Assembly (NCBI RefSeq): GCF_024734665.1
Contig: NZ_CP102931.1
Span: 5,330,001-5,394,000 of the forward strand
Source of the DNA: Variovorax paradoxus
GTDB taxonomy: Bacteria; Pseudomonadota; Gammaproteobacteria; Burkholderiales; Burkholderiaceae_C
DNA length: 64,000 nt
Direction: 5' to 3'
In this document: positions 1 to 64,000 of the stretch, piece after piece
How the letters are laid out: each line of letters opens with the position of its first letter
Numbering within the stretch: the first letter of the stretch is position 1
Program-made: the position numbers and the translations under genes
Notes under the pieces: model-generated
Told to the model about the DNA's origin: nothing
The model's database searches: none
What the model saw: only the letters and a program-made list of their open reading frames with translations

Positions 1-87
1 GATGAAGGAGATGAAGCCGTTGCGCCGCGTCGCCCGGCCTGCGCGCGTGTAGCGCCAGCCGAGCTGCAGTTCATAAGGAAGTCGCAT
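1..87 (-). CDS. LolC/LolE-type lipoprotein-releasing ABC permease, 5' end only
   Basis: The reverse strand opens with ATG at 87 and reads MRLPYELQLGWRYTRAGR, then a short basic stretch and GFISFI, running off the window edge. This is the cytoplasmic start typical of LolC/LolE permeases, whose first membrane helix would follow directly. In the family the protein forms the inner-membrane part of LolCDE, which releases lipoproteins to LolA. It is divergent from the rpfE-like/recJ genes, with about 54 bp between start codons. Only 29 codons are visible, so LolC cannot be told from LolE or from a fused form. Confidence 0.72.
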   Translation of the reverse strand, partial: MRLPYELQLGWRYTRAGRATRRNGFISFI

Positions 88-141
88 AGGGGCGGAATTG
101 TGGCATCCCGGACTCCCTGGGGCTTCCCGGACAATAGGGAG

Positions 142-1104
142 ATGGCCGAAACCCTCCCACGTCACTTGTTGATCCCCTTTGCCGGCCGCGGTTCCCCGGC
201 ATGCCGCGCGGCGCTGCCGACGCTTCGGCTCCCCAATCTCGAAACCCTGCTGCAGCGCCTCACCCTCGCGGACACCGACACACAAGACGAAAGCACGCGC
301 TCGCCTCCGCATGAACGCGCGCTGGCGCAGGCGCTGGGCATCGCGGCCGCCGACGGCTGCATCCCCTGGGGCGCGCTCGACGCGCGGCGGCTGGGCATCG
401 CCGCACCCGGCGACACCGAAGGCTGGGGCGTCGTCATGCTGTGCAACTGGCAGGTCGGCATCGACGACGTGGTGCTGGGCGACCCCGCCGCCATAGAAAT
501 CGACGCCGACGAATCGACCGCCCTGCTGGAAGCCGCACGCCCCTTCTTCGAGGAAGACGGCATCGTGTTGCACCCCTCCCCTGTGCCCGGCCGCTGGCTG
601 GCGCGCGCGCGCATCTTCGACGGGCTGGCAACCGCCTCCATCGACCGCGCCGTGGGCTACCCGATCTCGCAATGGTCGCCGCTGGCCGATGCCGCGCGGC
701 CGCTGCGCCGGCTGCAGAACGAAATGCAGATGCTGCTGTACACGCAGCGCGTGAACGACGACCGCGCCGCGCGCGGCGTGCCACCCATCAATTCGTTCTG
801 GCTCAGCGGCACCGGCGCGCTGAACAAAGAAGCCGCACCTGCCGCGGCACCGACAGTGAGCGACGCCCTGCGCATCGCCGCCCTGCGCGACGACGGCATG
901 GCCTGGGCCGCCGCCTGGCAGGAGCTCGACGCAGGCCCCGTCGCCGCACTGCTGGCCGACTACACACGCGGCGACGCCGTGTCGCTCACGCTGTGCGGCG
1001 ACCGCACCGCCCAACGCTACACCGTGCAGCCGCGCGGGCTGGCCGGCTGGGCCAGGAGCCTGTTCGACCGCAAGCGGGCCGCCACCGTGCTGGAGGCGCT
1101 ATGA
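142..1104 (+). CDS. RpfE-like conserved protein (often annotated phosphoglycerate mutase-like)
   Basis: This 320-aa protein starts MAETLPRHLLIPFAGRGSP at ATG 142, preceded by an AGGGAG ribosome site at 136-141. An upstream in-frame GTG at 100 has no such site, so I prefer 142. The sequence resembles the RpfE/COG4255 group that lies just before recJ in many betaproteobacteria and is often labelled a regulatory or phosphoglycerate-mutase-like protein. I see no catalytic motif that would justify an enzyme name. Its stop overlaps the recJ start (ATGA), so the two are probably translationally coupled. Function unknown. Confidence 0.75.
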   Translation: MAETLPRHLLIPFAGRGSPACRAALPTLRLPNLETLLQRLTLADTDTQDESTRSPPHERALAQALGIAAADGCIPWGALDARRLGIAAPGDTEGWGVVMLCNWQVGIDDVVLGDPAAIEIDADESTALLEAARPFFEEDGIVLHPSPVPGRWLARARIFDGLATASIDRAVGYPISQWSPLADAARPLRRLQNEMQMLLYTQRVNDDRAARGVPPINSFWLSGTGALNKEAAPAAAPTVSDALRIAALRDDGMAWAAAWQELDAGPVAALLADYTRGDAVSLTLCGDRTAQRYTVQPRGLAGWARSLFDRKRAATVLEAL

Positions 1105-2822
1105 AGATCATCGCCCGGGAGATCCCCCCGCGCACCGTCTGGGCGCTGGAGCAGGCCGGCGTGCATCCGCTGCTGGCAAGGCTCTTCGCCGCGCGTGGCG
1201 TGCGCGCCAAGGAAGAGCTCGACGACGGCCTCGCACGCCTGCTGCTTCCCGACACGCTGCGCGGCACGCACGAGGCCGCGGTGCTGCTGGCCGACGCCAT
1301 CGCCCAAGACAAGCGCCTGTGCATCGTCGCCGACTACGACTGCGACGGCGCCACCGCCTGCGCAGTCGGCGTGCGCGGCCTGCGGCTGCTGGGCGCCAAG
1401 CACGTGAGCTACCTCGTGCCCGATCGCGTGGTCGACGGCTACGGCCTCACGCCGCCCATTGCCGAGCGCGTGGCCGACAGCGGCGCCGACATGCTGATCA
1501 CCGTCGACAACGGCATCGCCAGCGTCGAAGGCGTGGCCGCCGCCAAGGTGCGCGGCCTGCAGGTGCTGGTGACCGACCACCACCTGCCCGGCCCCGAGCT
1601 GCCCACGGCCGACGTGCTGGTCAACCCGAACCAGCCCGGCTGCGAGTTCGAGAGCAAGAGCATCGCCGGTGTCGGCGTGATGTTCTATGTGCTGCTCGCA
1701 CTGCGCTCCGAGCTGCGCAGGCGCGGCGTGTTCGACACGGCCACGCAGCCCAAGCTCGATGTGCTGCTGCCGCTGGTTGCGCTCGGCACCGTGGCCGACG
1801 TGGTGAAGCTCGACGCCAACAACCGCCGCCTTGTGGCGCAAGGCCTGCGCCGCATCCGTGCCGGCACGATGCCCGCCGGCGTGGCCGCGCTCTTCAAGGC
1901 CGCGGGCCGCAATGCATCGGCGGCCACCACCTTCGACTTCGGCTTCGCACTCGGCCCGCGCATCAACGCCGCCGGCCGGCTGGCCGACATGACGCTGGGC
2001 ATCGAATGCCTGCTGACCGACGACGCAGGCCGCGCCGAAGAACTTGCGCGCATGCTCGACGGCATCAACCGCGAGCGGCGCGACATCGAGGGCGGCATGC
2101 GCGACCAGGCGCTGCTGCTGGCCGAATCGCTGTTCGCCACCGATGGCGAAGGCATCGAAGCCCCGCCGCCGGCCATCAGCGTGTTCGACGCGGGCTTTCA
2201 TGAAGGCGTGGTGGGCATCGTGGCCTCGCGCATCAAGGACCGCTTTCACCGCCCGACTTTCGTCTTCGCCGCGAGCGGCGCGCCGGGCAAGGAACAGGAG
2301 CTGAAGGGCTCGGGCCGGTCGATTCCCGGCTTCCATCTGCGCGACGCGCTCGACCTCGTGGCCAAGCGCCATCCGGGCGTGCTGCTGCGCTTCGGCGGCC
2401 ATGCGATGGCGGCTGGCTGCACGGTCGCGCGCGAGCACTTCGAGACTTTCGAGAAAAGTTTCGCACAGGTGGCCGGCGAATGGCTGGCCGAGGCCGCGCT
2501 CACGCGGCAGATCGAGACCGACGGGCCGATCGAGCGCGAGTACATGCGCATCGACCTCGTCGACACGCTGCACCGCGAGGTGTGGGGCCAGGGCTTTGCG
2601 CCGCCCACTTTCAGCGAAGAAGTGGAAGTGGTGTCGCAGCGGCTGGTGGGCGAGAAGCACCTGTCGCTCAAGCTCAGGCACCAGGGTCAGCCTATCGACG
2701 CGATCTGGTTCAGCCACACCGAGCCGCTGCCGCCGAAGGTCAAGCTGGCGTTCCGGCTCGATGCCGATGAATGGCAGGGCGTGCGCAGGCTGCGCTTCCT
2801 GGTCGAAGGCGCTGAGTTTTAA
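1101..2822 (+). CDS. recJ: Single-stranded-DNA-specific exonuclease RecJ
   Basis: This is a 573-aa DHH-family 5'-3' single-strand DNA exonuclease acting in recombinational repair, base excision and mismatch repair. The DHH phosphoesterase core is clear: DYDCDG (residues 78-83) supplies metal-binding aspartates and VTDHHLPG is the DHH motif that names the family. The DHHA1 part carries the FGGHAMAAG segment, followed by a C-terminal OB-like region. Length matches the family. The ATG at 1101 overlaps the preceding stop by four bases and has GGAGG a few bases upstream. The diguanylate cyclase begins 9 bases after its stop. Confidence 0.97.
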   Translation: MKIIAREIPPRTVWALEQAGVHPLLARLFAARGVRAKEELDDGLARLLLPDTLRGTHEAAVLLADAIAQDKRLCIVADYDCDGATACAVGVRGLRLLGAKHVSYLVPDRVVDGYGLTPPIAERVADSGADMLITVDNGIASVEGVAAAKVRGLQVLVTDHHLPGPELPTADVLVNPNQPGCEFESKSIAGVGVMFYVLLALRSELRRRGVFDTATQPKLDVLLPLVALGTVADVVKLDANNRRLVAQGLRRIRAGTMPAGVAALFKAAGRNASAATTFDFGFALGPRINAAGRLADMTLGIECLLTDDAGRAEELARMLDGINRERRDIEGGMRDQALLLAESLFATDGEGIEAPPPAISVFDAGFHEGVVGIVASRIKDRFHRPTFVFAASGAPGKEQELKGSGRSIPGFHLRDALDLVAKRHPGVLLRFGGHAMAAGCTVAREHFETFEKSFAQVAGEWLAEAALTRQIETDGPIEREYMRIDLVDTLHREVWGQGFAPPTFSEEVEVVSQRLVGEKHLSLKLRHQGQPIDAIWFSHTEPLPPKVKLAFRLDADEWQGVRRLRFLVEGAEF

Positions 2823-2831
2823 GGGGCCTCG

Positions 2832-3989
2832 ATGTTCGACGGCGTGAGCTACGGCCTGCTGGCTGGCCTGACGACCTGCGGCCTGGTGCTGCTGCTGGTG
2901 TTCGGCATGAAGGTCCACGGCTGGTACGCGTTGAGCTGCGCGTGCGCGCTGGCGGCCTTCGCCGGGTTGAACAGCCTCGCGCCTTCCGCGCAATTCGCGC
3001 AATGGCCCGCGGCGGCGCTGGTGTTGTGGACAGCATGCCGTCTGCAGTTCGTGCGGCAATTGCTGCGGCTGGAAGATTTCGCGCCTCGACTCGACCGGGT
3101 CGCGCAGGCAACGCTGGTCATCTTCGCGATCGCCACGCTCTATGCCGCGCTCGAAACGCAGCGCCTGTGGACACTGCACATGGTGCAGGCGCTGGCTGTG
3201 GCTTCCACCTTGATCCTCGCGGCGGGCGCTGTGAAGGTGCTGCGCCGCCAGCCGTGGCCGGCAGCGCTGTTCCTGGCCGGCGCGGCACTGCTGCTCGGCG
3301 GCCTCTCGGCCACGCGGATGTCGGCCTGGATCGGGCCGGCGTGGGCGCCGCCCCAGCCGAACCTGGTGCAGGCCGCGGTGATCGCCGAACTGGTGGTCTT
3401 CATCTTCGCGCTCGGCATGCGCCTGCGGGGCGATAGCGCCGGCGAGGCACGCACGCAGCAGAAGGCGGGAGACTCGGGCACCGACGCGCTCACCGGCGCC
3501 GCCAGCCGCGCCGGCTTCGAGAAACGCGGCGAGGAATGGCTGCACGACGGCCGGCCTTTCTCGCTGATGCTGATCGACCTGAACGGCTTCGAGGCCGTGA
3601 ACAAGCGGCATGGCCGCGCGGGCGGCGACGCGGTGCTGGCCGCCATCGCCCAGCGCCTGCGCGAGCAGGTGCGCGCCGACGACATGGTCGCCCGGCTCGG
3701 CAGCGACGAGTTCGCGATTCTTCTGGTCGGCAGCCCGCCGCGGCAGAAGCTCGCGGAGATGGCCATCCGCATCGAGACCGCAGGCGCCAGGCCGGTGGCC
3801 TACGAAGGCCGGTTGCTCGCGGGCGGCGAGCTCAGCATGGGCATTGCCTGCCACCCCGCCGACGGCAGCACGCTGGCCGGCCTGCTCGAATCGGCCGGCC
3901 GCGCGCTTCAGCATTGCAAGCGGCAGCGCATGGGGCCGGCCTACGTCTTCGCGGGGGAACATGCGGGCGGCGCGACGGCACGTGAATGA
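2832..3989 (+). CDS. Membrane diguanylate cyclase with variant GSDEF site
   Basis: A 385-aa protein. Residues 1-200 form about six hydrophobic helices with no clear periplasmic sensor domain, and residues 217-375 form a GGDEF domain (begins DALTGAASRAGFEKR). The signature reads GSDEF (290-294), so the second glycine is serine. The inhibitory I-site RxxD (R281, D284) is intact and five residues upstream, as in PleD-type enzymes. The family makes cyclic di-GMP from two GTP. Whether the G-to-S change permits catalysis cannot be judged by eye, and a c-di-GMP receptor role through the I-site is possible. The start is 9 bp after recJ, suggesting co-transcription. Confidence 0.88.
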   Translation: MFDGVSYGLLAGLTTCGLVLLLVFGMKVHGWYALSCACALAAFAGLNSLAPSAQFAQWPAAALVLWTACRLQFVRQLLRLEDFAPRLDRVAQATLVIFAIATLYAALETQRLWTLHMVQALAVASTLILAAGAVKVLRRQPWPAALFLAGAALLLGGLSATRMSAWIGPAWAPPQPNLVQAAVIAELVVFIFALGMRLRGDSAGEARTQQKAGDSGTDALTGAASRAGFEKRGEEWLHDGRPFSLMLIDLNGFEAVNKRHGRAGGDAVLAAIAQRLREQVRADDMVARLGSDEFAILLVGSPPRQKLAEMAIRIETAGARPVAYEGRLLAGGELSMGIACHPADGSTLAGLLESAGRALQHCKRQRMGPAYVFAGEHAGGATARE

Positions 3990-4100
3990 TTTCTTCGTAA
4001 GCGTTGTCGCACGGAGCGAAATCTTCTTGCTGTGGAGGGGCCGAGCTTTCATGCAGGCCCTTTATCCTTTGCGGCGAACTCACAGGAGGATGTTTTTTCC

Positions 4101-7100
4101 ATGCGCCGCTTTGAACTCATCGAGGGAACCGCCAGCAAATTCTGGGAAATCGAGCAGGCAGACACCGAGCTCAACATTCGCTGGGGCCGCATCGGCACAG
4201 CGGGCCAGAGCCAGACCAAGTCGTTCGACGACGCCACCAAGGCAGGCACCGCGCTGACCAAGCTGGTGACCGAGAAGACCGGCAAGGGTTACTCCGAAGT
4301 AGGCGTGGCCGCCAGCGCGGCCATCGGCAAGACCGAGGCGAAGCCGAAGGTGGAGAAGCCAGAGCCAGCGGAAAAGCCCCCTACGCCGACGGCCGTCGCC
4401 GCCAGCACCACGGCCGCGGATGCGGCACCCACCGAAGGCATCGACAGCCAGGCTGACCGCGTCTTCGAAACCGTGCGCGCGCAGATCGAAGCCGGCACGC
4501 TGACCTCCAGCGACACGCTATCGGCCGGCACTCTCAAGCGCCAGCACGGCGTGAGCGAGCAAGGCGCGGCGCTCGCCTTCAAGCGGCTCAAGAATGAGGG
4601 CCTGCTGTCAGGCTGGGGCACCAGCTGCACGCCGGCCAAGGACGCCCAGGCCATCGCGAAAGCACTGGGCGCCGCAGCGCCGAGCGCATCGCACGCAGCC
4701 CCCCTCGCGACCGGCGCCGAAATGCCCGCGAGCGCCGACACCCCGCCCTGGCTCGCCGCCGGCACGCCCATACGGCTCTCGCCCGACATGCAGCGCGAAG
4801 CCTTCCCGTCGCGCCGTTTCCCGCCGAAGCCCTTCGAAGAAGTGGTGAGCGTGGCCGCAGCCTGGCTGCCGGTGCGCCGCAAGCTCGAACTCAACGTCAA
4901 CATGACCGGCACCGATGCGGCCCTGCAGGCGGCCACGCAGCGCATGATCGACCGCAGCACGCAGCCCAACCCCACGGCCGATGTTGAGGCCGACACCGTG
5001 CTGCTGGCGCTCGCGCTGGGCACCGGCGGCCACTACAACGTGAACGAGACGGGCACCGTGCTGGTGAACTACCTCGTCAAGCAATACGGGCTGCCGGACA
5101 CCATCGACATGGCGCTGGCCGCGCAGCAGATCGAAGTGCAGACCGCCTACGACCGCGCGACGAAGAAGCACCAGAGCAGTTTCAGCGCCACCGTCACCCG
5201 CCAGACAGGCAGCAGCTACTACGGCCCGCTGGGCGAAGGCGAGCAGGCGCTGCGCGCGCACCTGGCGCTGGCCGCCCCCGAGGTCTGGCAGGACTGCCGT
5301 GACCGCATCGAAGCCGGCCTGCCCAGGGTGCACCTCAGCCGCCAGCCCGCGCTGGCAATGCTGCTGCCCGATGCGCCCGAGATCTCGAACACGCTCGTGC
5401 ACACGCTCGCGGCCGACAAGAACACGCCCGAGACGATGCACTGGCTGCAACTGACAGCCACCGACCCCGACGCCATCGCGCTGGCCGCGAAGGTCCGCCT
5501 GAGCTATTCGACCGGCTTCTGGGGCAGCGGCCCCATGACGAGCACGCTGGTGCAGGAGCGTGGCCTGGACGCGGTTGCGGTACTGGAGCGCGGCGCCGCC
5601 ACCGACGATGCGGGCGATGCGCTGGCGTGCATCGGCACGCCCGAAGCCGTGCAGGCGCTGGCCCGCGTGGCGAGCAATTCGAAGGGTGCGCTGGCGCGGC
5701 TGGCGCTGGCCGTCGACCGCTGGCCGATGGCGGCCATTCCCGCGCTGTCGCGGCTGGTCGCGGCGGGCGGGAAAGACGCCAACCTCGTCACGCCCAGCCT
5801 CACGCGCCTGCTGCGCGCGCATGGCTCGGCCCTGCCGGCCTTGCGGCCCTGGCTCGATGCCGGCGCTCAGGCGGTGATCGACCGGCAACTGGCCCTGCTG
5901 GCCGGCCCCACCGAGGTGGCCGACGCGAGCGAGCTGCCCGGCGTGCTGGCCGCGCCGCCATGGCTCGCCAAGGTGCAGAAGAAGGCCGCAGGCGCGCTCG
6001 TGCTGGAGCCGCTGGCGCTGGCACCGGTGGAGCAATGGGGCGAAGGCGAGCGCGAGAAAGCGCTGCGCCTGAACTCGTGGCAGACCGGCCGCCATGACGC
6101 CGCACGCAAGAACACCGAGGCGCTGCTCAACGAGCTGGGTTTCGACGAGAAAAAGGGGGAGGCCATCGGTCCGCTGGGCAAAGCCGCGGCCGCCGCCATC
6201 AAGGCCGGCGATGCCGAGGGCCTGATCTCCAACTGGCGCGCCATGGTGGCCGAACGCAAGAAGGCGCGCTACTACTGGTTCACCTTCTATCCGAGCTTCG
6301 CGACGCTGCTGCCAGCCGCCATCGGCGTGCCGTTCTGGAATGCGATCGCGGGCGAAACCGAGAGCGACAGCATCGGCATGATGCTGGCCACGCACGGCCT
6401 CGCCGTGCTGCCGGGGCTGGTGGCCATGGTGCGCTCCAAGCCCACCGACAACCTCTCGTACGCCCTGAACTACGGCGCAGCCGAGCTGGCCATGCCGGCC
6501 GCGCGCGCCTTTGCCAAGCTCAAGACGCTGCGCGCCGAAGGCCGCGAATGGCTGCTGAAGTACCCGCAGCACGCCGCCGCCGGCCTGATCGGGCCCGCGC
6601 TCGGCAAGCCCGGCGAGGCGCGCGACTGCGCGGGCTCGGCACTGCGCCTGCTGCAGGCCAACGGCCACGAAGCGCTGCTGCTCGACGTGGCCGGCCGCTA
6701 CGGCAAGCCCGAGGTGGTGGAAGCGCTGCGCGCCGTGCTCGACGAAAGCCCGCTCGACCGCTTCCCCACCAAGCGCGCGAAGCTGCCCGAGTTCTGGCAG
6801 CCGCGCGGCTGGCGCCGGCCCACGCTGAAGAACGGCAAGGCCCTGCCCGACGACACGCTCGACAACCTCGGCCAGATGCTGACCTTTCCGACCAACGAGG
6901 AAATCTACGGCGGCATCGCCGTGGCCAAGGAGGCTTGCGACGCCGACTCGCTCGCCGAATTCGCGTGGGACGCCTTCACCGCCTGGCTCGAAGCCGGCGG
7001 CCCGAGCAAGGAAGGCTGGGCGCTCACCGCGCTCGGCTTCTTCGGCAACGACGACACCGCGCGCAAGCTCACGCCCTTCATCCGCGCCTGGCCGGGCGAG

Positions 7101-8261
7101 GCCGCGCATGCACGCGCCGTGACGGGGCTCGACGTGCTCGCCACCATCGGCAGCGACGTTGCGCTGATGCTGCTCAATGGCATTGCGCAGAAGGTCAAGT
7201 TCAAGGGCCTGCAGGACAAGGCGCGCGAGAAGATCGACGCCATCGCCGAGGCGCGCGGCCTCAGCACCGAGGAGCTCGAAGACCGGCTCGCACCTGACCT
7301 CGGCCTCGACGAGCAGGGCACGATGCGGCTCGACTTCGGCCCGCGCGCCTTCAAGGTCGGCTTCGACGAAACGCTCAAGCCCTACGTGCGCGAAGCCAGT
7401 GTTGACGGCGCCGACGGTGTCGACGGCGCGCGCCTGCCCGACCTGCCCAAGCCCAAGAAGACCGACGACGCCGAACTCAGCAAGGAAGCGGTCGAACGCT
7501 TCAAGCTGCTGAAGAAGGACGTGCGCACCATCGCCAGCCAGCAGCTGCTGCGCCTCGAAGTGGCAATGTGCGCGCGCCGCCGCTGGACGCCCGAGGTGTT
7601 CCGCATGTTCCTGGTCGAGCACCCGCTGGTGCGCCACATCGTGCAGCGGCTGATCTGGGGCGTGTACGCGGTGCAAGGCAGTGCCAGCTACGGCGGCACG
7701 CTGCAGGCCTGCTTCCGCGTGGCGGAAGACGGCAGCTACACCACGGCGGAAGATGATCCGTTCGAACTGCCCGAGGGCGAGAACATCCGCATCGGCGTGC
7801 CGCATGCGCTGGAGCTGCCAGCCGCCGACGCAGCGGCCTTCGGCCAGGTGTTCGCCGACTACGAACTGCTGCAGCCCTTCGCGCAGATCGGCCGCGACAT
7901 CTACACGCTGACCGACGAAGAGAAGAAGAGCCTGAAGCTGGAGCGCTGGAAAGACGCCAAAGTGCCCACCGGTCGCGTGCTGGGGCTGGCCAACAAGGGC
8001 TGGCGCCGCGGCCAGGCGCAGGACGGCGGCTGCATCTGGTACTTCAGCAAGCCGCTGGGCACGGACCGCGTGATCGAGCTGAGCCTGGACCCCGGCATCA
8101 TCGTCGGCATGGTGGACGAATACCCCGAGCAGACGCTGGGCCAGGTGCAGGTGGGCAAGCCCTCGGGCTGGGGCGACATGCGCGATGCCGAGGCGCTGCA
8201 CCAGCTCGATCCGATTTCCGCCAGCGAACTCATCCGCGACATGGAAGGCCTCAGGGCATGA
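4101..8261 (+). CDS. WGR-winged-helix-DUF4132 giant protein (YehI/MolR-like)
   Basis: A 1386-aa protein. I start it at ATG 4101 (MRRFELIEG), with AGGAGG at 4084-4089. Residues 1-75 are a WGR domain (W28-G29-R30, then IGTAGQSQTKSF), a fold known from PARPs and bacterial proteins to contact nucleic acid or protein. An Ala/Pro/Lys-rich linker (70-115) leads to a winged-helix-like segment at about 117-175. A long alpha-rich, HEAT-like body follows, and the C-terminal ~300 residues match DUF4132. The arrangement recalls E. coli YehI/MolR. It opens a six-gene operon with MoxR and VWA proteins and is a likely substrate-recognition or effector subunit. Biochemical function is unknown. Confidence 0.88.
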   Translation: MRRFELIEGTASKFWEIEQADTELNIRWGRIGTAGQSQTKSFDDATKAGTALTKLVTEKTGKGYSEVGVAASAAIGKTEAKPKVEKPEPAEKPPTPTAVAASTTAADAAPTEGIDSQADRVFETVRAQIEAGTLTSSDTLSAGTLKRQHGVSEQGAALAFKRLKNEGLLSGWGTSCTPAKDAQAIAKALGAAAPSASHAAPLATGAEMPASADTPPWLAAGTPIRLSPDMQREAFPSRRFPPKPFEEVVSVAAAWLPVRRKLELNVNMTGTDAALQAATQRMIDRSTQPNPTADVEADTVLLALALGTGGHYNVNETGTVLVNYLVKQYGLPDTIDMALAAQQIEVQTAYDRATKKHQSSFSATVTRQTGSSYYGPLGEGEQALRAHLALAAPEVWQDCRDRIEAGLPRVHLSRQPALAMLLPDAPEISNTLVHTLAADKNTPETMHWLQLTATDPDAIALAAKVRLSYSTGFWGSGPMTSTLVQERGLDAVAVLERGAATDDAGDALACIGTPEAVQALARVASNSKGALARLALAVDRWPMAAIPALSRLVAAGGKDANLVTPSLTRLLRAHGSALPALRPWLDAGAQAVIDRQLALLAGPTEVADASELPGVLAAPPWLAKVQKKAAGALVLEPLALAPVEQWGEGEREKALRLNSWQTGRHDAARKNTEALLNELGFDEKKGEAIGPLGKAAAAAIKAGDAEGLISNWRAMVAERKKARYYWFTFYPSFATLLPAAIGVPFWNAIAGETESDSIGMMLATHGLAVLPGLVAMVRSKPTDNLSYALNYGAAELAMPAARAFAKLKTLRAEGREWLLKYPQHAAAGLIGPALGKPGEARDCAGSALRLLQANGHEALLLDVAGRYGKPEVVEALRAVLDESPLDRFPTKRAKLPEFWQPRGWRRPTLKNGKALPDDTLDNLGQMLTFPTNEEIYGGIAVAKEACDADSLAEFAWDAFTAWLEAGGPSKEGWALTALGFFGNDDTARKLTPFIRAWPGEAAHARAVTGLDVLATIGSDVALMLLNGIAQKVKFKGLQDKAREKIDAIAEARGLSTEELEDRLAPDLGLDEQGTMRLDFGPRAFKVGFDETLKPYVREASVDGADGVDGARLPDLPKPKKTDDAELSKEAVERFKLLKKDVRTIASQQLLRLEVAMCARRRWTPEVFRMFLVEHPLVRHIVQRLIWGVYAVQGSASYGGTLQACFRVAEDGSYTTAEDDPFELPEGENIRIGVPHALELPAADAAAFGQVFADYELLQPFAQIGRDIYTLTDEEKKSLKLERWKDAKVPTGRVLGLANKGWRRGQAQDGGCIWYFSKPLGTDRVIELSLDPGIIVGMVDEYPEQTLGQVQVGKPSGWGDMRDAEALHQLDPISASELIRDMEGLRA

Positions 8262-8677
8262 GGCTGCGCCCCTGGATGCTGGCCACGGGACTCGCTCTGG
8301 CTGTGGCTGCGGCCGCAGCCCAGGGCACGGCGCCCGAGGTGCCGGCACGGGTGCGTACGGTGGCGACCGGCGGTGAATGGCTCTCGCCGAAAGGCGGCGG
8401 CGTGCTCCGCGTCGTGATTGCCGACGAGGGCTTCGAGCATGTGCACTCGCGCCTCTGGATCGAATGGCTGGCCATCGACGAGCGCGGCGCGCCACGGCGA
8501 ACGGCCCGGGTGCTCGTGAAGGAACTGTCGAACGGCATGGCCGTGCTCAGGCTGGACGACCGGGGCGAGGCTTTCCAGGGCGGCCGAATCCGGCTGCGGT
8601 CCACCCACACCTATTCTCAAGACACCACGGACATCACGATCGAGACCGGCAAGCCCGGTCACTACAGGATCCTCTAG
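8258..8677 (+). CDS. Small secreted protein in the MoxR-VWA operon
   Basis: This 139-aa protein begins with an ATG overlapping the previous stop (ATGA). Residues 1-22 form a basic start plus an Ala-rich hydrophobic stretch, with a probable signal-peptidase I site near AAA-QG. The mature part (about 115 aa) is predicted beta-rich: alternating hydrophobic runs such as VLRVVIAD and LRLDDRGEAF. No cysteines or catalytic motif are seen. I do not recognise a family. It is odd because every other gene of the operon looks cytoplasmic. Position and overlap support co-expression with the WGR protein and MoxR ATPase. Its role is unknown. Confidence 0.75.
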   Translation: MRLRPWMLATGLALAVAAAAAQGTAPEVPARVRTVATGGEWLSPKGGGVLRVVIADEGFEHVHSRLWIEWLAIDERGAPRRTARVLVKELSNGMAVLRLDDRGEAFQGGRIRLRSTHTYSQDTTDITIETGKPGHYRIL

Positions 8678-8694
8678 CTTCACCCCCACCCATC

Positions 8695-9828
8695 ATGGCC
8701 ACTTCCAGCAAGTCCTCCCCAGACACCGGCGCATCGAACCTGCAGCGCCCGCCAGCCGAGATCCTGTACGCCGCACAGCTCGCGCGGCTGCAGGCGCAAG
8801 ACAAAGACCCGCGCCCGCCCGGCTGGGTGCTCGGCCTGAAGGCCGCACGCTCGTTCATCCTCGGCGACGTGGCGCTCGACATCGCGCCCAAGATCGTCGC
8901 GCCCGTGGCCAGCATCGAGCGCATGCTCGTCACGCTGGCTACCGGCCGCGGGCTGATGCTGGTGGGCGAGCCGGGCACGGCGAAGTCGATGCTGTCGGAG
9001 CTGCTGGCCACGGCCATCTCGGGCATCTCGACGCTCACCATCCAGGGCGGCGCGTCGATCACCGAAGACCAGATCAAGTACGGGTGGAACTACGCGCTGC
9101 TCATCAACGAAGGCCCGAGTCCGCGCGCGATGGTGCCGGCGCCGCTGTACCTCGGCATGCAGCAGGGGCAGGTGGTGCGCTTCGAAGAAATCACGCGAGC
9201 GCCGCTGGAAGTGCAAGACTGCCTGCTCGGCATGCTGTCGGACCGCGTGATGGCGGTGCCCGAGCTGTCGGGCGAGCACGGCATGCTCTATGCGCGCGAG
9301 GGCTTCAACATCATCGCCACCGCCAACACGCGCGACCGCGGCGTGAACGAGATGAGCGCGGCGCTGAAGCGGCGCTTCGACTTCGAGACGGTGTTTCCCA
9401 TCCTCGACTTCGACCGCGAACTGGCGCTGGTGCAGGAGTCGTCGACGCGGCTGCTCGCGCAGAGCGGCATTCCGAAAACCGTGCCAGCACCTGTGCTGGA
9501 GCTGCTGGTGTCGACCTTCCGCGACCTGCGTGGCGCGCCGACCAAGGGTGACAACGGCAACGCAGGCGATGCCGCGATGGACCGGCTCACCGCCGTGATG
9601 TCCACCGCCGAAGCCGTGAACGTGGCGCATGCGGTCGGCGTGCGCGCCTGGTTCCTAGAACAGCGCGAAGGCTCGCCCGCTGACCTTGTCGATTGCATCG
9701 CCGGCACGGTGGTGAAGGACAACGCGGACGACCGCGCGAAGCTGCGGCGCTACTTCGAGCAGAAGGCCGCCAAGCGAAACGGCGCCCACTGGCGCGCCTA
9801 CTACGAAGCACGCCACCGTCTGCCCTGA
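8695..9828 (+). CDS. MoxR-family AAA+ ATPase (YehL-like)
   Basis: A 377-aa ATPase starting at ATG 8695, 17 bp after the secreted-protein gene. Walker A is GEPGTAKS (91-98). The Walker B region reads VVRFEEITRAP (160-170), with Glu where most MoxR proteins have Asp. Sensor 1 and arginine-finger segments are visible in IIATANTRDRG (206-216) and LKRRFDFE. MoxR ATPases work as hexamers with a VWA partner to remodel or activate target proteins, and YehL is one of the named MoxR subfamilies. The cognate VWA gene lies two genes downstream, which fits such a pairing. The substrate is unknown. Confidence 0.92.
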   Translation: MATSSKSSPDTGASNLQRPPAEILYAAQLARLQAQDKDPRPPGWVLGLKAARSFILGDVALDIAPKIVAPVASIERMLVTLATGRGLMLVGEPGTAKSMLSELLATAISGISTLTIQGGASITEDQIKYGWNYALLINEGPSPRAMVPAPLYLGMQQGQVVRFEEITRAPLEVQDCLLGMLSDRVMAVPELSGEHGMLYAREGFNIIATANTRDRGVNEMSAALKRRFDFETVFPILDFDRELALVQESSTRLLAQSGIPKTVPAPVLELLVSTFRDLRGAPTKGDNGNAGDAAMDRLTAVMSTAEAVNVAHAVGVRAWFLEQREGSPADLVDCIAGTVVKDNADDRAKLRRYFEQKAAKRNGAHWRAYYEARHRLP

Positions 9829-9838
9829 ACACGCGCCG

Positions 9839-12283
9839 ATGCAGCAACCCCATATCGTTGGCGTGCGCCATCACAGCCCGGCCTGCGCGCGGCTGGTGGC
9901 CGAGCGCATTCGCACGCTGCGCCCGGCGTACGTGCTGATCGAAGGCCCGGCCGATTTCAACGAACGCCTCGACGAGCTGTACCTGCCGCACCAGTTGCCG
10001 GTGGCGATCTACAGCTATCTCTCGGGCGACCAGACGCACCGCGGTTCGTGGTCGCCCTTTGCCGAACATTCGCCCGAGTGGCAGGCGCTGCAGGTGGCGC
10101 GCGAGGTCGGCGCCACCGTGCGCTTCATCGACCTGCCGGCCTGGCACGACGCCTTCTCGCGCATGGAGAACCGCTACGCCGACGTGGCCGACCACGAGCA
10201 CGAGGAGCGCGCCGAAGCCTACGAGCGCGCGCTGACCGAAAAGCTCTCGGTGCAGGGCCGCGATGCGCTGTGGGACCACCTGTTCGAGGACGGCTGCGAT
10301 GCGGCTGAGCTGGCGCAGCGCCTCTTGACCTATTTCGACCACCTGCGCGGCGAGGACCGGGGCTCGCAAGGCAACCAGGCACGCGAGCAGATGATGGCGC
10401 GCTGGATCGCCTGGGCGATGGCGCAGCCGGGCGAACCGGGCCGGGCGCAGGCACTGGTGGTGTGCGGCGGCTATCACGCGCCCGCGTTGGCGCGGTTGTG
10501 GCAAAGCGTGCCGTCTGAACTGCCCGCCACGCCACAGCCCTCGCTCGAATCCTCCGACGATGAAGAAGCGCCGGGGACGCCCGACCCCGAGGCCACGCTG
10601 CGCTTCGGCTCCTACCTCGTGCCCTACACCTTCAAGCGCCTCGACGCCTTCGCGGGCTACGCATCGGGCATGCCCTCCCCGGCCTACTACCAGTGGGTCT
10701 GGGACCATGGCCCCGAAGGCGCCGCACACCGCGCGCTGCAACACGTGATGCAGCGCCTGCGCGAAAAGAAACTGCCCGCCTCCACCGCCGACCTGATGGC
10801 CGTGCACCTGCGCGCGCAAGGACTCGCGCGGCTGCGCGGGCACGAGAAGCCGCTGCGCTCCGACTGGCTCGACGCGCTGGCCGGCGCGCTGGTGAAAGAC
10901 GCGCTCGATGCGCCCCTGCCCTGGACTTATCGCGGCGCGATTCGCCCCGGCACCGACCCCGTGCTGGTGCAGGCGATGGACGTGCTGGCCGGCGACACCG
11001 TCGGCCGCCTCGCGCCCGGCACGCCGCAGCCGCCGCTGGTGGCCGCCGTGCAGGCCGAGCTCGCGGCGCATGGCATCGTGCTGCGCGGCCAACTCAAGCT
11101 CGACCTGCTGCTCGAAACCGACCGCGCGAAGAGCCGCGTGTTGCACCGACTGTCGGTCCTGCGGCTGCCCGGCGTGCGCCGCACGCAGGGGCCGAAGCTC
11201 GCGATGTCGGGCGAACGCACCGAACTCTGGTCGCTGAGCGAGCCGCTGGAGCAGCAGGCCGCGTTGATCGAGGCCGGCGCCTGGGGCGCGAGCCTGCACG
11301 ATGCGGCGCGCGCCCGGCTCGAAGACGATCTGCGCCAGGCCCACGGCCGCATCGGCCCGCTGGCCGACGGACTCAACCAGGCCGCGTGGGCAGGACTGTC
11401 GGCGCTCAGCGATGCGCTGCTGCGTGAGTTGCGCGGCGCAATTGCCAGCGAGCCGCGCTTCGAGGCGCTGGGCCCTGCGCTGTCGGTGCTGCACACGCTG
11501 CTGCGCCACGGCCAGATGCTGGGCATGGCCGATGCGCCGGTGCTGCGCGTGGTGATCGAATCGGGCTTCGACCGTGCGCTGTGGCTGCTGGAGCCGCCCG
11601 CCGCCATCACACCGGCAGACATGCAGGCGCACCTCGAAGGCCACCTCGCGCTGCGCCGGATCGTGGCCGATGTGCTGGCCCATGCACAGGACAACGCGCA
11701 CGATGCGCATGCGCCGTCGCTGCTCGATGTGGAGCCGGCCCGCGCGCTCGCCGTGTGGCAGCGCAAGGCCGCCGACACCAGCGCCGCACCCGTGAGCCGC
11801 GGCGCGGCGCTGGGCGCAACGCTGAGCCTCGCTGGTCGGATTACCGATGCCCAAACGCACAGCGATCACGGCGTGAGCGAAGCCATGCAGCTGCTGCACT
11901 CGCTGCCCGCGCCGGTGCTCGGCGACGCGCTCACCGGGCTGCTGGCGCTGGCGCGCGAAACGCTGTCGTCCGAACCCGCTTTCGTCGCCGGCATGGACCG
12001 CACCGTACAGGCGCTGGACAACGCCGACTTCGTGCGCGCCATGCCCAGCCTGCGCGCCGCCTTCGCCTGGCTGCCGCCGCAGGAGCGCGGGCTGCTGGCC
12101 GACCAGGTGCTGGCGCTGCACGATGCCACGCACCTGTCGCGCCGCGCGCTCACGGCCCATCGCACGGGCGAGGCTGCGCCTGAGCAGCTGGCCGAAGCAC
12201 GCAGCGTGGAAGACGCCGTGCTCGCGCGCCTCGCAGCCTGGGGCGTGACACTGGAAGACGCGCAAGGAAGGCCCCACCCATGA
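9839..12283 (+). CDS. DUF5682 family protein (YehM-like)
   Basis: An 814-aa protein starting 10 bp after the MoxR gene. The N-terminus carries GVRHHSPACARLV and LIEGPADFNERL, the conserved opening of DUF5682, and GGYHAPALARLW lies near residue 210. The remainder is alpha-helical and Leu/Ala-rich. No membrane segment or known catalytic triad is apparent, although the conserved HH/SP and GGYH segments could form an active or metal site (inference). In E. coli the equivalent YehM lies beside the MoxR ATPase YehL. It shares a four-base overlap (ATGA) with the VWA gene and so is probably a stoichiometric component of the same machine. Confidence 0.88.
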   Translation: MQQPHIVGVRHHSPACARLVAERIRTLRPAYVLIEGPADFNERLDELYLPHQLPVAIYSYLSGDQTHRGSWSPFAEHSPEWQALQVAREVGATVRFIDLPAWHDAFSRMENRYADVADHEHEERAEAYERALTEKLSVQGRDALWDHLFEDGCDAAELAQRLLTYFDHLRGEDRGSQGNQAREQMMARWIAWAMAQPGEPGRAQALVVCGGYHAPALARLWQSVPSELPATPQPSLESSDDEEAPGTPDPEATLRFGSYLVPYTFKRLDAFAGYASGMPSPAYYQWVWDHGPEGAAHRALQHVMQRLREKKLPASTADLMAVHLRAQGLARLRGHEKPLRSDWLDALAGALVKDALDAPLPWTYRGAIRPGTDPVLVQAMDVLAGDTVGRLAPGTPQPPLVAAVQAELAAHGIVLRGQLKLDLLLETDRAKSRVLHRLSVLRLPGVRRTQGPKLAMSGERTELWSLSEPLEQQAALIEAGAWGASLHDAARARLEDDLRQAHGRIGPLADGLNQAAWAGLSALSDALLRELRGAIASEPRFEALGPALSVLHTLLRHGQMLGMADAPVLRVVIESGFDRALWLLEPPAAITPADMQAHLEGHLALRRIVADVLAHAQDNAHDAHAPSLLDVEPARALAVWQRKAADTSAAPVSRGAALGATLSLAGRITDAQTHSDHGVSEAMQLLHSLPAPVLGDALTGLLALARETLSSEPAFVAGMDRTVQALDNADFVRAMPSLRAAFAWLPPQERGLLADQVLALHDATHLSRRALTAHRTGEAAPEQLAEARSVEDAVLARLAAWGVTLEDAQGRPHP

Positions 12284-13404
12284 GCCTCGACATTCCCGAT
12301 CCGCTTCAGCGCTGGCGCCTGTTGCTGGGCGACCCGGCCGAATCGGCCTGCGGCAGCCTGAGCGCCGAGGCGCAGGCCGCCGATGCCGCGCTCGACTGGC
12401 TCTACGGCCGCGACGGCGACCGCGCGACCCGTGGCGAACGCAGCGCGGGCCTGGGCCCGTCGGCGCTGACCACGCCGGACTGGATCAACGCCATCCACAC
12501 GCTCTTTCCGAAAGAAGTGATCGAGCGGCTGGAGCAGGACGCGGTCGAGCGCTACGGCATCGACGAGGTTGTGACGAACCTCGAAGTGCTGGAGCGCATC
12601 GAGCCTTCGGAATCGCTGCTGCGCGCGGTGCTGCACACCAAGCACCTGATGAACCCGCAGGTGCTGGCGGCCGCGCGCAAGCTGGTGGCCGAGGTGGTGC
12701 GGCGCATCATGGAAAAGCTCGCCACCGAAGTGCGCCAGGCCTTCAGCGGCAGCCGCGACCGGCGCCGCCGCTCGCGCATGAAGGTGGCGCGCAACTTCGA
12801 CTTCAAGCAGACGCTGGCGGCCAACCTTCACCGCTACGACCCGCAGCGCCGCAAGCTCTACGTGGAACGGCCGGTGTTCATCAGCCGCACCAAGCGGCAT
12901 GCCGAGCCTTGGGACATCATCTTGCTGATCGACCAGAGCGGCTCGATGGTCGACTCGGTGATCCACAGCGCGGTGATGGCCGCCTGCCTGTGGCAGCTGC
13001 CCGGCATGCGCACGCGGCTCGTGGCCTTCGACACCGCGGTGGTCGACCTGACCGCCGACGTGTCGGACCCGGTCGAGTTGCTGATGAAGGTGCAGCTGGG
13101 CGGGGGCACCGACATCGCCAAAGCAGTGGCCTATGCGCAGTCGCTCGTCGCCAATCCGCGCAAGAGCATCGTGGTGCTGGTGAGCGATTTCTACGAAGGC
13201 GGCAGCGAGCATGAACTGGTGCGCCGCGTGAAGGCGCTGGTCGAGTCCGGCGCGAAGGTGCTGGGGCTGGCTGCGCTCGACTCGAAGGCCGAGCCCAACT
13301 ACGACCGCGAGATGGCGGCGCGGCTGGTGCGCGAAGGTGCGCAGATCGGCGCGATGACGCCGGGCCAGCTCGCCGGCTGGCTGGCCGAGAAGGTGCAGGG
13401 ATGA
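12280..13404 (+). CDS. VWA domain protein, MoxR partner (YehP-like)
   Basis: A 374-aa protein. Residues 1-200 are helical and charged, with an Arg-rich patch near 158-167. A VWA domain spans about 210-370. The MIDAS metal site is complete: DQSGS (D218, S220, S222), the threonine of GGTD (T277) and D303 in VSDFYEGG. VWA proteins of this type bind MoxR ATPases and couple ATP hydrolysis to a target through the MIDAS metal. The gene overlaps DUF5682 upstream and the SWIM gene downstream by four bases each. No signal peptide is seen, so it is cytoplasmic, unlike secreted VWA proteins. Confidence 0.92.
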   Translation: MSLDIPDPLQRWRLLLGDPAESACGSLSAEAQAADAALDWLYGRDGDRATRGERSAGLGPSALTTPDWINAIHTLFPKEVIERLEQDAVERYGIDEVVTNLEVLERIEPSESLLRAVLHTKHLMNPQVLAAARKLVAEVVRRIMEKLATEVRQAFSGSRDRRRRSRMKVARNFDFKQTLAANLHRYDPQRRKLYVERPVFISRTKRHAEPWDIILLIDQSGSMVDSVIHSAVMAACLWQLPGMRTRLVAFDTAVVDLTADVSDPVELLMKVQLGGGTDIAKAVAYAQSLVANPRKSIVVLVSDFYEGGSEHELVRRVKALVESGAKVLGLAALDSKAEPNYDREMAARLVREGAQIGAMTPGQLAGWLAEKVQG

Positions 13405-15557
13405 GCGGCTCCACGACAACATGGCGCACCGACCTGCTCGAGCTGACGCCCGAAGCGCTGACGGCGCTGGCCAACGCGGGCTTCGTCAAGCGCGCGCAGA
13501 AAGACGTAGCCGCCGGCCTGCTGCCGAAGTTGGAGACCAACGCCGACGGCGTGGTGCAGGCGCAGTTCGACGACGGCGTGCGCACCAGCCTGCCGCCGGG
13601 GCGCACGCTGCGCGATGCGCAGTGCAGTTGTCCGGCCAGCGGCATGTGCCGGCATCGGGTGATGCTGGTGCTGGCTTACCAGGCACAAGCTGCGTCGGAA
13701 AAAGCCGATGCGCCGGCAGCGGCCGACGAGGTTTCAGCGGAGCCGGACGGTGCATGGAGCCCCGCGCAGTTCGACGATGCCGCGCTGGCCGCGAGCCTCG
13801 CGCCCTCGGTGCTCGAGCAGGCGAACAAGCTCGCCGCCGCACGCCCGGTGGTCGGCGTGCAGGCCTGGCGCAGCGCCAGCGCGCCGCCCGTGGCGCGGCT
13901 GCCGATGTGCAGCGTGCGCTTCTTCTCGCGCAGCTCGCTGGTTCATGCGCGCTGCGATTGCAAGCAGGGCAGCGGCTGCGCGCACGTGGTGATCGCGGTG
14001 TGGGCCTTCCGGCAGGCCGGCTCGCTGGCGCCCGGTTCGGCGGAGGTGATGGTCGAGGTGCAGCCGTCCGCATCGGCGGGCATGGATGCTGCGGAACCCG
14101 CGCCGCTGCCCTCAGCCATGCAGGGCGAAGCCGCGCTGACCCTGCGCACGCAGATCGACGCCCTGCTGCTGTCGCTCTGGCTCGACGGTTCCAGCCAGCC
14201 GCTGATGGCGCTGGCGGCCCGCTTCGAGGCCGTGCGCAGCCAGACGCGCGCGCTGGGCTGGAATTGGATCGACGACGCGCTCGACGAGCTCTGGCAGCTG
14301 CTACAAGCCCAACAGGCGCGCAGCAGCCGATTCGAGCCACTGCGGCTGGTGCGCGTGCTGACCGAGCTGTGGGCGCGGCTGCAGGCGGCGGCGCATGCCG
14401 GGCGGCCGCAGGATGGCTCCGCACGGCCAGCGCTGCCGGCCAGCCAGATCCTAGGCATCGGTGTGAAGGGCGAGGTCGCACTCGACCATCTGCGGCTGGT
14501 GTCGCTCGGCGCGGAGCTCTGGTCCGACGAGACGGCCGAAGGCGCGAACATTCTCTTTGCCGACCCCGACACGCAGAACGTGACCGTACTGGAACGCCAG
14601 TGGTCGCGCGAGGCCGACGCCGCAGCCGGCGGCGCGGCACCCAACCTGCTGAACCGGCGTGTCGCGGGCTTTCCGCTGCGGCAGCTGGCAAGCGGACAGG
14701 TCATCACCAAGACCGCGACGCGGCGCGCCAACGGGCTGGTCGACATCACGGCAGGCGCGCGGCAGACCGGCGTACTGCCGCTGTCGCCGAAGTCGTGGGA
14801 CGACCTGGTCGCGCCGCTGCGGCAGGACAGCGTGGCGGGGCTGGTGGCGCATCTGAAAGAAGCGCAGCCCGATTTCGTCCGGCCGCGGCAGGCGGCGAGT
14901 GGCGCATCGGCTGGTGCCTCAGGGCAGCTGCATGTGGTGGCGTTCGAACGCATGGATGTGGCGTCTTGTCACTGGGATGCGGCGGCGCAGGTGCTGCATG
15001 CGCGGCTTGGACAGGCGGTGGCGGACGAGGCGAGCGAAGCCAAGGCCGAAGACGCGCAGCTGCATCTGGCGTTGCCGCATCGCGCGGCCACACCTGGCGC
15101 CGTCGATGCGCTGGCCCGCACGCTTGCCGGCGAATACGGCGCGCTGCGCGCCGTGGCGGGCACGGTGCATCTGCAGGGCAGCCAGGCGGTCATGCAGCCT
15201 CTGAGCCTGCTGACGGCACAACGCGCAGTGGTGCTGCAGGTCGAAGCGGTCGCACCGAAGCCGCTGGATCTGGAAAGCGACGCCGAAGAAGTACCCGCAC
15301 TGAACGCGCTGGCCGGCGATACGCTGGAACTGCTGGCGCTGTGGCTGCGACAAGGCCTGCGCCATCAGGGCGGTGGCGCAATGTCGAAGGCGCAAGCGCA
15401 GGTGCTGCGGTTGAAGCAGGCCGGGCTGGGGCGAGGCGCAACGCTGCTGGAGGCCGTGCTCGAAAATTTGCGCTCGGCGCAACGGCCGGCGCTGGTGGCA
15501 CAGCTGGCAATGCTGGGCTTGCTGATGCAGGGCGTGGCGCAATCGGCCTCGGCATGA
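13401..15557 (+). CDS. SWIM-type zinc-finger protein with two CxC(5)CxH motifs (YehQ-like)
   Basis: A 718-aa protein that closes the operon. Two zinc-binding motifs of identical spacing are visible: C75-x-C77-(5)-C83-x-H85 and C185-x-C187-(5)-C193-x-H195, both of the SWIM form CxCx(n)CxH. SWIM motifs bind nucleic acid or protein. The remaining ~500 residues are Leu/Ala-rich helices without a recognised domain. E. coli YehQ is the corresponding SWIM protein at the yeh locus. The ATG overlaps the VWA stop. The stop codon touches a hairpin that ends transcription here and for the opposing tRNA. Molecular role unknown. Confidence 0.87.
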   Translation: MSGSTTTWRTDLLELTPEALTALANAGFVKRAQKDVAAGLLPKLETNADGVVQAQFDDGVRTSLPPGRTLRDAQCSCPASGMCRHRVMLVLAYQAQAASEKADAPAAADEVSAEPDGAWSPAQFDDAALAASLAPSVLEQANKLAAARPVVGVQAWRSASAPPVARLPMCSVRFFSRSSLVHARCDCKQGSGCAHVVIAVWAFRQAGSLAPGSAEVMVEVQPSASAGMDAAEPAPLPSAMQGEAALTLRTQIDALLLSLWLDGSSQPLMALAARFEAVRSQTRALGWNWIDDALDELWQLLQAQQARSSRFEPLRLVRVLTELWARLQAAAHAGRPQDGSARPALPASQILGIGVKGEVALDHLRLVSLGAELWSDETAEGANILFADPDTQNVTVLERQWSREADAAAGGAAPNLLNRRVAGFPLRQLASGQVITKTATRRANGLVDITAGARQTGVLPLSPKSWDDLVAPLRQDSVAGLVAHLKEAQPDFVRPRQAASGASAGASGQLHVVAFERMDVASCHWDAAAQVLHARLGQAVADEASEAKAEDAQLHLALPHRAATPGAVDALARTLAGEYGALRAVAGTVHLQGSQAVMQPLSLLTAQRAVVLQVEAVAPKPLDLESDAEEVPALNALAGDTLELLALWLRQGLRHQGGGAMSKAQAQVLRLKQAGLGRGATLLEAVLENLRSAQRPALVAQLAMLGLLMQGVAQSASA

Positions 15558-15591
15558 AAAAACCCCTGAGCCGGTTCAGGACTCAGGGGTT
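15557..15591. terminator. Shared bidirectional hairpin terminator
   Basis: A 10-bp perfect stem (AACCCCTGAG at 15561-15570 with CTCAGGGGTT at 15582-15591) has an 11-base loop. An A6 run at 15557-15562 gives a U-tract for the reverse (tRNA) transcript, and TTCTTTG follows on the forward side. The A-run includes the last base of the SWIM gene's stop codon. Confidence 0.85.
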
Positions 15592-15598
15592 CTTTGCT

Positions 15599-15674
15599 TG
15601 GTGCCGCTTGTCGGAATCGAACTGACGACCTTCCGCTTACAAGGCGGGTGCTCTACCAATTGAGCTAAAGCGGC
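15599..15674 (-). tRNA. tRNA-Thr (anticodon UGU)
   Basis: The reverse strand folds as a 76-nt tRNA with encoded CCA (TGG at 15599-15601). The acceptor stem GCCGCTT pairs with AAGCGGC, the discriminator is A, and the T-loop is GTTCGATTC. The anticodon loop CTTGTAA gives UGU, which reads threonine ACA/ACG codons. A TAGAAT box lies about 20 bases upstream without a clear -35. The 3' end faces the MoxR-VWA operon across the shared terminator. Confidence 0.95.
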
Positions 15675-15703
15675 GAAATTCCAGTGCGTGATTCTAGTAG
15701 CGC

Positions 15704-15722
15704 CAGCCGGCATGGCCGGCTG
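15704..15722. repeat. Hairpin between sspB and tRNA-Thr
   Basis: An 8-bp inverted repeat (CAGCCGGC / GCCGGCTG) has a 3-base loop and lies 13 bases past the sspB stop. No T-run follows on either strand, so it may stabilise the sspB transcript end or help a factor-dependent stop. Function is inferred only. Confidence 0.45.
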
Positions 15723-15735
15723 CTCGCTCCTGCCG

Positions 15736-16311
15736 CTACTTGACGCGCTTGAGCGAGGGCCTGGTGCCGCCACCGGCCGGCGGGCGCGGCGGCTCGTCGA
15801 CCGGATCAGCGGGCGAGCCCGCATCGACCGTTTCGTCGCCGTCCTCGCCCGTCACCAGGTGAACGATCTTGCCGGCATCGCCTTCGGTGCCGCGCGAGGC
15901 GTCACGCAAGGGCATGCGGGCCGGACCCTGGGGCGAAGGCGTGGAAACCGGGCCATCGCTGCCATCGTGCTCCGAGGGAACCGACGGTGCCGGCGCGGGA
16001 AACGCCATGCCCTGTCCGTTTTCGCGTGCGTAGATGGCAATCACGCGCCCAACCGGCACGCTGATTTCACGCGCCGTACCCGCAAAACGGGCCTTGAACT
16101 CGATGAAGTCGTTGCCGAGCTTGAGCGAGCTGGTCGCGTCGAAGCTGATGTTGAGCACGATCTCGCCGTTCTTCACGTACTCGCGCGGCACCTGCACGGT
16201 GTCGTCGACCTGCACCGCGACATAGGGCGTGAACCCGTTGTCGGTGCACCATTCGTACAGCGCCCGGATGAGGTACGGGCGGGTGGAGGACGACTCGAGC
16301 GCGTTGATCAT
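15736..16311 (-). CDS. sspB: ClpXP protease specificity-enhancing factor SspB
   Basis: A 191-aa protein. The N-terminal ~110 residues match the SspB substrate-binding fold (RPYLIRALYEWCTDNG..., VLNISFDATSSLKLGN, SFARFAG-like strand). A flexible, Pro/Asp-rich tail follows and ends in a short basic/hydrophobic piece, SLKRVK, as expected for the ClpX-binding tail. SspB tethers ssrA-tagged peptides to ClpXP. It lies 41 bp downstream of sspA in the usual sspA-sspB order and is probably co-transcribed. Confidence 0.95.
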   Translation of the reverse strand: MINALESSSTRPYLIRALYEWCTDNGFTPYVAVQVDDTVQVPREYVKNGEIVLNISFDATSSLKLGNDFIEFKARFAGTAREISVPVGRVIAIYARENGQGMAFPAPAPSVPSEHDGSDGPVSTPSPQGPARMPLRDASRGTEGDAGKIVHLVTGEDGDETVDAGSPADPVDEPPRPPAGGGTRPSLKRVK

Positions 16312-16352
16312 GAAAAACTGCGGGAAGCGATGGAAGCAGGCACGAAGCTTAC

Positions 16353-16964
16353 TTACTTTCGCATGACCTTTTCAGAAGGCGTGAGTGCTTCGATGTAGGC
16401 CGGGCGCGAGAAGATACGCTCGGCGTACTTCAGGAGCGGTGCCGCGTTCTTGCTGAGGTCGATGCCGTAGTAGTCGAGGCGCCACAGCAGCGGCGCGATG
16501 GCCACGTCGAGCATCGAGAAGTTGTCGCCCAGCATGTACTTGTTCTTGAGGAACACGGGTGCCAGCTGCGTGAGACGGTCGCGGATGTGCGAGCGGGCCT
16601 TTTCCAGCGCCTTCTCGTTGCCCTTGGTGGTGCGGTTCTCGAGCGTCGAGACATGCACGAAGAGTTCCTTCTCGAAGTTGAGCAGGAACAGGCGCACGCG
16701 GGCGCGGTCGACCGGGTCGCCGGGCATCAGCTGGGGATGCGGGAAGCGCTCGTCGATGTACTCGTTGATGATGTTCGACTCGTACAGGATCAGGTCGCGC
16801 TCGACCAGGATCGGCACCTGGCCGTACGGGTTCATCACGCTGATGTCTTCGGGCTTGTTGTAGAGATCGACGTCGCGGATCTCGAAGTCCATGCCCTTTT
16901 CGAACAACACGAAGCGGCAGCGGTGGGAAAAGGGGCAGGTCGTTCCTGAATACAAGACCATCAT
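16353..16964 (-). CDS. sspA: Stringent starvation protein A
   Basis: A 203-aa glutathione S-transferase-fold protein. The N-terminal thioredoxin-like half begins MMVLYSGTTCPFSHRC. The C-terminal helical half includes KNKYMLGDNFSMLDVAIAPLLW-type sequence typical of SspA. It binds RNA polymerase and modulates transcription in starvation and acid stress; the family generally lacks GST activity. It starts at ATG 16964. Its upstream neighbour petC is separated by a terminator, so sspA most likely has its own promoter in 16965-16985 or within the terminator region. Confidence 0.95.
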   Translation of the reverse strand: MMVLYSGTTCPFSHRCRFVLFEKGMDFEIRDVDLYNKPEDISVMNPYGQVPILVERDLILYESNIINEYIDERFPHPQLMPGDPVDRARVRLFLLNFEKELFVHVSTLENRTTKGNEKALEKARSHIRDRLTQLAPVFLKNKYMLGDNFSMLDVAIAPLLWRLDYYGIDLSKNAAPLLKYAERIFSRPAYIEALTPSEKVMRK

Positions 16965-16985
16965 GGCGAGAGACTCCTAAAAATC

Positions 16986-17017
16986 AAAAAGAGTGGGTCG
17001 CGTTGGCAACCCACTCT
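16986..17017 (-). terminator. Rho-independent terminator of petABC
   Basis: On the reverse strand a 9-bp stem (AGAGTGGGT / ACCCACTCT, 17009-17017 with 16990-16998) is followed by TTTTTGATTTTT. It begins 44 bases after the petC stop and separates petABC from sspAB. Confidence 0.88.
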
Positions 17018-17060
17018 GTGGGACCGGATGCCCGAGGGTATCCGGTCGGCGTGGACGGAA

Positions 17061-17834
17061 CTACTTGACGTCTTTCCAGTACGAGGCGTTCAGTCGCCAC
17101 ACGAATACCACCGACATGGTCAGGAACAGCAGCACCCACACGCCGATGCGGATGCGGGTGTTCTGTGCCGGTTCGGCCATCCATTGCAGGTAACTCACCA
17201 GGTCGCCGACCGCATTGTCGTACTGCACGGGCGTCAGGGTGCCGGGAGTGACTTGCTCCCAGCCCTTGAACACTTCGGTTTCGTGGCCGTGCTGTTCGAC
17301 CTTGGTGTAGACCGGGCGGCGTTCGCCTTGCAGTTCCCACAGGGGGTTCGGCATGGCGACGCTCGGGAACACGAGGTTGTTCCAGCCGGTGGCCTTGGTG
17401 TCGTCGCGGTAGTAGGTGCGAAGGTACGTGTAGAGGTAGTCGGCGCCGGTGCCGCCGTGGCCGGCGCGCGAGCGGGCGACCAGCGTCAGGTCGGGCGGCG
17501 TGGTGCCGAACCATTCCTTGGCCTGGCGCGCATCGATGTTGGCCTTCATGGTTTCGCCGACCTTGTCGGTCGCGAACAGAAGGTTGTCCTTGATCTGCTG
17601 CTCGGTGATGCCGATGTCCTGCAGGCGGTTGTAGCGCATGAAGGCCGCCGAGTGGCAGTTCAGGCAGTAGTTGACGAACAACTTCGCGCCGTTCTGCAAG
17701 GCAGCCACGTCGGTCGTCTTGTTGGGCGCCTTGTCCCACGCGATGCCTTCGGACTCGGCCGATGCCGCCGCGGAAAAGGTCAGGCCCAGTGCGAGACCCA
17801 GGACCGCGAGCCAGCCGGAAATGCTTTTCTTCAT
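17061..17834 (-). CDS. petC: Ubiquinol-cytochrome c reductase, cytochrome c1
   Basis: A 257-aa cytochrome c1 of the bc1 complex, carrying electrons from the Rieske protein to soluble cytochrome c. It has a signal peptide (residues 1-26, ending SAAASA), the haem site C57-L-N-C60-H61, a likely axial Met in FPSVAMPNP, and a C-terminal membrane anchor (WVLLFLTMSVVFVWRL). It is the third gene of petABC, 34 bp after petB, and ends before a strong terminator. This is a free-standing c1, not the fused cytochrome b-c1 found in some alphaproteobacteria. Confidence 0.96.
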   Translation of the reverse strand: MKKSISGWLAVLGLALGLTFSAAASAESEGIAWDKAPNKTTDVAALQNGAKLFVNYCLNCHSAAFMRYNRLQDIGITEQQIKDNLLFATDKVGETMKANIDARQAKEWFGTTPPDLTLVARSRAGHGGTGADYLYTYLRTYYRDDTKATGWNNLVFPSVAMPNPLWELQGERRPVYTKVEQHGHETEVFKGWEQVTPGTLTPVQYDNAVGDLVSYLQWMAEPAQNTRIRIGVWVLLFLTMSVVFVWRLNASYWKDVK

Positions 17835-17868
17835 CGTGTTTCTCTCAGCTCTCTTGCGCTTCTGGTTC

Positions 17869-19305
17869 TCAATGAGCGGCGAAGACCACGCGCTCGGGCA
17901 CGGTCTTGAACTCGCCCTTGCGGCTCCACCACGGCATCAGCAGGAAGAAGCCGAAGTAGAAGAGCGTGCCGATCTGCGAAATGGTCTGCGCGATGTCGAG
18001 GGCGAAAGAGCCGATGACCAGGTTGCCCCAGACGCCAGGCGCCTGGATGCCCAGGTAGCCCAGGATCAGGAAGAAGAACACGAACACGCCGTACACATAC
18101 TTGTGCCAGCCCGGACGGTAGCGGATCGACTTGACTTCGCTGTGGTCGAGCCACGGCAGGAAGAACAGGATGATGACCGAGCCGCCCATGATGACCACGC
18201 CCCAGAACTTGGCGTCGAAGTTCTTGAGCAGGAAGATCACGACAGCCGCCACGACCACGCCGGCGATCTTCAGGCCCATGCCCGACTTGCCCTTGACGAG
18301 GTTCCAGATGGCGGCCGCGGCGACGATGAGCGCGAACACGTTGACCATGTCGTCGGTGGTCGCGCGCAGCATCGAATAGAACGGCGTGAAGTACCAGACC
18401 GGCGCGATGTGGTTCGGCGTCTTCAGCGAATCGGCCGGAATGAAGTTGTTGTATTCGAGGAAGTACCCGCCGGCTTCAGGGGCGAAGAAGATCACCGCCG
18501 AGAAGATCGTGAGGAACACCACTACGCCGAAGATGTCGTGCACCGTGTAGTACGGATGCGACGGAATGCCGTCCAGCGGATGGCCGTCGGGGCCGCGCTT
18601 GGCCTTGATCTCGATGCCGTCGGGGTTGTTCGAACCCACTTCGTGCAGCGCGATCAGGTGGGCCACCACCAGGCCGAGCAGCACCAGCGGCACGGCGATC
18701 ACGTGGAAGCTGAAGAAGCGGTTCAGCGTGGCGTCGCTCACCACGTAGTCGCCGCGGATCAGCAGGGCCAGGTCAGGGCCGACGAAGGGAATGGCGGCAA
18801 ACAGGTTCACGATCACCTGGGCGCCCCAGTAGGACATCTGGCCCCAGGGCAGCAGGTAGCCCATGAAGGCTTCGGCCATCAGGCACAGGAAGATCGCGCA
18901 GCCGAACACCCAGATCAGCTCGCGCGGCTTGCGGTAGCTGCCGTACATGAGGCCGCGGAACATGTGCAGGTACACCACGATGAAGAACGCCGAGGCGCCC
19001 GTCGAGTGGATGTAGCGGATGAGCCAGCCCCACGGCACGTCGCGCATGATGTACTCGACCGATGCGAACGCCTGGTTCGCGTCGGGCTTGTAGTGCATGA
19101 CGAGGAAGATGCCGGTGACGATCTGGATCACCAGGACCAGCATGGCCAGCGAGCCGAAGATGTACCAGAAGTTGAAGTTCTTCGGCGCGTAGTACTTGCC
19201 CCACTGGTCGTTCCAGAGCTTGCTGAGCGGGAAGCGGTTGTCGACCCAGTTCAGCAGCTTCTCGCTGGCAGGAGCGTTGGGGGAAATCTCGTGGAATTCA
19301 GCCAT
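17869..19305 (-). CDS. petB: Ubiquinol-cytochrome c reductase, cytochrome b
   Basis: A 478-aa polytopic subunit holding the two b haems and the quinone sites of complex III. Haem ligands are H100/H114 in helix B and H201/H216 in helix D. The helix-D pair is 15 apart against 14 in helix B, so one pair carries an extra residue as described for cytochrome b6 and some proteobacteria. The Qo motif region AVWYFTPFY is present. About 60 extra hydrophobic residues (FALIVAAAAIW through IILFFLPWL) lie before the last helices. It starts 14 bp after petA. Confidence 0.96.
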   Translation of the reverse strand: MAEFHEISPNAPASEKLLNWVDNRFPLSKLWNDQWGKYYAPKNFNFWYIFGSLAMLVLVIQIVTGIFLVMHYKPDANQAFASVEYIMRDVPWGWLIRYIHSTGASAFFIVVYLHMFRGLMYGSYRKPRELIWVFGCAIFLCLMAEAFMGYLLPWGQMSYWGAQVIVNLFAAIPFVGPDLALLIRGDYVVSDATLNRFFSFHVIAVPLVLLGLVVAHLIALHEVGSNNPDGIEIKAKRGPDGHPLDGIPSHPYYTVHDIFGVVVFLTIFSAVIFFAPEAGGYFLEYNNFIPADSLKTPNHIAPVWYFTPFYSMLRATTDDMVNVFALIVAAAAIWNLVKGKSGMGLKIAGVVVAAVVIFLLKNFDAKFWGVVIMGGSVIILFFLPWLDHSEVKSIRYRPGWHKYVYGVFVFFFLILGYLGIQAPGVWGNLVIGSFALDIAQTISQIGTLFYFGFFLLMPWWSRKGEFKTVPERVVFAAH

Positions 19306-19319
19306 GTTCTTCTTCCGCC

Positions 19320-19937
19320 TCAGGCCTTCTTGGAGTCTTCACCGATCAGGAGCTTGGTGTCCGACAGGTACATGTGCGGCGGCACCGGCAGGTTGTCGGG
19401 CGCGGGCTTGTTCTTGAAGACTCGGCCGGCCAGGTCGAAAGTGGAACCGTGGCAGGGGCAGAGGAAGCCGCCTTCCCAGTCGTTCGGCAGCGAAGGCTGC
19501 GGACCGGCCTGGAAGCGGTCGGTCGGCGAGCAGCCCAGGTGGGTGCAGATGCCGACCACGACCAGCACGTCGGGCTTGATCGAGCGGTGCTCGTTCTGCG
19601 CGTACTTGGGGGTGAATTCGTCGGGGTGACGCTTGGAGAGGGGGTCGGCCAACTGGCCGTCCAGCTTGGGAAGTTCGGCGATCTGCGCGGGGGTGCGCTT
19701 GAGGATCCAGACCGGCTTGCCGCGCCATTCGACGGTGATTTTCTCGCCGACCTTGAGGCCCGAAATATCGACCTCGACCGCGGCGCCCGCGGCCTTGGCC
19801 TTCTCGGAAGGCTGGAAAGTGCTCACAAAGGGAACGGCGGTTGCCACGCCGCCCACCACGCCGGCGCAACTGGATGCAATCAACCACGTCCGCTTGCTGG
19901 TGTCGATCCGGGGCGAGCCGGAGGTCATGTCACTCAT
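19320..19937 (-). CDS. petA: Ubiquinol-cytochrome c reductase, Rieske iron-sulfur subunit
   Basis: A 205-aa protein. The start at ATG 19937 (MSDMTSGSPRID) has AGAGGA nine bases upstream; a longer frame to 20021 would include the promoter and is unlikely. Residues 15-35 are a Tat-like anchor with Lys-Arg in place of twin Arg (SKRTWLIASSCAGVVGG). The 2Fe-2S ligands are C131 and H133 in CTHLGC and C160 and H163 in CPCHG, with C136 and C162 forming the usual disulfide. It transfers electrons from ubiquinol to cytochrome c1. First gene of the petABC operon. Confidence 0.96.
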   Translation of the reverse strand: MSDMTSGSPRIDTSKRTWLIASSCAGVVGGVATAVPFVSTFQPSEKAKAAGAAVEVDISGLKVGEKITVEWRGKPVWILKRTPAQIAELPKLDGQLADPLSKRHPDEFTPKYAQNEHRSIKPDVLVVVGICTHLGCSPTDRFQAGPQPSLPNDWEGGFLCPCHGSTFDLAGRVFKNKPAPDNLPVPPHMYLSDTKLLIGEDSKKA

Positions 19938-19981
19938 GGGGATCCTCTTGTCTTCTTCGCTGGAGCAGGAGTCAACCCGCG

Positions 19982-20011
19982 ATTGTAGCGGGGCGCTCAA
20001 GGGATATTCAA
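19982..20011 (-). promoter_or_regulatory. Sigma-70-type promoter of petABC
   Basis: The reverse strand carries TTGAAT (20011-20006), an 18-base spacer and TACAAT (19987-19982). Transcription would start near 19975, giving a leader of about 38 bases to the petA ATG at 19937. Both hexamers match the consensus at most positions. Confidence 0.65.
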
Positions 20012-20077
20012 TGGCCGCCATGCGCGTGGCCGGCGAACGACGGCAAGGCGCGCCGCATTCGCGGGGCGCCCGCCGGG

Positions 20078-20096
20078 GGCGACAAGGGCTGTCGCC
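20078..20096. repeat. Hairpin after the response regulator gene
   Basis: A 7-bp inverted repeat (GGCGACA / TGTCGCC) with a 5-base loop begins about 10 bases past the regulator's stop codon at 20106. There is no U-tract, so it is at most a weak or factor-dependent terminator. Confidence 0.4.
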
Positions 20097-20105
20097 GCGG
20101 GGACT

Positions 20106-20882
20106 TCAGTTCAGAAGGCCGTGCTGCATCGCCTCGTGGACCGCCTGGGTCCGCGACTTGACGGAAAGTTTGCGATAGATGCTCTTCGCATGAAACTCGA
20201 TGGTGTTGACCGACAGATAGACCGCATCCGCGATCTGCCGGTTGCTCCAGCCCTGTGCGATGAGGCGCAGCACCTTGAGTTCCCGTGGCGACAGCAGGCC
20301 CTGCGGCAGCCTGGCGGAAGAAGCCTGCTCCGACGACGACGACGGCACCGGGGCCTGGACGCGGATGGGCTCGATGGTGCGCGCCTTCGCGTAGGCGGCA
20401 ATCGAGCCGAGGATGCGCCGCGCGATGCGCGAATCCATCGGCGAGCCGCCGCGCTCGATGGAGCGCAGCAGATATGCGAGTTCGGCGTCGTCGGCTTCAG
20501 TCAGCAGGTAGCCGATGGCGCCGGCAGCGATTGCTGCGTTCACGAGTTCCTGGTCGTCGGTTGCCGACATGCCGATGCTCTCGATGCGCGGATAGGCCTG
20601 GCGCACATGATGAAGCAGCGCGGCGCCGTCGTTGCCCGGCAGCCGCATGTCGACCAGCACGAGGTCATAGGGCAATGCCGCCAGCAGGTTGAGCGCCTCG
20701 GCCCGGCCTGACGCGATCACCACGCGGCGATGCGGTGCGAGTTCGGCGAGGATACGCCGCATGCGGTCGGCGGCGATGGAATCGTCCGCGACGATCAACG
20801 CTGCGTGAAAAACGCCGCCATACAACTGCGCGGCCGATGGCACATGCCGCGCGACGGCGGCGTATTGCATGTTCATTTCCAT
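20106..20882 (-). CDS. LuxR/NarL-type response regulator with variant receiver
   Basis: A 258-aa protein starting at ATG 20882, which has AGGAGA seven bases upstream; further in-frame ATGs follow at codons 3 and 5. The receiver domain spans about 27-145: acidic pair D33-D34, phospho-acceptor D78 in LVDMRLPG and S106 in GMSATDD. The residue that is normally the invariant Lys in GYLLK is Thr128 (GYLLTEADD). A low-complexity linker, SSSSEQASSARL, leads to a LuxR helix-turn-helix (LSPRELKVLRLIAQGWSNRQ... LSVNTIEFHAKSIYRKL). No histidine kinase is adjacent, so it is an orphan regulator. The missing Lys suggests altered or phosphorylation-independent switching. Confidence 0.9.
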   Translation of the reverse strand: MEMNMQYAAVARHVPSAAQLYGGVFHAALIVADDSIAADRMRRILAELAPHRRVVIASGRAEALNLLAALPYDLVLVDMRLPGNDGAALLHHVRQAYPRIESIGMSATDDQELVNAAIAAGAIGYLLTEADDAELAYLLRSIERGGSPMDSRIARRILGSIAAYAKARTIEPIRVQAPVPSSSSEQASSARLPQGLLSPRELKVLRLIAQGWSNRQIADAVYLSVNTIEFHAKSIYRKLSVKSRTQAVHEAMQHGLLN

Positions 20883-20981
20883 GACCGTTCTCCTGCCGGC
20901 ATGCAACGGACTTCGCCCGCGCTGCATGTGTTTTCAATGCCCAAGAAAAAATTGATCACGCGACGTCCTCTGGCTCTGTAG

Positions 20982-20995
20982 CTACCCGCAGGTAG
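20982..20995. promoter_or_regulatory. Inverted repeat, candidate operator of the response regulator
   Basis: CTACC and GGTAG flank a 4-base centre, about 100 bp upstream of the regulator start. LuxR-type regulators bind short inverted repeats as dimers, so autoregulation is possible, but this is inference from position only. Confidence 0.4.
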
Positions 20996-21171
20996 TGACG
21001 AAATGTTGACTTTCGTTTCAGATACCGCAGGAACGATGCCCACGCGAAGGAACACCGGGGCGCATGGCGCGCCAGCGCGTGTAGTACTTTGATTTCATTG
21101 AAGAAATTGCCTCGAACGACCTGAAAAACGAGGGCTTGAGGAGGCCTTGAAAAGACCGTTTTTCCGCCGTT

Positions 21172-21199
21172 GTTACGTGCGGGTTACTGCGTGTGTTAC
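21172..21199. repeat. Three helically phased GTTAC direct repeats
   Basis: GTTAC occurs at 21172-21176, 21183-21187 and 21195-21199, with 11 and 12 bp between copies, about one DNA turn. Such phasing suits a protein binding one face of the helix. They lie about 130 bp upstream of the TATACT box of the TPR gene. Confidence 0.4.
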
Positions 21200-21325
21200 G
21201 TAGCACCGCGCCACACGAAACGCGCTCCGGAACGCGTATCGGAACGTCACCACGCGATTTGCGCGATGTCTGCGAAGCCGCATGGGCGTTGGCTTTGCGG
21301 ACACAGCAGCGGCAAGGCCGGCCCC

Positions 21326-21331
21326 TATACT
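21326..21331 (+). promoter_or_regulatory. Candidate -10 box of the TPR/glycosyltransferase gene
   Basis: TATACT differs from the consensus at one base. No good -35 is found 16-18 bp upstream, so activator dependence, perhaps through the GTTAC repeats, is possible. Confidence 0.35.
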
Positions 21332-21413
21332 GGGTTATCGGCCTTTTTCACTTGCATGAAGGCCGGCGTTTCCTCCAGCGGCCGACCTCCTGATCCGTCC
21401 ATCACACGGCTTC

Positions 21414-23903
21414 ATGAACTCACCTTCTCTCGCCCCCGCACCCTCCACATCGGCAGCAGATGCCGGCAGCCTTCTGGAACAGGGACTGGTGCTGCACCGG
21501 GTGGGCCGTTTCGCCGAAGCCATCCAGGTCTACGAAGCCCTGCTGTCGCGCTTTCCGGAGCATGCCGACGCGCTGCACCTGACGGGCGAAGCGCTGTACC
21601 GGCAAGGACGCCCGAAGCTGGCGCTGAACTACGTGAACCGCGCAATCGCGCGGTCGCCGCACCACTTTTACTTCAACACCCGCGCGACGATCTTCATGCA
21701 CATGGGCCTGCCGGCCGAAGCGCAGCAAGACCTTCGCCGCGCGATCAAGGCGCTGCCGAACTATCCCGAGGCCTACGTGAACCTGTCGGCGGTGTACCGC
21801 CAGCAGAAGAAGTTCCGCCAGGCCCGCGAGGCCGCGGCCGAAGCCACGCGGCTCGCACCGCAGGCGCCCGCGGCATGGAACAACGCCGGCGCAATCGACA
21901 TGGAGCAGAACCGCTTCGACGAAGCGATCGCGCAGTTCCGCCAGGCGCTCGCGCTCGACCCGGGCTATGCAGCCGCGCACAAGAACATCGGCAAGATCCG
22001 CGCGCACCAGAAAGACTGGGCCGCCGCGCTCGACTCGTACGAGCGGGCCGCGGCCGACCCGCAGGATTGCGAGGCCGCCTTCATGCTCTCAAGGGCGCTG
22101 CAGAGTTGCGGCCGCACCGAGGAGGCAATCGCGCCCATGCAGCGCGCCATGCGCAACTGGCCGCCCGAGGAGCGCCACAAGGCACTGTCCGACCCCGAAG
22201 GCGTGGCCGCGCTGTACGGCGTGTGCGGCGCGCTCGAGGGCGTGTCGATGCGTTTTGCAGAATCGGCTGAGCTCTACAAGCTAGCGCTGGAAAGCCTGCC
22301 CGAGCACGAGCTGCTGCTGAACAACCTGGGCACGGTGAACTTCCGGCTCGGCCATTTCGACACTGCCATCGAAGTGCTCAAGAAGGCACTCGAAGTGCAT
22401 CCGCGCCAGGTGCTCGCACGCTGCAACCTGGGCGTGACCTATGTGATGGCCGGCCAGTCGGAGGCGGCCATCGCGGAGTTCGAGCAGTGCCTGCGCGACG
22501 ACCCCGACTTCATGCCGGCCATGGTGTGGATGCTGGGCGAAAAGGCGCACATCGCCGACTGGAACGGCGTGCCCGAGCTGCGCGCCAGGATCGCGGCGCT
22601 GCTGGACAACCCGAACAACGACCAGACCGTGTCGTCGTTCATCCTGATGTCGAACTACGACGATGCGCGCCGGCTGATGAACTGGACCCAGCGCTCCGCC
22701 ACGCTGGCCGACCGGAACACGGGCATCAGGCCTTTCGCCGATGCCGGCGCGCGCCGCACGGCGCCGCGCATTCGCGTGGGCTACTACTCGTTCGACTTCC
22801 GCAACCACCCGGTCGCGCACCTGACGGCCGAGCTGTACGGCCAGCATGACCGGAAAGATTTCGAAATCTTCGTCTACTCCTACGGTCCGGACGACGGGCA
22901 CCCGGCGCGGGCGCGCATCGCCGCGTCGGCCGAGCACTTCGTCGACATGCACGGCCAGTCGATCCAGCAGATGGCCGAGCGCATCCGCGAGGACGAGATC
23001 GACATCCTGATCGACCTCTCGGGCGACACGCGCGGCGCCAAGCCGCAGGTCATGGCCTACCACGCGGCGCCGGCGCAGCTCATGTGGCTGGGCTACATGG
23101 GCACCAGCGGCACGCCGAACTACGACTACCTGGTGTCCGACAACTTCCTCTCGCCGCCGGGCACGGAAGACTGCTACACCGAGAAGCTGCTGCGCCTGCC
23201 CGAGACCTTCCAGGTGATCGACACGAAGCGGTCCGTCAATCCGCACAAGGCCACGCGCGCCGAGCGCGGCCTGCCCGAAGACGCCTTCGTGCTTTGCAAC
23301 TTCTCGCAGTCGTTCAAGATCCAGCCCGAGACCTTCGAGGCGTGGGTGCGCATCGTGCAGGGCATTCCGAACTCGGTGCTGTGGCTGGCACAGGGCCCGC
23401 ACGGCTTCGAGCGCAACCTGCGCGCGCAATGGGACAAGGCGGGCCTGCCGGCCGAGCGCCTGATCGTGTCGCCGCGCATGCCGGTCGACCAGCATCTGGC
23501 GCGCATCGGCCTGGCCGACCTGTTCATCGACACCTTCCCCTACAGCAGCGGTGCCACAGCGAACGACGTGTTGTGGTCGGGCGTGCCGCTGCTGGCGCTC
23601 ACGGGCACGACGATGGTGTCGCGCATGGCGGGCAGTCTGCTCGGCGCCATCGGGCTGCCGGAGCTGGTGGCCACGAACCACGACGAGTACGTGCAGAACG
23701 CCACCCACTACGCCACGCATCCGGAGGAGCTGGCGGCGCTGCGCGCACGGCTCGCGGCGGCCAAGGACGCGCGCCGCGGCTACTTCGACACGCCGCGCTT
23801 CGTGCGCCATCTCGAGGACGGCTTCAGGCAAATTGCCGCGCGCAGTCGTGAAGGGTTGCCGGCCGCGCATGTCGATGTTGCGCCACGCTCGCTGGAGAAG
23901 TGA
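21414..23903 (+). CDS. TPR protein with O-GlcNAc-transferase-like (GT41) catalytic domain
   Basis: An 829-aa protein starting MNSPSLAPAPS at ATG 21414; there is no strong ribosome site. Residues ~18-390 hold at least nine TPR-type 34-residue repeats (for example AWNNAGAIDMEQNRFDEAI and LLNNLGTVNFRLGHFDTAI). From about 450 the GT41 catalytic lobes appear: YYSFDFRNHPVAHL, GYMGTSGTPNYDYLVSDNF, NFSQSFKIQPETF (~629) and FIDTFPYSSGATANDVLWSG. The family transfers sugars, usually from UDP-sugars, to Ser/Thr or other protein acceptors. It stands alone, with no flagellin, adhesin or sugar-nucleotide gene nearby, so its acceptor is unknown. Confidence 0.88.
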   Translation: MNSPSLAPAPSTSAADAGSLLEQGLVLHRVGRFAEAIQVYEALLSRFPEHADALHLTGEALYRQGRPKLALNYVNRAIARSPHHFYFNTRATIFMHMGLPAEAQQDLRRAIKALPNYPEAYVNLSAVYRQQKKFRQAREAAAEATRLAPQAPAAWNNAGAIDMEQNRFDEAIAQFRQALALDPGYAAAHKNIGKIRAHQKDWAAALDSYERAAADPQDCEAAFMLSRALQSCGRTEEAIAPMQRAMRNWPPEERHKALSDPEGVAALYGVCGALEGVSMRFAESAELYKLALESLPEHELLLNNLGTVNFRLGHFDTAIEVLKKALEVHPRQVLARCNLGVTYVMAGQSEAAIAEFEQCLRDDPDFMPAMVWMLGEKAHIADWNGVPELRARIAALLDNPNNDQTVSSFILMSNYDDARRLMNWTQRSATLADRNTGIRPFADAGARRTAPRIRVGYYSFDFRNHPVAHLTAELYGQHDRKDFEIFVYSYGPDDGHPARARIAASAEHFVDMHGQSIQQMAERIREDEIDILIDLSGDTRGAKPQVMAYHAAPAQLMWLGYMGTSGTPNYDYLVSDNFLSPPGTEDCYTEKLLRLPETFQVIDTKRSVNPHKATRAERGLPEDAFVLCNFSQSFKIQPETFEAWVRIVQGIPNSVLWLAQGPHGFERNLRAQWDKAGLPAERLIVSPRMPVDQHLARIGLADLFIDTFPYSSGATANDVLWSGVPLLALTGTTMVSRMAGSLLGAIGLPELVATNHDEYVQNATHYATHPEELAALRARLAAAKDARRGYFDTPRFVRHLEDGFRQIAARSREGLPAAHVDVAPRSLEK

Positions 23904-23962
23904 GCAATCGCGGGCATACTCGACTTTCCTTCAACAGCAGAGCTCCAGCAGCCTTTTGAATC

Positions 23963-24394
23963 ATGAGCATCCTCAGTGAATTCAAGGAATTTGCCGTCAA
24001 GGGCAATGTCATCGACCTCGCGGTCGGCGTGATCATCGGTGCAGCGTTCGGCAAGATCGTCGACTCGCTCGTGGCCGACATCATCATGCCGCTGGTCGGC
24101 GTGGTGTTCGGCAAGCTCGACTTCTCCAACCTCTATGTGGTGCTGGGCACAGCGCCCGCCGGTGTGGCGAACACGCTGGCAGACCTGAAGAAAGCCGGCG
24201 TTCCGGTGCTGGCGTATGGCAACTTCATCACCATCGCTGTCAACTTCGTGATCCTGGCCTTCATCATCTTCATCATGGTCAAGCAGATCAACCGCCTGAA
24301 GCGCAACGAAGAGCCGGCACCGGCCGCGGCCCCCGAGACACCCGAAGACGTGGTGCTGCTGCGCGAGATCCGCGACAGCCTCAAGCGCCCCTGA
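23963..24394 (+). CDS. mscL: Large-conductance mechanosensitive channel MscL
   Basis: A 143-aa homopentameric inner-membrane channel that opens on membrane tension to release solutes during hypo-osmotic shock. [22 protein letters not shown] is the family's amphipathic start and pore helix ([16 protein letters not shown]). The second helix is [20 protein letters not shown] charged cytoplasmic helix follows ([16 protein letters not shown]). The start lies 59 bp after the glycosyltransferase stop. It converges on pdxA with 14 bases between stops. Confidence 0.97.
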
Positions 24395-24422
24395 TCAAGC
24401 GCCCCAAATCAAGCTCCCTTGA
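24381..24422. repeat. Three tandem 14-bp repeats across convergent stop codons
   Basis: TCAAGCGCCCCTGA (24381), TCAAGCGCCCCAAA (24395) and TCAAGCTCCCTTGA (24409) follow each other without gaps. Copy 1 contains the mscL stop and copy 3 the pdxA stop (TCA at 24409-24411). No hairpin terminator is seen between the two genes. Confidence 0.75.
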
Positions 24423-25449
24423 GCACCCGGGCCATGCGCAGCGCCTCGACGAGGCTCGACGCATCGGCCAGCCCCGTTCCCGCGATGTCGAACGCGGTGC
24501 CGTGATCGGGGCTGGTGCGCACCAGCGGCAAGCCCAGCGTCACGTTCACGCCCTTCTCCACACCCAGGTACTTGACCGGGATCAGGCCCTGGTCGTGGTA
24601 CATCGCAACCACCACGTCGAACTCGCCGCTGGAGGGCACGCCGTGCTTGGCGCGTGCGCGCATGAAGACCGTGTCGGGCGCATAGGGCCCGCTGGCGTCG
24701 ATGCCTTCGGCGCGCGCAGCCTCGATGGCCGGCGCGATGATCTCGCGCTCTTCCGAACCGAACAGACCGCCCTCGCCCGCATGCGGGTTGAGGCCCGCCA
24801 CGCCGATGCGCGGCGCGCGGCCCAGCGCATGCGTCAGCGCGCGGTGCGTGATGCGCAGGGTTTCGAGCACGCCCTCGAAACGCACCGCCTCGATGGCGTG
24901 GCGCAGCGACATGTGGATGCTGACGAGCACGGTGCGCAGCTCGTCGTTGGCCAGCATCATGCGCACCGGCACGTGGGCCACGGTGCGGCCCAGGTGCGCG
25001 GCCGCCTCTGCCTGGAGCAGCTCGGTGTGGCCGGGGTACGGGAAGCCGGCGGCCGACAGCGCTTCCTTGTGCAGCGGCGCGGTCACGATGGCACCGATCT
25101 CGCCGCGCAGTGCGGCCCGTGCGGCCCAGATCACGCACTCGCCCGCAACACGGCCGGCTTCGGCGCTGATGCGGCCCGTCTCGATGTGCGAAGGTGGCGC
25201 GATCACTTGCAGCACAGGAATGCAGCCCGGCGGCACGGTCGCGGCTTCGGCGACGGATTCGATCTCGAGCACCGGCCAGGCCAGCTGTCCCGGTCCGGCC
25301 AGAGCCTGCGAGGCCTGGCGCATCGTGCTCACGTCGCCAGCGACGAAGGCACCGCGCGTGGCGTCAGACGCATCGCGAAACGCCTTGGCGATGATCTCGG
25401 GGCCGATGCCCGCGGGATCCCCCAAGGTGATGGCAATGGCACCGCTCAT
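24409..25449 (-). CDS. pdxA: 4-hydroxythreonine-4-phosphate dehydrogenase
   Basis: A 346-aa enzyme of pyridoxal-5'-phosphate synthesis: NAD-dependent oxidation and decarboxylation of 4-phosphohydroxy-threonine. Family marks include MSGAIAITLGDPAGIGPEI at the start, the metal-binding His segment PLHKEALSAAGFPYPGH and MYHDQGLIPVKYLG near the C-terminus. The start ATG at 25449 overlaps the stop of the Nif3-like gene. It is last in a three-gene overlapping operon (MFS-nif3-pdxA). In many gammaproteobacteria pdxA sits with surA/ksgA instead, so this context is different. Confidence 0.95.
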   Translation of the reverse strand: MSGAIAITLGDPAGIGPEIIAKAFRDASDATRGAFVAGDVSTMRQASQALAGPGQLAWPVLEIESVAEAATVPPGCIPVLQVIAPPSHIETGRISAEAGRVAGECVIWAARAALRGEIGAIVTAPLHKEALSAAGFPYPGHTELLQAEAAAHLGRTVAHVPVRMMLANDELRTVLVSIHMSLRHAIEAVRFEGVLETLRITHRALTHALGRAPRIGVAGLNPHAGEGGLFGSEEREIIAPAIEAARAEGIDASGPYAPDTVFMRARAKHGVPSSGEFDVVVAMYHDQGLIPVKYLGVEKGVNVTLGLPLVRTSPDHGTAFDIAGTGLADASSLVEALRMARVLKGA

Positions 25450-26219
25450 GCCGGGTTGTCGATGTCGATGAACTCGTGCTTCAGCCCGAGCTGCGCCGCC
25501 ACATGCCCGGCCACCGCCGGCGCGCCGTAGCGTTCGGTGGCGTGGTGCCCGCAGGCCAGGAAGGCCACGCCCATCTCGCGTGCGTAGTGGGCCTGGGGCT
25601 CCGAGATTTCGCCGGTGATGAAGGCATCGGCGCCGGCCGCGATGGCAGCCTCGAAGTAGCCCTGCGCACCGCCCGTGCACCAAGCTACGTTTTTGATAGC
25701 GCGATGCGCCGTGTCGACGAGCGTGACCGGCCTTTTCAGAACGCTTTCGACATGCGTGGCAAGCGCCTTGGCATTGGCGAAGCTCTCGCCGTTTTCCGGC
25801 GTGCCGAGAAAGCCCAGTTCCTGCTCGCCGAAGCGCCCGGTCGAGCCGGCATGGGCCACGAGCCCCAGCTTCAGGCCGAGCTGCGCGTTGTTGCCGAGCT
25901 CGGGGTGCGCGTCGAGCGGCAGGTGATAGGCGAACAGATTGACGTCGTCGCCCAGCAGCAGGCTCAGGCGCTGCTTCATCCAGCCGGTGACGCAGCCGTC
26001 CTGGCCACGCCAGAAGAGGCCGTGGTGAACGAAGATGGCGTCGGCCTCGGCGTGGATCGCGGCCTCGATCAGGGCGCGGCTGGCAGTTACGCCCGAGACG
26101 ATCTTGCGGACCACGGTGCGCCCTTCGACCTGCAGGCCGTTGGGTCCGTAGTCCTTGAAGCGCCCGGGGGCCAGCAGCAGGTCGAATGCGTGGAGCAGTT
26201 CGTGGCGGGTGGTGCTCAT
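25446..26219 (-). CDS. Nif3-like dinuclear metal centre protein (YbgI family)
   Basis: A 257-aa protein of the Nif3/YbgI family, which forms toroidal hexamers with a two-metal centre. Metal-ligand segments are visible: DAIFVHHGLFW, LPLDAHPELGNN and the C-terminal ACGHHATERYG. The true role is unsettled; GTP cyclohydrolase-like and metal-trafficking roles have been proposed. The ATG at 26219 overlaps the MFS gene's stop and its own stop overlaps the pdxA start, both by four bases, so translation is coupled. Confidence 0.93.
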   Translation of the reverse strand: MSTTRHELLHAFDLLLAPGRFKDYGPNGLQVEGRTVVRKIVSGVTASRALIEAAIHAEADAIFVHHGLFWRGQDGCVTGWMKQRLSLLLGDDVNLFAYHLPLDAHPELGNNAQLGLKLGLVAHAGSTGRFGEQELGFLGTPENGESFANAKALATHVESVLKRPVTLVDTAHRAIKNVAWCTGGAQGYFEAAIAAGADAFITGEISEPQAHYAREMGVAFLACGHHATERYGAPAVAGHVAAQLGLKHEFIDIDNPA

Positions 26220-27568
26220 CGCACCATTGTCGCGCCGCCCGCGGGGGCCGCGCCATCGCGCATCGCATGGCCGCGCGCGGCCAGGGGCAGAAACGCCAGC
26301 AGGAAGCCCAGAGCGGCCAGCACCGCGACGTAGTGCGCCGGCGCCATCGTGTCGCGCTGCAGCCAGAGCGTGAGGATCACCGGCGTGAGCCCGCCGAAGA
26401 CCGCGTAAGACATGTTGTAGGCGAACGAAAGCCCGGTGAAGCGCACCGGTGCCGGGAAGGCGCGCACGCCTGCGATCGGCACGGTGGCGATGGTGCCCAC
26501 GAACAGCCCCACCAGCCCGTAGTGCCAGAACAGCGTGGCCGGCGTGCCGGGCAGCCCGCTGTAGAACAGATAGGCCGTAACGAACAGGCCGCCCCAGCCG
26601 ACAAGCATCACGGTGCGCGTGCCGATGCGGTCGCTGGCCCAGCCGGTCAGCATGCAGCCCAGCGTCAGCGTGAGCGTGGCGAGCGCGTTGGCCTCGAGCG
26701 CCAGTGCGGCGGGAATGTGGTGCACCTTCTGCAGGTAGGTGGGCGTGTACAGCACCACGACCACGATGGCAGCCGACAGCACCCAGGTCAGCAGCGCCAC
26801 GTACACGCAGGCCACGCGGTGCTCGCGCAGCACGGTGCGCAGCGGCATCTCGCGCGCCACGCTGCGGCGGCCGGCCAGCTCCTTGAACACCGGCGTCTCG
26901 TGCAGGAAGCGGCGCAGGTACACCGACACCAGCCCGAACACGCCGCCCAGGATGAAGGGAATGCGCCAGGCGAAGTCGCTCACCTGCTCGGGCGAATAGT
27001 GGCGGTTGATGGCCACCGCAATCAGCGAGCCCAGCAGGATGCCGCCGGTGATGCCCGAAGTCAGCATGCCGATGCCGAAGCCATAGCGCTTGGCTGGCAC
27101 GTGCTCGCCCACGAACACCCAGGCGCCGGGCATCTCGCCGCCGATGGCCGCGCCCTGCAGCACGCGCATCGCCAGCAGCAGCAGGGGTGCCGCGACGCCG
27201 ATGCTCGCGTAGGTCGGCAGCAGGCCGATTACCAGCGTGGGCGCCGCCATCAGGAAGATCGACAGCGTGAACATGCGCTTGCGGCCAAAGATGTCGCCGA
27301 AATGCGCGATGACGATGCCGCCCACCGGGCGCGCGAGGTAGCCGGCCGCAAAGATGCCGAAGGTCTGCAGCTGCCGCAGCCAGTCGGGCATGTCGACCGG
27401 GAAGAACAGCGCCCCCAGCACGGTGGCGAAGAACACGTAGATGACGAAGTCGTAGAACTCCAGCGTGCCGCCGAGGGCGGACAGGCCGAGGGTCTTGTAG
27501 TCGCTCGAGTCGAGCGTGCGTGCCGGCGCCGGCTGCGCGCCGTCCGGGAAGGTTGCTTCTGAAGTCAT
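26216..27568 (-). CDS. MFS metabolite:H+ symporter (citrate/tricarboxylate-like)
   Basis: A 450-aa transporter with 12 predicted helices. I start it at ATG 27568 (MTSEATFPDGAQP); a longer in-frame extension to 27694 has low-quality sequence. GGTLEFYDFVIYVFFATVLG and GDIFGRKRMF (the loop 2-3 motif) match the metabolite:H+ symporter (MHS) subfamily that includes ProP, citrate and tricarballylate carriers, as does GAAIGGEMPGAWVFVGEH. The substrate cannot be fixed by sequence alone. It leads the operon with nif3-like and pdxA genes. Confidence 0.85.
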   Translation of the reverse strand: MTSEATFPDGAQPAPARTLDSSDYKTLGLSALGGTLEFYDFVIYVFFATVLGALFFPVDMPDWLRQLQTFGIFAAGYLARPVGGIVIAHFGDIFGRKRMFTLSIFLMAAPTLVIGLLPTYASIGVAAPLLLLAMRVLQGAAIGGEMPGAWVFVGEHVPAKRYGFGIGMLTSGITGGILLGSLIAVAINRHYSPEQVSDFAWRIPFILGGVFGLVSVYLRRFLHETPVFKELAGRRSVAREMPLRTVLREHRVACVYVALLTWVLSAAIVVVVLYTPTYLQKVHHIPAALALEANALATLTLTLGCMLTGWASDRIGTRTVMLVGWGGLFVTAYLFYSGLPGTPATLFWHYGLVGLFVGTIATVPIAGVRAFPAPVRFTGLSFAYNMSYAVFGGLTPVILTLWLQRDTMAPAHYVAVLAALGFLLAFLPLAARGHAMRDGAAPAGGATMVR

Positions 27569-27863
27569 GGCTGGCAGGGAGATCGTGATCGCGCGCCAGC
27601 CCGCGGGACCGGGTGAGAAAACGGAAAAATGGCGCGCTGGCGAAATGCCTGGCCGCTTCCACCGGGTGGGCAGCGCGGGAGGCCTGAAAAACACGGGCCG
27701 GATGGGACCGACCTGCGATGCTAGGTGTTAACCCGGCTTTACGTACACAGGAAGTCTTAATCTCGACCTCTGCGAGCGGTTTCTGCACCAGGCGGTTGAG
27801 GGACAATTGACAACATTGCTGCGTTGCACTGCGGCCTTCCAACGTCTTTTTCACCAATCTTTC
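27569..27863. promoter_or_regulatory. Divergent intergenic region, MFS gene and DegS-like gene
   Basis: This 295-bp stretch separates the two starts. TTGACA at 27807-27812 is a perfect -35 for the rightward gene, but the position 17 bp on (TGCGGC) is a poor -10. AT-rich GGTGTTAACC near 27723-27732 is also visible. No gene is apparent. Confidence 0.4.
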
Positions 27864-29027
<1,164 letters not shown>

Positions 29028-29047
29028 CGAGCTGTCGGGTTGGTCGA

Positions 29048-29857
29048 TCAGGATTGCGCTGAATCAGCGCTTTCCTCTTCCTCGGACTTCTTGCCGGAAC
29101 TGGCGAAGTACCTGGCACCGATGATGCCCACCTCGTACAGGAGGCACATCGGCACCGCCAGCGCCAGCTGCGACACCACGTCGGGCGGCGTGAGCACCGC
29201 GGCAACGACGAATGCGACCACGATGAAGTAGCCACGGAAGGACTTCAGCTTCTCGATGGTCACCATCTCGAAGCGCACCAGCAGCATCACGACGATGGGC
29301 ACCTGGAAGGCCACGCCGAAGGCGATGTAGAGCGACAGGATCGCCTCGACGTACGAGGAAATGTCGGGCGTTGCCTGCACCGCGGACGGTGCAAAGCGCT
29401 GGATGAAGCTGAACATCTTGTCCAGCACGAAGAGCTGCACGAACGCGATGCCCGCATAGGCCAGCAGGCTGCCGAAGAAGATCAGCGGCAGCGCAAATTT
29501 CTTTTCATGGCTGTAGAGCCCCGGCGCGATGAACATCCACGCCTGGTACATGAGCCAGGGCAGCGCCAGCAGCACGGCCGCCATCATCAGCACCTTGAGC
29601 GGCACGAAGAACGGCGAGAACACGCCGATGGCGATCAGCTTCGCGTCGTGCGGCATGTGCGCCTTGATCGGCATCGCGATCAGGTCGATCAGCCCGCCCG
29701 GGCCAGGCCAGATGGCCAACAGGATGCCCGCGACCACGAGGCCGTAGACGCAGTAGAGCAGGCGGTCGCGAAGCTCGACCAGGTGCGCCACGAACGGCTG
29801 TTCGGTGCCCGCCAGCTCGTCTTCTTTGTCTTTGTTCTTGTTGTCGGAATCGGCCAT
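29048..29857 (-). CDS. tatC: Sec-independent protein translocase TatC
   Basis: A 269-aa, six-helix protein that receives twin-arginine signal peptides and recruits TatA. The N-terminal region holds PFVAHLVELRDRLLYCVYG, the family's signal-binding segment, and the first periplasmic loop is present. A charged cytoplasmic tail (SSGKKSEEEES) ends it. It is the third gene in tatA-tatB-tatC, 66 bp after tatB. Substrates in this window could include the Rieske subunit. Confidence 0.96.
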   Translation of the reverse strand: MADSDNKNKDKEDELAGTEQPFVAHLVELRDRLLYCVYGLVVAGILLAIWPGPGGLIDLIAMPIKAHMPHDAKLIAIGVFSPFFVPLKVLMMAAVLLALPWLMYQAWMFIAPGLYSHEKKFALPLIFFGSLLAYAGIAFVQLFVLDKMFSFIQRFAPSAVQATPDISSYVEAILSLYIAFGVAFQVPIVVMLLVRFEMVTIEKLKSFRGYFIVVAFVVAAVLTPPDVVSQLALAVPMCLLYEVGIIGARYFASSGKKSEEEESADSAQS

Positions 29858-29923
29858 TGGAAAAGAAGATAGCGTGACGTCGGCCGGCGTGCGGCGCCCG
29901 AGGAACGCGGTGGTGGGGGTCCG

Positions 29924-30382
29924 CTAGTTGCTCTTGTGCGGACGGAAGCGGGCGACGCGCGCGGCACCCGACAGCGCCTTGGTGCGCACGCCGTTGCGCG
30001 CCTTGTACCACTGCGGCGTGGCGCCCTGTTTCAGGCGCCAGTTCTTGCGGGGGTGCTTGTATTCGGGCGGCGATGGCTCGGGTTCGGCCAGCGCCGAGAG
30101 GGTTTCGCCCGAACCGCTGAACTGCTTCTCGAATTCGCTCGCGCCCGTGTGGATGCTGTGCTCGACGTCGCGCGCCGCATCCTCGACGGTAGTCTTCATC
30201 TTGCGGAGCTCGTCGAGCTCCATCGAGCGGTTGACTTCGGCCTTGACGTCGTTCACGTAGCGCTGCGCCTTGCCAAGCAGGGTGCCAACGGTGCGGGCCA
30301 CGCGCGGCAGCTTTTCCGGGCCGATGACGATCAGCGCCACGACGCCGATCAGCGCCAGCTTCTCAATGCCGAGGTCGAGCAC
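29924..30382 (-). CDS. tatB: Sec-independent protein translocase TatB
   Basis: A 152-aa protein starting with GTG at 30382 ([13 protein letters not shown]). One N-terminal helix is followed by [13 protein letters not shown], an amphipathic helix and a long charged tail, the TatB hallmark. It partners TatC in the receptor complex. The tail ends with an unusual basic run ([20 protein letters not shown]). It begins 13 bp after tatA. Confidence 0.94.
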
Positions 30383-30395
30383 GTGCGGTCCGCGC

Positions 30396-30644
30396 TCAGG
30401 ACTTCTGACGCGCTTCGACGTCGATCGTCGGCTTGTCGCTGTTGGCCGGCTGGCCGGTCACTTGCTGGGCGGGGGCCGACGAAGCGGCGGCAGCGTCGGA
30501 CGAGCCGCCGTCCTTCATGCCGTCCTTGAAGCCCTTGACGGCGCCGCCAAGATCCGAACCCATGTTCCGCAGCTTCTTGGTGCCGAAGATCATGACCACT
30601 ACGAGCAGCACGATCAGCCAGTGCCAGATGGAAAAAGAACCCAT
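30396..30644 (-). CDS. tatA: Sec-independent protein translocase TatA
   Basis: An 82-aa protein that polymerises to form the translocation pore. [20 protein letters not shown] is followed by [20 protein letters not shown], the classical TatA helix-hinge-amphipathic layout. The Ser/Ala-rich tail is short. It lies 65 bp after the HIT gene, at the end of the long his-hinT chain. Confidence 0.96.
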
Positions 30645-30666
30645 GGAGAACTCCTAAGAATGTGTC

Positions 30667-30672
30667 CGATTT
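30667..30672 (-). promoter_or_regulatory. Candidate internal -10 box before tatA
   Basis: TAAAAT on the reverse strand lies 23 bases before the tatA ATG, in the only sizeable gap (65 bp) of this part of the operon. No good -35 accompanies it, so it is at best a weak internal promoter. Confidence 0.3.
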
Positions 30673-30709
30673 TAGTCGGGCGGAATGTGACAGTTTGGCT
30701 TAATGCCGC

Positions 30710-31069
30710 TCAGCCGCGAAGCCACGGCCGGGGACCACCCATGACATGGACATGGAGATGGTGAACCTCCTGCCCACCCTCGGTGCCGGTATTGACCACG
30801 ACCCGGTAGCCGCCGTCCGGATAGGGCCTGCAGCCCTGCTCCAACGCCAGCTTGGGTGCCAGGATCATGATCTTGCCCATCAGCGCCTCGTCGTCGGGCG
30901 TCAGCTGGGCCATCGAGGCGATGTGCTTCTTGGGCACCAGCATGAAATGCACCGGCGCCCAGGGCGCGATGTCGTGGAAGCCGAACAGGTCTTCGTCTTC
31001 GTAGACCTTGCGCGAGGGAATCTTGCCCTCGATGATTTTGCAGAAGATGCAGTTGGGATCGTGTGACAT
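30710..31069 (-). CDS. HIT family nucleotide hydrolase (HinT-like)
   Basis: A 119-aa histidine-triad protein. The motif HHLHVHVMGG near residue 103 is the H-x-H-x-H site that cleaves nucleoside phosphoramidates. CIFCKIIEGKIPSRKVYED at the N-terminus matches the HinT branch, including the Cys pair seen in many bacterial members. It lies 12 bp after the DUF4870 gene and 65 bp before tatA, in the order usual for Comamonadaceae (hisE-DUF4870-HIT-tatA). Confidence 0.94.
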   Translation of the reverse strand: MSHDPNCIFCKIIEGKIPSRKVYEDEDLFGFHDIAPWAPVHFMLVPKKHIASMAQLTPDDEALMGKIMILAPKLALEQGCRPYPDGGYRVVVNTGTEGGQEVHHLHVHVMGGPRPWLRG

Positions 31070-31081
31070 GGAGGTTGTTCG

Positions 31082-31450
31082 TTAGACAGCCATGGGCTTG
31101 CGTTCGCTCCAGTTCAGCCAGCCCTTGACCAGCCGGTAGATCATCCACACGGCAGTGACGAAGAGGATGGGGAAGCCGATCAGGATCCAGATGGTGATGA
31201 ACCCCAGGATGGACCAGACCAGGCCCCACCAGAAGGTGCGGATCTGCCAGGTGAAGTGGCTTTGATAGAGCGTGCCCTCCGTATCCTCGCGCTTGAGGTA
31301 GTTGAGCACGATGCCCACGATTCCCGTGAGGCCGCCCGTGAACCACGAAAGCGCATAGAGGATGTACACCGCCAGCGTGATCTGGCGCAGGCTTTCCAGC
31401 TGCTCGGGCGTCTTGCCGGAGATGTCGTCGATCGCGGTGATTTCGTTCAT
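31082..31450 (-). CDS. DUF4870-type small membrane protein
   Basis: A 122-aa protein with ATG at 31450 overlapping the hisE stop (ATGA). It has three hydrophobic segments: [40 protein letters not shown] and [18 protein letters not shown]. The pattern fits the DUF4870 family of unknown function. Position between hisE and the HIT gene is conserved in related genomes as I recall, but no link to histidine synthesis is known. Confidence 0.85.
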
Positions 31451-31857
31451 TCGGAGGCCTGGCCTTTCTGCTGCTCTTCGATGCCGCGTTGCTGCACCTT
31501 GCGCAGCGCCTTTTCCTCGATGCCGCTGGTGCCCTCCCGGCGCTCGAGTTCCGCGGTAACGTCGGAGGGGGAAAAACCGTAGTGCGCCAGCGCCACCATG
31601 GTGTGGAACCACAGGTCTGCCACTTCGTTCACTATTTTCGAGCGGTCGCCGCCGTGGTCGGCGTCCTTGGCGGCCATCACGACCTCGGTGGCTTCCTCGC
31701 CGATTTTCTTGAGGAAGGCGTCCGGGCCCTTGTGCAGCAGGCGCGCGACGTAGCTCTTCTCAGGATCGCCGCCGCGCGCGGGCAGGCGGCTTTCGATGAC
31801 CGCGGCCAGGCGTGCGAGGGCGTCGGAGGTGCTGTTGCTGTTCACTGTGGCCGTCAT
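31447..31857 (-). CDS. hisE: Phosphoribosyl-ATP pyrophosphatase
   Basis: A 136-aa MazG-fold enzyme of the second histidine step, converting PR-ATP to [21 protein letters not shown] holds the metal-binding Glu pair, and [14 protein letters not shown] holds the second acidic site. The ATG at 31857 overlaps the hisI stop. It is separate from hisI, unlike the fused hisIE of enterobacteria. Confidence 0.96.
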
Positions 31858-32243
31858 TTGTAGATCGACTCCGGGTCTTTCAAGACGGGTTCGACCACCG
31901 TCCACTGGCCCTTTTCGTACTTGCTGAAGAAGCAGCTGTGGCGCCCTGTGTGGCAGGCGATGCCGGGCTCGTGGCCGAGCTGGGTGACCTTGAGCAGCAC
32001 CACATCGTTGTCGCAGTCGAGGCGGATCTCGTGCACGGTCTGCACGTGGCCCGATTCCTCGCCCTTGAACCAGAGCTTGTTGCGCGAGCGGCTGAAATAC
32101 ACCGCGCGGCCCAGCTCGGCGGTCTTTTCGAGCGCCTCGCGGTTCATCCAGGCGAACATCAGCACGTCGTTGCTGCCCTGTTCCTGCGCGATGACCGGCA
32201 CCAGGCCGTTCGCGTCCCACTTCACTTCATCGAGCCAATTCAT
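31854..32243 (-). CDS. hisI: Phosphoribosyl-AMP cyclohydrolase
   Basis: A 129-aa zinc enzyme for the third histidine step. The zinc-binding [13 protein letters not shown] motif and the Mg-binding [11 protein letters not shown] segment are present. [12 protein letters not shown] is the usual N-terminal signature. It starts 42 bp after hisF and overlaps hisE by four bases. Confidence 0.96.
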
Positions 32244-32285
32244 GGAAGTATTGTCGGGGATAGGAAAAGACCCTTTGGACGCGGT

Positions 32286-33071
32286 TCAAGCGTCGATTCG
32301 CACCGGGATGCCCCGCGCGGCCATGCGGGCCTTGGCCTCGCCCACCGTGTGCTCGCCGTAGTGGAAGATGCTGGCCGCCAGCACCGCGTCGGCACCGCCG
32401 GTCTGGATGCCGTCGGCCAGGTCGTCGAGGCTGCCCACGCCGCCCGAGGCGATCACCGGCACGCTGACGGCGTTGCTCACCGCGCGGGTCAGTTCCAGGT
32501 CGAAGCCGCTCTTGGTGCCATCGCGGTCCATGCTGGTCAGCAGGATCTCGCCGGCGCCGCGGCGCGCCATCTCGGTCGCCCATTCGACGGCGTCCAGGCC
32601 GGTGTTCTTGCGCCCGCCATGGCTGTACACGTCCCAGCCCGCGCCGCGGCTGGCGGCTTCTTCGGGGCTGCGGCGCTTGGCGTCGATGGCGACCACGATG
32701 CATTGCGAGCCGTACTTCTGCGCCGCGTCGCTGATCACCTGCGGATCGGCGATGGCGGCCGAGTTGAAGCTGGTCTTGTCGGCTCCGGCGTTGAGCAGCC
32801 GGCGCACATCGGCCACCGTGCGCACGCCACCGCCCACGGTCAGCGGAATGAAGATCTGAGAAGCCACCGCCTCGATGATCGGCAGGATCAGGTCGCGACC
32901 GTCGCTGGTGGCGGTGATGTCGAGAAAGGTCAGTTCGTCGGCGCCCTGCGCGTTGTAACGCGCGGCGATCTCGACCGGGTCGCCGGCATCGCGCAGTTCA
33001 AGGAAGTTGACGCCCTTGACGACACGGCCGCCGGTGACGTCGAGACAGGGAATGATGCGTTTGGCAAGCAT
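32286..33071 (-). CDS. hisF: Imidazole glycerol phosphate synthase, cyclase subunit
   Basis: A 261-aa TIM-barrel cyclase that pairs with the HisH glutaminase. [20 protein letters not shown] places the catalytic Asp at 11, and [15 protein letters not shown] holds the second catalytic Asp. Length is normal. HisF is cut off from hisA and hisH by a 4.4-kb insertion carrying genes on both strands, so it must rely on a promoter in the mutarotase region or beyond. Confidence 0.97.
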
Positions 33072-33096
33072 GGGATGTTGAACAACCGGTAGGAAA

Positions 33097-33930
33097 TCAG
33101 AGAACGCGGAGCTGTTGCCAGCCCTGCCATTGGGCGCCGGGCATCAGCAGCACGGGCTCGTCGATGCGAGCGGCCTCCACGCAGAGCATGTGGCGAAAGC
33201 CGTCGGCAGGCATGTCGGCGAGTTTCGCACCGAGCACGGCGCCGGGGTTCCAGACCACGGTTTCGCTGCAGCTCGCGCTTTGGGAGATCTCGAGCTTGCC
33301 GCCCGGCTGAACCAGCCGCAGCGGCTGGGCGGGCGCGGCATAGACGCTGTCGAACTCTGCATCGAAATGCAACGCTGCCGCGGTTTCCACCCAGCGGTCG
33401 TCGCGCAGCGAATCCCATCGGTTGGCGCCCTGCAGGCCCTCTAGCCGCACGTTGGCGATGTCGTCGACGCGCAGGTAGGTGTGCAGCGCGGCGGCAAAGG
33501 TCCAGGGCGCGCGGTCGATGTTGAGCAGCGTGAGCGTCGTGCACAGCTGGCCGCCGGACAAAGTGGCTTCAAGCCGCGCCTCAAAAGCGTGCGGCCAGAG
33601 CTTTCTGGTGGCTTCGGAGTCGCGAAGCGTCAGCCTCAGCGTTTCGGGCGTGTCCGAAACCTCGTGCGCCCAAGGCAAATTGCGCATGAATCCATGCTTG
33701 GGCAACATGCCGCGCTGGTTGAATTGGGGGCAGCAAATGGGCACGCCGCCGCGGATGGCCGTGTGCCCGTCGAACACCGCCGAAGGGCTCAGGTAGAGCC
33801 TTTCCACCCCGTCAGCCGCGGTCCACGAGAGCACTTGCGCCCCATGCAAGGCCACCGTGAGGGTGCTCCCATCGATGCCGTTGGCACGCAAGGCAGGCTG
33901 GCCGCGAAACTCGATCGGGGTGATTTCCAT
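33097..33930 (-). CDS. D-hexose-6-phosphate mutarotase (YeaD-like aldose epimerase family)
   Basis: A 277-aa protein. I chose ATG 33930 ([18 protein letters not shown]); a GTG-type start nine codons upstream is possible. It has the galactose-mutarotase beta-sandwich pattern with conserved [18 protein letters not shown] and [10 protein letters not shown], whose His residues fit the catalytic sites of YeaD. The family interconverts anomers of hexose 6-phosphates. It lies 25 bp upstream of hisF, within the segment that interrupts the his operon, and may now drive hisF expression. Confidence 0.88.
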
Positions 33931-34097
33931 GGCGAGAATTGTAGGCAGCACCCGCACCGTGGCACGGAATTGGCATCAAGGGCCATTGCGTGCCTGGGGC
34001 CTTCTTGGATACCCTGTGATCGCTTGCATCGAGGGACAACGTGCAAGTCGGTCCCGTGCACTCGGAAAAACTACTCTCACACGACAAGGGGATACGC

Positions 34098-35402
34098 ATG
34101 AAGAAGCTGCCGATGGCCGCCTGGATCCTGATCGCGATGGTGCTCGGCATCATCGTGGGCTACATGATCTTCTCCAGCTTTCCGGACAAGAAAGCCGCGA
34201 AAGAAATCGCAGACTACGTCTCCATCATCTCGGACGTGTTCCTGCGCCTGATCAAGATGCTGATCGGCCCGCTGGTGTTCTCCACGCTGGTGGTGGGCAT
34301 CGCGCACATGGGCGACGCCAAGTCGGTCGGCCGCGTGTTCGGCAAGGCCATCGGCTGGTTTCTCACCGCTTCGCTGATCTCGCTGGTCATCGGCCTGGTC
34401 ATGGCCAACCTGCTCAAGCCCGGCGAAAACCTCGGCCTGCCGCTGCCCGACATCGGCGCCTCGGCCAACCTGGCCACCTCCAAATTCACGCTGAAAGACT
34501 TCGTGAGCCACACGGTGCCGAAGTCCTTCGTCGAGGCCATGGCCAACAACGAGATCCTGCAGATCGTGGTGTTCTCGATGTTCTTCGGCGTGGCGCTCGC
34601 CTCGCTGGGCGACAAGGCCAAGACGCTGGTCGCCGCCATCGAGGAGCTGTCGCACGCCATGCTCAAGATCACCGGCTACGTCATGAAGATTGCGCCGCTC
34701 GCTGTGCTGGCCGCCATGGCCGCCACGGTGGCCGTCAACGGCCTGGGCATCCTGCTGAAGTTCGCGGTGTTCATGGGCGACTTCTACCTGGGCCTGTTCG
34801 TGCTGTGGAGCGTGCTGGTGCTGGCGGGCTTCCTGTTCCTCGGCCCGCGCGTGTTCAAGCTGCTGGTGCTCATCAAGGAAGCCTTCCTGCTGTCGTTTGC
34901 CACTGCCAGTTCGGAAGCGGCCTACCCGAAGATCCTGCAGGCGCTCGACCGTTTCGGCGTGAAGCGCAAGATCTCCAGCTTCGTGATGCCGATGGGCTAT
35001 TCGTTCAACCTCGACGGCTCGATGATGTACTGCACCTTCGCCGTGCTCTTCATCGCGCAGGCCTACAACATCCACATGCCGATCAGCACGCAGATCACCA
35101 TGCTGCTGATCCTGATGCTCACCTCCAAGGGCATGGCCGGCGTGCCGCGCGCCTCGCTGGTGGTGATTGCCGCCACGCTGAACCACTTCGACATTCCCGA
35201 GGCCGGCCTGCTGCTGATCCTGGGCGTGGACACCTTCCTCGACATGGGCCGCTCGGCCACCAACGCAGTGGGCAACTCCATCGCGACCGCCGTGGTTGCC
35301 AAGTGGGAGGGCGAGCTGATGTCCGAGAGCGATGCCGAGGTCAACGCCAAGGCGCTCGACGAGGAAGCCAGCGCCACCCTCGCCCACCCCGCCCACGCGT
35401 GA
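34098..35402 (+). CDS. Dicarboxylate/amino acid:cation symporter (DAACS, GltP/DctA-like)
   Basis: A 434-aa transporter. The start at ATG 34098 (MKKLPMAAWILIAMVLGIIVGY) has AAGGGG seven bases upstream. The DAACS signature segments are present: the Ser-rich hairpin LSFATASSEAAYPKIL, SYSFNLDGS-like GYSFNLDGSMMY, and DTFLDMGRSATNAVGNSIA, which form the substrate and cation sites. The family takes up C4-dicarboxylates or glutamate/aspartate with H+ or Na+. It is followed 8 bp later by a secreted solute-binding protein, which these carriers do not normally need. Confidence 0.93.
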   Translation: MKKLPMAAWILIAMVLGIIVGYMIFSSFPDKKAAKEIADYVSIISDVFLRLIKMLIGPLVFSTLVVGIAHMGDAKSVGRVFGKAIGWFLTASLISLVIGLVMANLLKPGENLGLPLPDIGASANLATSKFTLKDFVSHTVPKSFVEAMANNEILQIVVFSMFFGVALASLGDKAKTLVAAIEELSHAMLKITGYVMKIAPLAVLAAMAATVAVNGLGILLKFAVFMGDFYLGLFVLWSVLVLAGFLFLGPRVFKLLVLIKEAFLLSFATASSEAAYPKILQALDRFGVKRKISSFVMPMGYSFNLDGSMMYCTFAVLFIAQAYNIHMPISTQITMLLILMLTSKGMAGVPRASLVVIAATLNHFDIPEAGLLLILGVDTFLDMGRSATNAVGNSIATAVVAKWEGELMSESDAEVNAKALDEEASATLAHPAHA

Positions 35403-35410
35403 GGCGCGCC

Positions 35411-36331
35411 ATGAAGCCCAAGGCCACGCTGTCGGTTTTCCTCGCAGGACTGCTGGCCGCCGCCGCATTCGTGCTGGCGGGGCCGGCACAGGCGCAGGAA
35501 CAGGCACCCACCGCGCTGACCGGCACCCTCGCCAAGGCCCGCGAAACCGGCGCCATCACCATCGGCTACCGCGAGTCGTCGGTGCCGTTCTCGTACCTCA
35601 ATGCGCGCAAGGAGCCGATCGGCTATTCGATCGAGCTCTGCCGCGCGCTGGTAACGGCCATCGAGGACGCGGTGAACAGGAGCCTCACGATCAAGTGGGT
35701 GCCCGTCACGTCCGACTCGCGCATCGACGCTGTCGCCAGCGGCAAGGTCGACCTGGAATGCGGCTCGACCACCAACAACCTCGAACGCCAGAAACGCGTG
35801 AGCTTTTCGCCCACGATGTTCGTCTCGGGCACCAAGGTGCTGGTGAAGAAGGGCTCGCCGATCAAGTCGTTCCGCGACCTCGCCGGCAGGAAGGTGGCCG
35901 TCACGGCCGGCACCACCAACGAGAAGACGCTGCGCGACCTGTCGGAGAAGTTCAAGCTGAACATCAACCTGCAGGTGACGCGCGACCATGCCGAGTCGTT
36001 CGGGCTGGTGAAGAGCGGCCAGGCCGACGCCTTCGCGACTGACGACGTGCTCCTCTACGGCCTGATCGCGCAGGACGCCGCCAAGGCCGACTACGAGGTG
36101 GTCGGCGACTTCCTCTCCTACGACCCCTACGGGATCATGTACCGCAAGGGCGACCCGCAGCTGAACAAGGTGGTCGTCGACACCTTCCAGGTGCTGGCTG
36201 AAGACGGCGAGATCGAGCGGCAATACAAGCGCTGGTTCCTGCGCAAGCTGCCGTCGGGAGAAAGCATCAACCTGCCGATGAGTGCGCAGCTGGAAACGAT
36301 CATCCAGACGATGTCGGTGAAGGCCGAATAA
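35411..36331 (+). CDS. Periplasmic amino-acid-binding protein (GltI-like), no ABC partners
   Basis: A 306-aa protein with a signal peptide (1-28, ending GPAQA). The mature part is a family-3 solute-binding fold: ITIGYRESSVPFSYLN, IGYSIELCRALV, DLECGSTTNNLERQKRVSFS and FATDDVLLYGLI are typical of glutamate/aspartate binders. Normally it delivers substrate to an ABC permease pair and ATPase, but none is encoded here. It lies 8 bp after the DAACS symporter on the same strand, so a shared substrate such as glutamate, aspartate or dicarboxylate is likely. Confidence 0.9.
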   Translation: MKPKATLSVFLAGLLAAAAFVLAGPAQAQEQAPTALTGTLAKARETGAITIGYRESSVPFSYLNARKEPIGYSIELCRALVTAIEDAVNRSLTIKWVPVTSDSRIDAVASGKVDLECGSTTNNLERQKRVSFSPTMFVSGTKVLVKKGSPIKSFRDLAGRKVAVTAGTTNEKTLRDLSEKFKLNINLQVTRDHAESFGLVKSGQADAFATDDVLLYGLIAQDAAKADYEVVGDFLSYDPYGIMYRKGDPQLNKVVVDTFQVLAEDGEIERQYKRWFLRKLPSGESINLPMSAQLETIIQTMSVKAE

Positions 36332-36346
36332 GCCCTCATTCAACTG

Positions 36347-37514
36347 CTACCGCGCTGGCCACTCCCAGCGCGGTATTTCGCTCATGTCGAGGTTGGCGAT
36401 GCGCGTTTCGCCGAACTGCTTTTCGAGCACCACCGGCTGCAGGCCTTCGCTGTCGTCCAGCGCGGCGATCAGCCGGGCGGCGTGCGACACCACGATCACC
36501 TGCGACTGCCGCGCGGCCTGCGCAATCAACCGCCCCAGGGCCGGCAGCAAGTCGGGGTGCAGGCTGGTCTCCGGCTCGTTGAGCACCAGCAGCGCCGGCG
36601 GACGGGGCGTGAGCAGCGCCGCGATCCACAACAGGTAGCGCAGGGTGCCATCGGACAGTTCGGCGGCCGTAAGGGGCCTCAGCAGGCCGTGCTGGTGCAT
36701 CAGCGTCTCGAAGCGGTCGCCCGTCACCTGGACTTCGATGCTTGCGCCGGGGAAGGCGTCGTCCACCGCGCGGTCGAGCGCTTCGCCGTCGCCGATCTCG
36801 CGGATGGTCTGCAATGCCGCGGCCAGGTCGGCGCCGTCGTTGGCCAGCACCGGCGTGTAGGTGCCCAGTTGCGGCTGGCGCGCAGGCGCATCGGCGTCCG
36901 AGCGGAAGTGGTCGTAGAAGCGCCAGGAGCGCATTTGCTCGCGCAGGGTGAGCATCTCGGGTGCGTCGCGCGGATCGGCATGCTCCGTCATCATGCTGGC
37001 GAAGGCGGGAATCGGCCGGCCGACAGCCTGCCAGCCCTTGCCCTCACGCAGGCGCAGCGCCCTTGCGGTCGACGAGGTGCGTCGAGGGCCGCAGCAGCGG
37101 GCCGCTCCAGATGGCCTCGTGCTTGATCTGTGGGTCGCTCGAAAAAGCCGTCGACGGAATGGGCGGTGGCAGGCCGATGTCGATGGCGTAGCCGAAATCT
37201 TCCGCCTCGGCACCAGCGAACCCCAGCCTCAGAGCAACCGGCTCGCTGCGCGTGGTGCCCTGCACCGGCACGTCGCCCCGCAACATGGCCGCCGAGAAGC
37301 GCTCGGGCCCTGCCCACAAAGTCGATGAAAGCCCGCCTTCGCGCACCAGCGAGCGGATCACGCCGCCATTGGCAATGTCGGCCAACAGCCGCATCGCCCG
37401 GTACACGCTCGACTTGCCGCTGCCGTTGGCCCCGGTCACGACCGTGAGCCGGCCCAGCGGCACGGTCAGCTGCCGCAGCGAGCGGTAATTGGCGATGGCG
37501 AGCGCGGAGAGCAC
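36347..37514 (-). pseudogene. AAA family ATPase (RecF/AAA_21-like), frameshifted
   Basis: Two reverse-strand frames together make one ATPase of about 389 codons. The first (GTG at 37514 to TGA at 37044) begins MLSALAIANYRSLRQL and has Walker A TGANGSGKSS. The second supplies SDGTLRYLLWIAALL, Walker B LLVLNEPETSLHPD and the His switch VIVVSHAARL, and ends at 36347. The switch falls near 37055-37065, where the frame must move by +1 (one extra or two missing bases) in a GC repeat (AAGGGCGCTGCGC). It is therefore a pseudogene, a sequencing error or a programmed shift. Intact relatives are SMC-like ATPases, often of unknown or defence-linked function. It lies 20 bp after hisA. Confidence 0.82.
36348..36379 (+). 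terminator. Terminator embedded in the 3' end of the convergent AAA gene
   Basis: An 11-bp perfect stem (TACCGCGCTGG 36348-36358 with CCAGCGCGGTA 36365-36375) has a 6-base loop and is followed by TTTCG. It begins 16 bases past the binding-protein stop and lies wholly inside the last codons of the opposing ATPase gene. Confidence 0.7.
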
Positions 37515-37533
37515 GCGCTGCGCGGTAAAGGCG

Positions 37534-38277
37534 TCAGGCGCCGGCCAGTTCGTCCGCGCGAGCCTGCGCGGCGGCGAAATCGAGGTCGCCCGAATAGATG
37601 GCGCGGCCGCAGATCACACCCTCGACGCCGTCGGATTCGACTGCGCAGAGCTTGTCGATATCGGCCATGTTCGACAGGCCGCCCGAGGCGATCACCGGAA
37701 TGGTCAGCGCCTGTGCGAGCTTGACGGTGGCTTCGATGTTGATACCCGAGAGCATGCCGTCGCGGCCAATGTCGGTGTAGATGATCGACTCGACGCCGTA
37801 GTCCTCGAACTTCTTGCCCAGGTCGGCCACCTCGTGGCCCGTGAGCTTGCTCCAGCCGTCGGTGGCGACCTTGCCGTCCTTGGCGTCCAGGCCCACGATG
37901 ATGTGGCCGCCGAAGGCGCTGCAGGCGTCTTTCAGGAAGCCGGGGTTCTTGACCGCGGCGGTGCCGATGATCACGTAGCGCAGGCCGTCGTCGATGTAGC
38001 GCTCGATGGTGTCGAGGTCGCGGATGCCGCCGCCGAGCTGCACCGGAATGTCGTCGCCCACCTCTTTCAGGATCGCCTTGATGGCCGCGTGGTTCTGCGG
38101 CTTGCCGGCGAAGGCGCCATTCAGATCGACCAGGTGCAGCCGGCGCGCGCCGGCCTGGACCCACTTGCGGGCCATGGCAGCGGGGTCTTCGCTGAAGATG
38201 GTGGACTGGTCCATGTCGCCCTGCTTGAGGCGAACGCAGTGGCCGTCTTTGAGATCAATGGCGGGAATGAGGAGCAT
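37534..38277 (-). CDS. hisA: ProFAR isomerase
   Basis: A 247-aa TIM-barrel enzyme that isomerises the aminoaldose ProFAR to the ketose. [20 protein letters not shown] carries the catalytic Asp8, and [14 protein letters not shown] carries the second phosphate/acid segment. Length is normal. It lies 63 bp after hisH and is the last intact his gene before the inserted block. Confidence 0.97.
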
Positions 38278-38340
38278 GGAAGTGACGCGAGTGTGCGGAA
38301 TCCGGGCTGTGAGAGGTTCGGCCCGGTCGGGAAAATAGGT

Positions 38341-38997
38341 TCAGGGATTCCAGTGGAGGAAGTTGCGATAGAGCTGCAGCCCGTGGTCCGCACTCTTCTC
38401 CGGGTGGAACTGGGTTGCAAAAATGTTATCGCGTGCGATGGCTGCGGTAAAGCTTGCGCCGTATTCCGCCTCGCCCACACTGTGTTTGGGGTCAGCCGGG
38501 CAGGCATAGAAGCTGTGCACGAAGTAGAAGTAGCTCTGGTCGGGCACCCCCGCCCACACGGCGTGCGGCTGGGCCTGGCGCACCTGGTTCCAGCCCATCT
38601 GAGGCACCTTGAAGCGGCTGCCGTCGGGCTGCAGGCGGCCAGCCAGGTCGAACTTGATGACCTCGCCAGGAATGAGGCCCAGGCCGTCGGTCGGGCCCTC
38701 GTCGCTGCGCGACAGCATCATCTGCATGCCCACGCACACGCCGAACAGCGGCTTGCTCGCCGCGGCTTCGAGCACCGACTCCTGCAGGCCGGAGTCGCGC
38801 AGCTCGCGCATGCAGTCGGGCATGGCGCCCTGCCCCGGCAGCACCACGCGGGTCGCCTTGCGAACCACGTCGGGGTCGGAGGTGACGAACACCTCCACGC
38901 CGACCTGGTCGGCCGCATGGCGCACGGCCTGCGACACGGAGTGCAGGTTGCCCATGCCGTAGTCGACCACGGCAACGGTATTTGCTACAGATTTCAT
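38341..38997 (-). CDS. hisH: Imidazole glycerol phosphate synthase, glutaminase subunit
   Basis: A 218-aa class-I glutamine amidotransferase supplying ammonia to HisF. I start it at ATG 38997 ([20 protein letters not shown]). The nucleophile Cys sits in [11 protein letters not shown] (usual form G-I/V-C-L-G-M-Q), and His/Glu of the triad are in [12 protein letters not shown]. It lies 19 bp after hisB. Confidence 0.96.
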
Positions 38998-39016
38998 AGC
39001 TGATGGACGAACGCGT

Positions 39017-39634
39017 TCAGAGCGAGCCCTTCGTCGAGGGAATGACGCCGACGGAACGCGGGTCGAGTTCGAGCGCGCCGCGCATGGCGCGCGCGAAGGC
39101 CTTGAACACCGTCTCGCACTGGTGGTGCGCATTGACACCCTTGAGGTTGTCGATGTGCAGCGTGACGAAGGCGTGGTTCACGAAGCCCTGGAAGAACTCG
39201 TAGGTGAGCTGGCTGTCGAAGGTGCCGATCATGCCGCTGGTGAACGGCACGTGCATCACGAGGCCGGGACGGCCCGAGAAGTCGATGACCACACGGCTCA
39301 GCGCCTCGTCGAGCGGCACGTATGCGTGGCCGTAGCGGCGGATGCCCTTCTTGTCGCCGATGGCCTTGGCCACGGCCTGGCCCAGCGTGATGCCGACGTC
39401 TTCCACCGTGTGATGACCGTCGATGTGCAGGTCGCCCTGGCAGTCGATGTCGAGGTCGATCAGCCCGTGGCGGGCGATCTGGTCGAGCATGTGGTCGAAG
39501 AAGCCGATACCGGTAGCAAGCTTGGCCTTGCCGGTGCCGTCGAGGTTGACGCTGACGGTGATCTTCGTCTCGGCGGTGTTGCGGGTGACCGTCGCAGTGC
39601 GATCGGCGCTGCCCGGGTTGGTGGGGGTGGTCAT
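39017..39634 (-). CDS. hisB: Imidazoleglycerol-phosphate dehydratase
   Basis: A 205-aa monofunctional dehydratase (no phosphatase domain), manganese dependent. Metal-binding repeats are visible as [23 protein letters not shown] and the second half's [12 protein letters not shown]. It forms 24-mers in the family. The start overlaps the hisC stop by four bases. In several relatives a marC-type gene lies between hisB and hisH; here the gap is only 19 bp. Confidence 0.96.
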
Positions 39635-40725
39635 AGTGAGGCTTCGAGTGCCGCGAGCATCCGCGCATTCTCGTCGGCCGTTCCGACGGTGAGGCGCAGG
39701 CAGTTTGCGAGCAGTTCGTGCATTTTAGAAACGTTCTTGATCAGAACCCCGTGTGCCTTCATACCCTCGAAGGTCTTGGCGGCATCGGGCACGCGCAAAA
39801 GAATCATGTTGGCGTCGCTGGGCCAGGTCTTCACGCCGGGCAGGCGGCCGAGCCCCATCATCAGGCGCTCGCGCTCCTCGCGGATCTGCCGGGCCTGCGC
39901 CTCGAACACCTCGGCGTGCTCCAGCGCGAACAGCGCGCACTCGCAGTTGAGCACGCTGATGTTGTAGGGCGGGCGCACCTTGTCGATCTCGGCGACCAGC
40001 GCGGCCGGCCCCATCATGTAACCCAGGCGGATGCCGGCCAGGCCGAACTTGCTGAGCGTGCGCATCAGCAGCACGTGGCCGTGCTTCGCCAGGCGGTCGA
40101 TGTAGCTGCGGGCAGCGAAGGGCTGGTAGGCCTCGTCGATCACCACCAGGCCGCCCTGCGCGCCCTGGGCTTCGACGATCTTCTCGACGACGGCGTCGTT
40201 CCAGAGGTTGGCGGTCGGGTTGTTCGGATACGCGAGGTAGACGATGGCGGGCTTCTCGCTCGCGATGGCAGCCAGCATGGCGGCTTCGTCGAGTTCGAAG
40301 TCGGCCGTGAGCGGCACGCCGACGAACTTCAGGCCCTGCAGCTTCGCGCTCATGGCGTACATGACGAAGCCGGGCACGGGCGCCAGCACGGTGGCGCCGG
40401 GCAGGTCGCAGGCAATGGCCAGCAGCGAGATCAGTTCGTCCGAGCCGTTGCCCATCATCAGCCTGAAGCCTTCGGGCATCTGCGCGTGCGCGGCCAGCGC
40501 GCGCTGCAGGTCGGCGCCGCGCTCGCCCGGGTAGCGGTTGAGCGCCAGCGCACCGAGGCGCGCGCCGAGTTCGACCTGCAGCGCGGGCGGCAGGCCGAAG
40601 GGGTTTTCCATGGCGTCGAGCTTGACGAAGCCGCGCGCGTCCTGCACCGCGTAGGCATGCATGGACCGCACGTCGTTGCGGATGCGGTCGAGCGGCGGGC
40701 GGATGGATTCGGGAGCAGCGGTCAT
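39631..40725 (-). CDS. hisC: Histidinol-phosphate aminotransferase
   Basis: A 364-aa fold-type I PLP enzyme. [12 protein letters not shown] is the usual N-terminal signature, [10 protein letters not shown] binds the cofactor phosphate, [10 protein letters not shown] carries the Asp contacting PLP nitrogen, and the Schiff-base Lys is in [15 protein letters not shown]. It starts at ATG 40725, overlapping the stop of the Rap1a-like gene. Confidence 0.96.
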
Positions 40726-41078
40726 CGGGTGCAGCGGTAGCTGTTTCGGAGGGCGCCGGCCATGACCAGTTGCACTGGCATGTCGGCTTCGTAACTGTCG
40801 GCGTTGCGGGTCAGCTCGGTCTGGTAGAGCGAACGCGCCATGGAGGGTTCGAGGCGGCGGCCCTCGACGCAGAACACGGGCTTCTGCCCGTTGCGCTGCG
40901 ACGATTCGACGCCTTCGCGCAGGCCTTCGAGCACGCCGACCAAGTAGTAGCTGGCGTAGGCCTTGCCGTCCTTCTCGCTGGCTTCGAGCGTGCGCAGTTC
41001 GCGGATGCTCATGGCCTGCGCGCCGGTGGCGGCCGCCAGCGCGAGCAGCAGGAAGGCGGCGGCACGCTTCATCGGCAT
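40722..41078 (-). CDS. Small secreted Rap1a/Tai-like protein
   Basis: A 118-aa protein with a signal peptide (MKRAAAFLLLALAAATGAQA, after MP). The mature part has an AYASYYLVGVLEGLREGV helix, FCVEGRRL, and a C-terminal NSYRCTR, giving two Cys residues. This arrangement fits the Rap1a/Tai family, best known as periplasmic immunity proteins against type VI amidase effectors, though most genomic copies are uncharacterised. No effector or T6SS gene is in the window. It overlaps hisC downstream and the lipoprotein gene upstream. The start could also be ATG 41072. Confidence 0.65.
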   Translation of the reverse strand: MPMKRAAAFLLLALAAATGAQAMSIRELRTLEASEKDGKAYASYYLVGVLEGLREGVESSQRNGQKPVFCVEGRRLEPSMARSLYQTELTRNADSYEADMPVQLVMAGALRNSYRCTR

Positions 41079-41908
41079 CACTTGCGGTAGCGCGGCGGCG
41101 GCGCATAGGCGCCGTCGGCCGGGAAGGCGCTGGGCTGCGACGGGGTGGCGTCGCGGCGCTGGCGGCGCGGTGCGTCGCGCTCTTCGAGTTCGAACAGCGC
41201 GGCGCCGATCACGCCGATGTTGCGCACGTCGCCCGCTTCGGTGTTCGCTGCGTAGGCACGGCCGGGCGCTGAAAAGCGGAAGGCCGCAACCTCGTTCTCG
41301 CTCTTGCGGAAGCCTTCGATGGTGAGCGCCTGCAGCGGACGCAACACGTAGCCGCCATTGCGCAGGCTCCCGGGCTTGCCGTTGAGCACGTCGAGGCCGT
41401 CGACCGTGGCGATCACCTCGTAGTTGCGCTCGCTGAGATTGCGAAAGCGCAGCGTGTAGCGCGAGCCCTGCACGCCGGCGAGGCGGAACATGTCTTCGCC
41501 GCCACTGCCTCGACGGGCGCGCTGCAGCGGCAGCGGGCGGCTGTCTTCGCCGAGCACCGACCATTCGACGTCGCCGTCGGCCAGCATCAGGCTCAGGCGG
41601 CTCTCAGGATTGCTGCCCACGGAGCGGCGAACGGCAGAGGCCTCGTTGTAGCCCAGCAAGGCCACGTCGTCCGGCTGGTCGGACAGGCGCTTGGTGATGA
41701 CCGTGCGGGTCTTCGATTCGAGGCCCTCGCCCCACTGCGTGCCGAGTTGCGGGGCAGGCGCTGCCGGCGCGGCGCTGGGCGTGGCACTCAGGGCAGCCGA
41801 CGTGCGCGGCGCCTGCGGCATCTGGCTGCAGGCGGCCAGCAGTGCGGCGCCCGCAACGAGGCCCGTGGCGAATCGAAAAAGACGCGAATAACGGAGACGA
41901 TCGATCAT
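41078..41908 (-). CDS. Putative lipoprotein of unknown function in the his operon
   Basis: A 276-aa protein with a lipoprotein signal (basic MIDRLRYSRLFRF, hydrophobic run, lipobox LLAAC with Cys27). The GGGAGGAG ribosome site lies nine bases upstream. An Ala/Pro-rich linker follows, then a beta-rich domain with YTLRFRNLSERNYEVIATVDGLDV, resembling surface domains that present short loops. The C-terminus is basic and disordered. I do not recognise a family. It is translationally coupled (TCAT overlap) to the Rap1a/Tai-like gene, so the two envelope proteins may work together. Confidence 0.75.
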   Translation of the reverse strand: MIDRLRYSRLFRFATGLVAGAALLAACSQMPQAPRTSAALSATPSAAPAAPAPQLGTQWGEGLESKTRTVITKRLSDQPDDVALLGYNEASAVRRSVGSNPESRLSLMLADGDVEWSVLGEDSRPLPLQRARRGSGGEDMFRLAGVQGSRYTLRFRNLSERNYEVIATVDGLDVLNGKPGSLRNGGYVLRPLQALTIEGFRKSENEVAAFRFSAPGRAYAANTEAGDVRNIGVIGAALFELEERDAPRRQRRDATPSQPSAFPADGAYAPPPRYRK

Positions 41909-41945
41909 CTTGCTTGCTCCTCCCGGAGACGGGTTTTGTTGGAGC

Positions 41946-43268
41946 TCAGATCTTACGCAGCCGCATGCGGGCAGCTTCGGCGTGCGCCTGCAGGCCCTCG
42001 CCTTCGGCCAGCGTGACGGCGATCGGGCCCAGCACCTGGGCGCCGGCCTCGCTGACCTCGATCAGGCTGGAGCGCTTCTGGAAGTCGTACACGCCCAGCG
42101 GGCTGGAAAAGCGCGCCGTGCCGCTGGTGGGCAGCACGTGGTTCGGCCCGGCGCAGTAGTCGCCCAGGCTTTCGCTGGTGAAGGCGCCCAGGAAGATCGC
42201 GCCAGCGTGGCGCAGCAGCGGCTCCCAACGATTCGGTTCGCTGCTGCTGACTTCCAGATGCTCAGGGGCGATGCGGTTGCTGATCTCGCAGGCCTCTTCC
42301 ATGCTCTTCGTGTGGATCAGCGCGCCGCGGCCGTTGAGCGAGGCGGCGATGATTTCCGCGCGCGGCATGGCCGGCAGCAGGCGGTCGATCTCGGCCTGCA
42401 CGCGGTCGATGTAGGCGGCGTCGGGGCACAGCAGGATGCTCTGGGCCAGCTCGTCGTGCTCGGCCTGGCTGAACAGGTCCATGGCCACCCACTCGGGCGG
42501 CGTGGTGCCGTCGGCCAGCACCAAAATTTCGCTCGGGCCCGCGATCATGTCGATGCCCACGGTGCCGAACACGCGGCGCTTGGCGGCTGCCACGTAGGCG
42601 TTGCCGGGGCCGGTGATCTTGTCGACGGCGGGGATGGTGGCGGTGCCGTAGGCCAGCGCCGCCACGGCCTGCGCGCCGCCGATGGTGAAGCCGCGCGTTA
42701 CGCCGGCCACATAGGCGGCGGCGAGCACGAGCTGGTTCTTTTCGCCCTTCGGCGTCGGCACCACCATGATGATTTCGCCCACGCCCGCAACGTGCGCCGG
42801 AATGGCGTTCATCAGCACGCTCGACGGGTACGCGGCCTTGCCGCCCGGCACATAGATGCCGACGCGGTCGAGCGGCGTGACTTTCTGGCCGAGCAGCGTG
42901 CCATCGGCATCGCGGTAGCTCCAGCTTTCGCCGCTGGCCTTCTTCTGGGCCTCGTGATAGCTGCGCACACGGCGCGCGGCGGCTTCGAGCGCGTCGCGCT
43001 GAGCGGCCGGCAGCGCCTCGAAGGCGGCCTTGAGTTCGGCTTGCGTCAGCTCCAGCTCCGGCAGCGTCTTTGCATCGAGCTTGTCGAAGCGGTTGGTGTA
43101 CTCCAGTACCGCATCGTCGCCGCGCTTCTGCACGTCGGCGAGGATGTCGGCCACCACCTTCTCGATGGCCGCGTCGTCGTCCGCGGACCAATGCAGCCGC
43201 GCCTTGAATTCAGCGTCGAAGCTGGCTGAAGTCGTGGACAGACGGGCGGGGGCTGCTTTCAGTTTCAT
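41946..43268 (-). CDS. hisD: Histidinol dehydrogenase
   Basis: A 440-aa zinc enzyme that makes the last two NAD-dependent oxidations to histidine. Conserved [54 protein letters not shown] and [10 protein letters not shown] are all present. His/Glu catalytic bases lie in RIAPEHLEV. Start ATG 43268 follows the membrane-protein gene by 35 bp. Length matches the family. Confidence 0.97.
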
Positions 43269-43303
43269 CGTGTGTGTCGAGAAAAAATCTAACGGGACGG
43301 CTG

Positions 43304-43714
43304 CTATTCAAGATCGTTCGCAAGACGCGACGGCTTGTTGGCCAAGGGGCCTCGTATTTTGACGGTCGCTTCCAGAGCGCGGGCTGAAGCCCAGACGGCA
43401 AATACCGCGATCAGGGCACCCGCACCGCTGATGCGGCCGCCGATGGCCATGCCATAACCGGCAAAGGCCAGAGTTCCCAGCGCAAGCGCCAGGGCGAGAC
43501 CCGCCGCAATACGGCTGCGGAAACGGGCAATGCCGAAAGCGCAGACGGCGTTCAAGGCGGCGTCGAACAGCCCGGCCTTGTCGCCGATCAGCGCAGAAAC
43601 GGCCTGCAGCGCCGCGATGATCCACAGGGCCTTGGAGGCGTCCCGGATCATCTCGACGGCCGCATAGTGGCTATCGAGTCTCGAAAAAAAACTCTTCTTG
43701 TTCTCTTCGGACAC
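43304..43714 (-). CDS. Small membrane protein between hisG and hisD
   Basis: A 136-aa protein. I take GTG 43714 ([17 protein letters not shown]); a TTG at 43726 that overlaps the hisG stop is the alternative. Three to four hydrophobic helices are seen ([76 protein letters not shown]). No family is recognised. Because it sits inside the his operon, it should be expressed with histidine genes, but no role in the pathway is known. Confidence 0.7.
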
Positions 43715-43722
43715 GGCGCGCC

Positions 43723-44360
43723 TCAAGCCCCTGGAATGGCGGACGCAAACGCGTCGACGATGCGGCGGATCGGCTCGCGCTTGAGCTTGAGCGCGGCCTG
43801 GTTCACTACGAGGCGCGCGCTGATGTCCATGATGCGTTCGACCTCGACGAGATGGTTGGCCTTGAGCGTGTTGCCGGTCGAAACCAGGTCGACGATTGCG
43901 TCGGCCAGGCCCGTGAGCGGCGCCAGCTCCATGCTGCCGTAGAGCTTGATCAGGTCGACGTGCACGCCCTTGCTGGCGAAGAAGTCGCGCGACAGGCCCA
44001 CGTACTTGGTCGCCACGCGCAGGCGCGAGCCCTGCTTCACGGCCGAGGCGTAGTCGTAGTCGGCGCGCACAGCCACGCTGAGGCGGCAGGCCGCGATGCG
44101 CAAATCGAGCGGCTGGTACATGCCCTGGTTGCCATGCTCGAGCAGCACGTCGAGGCCGGTCACGCCAAGGTCGGCGCCGCCGTACTGCACGTAGGTGGGC
44201 ACGTCGGATGCACGCACCAGCACCACGCGCACGTCGGGGCGGGTTGTTTCGAGAATCAGCTTGCGCGACTTCTCGGGGTCTTCGGTGACCTCGATGCCGG
44301 CGGCCGCCAGCAGGGGCATCGTCTCTTCGAAGATGCGGCCTTTGGAAAGAGCCAAGGTGA

Positions 44361-44364
<4 letters not shown>
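43723..44364 (-). CDS. hisG: ATP phosphoribosyltransferase, short form
   Basis: A 213-aa catalytic subunit of the first histidine step. [18 protein letters not shown] and [14 protein letters not shown] match the phosphoribosyltransferase fold, and the PRPP loop is [14 protein letters not shown]. It lacks the C-terminal regulatory ACT-like domain of long-form HisG. Short forms need the HisRS-like partner HisZ, which is not in the window. The start overlaps the murA stop (ATGA). Confidence 0.96.
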
Positions 44365-45653
<1,289 letters not shown>

Positions 45654-45694
45654 CGAAGTTCCAGCGAAGTCAGGAGGCCACGAGGGGCCGGGAG

Positions 45695-45937
45695 TTATTT
45701 TTCCACTGCCGCCCATTCGGCCGGCGTGTAGGTCTTCATCGAAAGCGCGTGCACCTCGTCGGTGTGCATTTTCGCACCGAGGGTGGCGTAGACCCGCTGA
45801 TGGCGCTGGATCGAGCGCTTGCCCTCGAATTCGGCCGAGACGATGATGGCGTACCAATGTCGGCCATCGCCCTCGAGCGTGATGTGCTCGCACGGGAGAT
45901 GGGACTGGATCAGGGCCTGGAGTTGTTCGGCGGTCAT
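45695..45937 (-). CDS. BolA family protein (IbaG/YrbA-like)
   Basis: An 80-aa BolA-fold protein. [19 protein letters not shown] contains the conserved Cys of the glutaredoxin-binding loop, and [27 protein letters not shown] is the typical helix-turn and MHALS segment. Neighbourhood with murA and an mla/ABC cluster matches IbaG (YrbA) of E. coli, which sits beside murA. BolA proteins bind 2Fe-2S clusters with glutaredoxins and are linked to acid and envelope stress. Confidence 0.92.
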
Positions 45938-45956
45938 GGGGTGTGGAAAGGCTTTT

Positions 45957-46721
45957 TCAGCCTCGAATTTTGTAGCCGATGCGAAGCAGGTGGACAGCGA
46001 TGGCGCTCACCACCAGCCAGGCGGTGCCGACGATGCCCAGGCTGAGCCAGGGCGAGGCGTCGCTCACGCCGAAGAAGCCGTAGCGGAAGCCGTCGATCAT
46101 GTAGAAGAACGGGTTCAGGTGGCTCACGCTCTGCCAGAACGGGGGCAGCGAACCGATCGAATAGAACACGCCCGACAGGAAGGTCATGGGCATGATCAGG
46201 AAGTTCTGGAACACCGCCATCTGGTCGAACTTCTCGGCCCAGAGACCGGCGATGAGGCCCAGCGTGCCCAACATGGCCGAGCCCAGCAGCGCGAACACGA
46301 TGATCCAGACCGGCGCGACGAAACTCGGCTGCGCGAACAGCACCGTGACGACGAACACGCCCAGCCCCACGGCCAGCCCGCGGATGATCGACGAGCCCAC
46401 ATAGGCGAAGAACCAGCCCCAGTGCGACAGCGGCGTGAGCAGCACGAAGACCAGGTTGCCCATGATCTTGCTCTGGATGATCGACGACGAGCTGTTGGCA
46501 AAGGCGTTCTGCAGCACGCTCATCATCACGAGGCCGGGCACCAGGAAGGCCGTGTAGCCGACCGTGCCGTAGACCTTCACGTGGTCTTCGAGCACGTGGC
46601 CGAACACCATCAGGTACAGCAGCGCGGTGAGCACTGGCGCCCCCACGGTCTGGAAGCCGACCTTCCAGAAACGCAGCGTCTCCTTGTAGAGCAGCGCGCG
46701 CCAACCCGTGACGGCCATCAT
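45957..46721 (-). CDS. ABC-2 type exporter permease (YadH-like)
   Basis: A 254-aa permease with six predicted helices. The N-terminus is short and cytoplasmic (WRALLYKETLRFWKVGFQT), and FLIMPMTFLSGVFYSIGSLPP is the ABC-2 family signature, with helix five near the C-terminus. It pairs with the ATPase upstream: the starts overlap the ATPase stop, with two consecutive ATGs (46721 and 46718). Related systems such as YadGH and NodIJ export unidentified lipids or sugars, so no substrate can be assigned. Confidence 0.9.
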   Translation of the reverse strand: MMAVTGWRALLYKETLRFWKVGFQTVGAPVLTALLYLMVFGHVLEDHVKVYGTVGYTAFLVPGLVMMSVLQNAFANSSSSIIQSKIMGNLVFVLLTPLSHWGWFFAYVGSSIIRGLAVGLGVFVVTVLFAQPSFVAPVWIIVFALLGSAMLGTLGLIAGLWAEKFDQMAVFQNFLIMPMTFLSGVFYSIGSLPPFWQSVSHLNPFFYMIDGFRYGFFGVSDASPWLSLGIVGTAWLVVSAIAVHLLRIGYKIRG

Positions 46722-47665
46722 CGCGCGACCTCCAACGGGGTTTGCTCGCCTGCCATCAGGTCGATGAACACGTCTTCCAGGTCGGCCTTGCGCATTTCCA
46801 CGTCTTCCACCGCGACGCCGGCTTCGCGGATGGCGGCCAGCAGTTGTTCGACTTCATGGGCGTTCTGCGCCGGCAGCTGCACGATGCGCCCGGTGATGCG
46901 CGCGTGCTGGGCAATGGCCCAGGGCAGCATGGCATCGGTCTTGAAGCGCAGCACGTTGCTCGCGGCCGATTTCAGCAGTTCGCTGGTGCGGTCGAGTGCG
47001 ATCACGCGGCCCTGCTTGAGCATCGCGATGCGGCTGCACAGTGCCTCGGCCTCTTCGAGGTAATGGGTGGTGAGCAGCACGGTGCTGCCCTGCTTGTTGA
47101 GCCGGGCGACGAACTGCCAGAGCGTCTGGCGCAGTTCCACGTCGACACCGGCCGTGGGCTCGTCGAGCACGATCACCGGCGGCTTGTGCACCAGCGCCTG
47201 TGCCACCAGCACCCGGCGCTTCATGCCGCCCGAGAGCTGGCGCATATTGGCCGTGGCCTTGTCGGCGAGGCCCAGGCTTTGCAGCAGCTCGTCGATCCAG
47301 GCCTCGTTGTTCTTGATGCCGAAGTAGCCCGACTGGATGCGCAGCGATTCACGCACGTTGAAGAAGGGGTCGAACACCAGCTCCTGCGGCACGATGCCAA
47401 GCTGGCGGCGCGCCTGCGCAAAGTCGCGCTGCACGTCGAAGCCATGGACGCTGATGGCACCGGCCGTGGGCCGCGACAGGCCCGCGAGCATGCTGATCAG
47501 GGTGGTCTTGCCCGCGCCGTTCGGGCCGAGCAGGCCGAAGAATTCGCCCGGTTCGATCTGGAAGCTGACCTCGTCGACAGCCTTGAGCCCTGGCTTGCCC
47601 TGGGCTTTTTGTTGTCTGGAGGGGGGGTAGGTCTTGGAGACCGATTGAAATGAAATCGCGGGCAT
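46718..47665 (-). CDS. ABC-2 type exporter ATPase (YadG-like)
   Basis: A 315-aa ATPase. Walker A LLGPNGAGKTT, Q-loop IVPQELVFDPF, signature MRQLSGGMKRR, Walker B VIVLDEPTAGVD and H-loop TTHYLEEAE are all intact. The C-terminal ~80 residues form the extra domain usual in drug/lipid exporters of this group. The ATG (47665-47663) sits in the loop of an 11-bp hairpin (47653-47680), and no strong ribosome site is visible. Next upstream is mlaB, 33 bp away. Confidence 0.93.
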   Translation of the reverse strand: MPAISFQSVSKTYPPSRQQKAQGKPGLKAVDEVSFQIEPGEFFGLLGPNGAGKTTLISMLAGLSRPTAGAISVHGFDVQRDFAQARRQLGIVPQELVFDPFFNVRESLRIQSGYFGIKNNEAWIDELLQSLGLADKATANMRQLSGGMKRRVLVAQALVHKPPVIVLDEPTAGVDVELRQTLWQFVARLNKQGSTVLLTTHYLEEAEALCSRIAMLKQGRVIALDRTSELLKSAASNVLRFKTDAMLPWAIAQHARITGRIVQLPAQNAHEVEQLLAAIREAGVAVEDVEMRKADLEDVFIDLMAGEQTPLEVAR

Positions 47666-47680
47666 GGGAGCCCGCGATTT
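47653..47680 (-). promoter_or_regulatory. 11-bp hairpin enclosing the start codon of the ABC ATPase
   Basis: AAATCGCGGGC and GCCCGCGATTT form a perfect inverted repeat with a 6-base loop (47664-47669). On the transcript the A and U of AUG are in the loop and the G closes the stem. After the stem the RNA reads UCAUUUCAAU, so it may act as a partial terminator of the mla operon, as translation control, or both. Confidence 0.6.
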
Positions 47681-47698
47681 TAAGGGGCCGTTACTTTT

Positions 47699-47974
47699 TC
47701 AGGGCGCGGCGGGCAAAAGGCCCGCAATGCCATACAGCGCCGCGAGTTCGCGCAAGCGAGGCGACAGGCCTTTGACGGAGAAGCCGCGGCCCAGCGCGCT
47801 CGACTCGCGCCTGCATTCGAGCAGTACAGCCAGCGCCGATGAATCGAACTGGGCCAGCGCGGTCGCGTCGACCACAGTGGACGACGAGTCGGCCTGGCCT
47901 TTCAGCCCCTGCTGCAGCATGCGCATGCAGGCGGGGGCCTCGTCGTGAGTGAGTCGGGTGGGCAGGACCAGCAT
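47699..47974 (-). CDS. mlaB: STAS-domain protein MlaB
   Basis: A 91-aa STAS protein that binds the ATPase MlaF and stabilises the MlaFEDB inner-membrane complex. The STAS core is SSTVVDATALAQFDSSALAVLLECRRES, matching the SpoIIAA-like strand-helix pattern with the conserved Asp-Ser pair. It lies 14 bp after mlaC and is the last mla gene. Confidence 0.88.
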   Translation of the reverse strand: MLVLPTRLTHDEAPACMRMLQQGLKGQADSSSTVVDATALAQFDSSALAVLLECRRESSALGRGFSVKGLSPRLRELAALYGIAGLLPAAP

Positions 47975-47987
47975 CGCGTGCGCCCGG

Positions 47988-48644
47988 TCAGCCCTTGCTG
48001 TTGCCCTTGTTGCGCGCGGCCAGCGCGGCGATCAGGCCGTCGATGCCGTTCTTGTTGATTTCCTGCGCGAACTGGGTGCGGTAGGTGTCGACCAGCCACA
48101 CGCCCAGCACATTCAGGTTGTAGACCTTCCAGCCGGCGCCCTGGCCGGGGGTCTTTTCGAGGCGGTAGTCGAGCTGAACCGGATCGCCACGGCCCTGGAC
48201 CTCGGTGCGCACCAGCACGTCCTTGTCGTCGGGCGAGCCGCGGAACGGGCGGATGGTGACGGTCTGGTCGGTCACCTGGTCGAGCGCGCCGGCATAAGTG
48301 CGCACCAGCAGGGCCTTGAACTCGTCCTGCAGGCGTTTTTGCTGCTCGGGCGTTGCAGTGCGCCAGGCCGGGCCGACTGCCGAGGCCGTCATGCGCTGGA
48401 AGTTGACGTTGGGCATGATCTTGCTGTCGACCAGCAGCATGATCTTGTTGACGTCGCCCGACTTGATGGACGAGTCGGCCTTGATCGTTTCGAGCACGTC
48501 GGTCGAGAGGCGCTTGACGAGCGCATCGGGCGCTTCGTCGGCGGCACGGGCGGGCTGGACGAAGGCGACAGCCGCACCGAACAGCAGGGCACCGGCCAGC
48601 ACCAGGCGGCCAAGATCGCGACGTTGCAAGGTCTTGTTGTTCAT
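47988..48644 (-). CDS. mlaC: Phospholipid-binding periplasmic chaperone MlaC
   Basis: A 218-aa protein that shuttles phospholipids between MlaA and MlaFEDB. I start it at ATG 48644 (MNNKTLQRRDLGRLVLAG). The signal peptide (1-35, ending QPARA) includes an RR pair (R8R9-D-L) resembling a Tat motif. The mature part has the MlaC pattern: MLLVDSKIMPNVNFQRMT, WRTATPEQQKRLQDEFKALL and WKVYNLNVLGVWLVDTYR. A 156-bp gap with hairpins separates it from mlaA upstream. Confidence 0.95.
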   Translation of the reverse strand: MNNKTLQRRDLGRLVLAGALLFGAAVAFVQPARAADEAPDALVKRLSTDVLETIKADSSIKSGDVNKIMLLVDSKIMPNVNFQRMTASAVGPAWRTATPEQQKRLQDEFKALLVRTYAGALDQVTDQTVTIRPFRGSPDDKDVLVRTEVQGRGDPVQLDYRLEKTPGQGAGWKVYNLNVLGVWLVDTYRTQFAQEINKNGIDGLIAALAARNKGNSKG

Positions 48645-48800
48645 GAAGAGTCCCTCATTCAAGTTTGAAAATCTGCAGGCACCCGGAAAAACCGGGTGCT
48701 GAGACAGGAACGGATTCGAGCCCCCTGGGGCCGACCGGGTTCCTGTCCGGGAGGTGAAGCCTTGCAACCGGATGCAAGCAGCCTCCCCTCCTCTTGCGGC
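48645..48800. repeat. Intercistronic gap between mlaA and mlaC with hairpins
   Basis: Two foldbacks are seen: GCACCCGG-AAAAA-CCGGGTGC at 48679-48699, and a two-part stem GGAGG...CTTGCA / TGCAAG...CCTCC at 48750-48786. Neither has a U-tract on the coding (reverse) strand. They may lower or stabilise expression of mlaC and mlaB relative to upstream genes. No gene is seen. Confidence 0.5.
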
Positions 48801-49568
48801 TTACTTGTCGCCGCCACCACCGTCGCTGCCACCGCCGTCATCCGGCGGATTGCCGTCGTAGACCTGGCTGCGGCGGCGCTGCAGGAACGCATCGCGCGTG
48901 AACGAATACTTGTCGAGCGCCGCATCGCCGAGCAGGCGGCTCGCGCGCAGGTACTGCGAGCGCGTGTCGACGATGCGCAGCACCGTCAGCGAATTGCGCC
49001 AGGGGATGTCTTCCACATGGCCCAGCGGGTCGCCGTACATGTCGAGCGGCTTGGCTGCGGTGTCGCGCAGCGTCGAGGAGCCCAGCAGCGGCAGCACGAC
49101 GTACGGGCCCGGGCCCACGCCCCAGTAGCCCAGCGTCTGGCCGAAGTCTTCCTCGTGACGGGGAATGCCGGCCTCGGTTGCCACGTCCAGCAGGCCGCCG
49201 AGCCCGAAGAAGGTGTTGACGTTCAGGCGCATGAATGTCTCGGCGCTGTTCTGCAGCTTGAGCTGGGCCACGTTGTTGGCCAGGCTCCAGACATCGCCGA
49301 TGTTGCCGAAGAAGTTGTTCACGCCGGTGCGCACCATCGAAGGCAGCGCCTTCTGGTAGGCCGTGGCCACGGGAACGAGCACTGCATCGTCAACGGTGTC
49401 GTTGAAGCGCGAGACCCCGCGGTTGAACGGCTCGAGAGGGTCGGCCGGATTGGCGTTGGGTCCGGTGGCGCAACCGGCCATCAGTGCAAGAAAAGCTGCG
49501 GCGCCCACCCAACGGGCGCGAATTGCTACGTTATTCATAGCAGAAGACAAAAAAGATCGTGTTTTCAT
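48801..49568 (-). CDS. mlaA: Outer-membrane lipoprotein MlaA (VacJ)
   Basis: A 255-aa lipoprotein. ATG 49568 overlaps the mlaD stop; ATG 49538 (MNNVAIRARW) is an equally good start with a normal signal. The lipobox is LMAGC (Cys33 from the longer start). Family sequence includes NPADPLEPFNRGVSRFND, RTGVNNFFGNIGDVW, GVGPGPYVVLPLLGSSTLRDT and DPLGHV. It removes misplaced phospholipids from the outer leaflet with porins. The last ~30 residues are Gly/Asp-rich. Its place between mlaD and mlaC is usual for betaproteobacteria, whereas E. coli keeps mlaA elsewhere. Confidence 0.95.
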   Translation of the reverse strand: MKTRSFLSSAMNNVAIRARWVGAAAFLALMAGCATGPNANPADPLEPFNRGVSRFNDTVDDAVLVPVATAYQKALPSMVRTGVNNFFGNIGDVWSLANNVAQLKLQNSAETFMRLNVNTFFGLGGLLDVATEAGIPRHEEDFGQTLGYWGVGPGPYVVLPLLGSSTLRDTAAKPLDMYGDPLGHVEDIPWRNSLTVLRIVDTRSQYLRASRLLGDAALDKYSFTRDAFLQRRRSQVYDGNPPDDGGGSDGGGGDK

Positions 49569-50053
49569 TTCTTGTTGGCTGTTCCAGGCGTCGAATTGCC
49601 TTCGGCCGCCTTGCTGTACAGGAACTGGCTGATCAGGTTTTCCAGCACCACGGCCGACTGGGTCGAGGTGATGGTGTCGCCGGCCTGCAAGTTCTTGTCT
49701 TCGGCGCCCGCCTCGATCCCGATGTACTGCTCACCGAGCAGGCCACTGGTCAGGATCTTGAGCGAGCTGTCCTTGGGAAAACTGTAGCGGTTTTGCAAAG
49801 CCAGCGTGACGTCGGCCTGAAAGGACTTGTCGTTGAAGGAGATGGATTCCACACGGCCGACCACAACCCCCGCGCTTTTCACAGCGGTTTGCGGCTTGAG
49901 CCCGCCGATGTTGTCGAAGCGCGCGGTCACCGAATAGGTCTTCTGGAAATTCAGGCTCAGCAGGTTGGCCGACTGCAGCGCGAGAAACAGCAGCGCCGCC
50001 GCGCCGATCAGCACGAACAGGCCGACCCAGATGTCGTTGTTGGAACGTTGCAT
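49565..50053 (-). CDS. mlaD: MCE-domain lipid transport protein MlaD
   Basis: A 162-aa protein with one N-terminal membrane helix (VGLFVLIGAAALLFLALQSA) and a single MCE domain (VTARFDNIGGLKPQTAVKSAGVVVGRV...). It forms a hexameric ring that receives phospholipid from MlaC above the MlaE permease. The GEQYIGIEAGAED turn is characteristic. It starts 40 bp after mlaE and overlaps the longer mlaA frame. Confidence 0.95.
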   Translation of the reverse strand: MQRSNNDIWVGLFVLIGAAALLFLALQSANLLSLNFQKTYSVTARFDNIGGLKPQTAVKSAGVVVGRVESISFNDKSFQADVTLALQNRYSFPKDSSLKILTSGLLGEQYIGIEAGAEDKNLQAGDTITSTQSAVVLENLISQFLYSKAAEGNSTPGTANKK

Positions 50054-50093
50054 GGTTTGACTCTCTGTCTAGAACGATGGAGGCCGAGCCTCT

Positions 50094-50876
50094 TTAGATA
50101 CTGAACATCATGGCGGTCAGGAGGAAGTCCAGCCCCAGCACCGCCAGCGATGCCGTCACCACGGTCCGCGTGGTCGCGCGCGACACGCCTTCGGGCGTGG
50201 GCTGGGCTTCGTAGCCCTGCAGCAGCGCGATGAAGGTCACGGTAAAACCGAAGACGATGCTCTTGATGACGCCGTTGCCGACGTCGCGCCACACATCGAC
50301 GCCGCCCTGCATCTGGCCCCAGAACGCGCCCGGGTCGACACCCAGCATCAGCACGCCCACCACGTAGCCGCCCATGATGCCGACCGCGCTGAACACAGCC
50401 GCCAGCAGCGGCATGGTGATGACGCCAGCCCAGAAACGCGGCGCGAGCACGCGCTGCACCGGATCGATCGCCATCATTTCCATGGCGCTCAGCTGCTCAT
50501 CGGCCTTCATGAGACCGATCTCGGCAGTGAGCGATGTGCCCGCGCGCCCGGTGAACAGCAAGGCCGCCACCACGGGCCCGAGCTCGCGCACCAGGCTCAG
50601 CGTGACCAGCAGGCCGAGCGCTTCGGAAGAACCGTAGCGCTGCAGCGCGTAGTACATCTGCAGCCCGAGCACGAAGCCCACGAACAGCCCCGACACGCCG
50701 ATGATCGCGAGCGAGTAGTTACCCAGGAAATGGATCTGGTCACGCACCAGCCCGAAGCGGCGCATGATCTGCGCGCCCGGGCCGACCAAGCGCATGAACA
50801 GCTTCGCGCCATAGCCCAGGTTGGCCAGATGGCGGCGCACGCCGAAGCCGACGTCTGCGGGCTTCCACCAGCTCAT
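50094..50876 (-). CDS. mlaE: Lipid asymmetry maintenance ABC permease MlaE
   Basis: A 260-aa MlaE/YrbE permease with about five membrane helices. The conserved LVRELGPVVAALLFTGRAGTS and AEIGLMKADEQLSAMEMMAIDP segments are intact. It is the membrane channel of MlaFEDB. The start ATG 50876 overlaps the mlaF stop by four bases, typical of tightly coupled ABC pairs. Confidence 0.96.
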   Translation of the reverse strand: MSWWKPADVGFGVRRHLANLGYGAKLFMRLVGPGAQIMRRFGLVRDQIHFLGNYSLAIIGVSGLFVGFVLGLQMYYALQRYGSSEALGLLVTLSLVRELGPVVAALLFTGRAGTSLTAEIGLMKADEQLSAMEMMAIDPVQRVLAPRFWAGVITMPLLAAVFSAVGIMGGYVVGVLMLGVDPGAFWGQMQGGVDVWRDVGNGVIKSIVFGFTVTFIALLQGYEAQPTPEGVSRATTRTVVTASLAVLGLDFLLTAMMFSI

Positions 50877-51703
50877 GAGCGCCCTCCTTCGACATTGCCG
50901 AAGTCGTCCTCGATGCTGACGCCGGGGTAGTGGAAACGCACCGGCCCGTCGGGCAGCGCATTGACGAACTGATGGACCAGCGGATCGGCGCTGTGGCGCA
51001 CTTCGTCGGGCGTGCCCTGTGCGGCGATGCCGCCGTTGGCCAGGATGATCACATGGTCGGCGATGCGGAAGGTTTCTTCGAGATCGTGCGACACGATGAT
51101 GCTTGTGAGCCCGAGCGTGTCGTTGAGCTGGCGGATCAAACGCGCGGCGGTGCCGAGCGAGATCGGGTCGAGCCCGGCGAAAGGTTCGTCGTACATCACG
51201 AGGTCGGGGTCGAGCGCGATGGCGCGCGCGAGCGCCACGCGCCGCGCCATGCCGCCCGACACCTCGCTGGGCATCAGGTCGCGCGCACCGCGCAGGCCGA
51301 CGGCATCGAGCTTCATGAGCACCACGTCGCGCACCAGCGCTTCGGAGAGTTGTGTGTGCTCGCGCAGCGGAAACGCCACGTTGTCGAACACGGTCATGTC
51401 GGTGAACAGCGCGCCGAACTGGAACAGCATGCCCATGCGACGCCGCGCTGCATAGAGCGAGGTTGCATCGAACTTGCCGACATCGTGGCCGTCGAAGAGC
51501 ACCTCGCCGCGCTGGGCCTTCTGCTGCCCGCCGATCAGGCGAAGCACGGTGGTCTTGCCACCGCCCGATGCCCCCATCAGAGCCGTTACCTTGCCTCGCG
51601 GCACGGAGAACGAAACGCCGTCGAGGATGGCGCGTGCGCCATAGCCGAACGTGACGTCGCGGAACTCTACGAAGGGATGTGGCAGTGGTGCGGCTGGGTC
51701 CAT
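50873..51703 (-). CDS. mlaF: Lipid asymmetry maintenance ABC ATPase MlaF
   Basis: A 276-aa ATPase. Walker A is GASGGGKTT, the signature PSEVSGGMARRVALARA, Walker B LVMYDEPFAGLDP and the H-loop IVSHDLEET. ATG 51703 (MDPAAPLPHPFVEFRDV) gives the family length, but it lies only five bases past a T-run and has no ribosome site. A longer frame (ATG 51736) would place the gltD terminator inside the coding sequence. It is the first gene of the mla operon. Confidence 0.92.
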   Translation of the reverse strand: MDPAAPLPHPFVEFRDVTFGYGARAILDGVSFSVPRGKVTALMGASGGGKTTVLRLIGGQQKAQRGEVLFDGHDVGKFDATSLYAARRRMGMLFQFGALFTDMTVFDNVAFPLREHTQLSEALVRDVVLMKLDAVGLRGARDLMPSEVSGGMARRVALARAIALDPDLVMYDEPFAGLDPISLGTAARLIRQLNDTLGLTSIIVSHDLEETFRIADHVIILANGGIAAQGTPDEVRHSADPLVHQFVNALPDGPVRFHYPGVSIEDDFGNVEGGRS

Positions 51704-51708
51704 CTCAA

Positions 51709-51742
51709 TAAAAAAGCCGGGCGCTTTTTCAAGCATCCCGGC
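51709..51742 (-). terminator. Rho-independent terminator of gltBD, abutting mlaF
   Basis: On the reverse strand, GCCGGG (51742-51737) pairs with CCCGGC (51721-51716) around a 15-base loop and is followed by TTTTTTAT. It ends about five bases before the mlaF ATG. A second GC-rich foldback (GGGGCC / GGCCCC, 51767-51784) lies between it and the gltD stop. Confidence 0.75.
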
Positions 51743-51802
51743 ATGCGGTTTGACGCGGATGATAACGGGGCCGTGGCCGGCCCCGCGAAATTGAAACAAA
51801 AT

Positions 51803-53281
51803 TCAGCGCGGCAGGTCGCTGAACCCCATCAGGAACTCATCCACCGAGCGCGCGGCCTGTCGGCCTTCACGAATGGCCCACACCACCAGCGACTGTCCGC
51901 GGCGGATGTCGCCGGCGGCAAAAACCTTCGGAATGTTGGTGACATAGCCGCCGATGAAGTCGACCGTGGCCTTGGCGTTGCCGCGGGCATCCTTCTCCAC
52001 GCCGAAGGCGTCGAGCACGGTGGCCACGGGGCTGATGAAGCCCATCGCGAGCAGCACCAGGTCGGCCTTGAGGATCTGCTCGCTGCCGGCCACTTCCTGC
52101 ATCTTGCCGTCCTTCCATTCGACGCGAACGGTCTTCAGGCCGGTGACCTTGCCCTTTTCGCCGATGAATTCCTTGGTGGAGATCGCGAACTCGCGCTCGC
52201 AGCCCTCTTCATGGCTGGAGCTGGTGCGCAGCTTGATCGGCCAGTACGGCCAGGTCAGCGGGCGGTTTTCTTCCTCGGGCGGCTGGGGCATCAGCTCGAA
52301 CTGCGTGACGCTGACCGCGCCATGGCGGTTGCTGGTGCCCACGCAGTCGGAGCCGGTGTCGCCACCGCCGATGACGATCACGTGCTTGCCGTCGGCGCGC
52401 AGCTGGCCCTTGACCTTGTCGCCCGCGTTGACACGGTTCTGCTGAGGCAAAAACTCCATCGCGAAGTGGATGCCGTCGAGGTCGCGGCCGGGCGCCGGCA
52501 GGTCGCGCGACTGCTCGGCACCGCCTGTGAGCAGCACGGCGTCGAACTCTTTCTGCAGTTGCTCGGGCGTGACGGTTTCCTTGGCCAGGTTCGTGACCTT
52601 GGAGCCCTTGCCCAGCGGGTCTTTCGCGGCACCGACCATCACGCCGGTGCGGAAGGTCACGCCTTCGGCCTTCATCTGCTCGACGCGGCGATCGATGTGC
52701 GACTTCTCCATCTTGAAGTCGGGAATGCCGTAGCGCAGCAGGCCGCCGATGCGGTCGTTCTTCTCGAACAGCGTCACGTCGTGGCCGGCGCGCGCGAGCT
52801 GCTGTGCGGCCGCCATGCCGGCCGGGCCCGAACCCACCACTGCCACCTTCTTGCCGGTCTTGTGCTTGGCGACGCGCGGCGCCACCCAGCCTTCGTCCCA
52901 GGCGCGGTCGATGATCGCGTGCTCCAGCGACTTGATGCCGACCGCGTCGTCGTTCACGTTGAGCACGCAGGCTGCCTCGCAGGGCGCGGGGCAGATGCGG
53001 CCGGTGAACTCGGGAAAGTTGTTGGTCGAGTCGAGCACCGCGAAGGCGTTTTGCCAGTCGTTGCGGTACACGAGGTCGTTGAAGTCCGGAATGATGTTGT
53101 TGACCGGGCAGCCGCTGTTGCAGAACGGCGTGCCGCAGTCCATGCAGCGCGCGCCCTGCACCTTGGCCTGCTCGGTATCCAGGCCGACGACGAATTCCTT
53201 GTAGTGCTTGACGCGCTCTTCGATGGGCTTGTAGCCCTCTTCGACACGCTCATGCTCCATGAAGCCGGTGATCTTTCCCAT
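51803..53281 (-). CDS. gltD: Glutamate synthase small subunit (NADPH-dependent)
   Basis: A 492-aa flavoprotein that passes electrons from NADPH to GltB. N-terminal iron-sulfur cysteines are in [17 protein letters not shown] and [10 protein letters not shown]. The FAD-binding site is [20 protein letters not shown], and the NADPH site is [15 protein letters not shown]. It is 34 bp after gltB and ends ahead of a strong terminator. Confidence 0.97.
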
Positions 53282-53315
53282 CGTGCTTTCCTTTGTTCTC
53301 TGTACTCGTGGGCGC

Positions 53316-58070
<4,755 letters not shown>

Positions 58071-58103
58071 GGGCGCGCTCCTTCAGTTTTCGCAGGGAAA
58101 GGG

Positions 58104-58132
58104 AGCATATTGCGATGCACAAAGAATGCCAA
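58104..58132 (-). promoter_or_regulatory. Sigma-70-type promoter of gltBD
   Basis: Reverse strand TTGGCA (58132-58127), a 17-base spacer and TATGCT (58109-58104) lie 34 bases before the gltB ATG, giving a leader of about 27 bases. Both hexamers fit consensus at four or more positions. Confidence 0.65.
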
Positions 58133-58139
58133 ACACTTT

Positions 58140-58160
58140 AATAGGGGTCAGATTCTTATT
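58140..58160. repeat. AT-rich GGGGTCAGATTC element near the RAYT gene
   Basis: AATA and TATT flank GGGGTCAGATTC (58144-58155) in an unusually AT-rich stretch between gltB and the RAYT gene. Elements of this type often flank REP-associated transposases, as I recall, but I see no second copy in the window. It ends 8 bp from the gltB -35 box. Confidence 0.4.
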
Positions 58161-58220
58161 AAATGTTGAGTTTTCTTATCGGAATTAAATTAGGGACATA
58201 TCAAAAACAGGAGCACAAAG

Positions 58221-58243
58221 ACCAATCGGTGCAATGAATTGGT
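58221..58243. repeat. Inverted repeat after the RAYT gene
   Basis: ACCAAT (58221-58226) and ATTGGT (58238-58243) flank 11 bases, starting 13 bases past the transposase stop. It could be an end or hairpin used by the transposase, or a transcript end. There is no U-tract. Confidence 0.4.
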
Positions 58244-58256
58244 GCCGCTTTTCAGC

Positions 58257-58952
58257 TCAGGATGAGCTGTTCGAAGGCGGCCGGCCGGCCTTGGCTTTGA
58301 CCACCCGGCGGTCGGTGGACTTCTGCAGGCCGTCGAGAAAATCGTCGTCACCGGCAGCCCAGCCCCGCAAGGTGGCTTCGGTCAGCGCGCTTTGGTCAGC
58401 CGCGCGTACCCCGCCGCGCACCAACTCGACATACGCGGCCTCCCGCGCGAACGGCGTGTTGCCAAGCTCCCAGTACAGCGGATGCGGCGTCAGCAACCGG
58501 TCGTGCCGCAGCCCGGCGTAGTGGCCGTGGCTGGACCACGGAAAGTCGCGCGCATCGGCCACCATGCCCGCCCGCACCGGGTTGAGGTCGATGTAGGCCA
58601 TGCAGGTCAGCAGGTAGCGGTCGGTCTGGATCAGCGTCGACCGGTAGCGGCCTTCCCACAGCGTGCCGCTGCGGCCGTGGCGGTCGTTGAAGTAGCGCAC
58701 GTAGCTGCGACCCACCGACTGCATGAACTGGGGCAGGCCGGTGGTGCTGTTGGGCGTGGCCAGCAGATGAAAGTGGTTGTCCATCAACACATAGGCATGC
58801 AGCGCGATGCCGAAGCGCGTGGCGTTCTCGGCCAGCAGCGCGAGCAGCTTCTCGTGATCCGCCCGGTCCATGAAGATCGGCTGGCGGTTGTTGCCGCGCT
58901 GAATCACATGGTGCGGCATGTCGGCCAGCGTGAGGCGGGGAAGGCGGGCCAT
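58257..58952 (-). mobile_element. REP-associated tyrosine transposase (RAYT, Y1_Tnp)
   Basis: A 231-aa Y1-type transposase. I start it at ATG 58952 (MARLPRLTLADMPHHVIQRG). The HUH metal motif is H60-F-H62 in MDNHFHLLATP, and a candidate catalytic Tyr lies in SYVRYFNDRHGRSGTLWEG (Y84 or Y87). MAYIDLNPVRAGMV is the family's central segment. RAYTs are domesticated relatives of IS200/IS605 enzymes that act on REP hairpins and are usually single-copy. It appears complete. Its only obvious nearby REP-like DNA is the short repeat set on its 3' side. Confidence 0.9.
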
Positions 58953-58984
58953 GGGGTATGCGGACGCGAGTTGCGCGCCAGCGT

Positions 58985-59878
58985 TCAGGCGAGACGGAAG
59001 CGCGTGTCGCCCAGCGTGTCGAGCCCGAACTGCGCCAGCAACTCGCGCAGCCGCGTCGCCGCACTCGCCTTGCGCTGGCCCGTGTAGCGCGCCAGGATCA
59101 GTTCGTTCTTCATGCTGTGCTCCCAGCCGACCAGTTCGGTCACCGTAACGCTGTAGCCGTTGGCTTCGAGATACAAGCAGCGCAGCACGTTGGTGAGCTG
59201 GCTGCCGATTTCGCGCGTGTGCAGCGGATGGCGCCACAGCTCGGCCAGCGGTGTACGCGAGAGTGCCAGCGCCTTGGTTTCGCGCAGGCAGGCGGCCACT
59301 TCGGCCTGGCAGCAGGGCACGAGCACCATGCAGCGCGCCTTCTTGGCCAGGCCAAAGGCGATGGCGTCGTCGGTGGCGGTGTCGCAGGCGTGCAGCGCGG
59401 TGACCACGTCGATCTGCTCCGGCAGTTCGCTTGCCTGCGCCGATTCGGCCACGGTGAGGTTCAGGAACGACATGCGGTCGAAGCCCAGCCGCTGCGCCAG
59501 CGCACGCGAGCGCTCGACCAGTTCGCCGCGCGTCTCGATGCCGTAGACATGGCCGCTGCTGCCCTGCCGCGCCCGAAAGAACAGGTCGTAGATGATGAAG
59601 CCGAGGTACGACTTGCCCGCGCCATGGTCGGCCAGCGTGGCGCCTGCGCCCTCTTCCGGCAACTCGCGCAGCAGCTGCTCGATGAACTGGAACAGGTGGT
59701 AGACCTGCTTGAGCTTGCGCCGCGAGTCCTGGTTGAGCCGCCCCTCGCGGGTGAGGATGTGCAGCTCCTTGAGCAACTCGACGGACTGGCCAGGGCGCAG
59801 GGCATCGGCCAGCTCGGCATCAGCCTTGACTGCCTTGTTCGTCTTCGTCACCGGTTTCGATGCGGCTTTGGTGTTCAT
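58985..59878 (-). CDS. Class-I SAM-dependent methyltransferase (Methyltransf_32-like)
   Basis: A 297-aa protein. A Lys-rich start leads to the SAM-binding motif LADHGAGKSYLGFIIYDLFF (motif I variant D-H-G-A-G-K-S) and then VYGIETRGELVERS. LVPCCQAEVAACL is a conserved Cys-Cys segment seen in this group. The acceptor is unknown; relatives include putative RNA or small-molecule methyltransferases. Its start overlaps the DUF1415 stop, so it is last in a coupled gene chain. Confidence 0.82.
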   Translation of the reverse strand: MNTKAASKPVTKTNKAVKADAELADALRPGQSVELLKELHILTREGRLNQDSRRKLKQVYHLFQFIEQLLRELPEEGAGATLADHGAGKSYLGFIIYDLFFRARQGSSGHVYGIETRGELVERSRALAQRLGFDRMSFLNLTVAESAQASELPEQIDVVTALHACDTATDDAIAFGLAKKARCMVLVPCCQAEVAACLRETKALALSRTPLAELWRHPLHTREIGSQLTNVLRCLYLEANGYSVTVTELVGWEHSMKNELILARYTGQRKASAATRLRELLAQFGLDTLGDTRFRLA

Positions 59879-60450
59879 GGCTTGGCACTCCCGGGGCCGA
59901 CGTCGAGCGCCGCCCAGCCATCGGACCCCAGCGCTTCGAGCGTGTCGATGTTGCGCTCGAAGATGGCCTCCGCCTCGGGGAACGCCTCGACCGCGCGGCT
60001 CACGCTGTCCTCGCGCAGCAGGTGCAGCGTGGGGTATGGCGCGCGGTTGGTGGCGTTGCCGAGGTCGTCGGCTTCGGTGCCGGCGAACTGGAACTGCGGA
60101 TGAAAGCTCGCCAGCTGGAACACGCCGTCGAAACCGGCGCGCGCAAGCCGGCGTTCGGCACGCGCCGCGAAATCGTTGAAGTCCAGGAAGTCGGCCAAGG
60201 TGTTCGGTGCAATCAGAAGTGTGGTGTCGCGCACGGCGGCGTCGAGCGCTGCGAGGTCTTTGGCTTCGGCCAGTAGCGCATCCATCAGGTCAGCCGCTTC
60301 GGTGGGCTCGTACACGGCGTAGTGAATCTGCGCCTTCACGTGCACGGCCTTTGCGAAGGGGCACAGGTTGAGGCCGATCACCGCGCGTTCGAGCCAGCGC
60401 CGCGTGTCCGCTTCGGCCTGGGCGGCTGCAATTGTCGTCGGATGGGTCAT
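59875..60450 (-). CDS. DUF1415 family protein
   Basis: A 191-aa soluble protein. TRRWLERAVIGLNLCPFAKAV is the N-terminal signature of DUF1415, with a conserved Cys. DFLDFNDFAARAERRL and NRAPYPTLHLLREDSV are further conserved stretches. Function is unknown. Its ATG 60450 overlaps the MFS stop and its own stop overlaps the methyltransferase start, four bases each. Confidence 0.88.
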   Translation of the reverse strand: MTHPTTIAAAQAEADTRRWLERAVIGLNLCPFAKAVHVKAQIHYAVYEPTEAADLMDALLAEAKDLAALDAAVRDTTLLIAPNTLADFLDFNDFAARAERRLARAGFDGVFQLASFHPQFQFAGTEADDLGNATNRAPYPTLHLLREDSVSRAVEAFPEAEAIFERNIDTLEALGSDGWAALDVGPGSAKP

Positions 60451-61706
60451 GCCATCTCCGCCGCAGGGCGAATCCGCCCCAGTCGCCGCGCGATCGCCAT
60501 GCCGGCCAGCGAACAGGCCAGCGTGGCCGTCCAGGTCCAGTGCCAGCCGCCAACGCAGTGGGCCAGCCACGCCACCGCGGGCGGGGCCAGGAACTGGCCG
60601 AGCGAGGAAGCCTGCTGCATGAGGCCGACGGTCGTCGACACGGTGGTGGGCCCGGGTGCCAGCCGCACGCCCAGCAGGAACAGCGTGGCCGGCACCATGC
60701 CGCCGCCCAGCGAGAAGGCGCAGACGGCGATGTAGCGCAGCGCGGGCGGCAGGCCCAGGGCGTCGGCGCCCTGCCCTGTTTGCGCGAAGGCGGCCACGCC
60801 GCCCAGCGCCATCGTCAGGAAGCCGAGTTGCAGCAGGCGTTCGGGCGCCACACCGCGCTGCAGCCAGCGGCCGCCGGCAATGTTGCCGACGATGTTCATC
60901 GCGGCCGCGAGCGCGGTGAGCACCGCGTTCCAGGCGGCCGGCACGCCCGCACCCGCATAGATGGCGGGCAGGAAGCCGATGACGGCCATCCACTGCGACG
61001 AGTACACGGCGAACGTCAGCGCGATCAGCCAGGGTGCACGCGCACCGACAGTGGCGCGCAGGCGCGATGACCAGCCTTCGCTGGGCTGGCCTGCCGCTGC
61101 CTGGCGGGTGCGATCAGCAGGCACGACCGTCCACAGCCAGAGCGCAGCACCGGCCGAAACGAGCGACAGCGCCCACCACCAGCCCGTCCAGCCGCCCCAG
61201 GCGATCAGGGCGGGCCCGAGCAGCAGCGCCAAGGCCACGCCGAGCGGCATGTAGGCGCCCCAGAGGCCCAGCGCCGCTTTGTCCGCGCCCGGCGGGGTCA
61301 GGGCGCGGATCAGCCCTGGTCCCGGCATGACCGCCAGCAGGAAGCCGATGCCTTCGATGCCGCGCAGCAGAAGCAGCCATTGCACGGCGTGCGCGCCGCC
61401 ATCTGCACTGGTGCCGACCAGGCCTCCCAGCAGGCTCGCGACCGTCAGCACGAACAGCCCTGTCAGCATGCTGCGGCGCAGGCCGATGGTGTCGGCCGCA
61501 AGCCCGACCAGCAACCCCAGGGTCATGCTTGCGACCTGCACGAGCGACAAAAGGAATCCCGCCTCGACCAGGCCGATGCCGAGCGATGCCTGCAGCGCCG
61601 GCACGGCAGGCGGCAGCTTGCCCAAGTGCAGGGCTCCGCTGACGCCGCCCAGCAGGACGGCAAAGGCGGCGACGGGAACTCGCGGACGTGCTGGGACGGA
61701 ACTCAC
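60447..61706 (-). CDS. MFS transporter, CynX/NimT-like
   Basis: A 419-aa protein with 12 predicted helices, starting with GTG 61706, which overlaps the dgt stop. LGIGLVEAGFLLSLVQVASM and GLRRSMLTGLFVLTVASLL cover helices 2-3 and the intervening basic loop, as in the cyanate permease/NimT branch. Substrate is unknown. The neighbour genes (dgt, DUF1415) give no clue. Confidence 0.85.
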   Translation of the reverse strand: MSSVPARPRVPVAAFAVLLGGVSGALHLGKLPPAVPALQASLGIGLVEAGFLLSLVQVASMTLGLLVGLAADTIGLRRSMLTGLFVLTVASLLGGLVGTSADGGAHAVQWLLLLRGIEGIGFLLAVMPGPGLIRALTPPGADKAALGLWGAYMPLGVALALLLGPALIAWGGWTGWWWALSLVSAGAALWLWTVVPADRTRQAAAGQPSEGWSSRLRATVGARAPWLIALTFAVYSSQWMAVIGFLPAIYAGAGVPAAWNAVLTALAAAMNIVGNIAGGRWLQRGVAPERLLQLGFLTMALGGVAAFAQTGQGADALGLPPALRYIAVCAFSLGGGMVPATLFLLGVRLAPGPTTVSTTVGLMQQASSLGQFLAPPAVAWLAHCVGGWHWTWTATLACSLAGMAIARRLGRIRPAAEMA

Positions 61707-62833
61707 GCGATCCCCCGGCGGCCTGTGAGCCGCTCGTGTTCACGCATTGCGAAGCGGTCGGTCATGCCTGCGATGTAGTCGGCCACGGCGCGGTGCCTGT
61801 CGCCGCGCTCAGCGAAGGAAGTTGGCATTTCGGCACTGCGCTCGAGATAGGCCTCGAACAACTCCCGCACCACGTCGCGTGCTTGGTCGGTGGTCTGGGT
61901 GACCTGCGGATGCCGGTAAAGGTTGTGGAAGAGAAAGCGCTTCAGGTCTTCCGACTGGGCCTGCATGGTGCCGCTGAACGCGACAACGGGCGGAGCCTTG
62001 CGCACCGCGTCGGCATCGGCCGGAGCGAGGACTTCGAGCGCCGCACGCGTCGCGTCGATCACGTCGTAGACCTGCGCGCTCAGCATGCGCCGGATGGTTT
62101 CGTAGAGCACGCGCCGACCCTGCAGCTGCGGGTGTTCGGCAAGAGCCTCGCGGCGATGGCGCTCGAACAGCTCGATCTCGGACAGTTGCTCGACGCTGAT
62201 GAGCCCCGAGCGCACGCCGTCGTCGATGTCGTGGGCGTTGTAGGCGATGGCATCGGCGAGGTTGCACAGCTGCGCCTCGAGGGCCGGCTGCGTGCGGTCC
62301 AGGAAGCGCCGGGCTACACCCCCGGGCTCAGCCGCCTCGATGCGCTCCGCATTCGCGCGGGAGCAGTGCTTGAGGATGCCCTCGCGGGTCTCGAAGCTGA
62401 GATTCAGCCCGTCGTACTGCGGATAGCGATGCTCCAGCGCATCGACCACACGCAGGCTCTGCAGGTTGTGCTCGAAGCCACCATGCCCGGCCATGCAGTC
62501 GTTGAGCGCGTCCTGGCCCGCATGGCCGAAGGGCGTGTGGCCCAGGTCATGGGCCAGCGCAATCGCTTCGACCAGGTCTTCGTTGATGCGCAGGGCCCGG
62601 GCGATCGAGCGGCCCAGCTGGGCAACTTCCAGCGAGTGCGTGAGCCGGGTGCGGAACAGATCGCCCTCGTGGTTCAGGAACACCTGCGTCTTGTAGACCA
62701 GTCGTCGAAAGGCCGTGGAATGCACGATGCGGTCACGGTCGCGCTGGAAGGCATCACGCGTAGGCGCGGGCGGCTCCGCATGCCGACGGCCGCGCGACCG
62801 CGCGGGCAGGCAGGCATAGGCCGCGAGACTCAT
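61703..62833 (-). CDS. dgt: Deoxyguanosinetriphosphate triphosphohydrolase-like protein
   Basis: A 376-aa HD-domain enzyme that cleaves dNTPs to nucleoside and triphosphate. I start it at ATG 62833 ([18 protein letters not shown]), overlapping the aroB stop. The metal site is intact: [10 protein letters not shown] (first His), [15 protein letters not shown] (HD pair) and [16 protein letters not shown] (second Asp). Length fits the Dgt type-II group. The aroK-aroB-dgt order is common in betaproteobacteria. Confidence 0.94.
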
Positions 62834-63939
62834 CCCGCGCAGCACTGCGCGAGCACTTCGCGCACCAGCGCGTCAGGCGCGCTGCGGACCACGGCGGAGC
62901 CGGGTCGGTCGATCACCACGAAGCGGATCTCACCGGCTTCCGATTTCTTGTCGACGCGCATCAGCTCCAGATAGCGCTCGGCTCCCAGCGCGGGGCCGAC
63001 GACCGGCAGGCCGGCGCGCTCGATCAGGCGCGTGAGCCGATCGACGAATGCAACATCGACGCCCCCGAGCCGCTGCGACAGGTGCACAGCCATGACCATG
63101 CCGCAGCCAACAGCCTCGCCGTGCAGCCATTCGCCATAGCCGAGGCCCGATTCGATCGCGTGGCCGAAGGTGTGGCCGAAATTGAGAATCGCGCGCAGGC
63201 CGGTCTCGCGCTCGTCCTGGCCGACCACCAGCGCCTTGATCTCGCAGCTGCGCTTGACGGCGCAGGCCAGCGCGGCGGGGTCTCTTGCGACGAGGGCGTC
63301 AATGTTCGCCTCGATCCAGTCGAAGAAGGCCATGTCGTGGATCGGGCCGTACTTGATGACTTCGGCCAGGCCGGCGCTCAGTTCGCGCGGGGGCAGCGTC
63401 TGCAGCGTGGACAGATCACAAACCACGAGCTGCGGCTGGTAGAACGCGCCGATCATGTTCTTGCCGAGCGGGTGATTGATGGCCGTCTTGCCGCCAACCG
63501 AGGAATCGACCTGCGCCAGCAGCGTGGTCGGCACCTGCACGAAAGGCACGCCGCGCATGTAGCTGGCGGCGGCGAAGCCGGTCATATCGCCCACCACGCC
63601 GCCGCCTAGGGCGAACAGCACGGTCTTGCGGTCGCTGCCATGGCCCAGCAGGTCGTCGAAGATCAGGTTCAGGGTCTGCAGGTTCTTGTAGACCTCGCCG
63701 TCGGGCAACTCGAGCAGGTGAACCGTGCGGAAGCGGTCCGCCAGGGCAGCCTGCAGCGCCTTGGCGTAAAGCGGCGCCACCGTGGTGTTGCTGACGATCA
63801 GGGCCGTGGCTGCGGCCGGCGTGACGGCAAAGCTCTGGGGGTCGTCCAGCAGGCCAGCGCCGATCAGGATCGGATAGCTGCGGTCGCCGAGCTGGATGTC
63901 GACGCGTTCTGGCGGGGCGGAAAGTACGGGCAGGGACAT
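62830..63939 (-). CDS. aroB: 3-dehydroquinate synthase
   Basis: A 369-aa NAD- and zinc-dependent enzyme of the shikimate pathway that cyclises DAHP. The Rossmann half includes [22 protein letters not shown] and [21 protein letters not shown]. Metal ligands lie in AEVIKYG and [12 protein letters not shown]. Start ATG 63939, 35 bp after the aroK stop. Confidence 0.97.
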
Positions 63940-63974
63940 GGGCAGCGAGTTTAGGCGCTGCGGCCCGGACGGGC

Positions 63975-64000
63975 TCAGGCGGGGGGCTCTTCGGGGTGAG
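63975..64000 (-). CDS. aroK: Shikimate kinase AroK, last codons only
   Basis: The reverse strand reads HPEEPPA then TGA at 63977-63975, a short acidic/Pro tail directly upstream of aroB. Order aroK-aroB is nearly universal in this group, so I infer aroK. Only about eight codons are visible and no catalytic residue is in the window. Confidence 0.45.

Follow-up and report, generated by a model that had tools for sequence, protein, structure and literature searches.

A five-gene MoxR-vWA module of Variovorax paradoxus with a DUF5682 protein as candidate enzyme

MoxR ATPases are found with VWA partners in CoxD-CoxE and RavA-ViaA, and MoxR-vWA pairs form the core of the conflict ternary systems described in the available text of Kaur et al. 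(2020; PMC7159879), where a dedicated third component accompanies them. YehL is one among seven recognised MoxR subfamilies (available text of PMC3893208). No function for this named subfamily and no functional study of the yehI-yehQ genes was found among the literature matches listed, and even in E. coli K-12 the genes that accompany yehL remain uncharacterised. We analysed a stretch of 64,000 nucleotides of V. paradoxus contig NZ_CP102931.1 (hereafter the window) that carries a related locus. It shares with CoxD-CoxE and RavA-ViaA the combination of a MoxR ATPase with a VWA partner, here with a VWA_CoxE domain, and with the conflict systems a MoxR-vWA pair that has its own third component. 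Unlike CoxD-CoxE and RavA-ViaA, it adds DUF5682, SWIM and solenoid proteins that nearly always occur together. Unlike the conflict systems, its components have no PADLOC family beyond a weak WGR match, and WGR, SWIM, Yeh, DUF5682 and DUF4132 are not mentioned in the main text of PMC7159879.

The locus (4101-15557) is a single coherent run of six genes on one strand:

4101..8261, + strand, WGR-DUF4132 gene, a YehI relative of 1386 aa (Pfam)
8258..8677, + strand, small orphan ORF with a signal-peptide-like start, a lineage-specific passenger
8695..9828, + strand, YehL-type MoxR AAA+ ATPase gene (AAA_5 match, 74% identity to YehL)
9839..12283, + strand, DUF5682 gene (Pfam, AlphaFold, fold matches, hhalign)
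12280..13404, + strand, VWA_CoxE gene, a YehP relative (Pfam, 70% to YehP)
13401..15557, + strand, SWIM gene, a YehQ relative (Pfam, two CxC...CxH motifs, 34% to YehQ)

Neighbouring genes overlap by four bases at 8258-8261, 12280-12283 and 13401-13404, and the two other junctions have gaps, of 17 bp between 8677 and 8695 and of 10 bp between 9828 and 9839, so the polycistron described in the initial annotation is correct in its coordinates and spacing. The counterparts which that annotation named are likewise borne out, as BLASTP against E. coli gave 31% identity to YehI, 74% to YehL, 45% to YehM, 70% to YehP and 34% to YehQ, and the five homologues follow the same order in the E. coli yeh run. 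In the window, unlike in E. coli, WGR and DUF4132 are parts of one protein, the place of yehK is taken by another small gene, and a LexA-type box is lacking.

The annotation had proposed a six-gene machine, of which five members stand. The ORF at 8258-8677 is real and, judged by eye, starts like a signal peptide, but Pfam gave no match to it, BLASTP found no similarity to YehK, and two close relatives (L037 and L038) lack it in their operons. Thus, the conserved machine is five genes, not six. Matches to the small ORF at E 0.001 occur in 26 of 81 same-genus genomes, and those with at least 56% identity in just six, the source genome counted; on the relatives' operons and this same-genus search, we rejected it as a machine component.

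In the WGR-DUF4132 protein (Pfam: WGR 3e-17, DUF4132 1e-49), an N-terminal WGR domain, 50% identical to E. coli YehF over 66 aa by BLASTP, is followed by a HEAT-type solenoid and a C-terminal DUF4132 alpha/beta domain. The AlphaFold model of residues 217-1386 has a pLDDT of 91.3, and its fold matches are mostly repeat proteins; the model includes the DUF4132 domain, whereas the structural matches fell on the solenoid instead. The YehQ relative has a SWIM Pfam match (4e-6) and carries the CxC...CxH motif twice, at residue 75 and again at residue 185. Of the nucleic-acid-binding signatures proposed earlier, WGR and the two SWIM motifs hold up, whereas the winged helix reduces to a sub-threshold GntR match in the DUF4132 protein (E 2.5e-4, 21.1 bits against a cut-off of 27). 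The MoxR ATPase (AAA_5, 1e-32) is similar enough to YehL, at 74% across 364 aa, to be placed in that subfamily. Its Walker A motif reads GEPGTAKS and its Walker B motif RFEEI, both intact, and among 68 relatives the Walker A pattern is present in 60 and the Walker B pattern in 62. The VWA protein matches VWA_CoxE (PF05762) at 1e-61, with 208.7 bits against a cut-off of 26.4, and has intact MIDAS-like motifs (DQSGS and GGGTDI).

The initial annotation missed that DUF5682 (Pfam match 3e-100) is enzyme-like, and the reading of its N-terminus as TIKI/TraB/ChaN-like is new here. Residues ~1-275 are predicted to form such a domain, with an AlphaFold pLDDT of 90 for the N-terminus, and residues ~420-795 a helical solenoid. 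DUF5682 resembles the TIKI/TraB/ChaN/erythromycin-esterase superfamily in this predicted fold and in the GxxH, E, R, GxxH motif set of its N-terminus; it differs in the long solenoid and in its MoxR-VWA operon setting. Across 81 aligned sequences, three of which begin without the N-terminus owing to start calls, H11/H12, E35, R182/E183 and H213 show little or no variation. The TIKI catalytic set is 2His/2Glu in the available text of PMC6254334, to which the conserved H11, H12, E35, E183 and H213 would correspond. The closest PDB fold matches listed for the model are chains from a complex that is described as including a TraB-family protein, and structures of ChaN and erythromycin esterase were absent among those listed. 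Chain DQ of this complex is a putative TraB subunit, and remains putative because neither a TraB protein nor a TraB profile was of use in searches for its identity. Sequence similarity to the superfamily is weak: single pairwise hhalign tests of the N-terminus gave P 3.4e-4 to ChaN and 8e-4 to TraB, with low probabilities of 38% and 25%, while three unrelated controls gave P 0.24 to 0.72 and TraB to ChaN P 1.7e-5. The weak alignment to ChaN (PF04187, Cofac_haem_bdg; the comparison set omits L179, which has stops in the frame read) covers most of the domain and places the motifs in register. PDB sequence matches to the DUF5682 profile (E from 2e-4) were mainly ATP-synthase stalk chains aligned to the helical part, and we took them as chance. 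Overall, the N-terminus looks like a TIKI/TraB/ChaN-type domain, and the invariant residues, the TraB-linked PDB matches and the ChaN motif register suggest that DUF5682 is probably the enzyme of the set, gated by MoxR-VWA.

The company of these genes was followed through the best 80 of at least 572 loci plus 16 loci from a draw, with genes called by a home-made script and partners counted by tblastn using a reference set extended with sequences from 10 of these loci. DUF5682 sits directly between the MoxR and VWA genes in 72 of 75 well-flanked loci, a filter that left out L083 and two of the draw loci (L020 and L033). A SWIM gene and a repeat-scaffold gene are nearly always found with the DUF5682 set across many phyla, the scaffold having DUF4132 in one architecture and DUF5691 in a second, and the gene order seldom changes. 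L083 has no partner gene despite 5.7 kb upstream. Two examples of DUF5682-VWA single open frames were found; a DUF5682-WGR fusion, considered on long open frames of 1180 and 1183 aa, was dropped, as L035 has separate genes. Thus, apart from the small gene, the genes keep company across genomes, as the initial annotation had proposed to check. The module is present in 16 of 397 genomes and, within the genus, roughly three versions of it are spread over 34 of 81 genomes; this patchiness would have counted against a machine had the set also fallen apart, yet the set stays together. Conserved company, gene overlaps and the two single frames lend good support to the multi-protein complex proposed earlier, and on these sequence grounds the five proteins probably form one complex.

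A LexA-type box lies just upstream of the operon in E. coli, Proteus and one further genome. Among 30 proteobacterial loci chosen, 25 had a definable first gene and were scored, and LexA-type operators were found in E. coli plus three of these 25, in two lineages. An RDRM/DdrO-type box lies just upstream in the single Deinococcus operon examined. The window and most loci scanned have neither type of box upstream, and GAAC-N4-GTTC and GTTC-N7-GTTC boxes gave scattered one-mismatch matches only. In the window, the best LexA score (13.0) equals the background median, and we rejected LexA-type control of this operon. The DNA-damage role raised in the initial annotation thus gains some support from other hosts and none from the window itself, and the upstream boxes suggest a link to DNA damage in some hosts.

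The explanation we favour, tentatively and at somewhat below an even chance, is a five-protein complex around an ATP-gated TIKI-type DUF5682 enzyme that is made upon damage in several hosts, the window having one representative of a MoxR-vWA module that is ancient and widespread. The DUF5682 N-terminal domain, with its 2His/2Glu-like set, would be the catalytic part, predicted to be peptidase-like or another hydrolase. Using ATP, the MoxR ring may remodel or gate this enzyme together with the VWA protein, and the solenoid scaffold (WGR-DUF4132 or DUF5691) and the SWIM protein would bring it to a target that is probably nucleic acid or a nucleic-acid-bound protein. We consider unlikely an ATP-gated, damage-induced hydrolase, shared by E. 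coli and many other phyla, in which WGR and SWIM proteins detect damaged or foreign nucleic acid while mounted on a HEAT-type scaffold, MoxR-VWA unlocks the TIKI-type DUF5682 and protein cleavage sets cell fate or repair, with LexA and DdrO both as controllers.

A conflict system of the MoxR-vWA ternary type, with DUF5682 as an effector released on infection, would fit the core of the described systems in the available text of PMC7159879 and the patchiness within the genus. It would also fit the variable recJ to tRNA-Thr interval, which houses the operon in the window and one other genome (G461) and not in other genomes (recJ lies outside the retrieved stretch in L122 and L129), but the nine proteins that we inspected from three further occupants close to tRNA-Thr belong to metabolism, transport, surface sugars or signalling. 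An Iodobacter plasmid copy adjoins restriction-modification genes, and some neighbours have defence-named PADLOC matches (mad2 in three, PD-Lambda-2_C, MzaA and DpdF); these belong to at most 12 matches among 122 neighbours at 24 of 96 loci, several generic and with no background rate for comparison, which gives residence in defence islands no clear support. The components themselves matched no PADLOC family beyond WGR_XIII (E 0.007, 12.8 bits, 74 residues). The module occurs in one of 50,697 phage records and 36 of 72,556 plasmid records, whereas at least 3,973 of 5,426 E. coli genomes hold at least 80% of the locus in one place, and 7,351 of 7,353 matched places are chromosomal. The phage-defence role suggested initially therefore finds no support, and of the readings considered this one is the least probable.

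A cofactor-loading chaperone, in which a CoxD-CoxE-like MoxR-VWA pair inserts metal or haem into a ChaN-like DUF5682, or through it into another enzyme, would suit the VWA_CoxE membership, the alignment to the ChaN family over most of the domain and the hint of molybdenum in the name MolR. Assembly of the CuSMoO2 cluster in CO dehydrogenase depends on CoxD (available text of PMC3893208), and Tiki activity is metal-dependent, though that of another TIKI-family enzyme is not (available text of PMC6254334). Against this, the WGR and SWIM domains are left without explanation, D. radiodurans moeA and moeB are not differentially expressed upon DdrO depletion in the available text of PMC8533742, and, more weakly since most neighbours have no annotation, no recurring metalloenzyme neighbour was seen; we regard it as a minor possibility. 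Lower again we place a RavA-ViaA-like general stress chaperone for maturing or protecting some housekeeping complex, in which DUF5682, its TIKI fold dead, would be an adaptor. E. coli has RavA-ViaA as its other MoxR-VWA pair, and this pair has been proposed to act in respiratory complex I maturation (PMC3893208, same portion), and E. coli DGF-298 is without molR and yehI-yehQ in the available text of PMC10652928, by which the yeh set is dispensable. Near-invariance of the candidate catalytic residues in the 81 sequences would, however, be unusual for a dead domain, and presence in so few genomes is ill-suited to housekeeping.

With a predicted enzyme with named residues, fixed partners and a candidate inducing condition, an annotation gap becomes testable. 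If the favoured explanation is correct, DUF5682 would be a new kind of third component for MoxR-vWA systems, and the bacterial DNA-damage response would gain a new member. Were the damage-induced hydrolase reading true, one machine would be under LexA in some bacteria and under DdrO, a repressor unrelated to LexA, in others.

The initial annotation gave the six open reading frames of the run their correct positions; all are on the + strand, and three of the junctions overlap by 4 bases while the other two leave gaps of 17 and 10 bp:

4101–8261, + strand, WGR-DUF4132 protein
8258–8677, + strand, small orphan protein
8695–9828, + strand, MoxR ATPase
9839–12283, + strand, DUF5682 protein
12280–13404, + strand, VWA protein
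13401–15557, + strand, SWIM protein

Pfam domains across the run are WGR plus DUF4132, AAA_5, DUF5682, VWA_CoxE and SWIM. The genome is a 7.29-Mb single contig, and the nearest named DUF5682 proteins, 97–98% identical, come from Variovorax. A second DUF4132 gene lies away from the module at G000:C1:6918630-6919193. E. coli K-12 has its genes arranged as yehF, yehH (a pseudogene), yehI, yehK, yehL, yehM, yehP and yehQ, and BLASTP identities are 74% for MoxR/YehL, 70% for VWA/YehP, 45% for DUF5682/YehM, 34% for SWIM/YehQ, 31% for DUF4132/YehI and 50% across 66 residues for WGR/YehF. YehL is described as one of seven MoxR subfamilies (PMC3893208). A literature text search, outside which most subscription papers lie, returned no mention of the name DUF5682, and the one paper it found on the module genes taken together concerns E. 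coli DGF-298, which is reported to lack molR and yehI-yehQ, so the yeh genes are not essential (PMC10652928).

To judge how far the genes keep company, we scanned 397 evenly drawn Pseudomonadota genomes and found DUF5682 in 16, DUF4132 in 12 and both in 10 (P = 2e-14), with DUF4132 occurring without DUF5682 in two (G007 and G174). The ten genomes with both are exactly those carrying what we call architecture A, namely DUF4132 (one to three copies, usually first), MoxR, DUF5682, VWA and SWIM. Architecture B, in which DUF4132 is absent, consists of SWIM, DUF5691, MoxR, DUF5682 and VWA; it occurs alone in six genomes, and one genome has both. By NCBI annotation, plasmids of Iodobacter and Allorhizobium carry architecture A and a Deinococcus taeanensis plasmid architecture B.

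Scanning one genome for each species extended this to 80 named loci, the best 80 of 572, whose record titles point to proteobacteria, actinobacteria, planctomycetes, Verrucomicrobium, Lachnospiraceae, Oscillospiraceae, Hyalangium, Leptolyngbya, Dictyobacter and others. Among the 59 of these loci with at least 9 kb on either side, DUF5682 is accompanied by MoxR in 58, VWA in 59, SWIM in 58 and a scaffold (DUF4132 or DUF5691) gene in 55, and by all four in 55; three loci lack the scaffold gene (L046, L079 and L111) and L077 has VWA alone. No partner was detected at L083, which has shorter flanks. L077 and L083, from planctomycete-type genomes, hold DUF5682 genes without a detectable MoxR partner. 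Counting family genes alone, those flanking DUF5682 are MoxR and VWA in 72 of the 75 loci that have 8 kb or more of sequence on each side, a DUF4132 gene intervening in two of the others and MoxR missing in one. In the named loci the called genes follow one another closely, with median gaps of −1 to −4 bp, and at two loci, L069 (1224 aa) and L099 (1268 aa), DUF5682 and VWA form a single open frame. MoxR, DUF5682, VWA and SWIM have correlated pairwise divergences over 56 loci (rho 0.90–0.95), to which shared host ancestry contributes. We conclude that the five-gene MoxR-vWA module is real and ancient, and that the gene set stays together supports the multi-protein complex proposed initially. 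Separately, a small frame of about 100–147 aa separates SWIM from a DUF4132 gene further downstream in six Lachnospiraceae- and Oscillospiraceae-type loci (L092, L098, L101, L104, L110 and L112).

The second gene of the run does not belong to this set. Searches against Pfam, NCBIfam and PADLOC gave nothing for it, and by BLASTP it does not match YehK. Among 81 same-genus genomes, matches of at least 56% identity occur in six, the window's own included, and merely weak ones in 20 more; in L037 and L038 DUF4132 stops 8 bp ahead of MoxR. On this distribution and these two loci we treat it as a passenger, and the six-gene machine first described reduces to five genes. This signal-peptide orphan has 56–57% relatives in G388, G471 and G453, genomes without the close version of the module, and may therefore have a use of its own.

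The WGR domain of PARP proteins is a DNA-end binder, and SWIM domains are found alongside nucleic-acid proteins. The window MoxR has Walker A and Walker B; among 68 relatives, 60 show the first pattern and 62 the second. DxSGS is present in 60 of 67 VWA proteins, and 67 of 69 SWIM proteins have at least one CxC..CxH motif (two in 21). The DUF4132 protein is modeled (pLDDT 91.3) as a HEAT-type solenoid across most of its length with an alpha/beta domain at the C-terminus. One of three DUF5691 proteins scanned gave a sub-threshold HEAT_2 match, so a repeat scaffold may be common to the two architectures.

DUF5682 itself has the marks of a catalytic domain. E35, E80, D98, E150, R182, E183 and H213 never vary in 81 diverse sequences, and H11 and H12 are kept in 78 and 77 of the 78 that reach them; the motifs are GxRHHSP (first residue G or P), LIEGP, RExxM and GGxH. 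Invariant GxxH, E, R and GxxH follow in the same order in 21 TraB-family domains. Enzymes of the TIKI superfamily, which includes ChaN and erythromycin-esterase-type proteins, are described as having in common a parallel sheet that carries a 2His/2Glu set (PMC6254334). Profile alignment of DUF5682 with 16 ChaN-family domains (P = 3.4e-4, probability 38%, 176 columns) places the first histidine, the glutamate, E-xx-M and GxxH in register, and alignment with 26 TraB domains (P = 8e-4, probability 25%) covers 39 columns around RExxM and GGxH; MoxR, VWA and SWIM controls gave P of 0.24–0.72, and TraB aligned with ChaN as a positive control gave 1.7e-5 (79%). A TIKI/TraB/ChaN-type fold is accordingly a prediction we hold with good confidence for the N-terminal domain, and catalytic activity, predicted from conserved residues, has slightly better than even prospects. 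DUF5682 is probably an enzyme, a candidate of the TIKI type.

The initial annotation suggested a stress chaperone, or a response to phage or DNA damage. DUF5682 occurs in 34 of the 81 same-genus genomes, in about three versions, the close one in 14. The operon of the window and that of G461 both sit between recJ-GGDEF and tRNA-Thr-sspB:

2822–15736, variable site from the end of recJ to tRNA-Thr (15599–15674) and sspB

In four other loci (L123, L125, L127 and L128) a distance of 1.7 to 2.6 kb separates recJ from the tRNA, with no operon gene found. Different genes fill it in L124 and L126, and different genes lie beside the tRNA in L122 and L129, where recJ is outside the stretch fetched. Nine proteins scanned from L122, L124 and L126 are of TRAP-transport, RuBisCO-like, sugar-binding, glycosyltransferase, aminotransferase, methyltransferase and histidine-kinase types. 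The site is thus a variable chromosomal one and, by these examples, no defence island. PADLOC families gave at most 12 matches in 122 neighbours from 24 of 96 loci (raw count), with mad2 in three and dGTPase, PD-Lambda-2_C, WYL, MzaA, DpdF and others once each. Matches were found in one of 50,697 phage records and 36 of 72,556 plasmid records, several of the latter of chromosome size. Site occupants, neighbour counts and this rarity together do not support the defence idea. On the Iodobacter plasmid (L184:16092-19749) the module adjoins type I restriction-modification genes and a PDDEXK nuclease.

Within E. coli, 5,374 of 5,426 genomes have some match (some tiny), and in 3,973 a single place holds 80% or more of the yehF-yehQ run. 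In some strains (H16–H18) the best match ends between yehK and yehL (L001, about 14290–14597), so the operon may have been split there by insertion or rearrangement; another match, H19, begins close to that position.

Evidence on DNA damage comes from regulation. Using an assumed LexA-type consensus, we scored 25 proteobacterial loci against 372 control upstream regions. Three loci exceeded the 99th percentile of controls: L032 (19.5, higher than every control) and the Proteus loci L085 and L115 (18.0), with boxes each about 30 bp upstream of the first gene; two lineages of 25 above this level corresponds to P = 0.008. None of the remaining 22 exceeded it, and the window's score of 13.0 equals the background median. 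In E. coli, the box CTGGATAAAATTACAG starts 25 bp upstream of yehF, the first gene of the run, and molR is among listed known LexA-regulated genes (PMC11039860). Across 25 kb of Deinococcus taeanensis sequence, both strands included, the top-scoring RDRM-type site lies 36 bp upstream of the operon's first gene, at 19.6 bits versus 12.1 for the next unrelated site by a matrix built from eight sites only; random sequence gave one match in 1 Mb made to the upstream composition and none in 2 Mb made to that of the locus. The D. radiodurans genes DRA0166 (DUF4132) and DR2173 (WGR) are reported in the DdrO regulon and as mitomycin C-induced in dependence on DdrO and IrrE (PMC8533742). Two unrelated damage-response repressors near relatives of one machine, in few hosts, are suggestive of a DNA-damage link. 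Such a role is possible for the module, and what this analysis adds is a likely enzyme of the TIKI type in DUF5682 that may take part in it.
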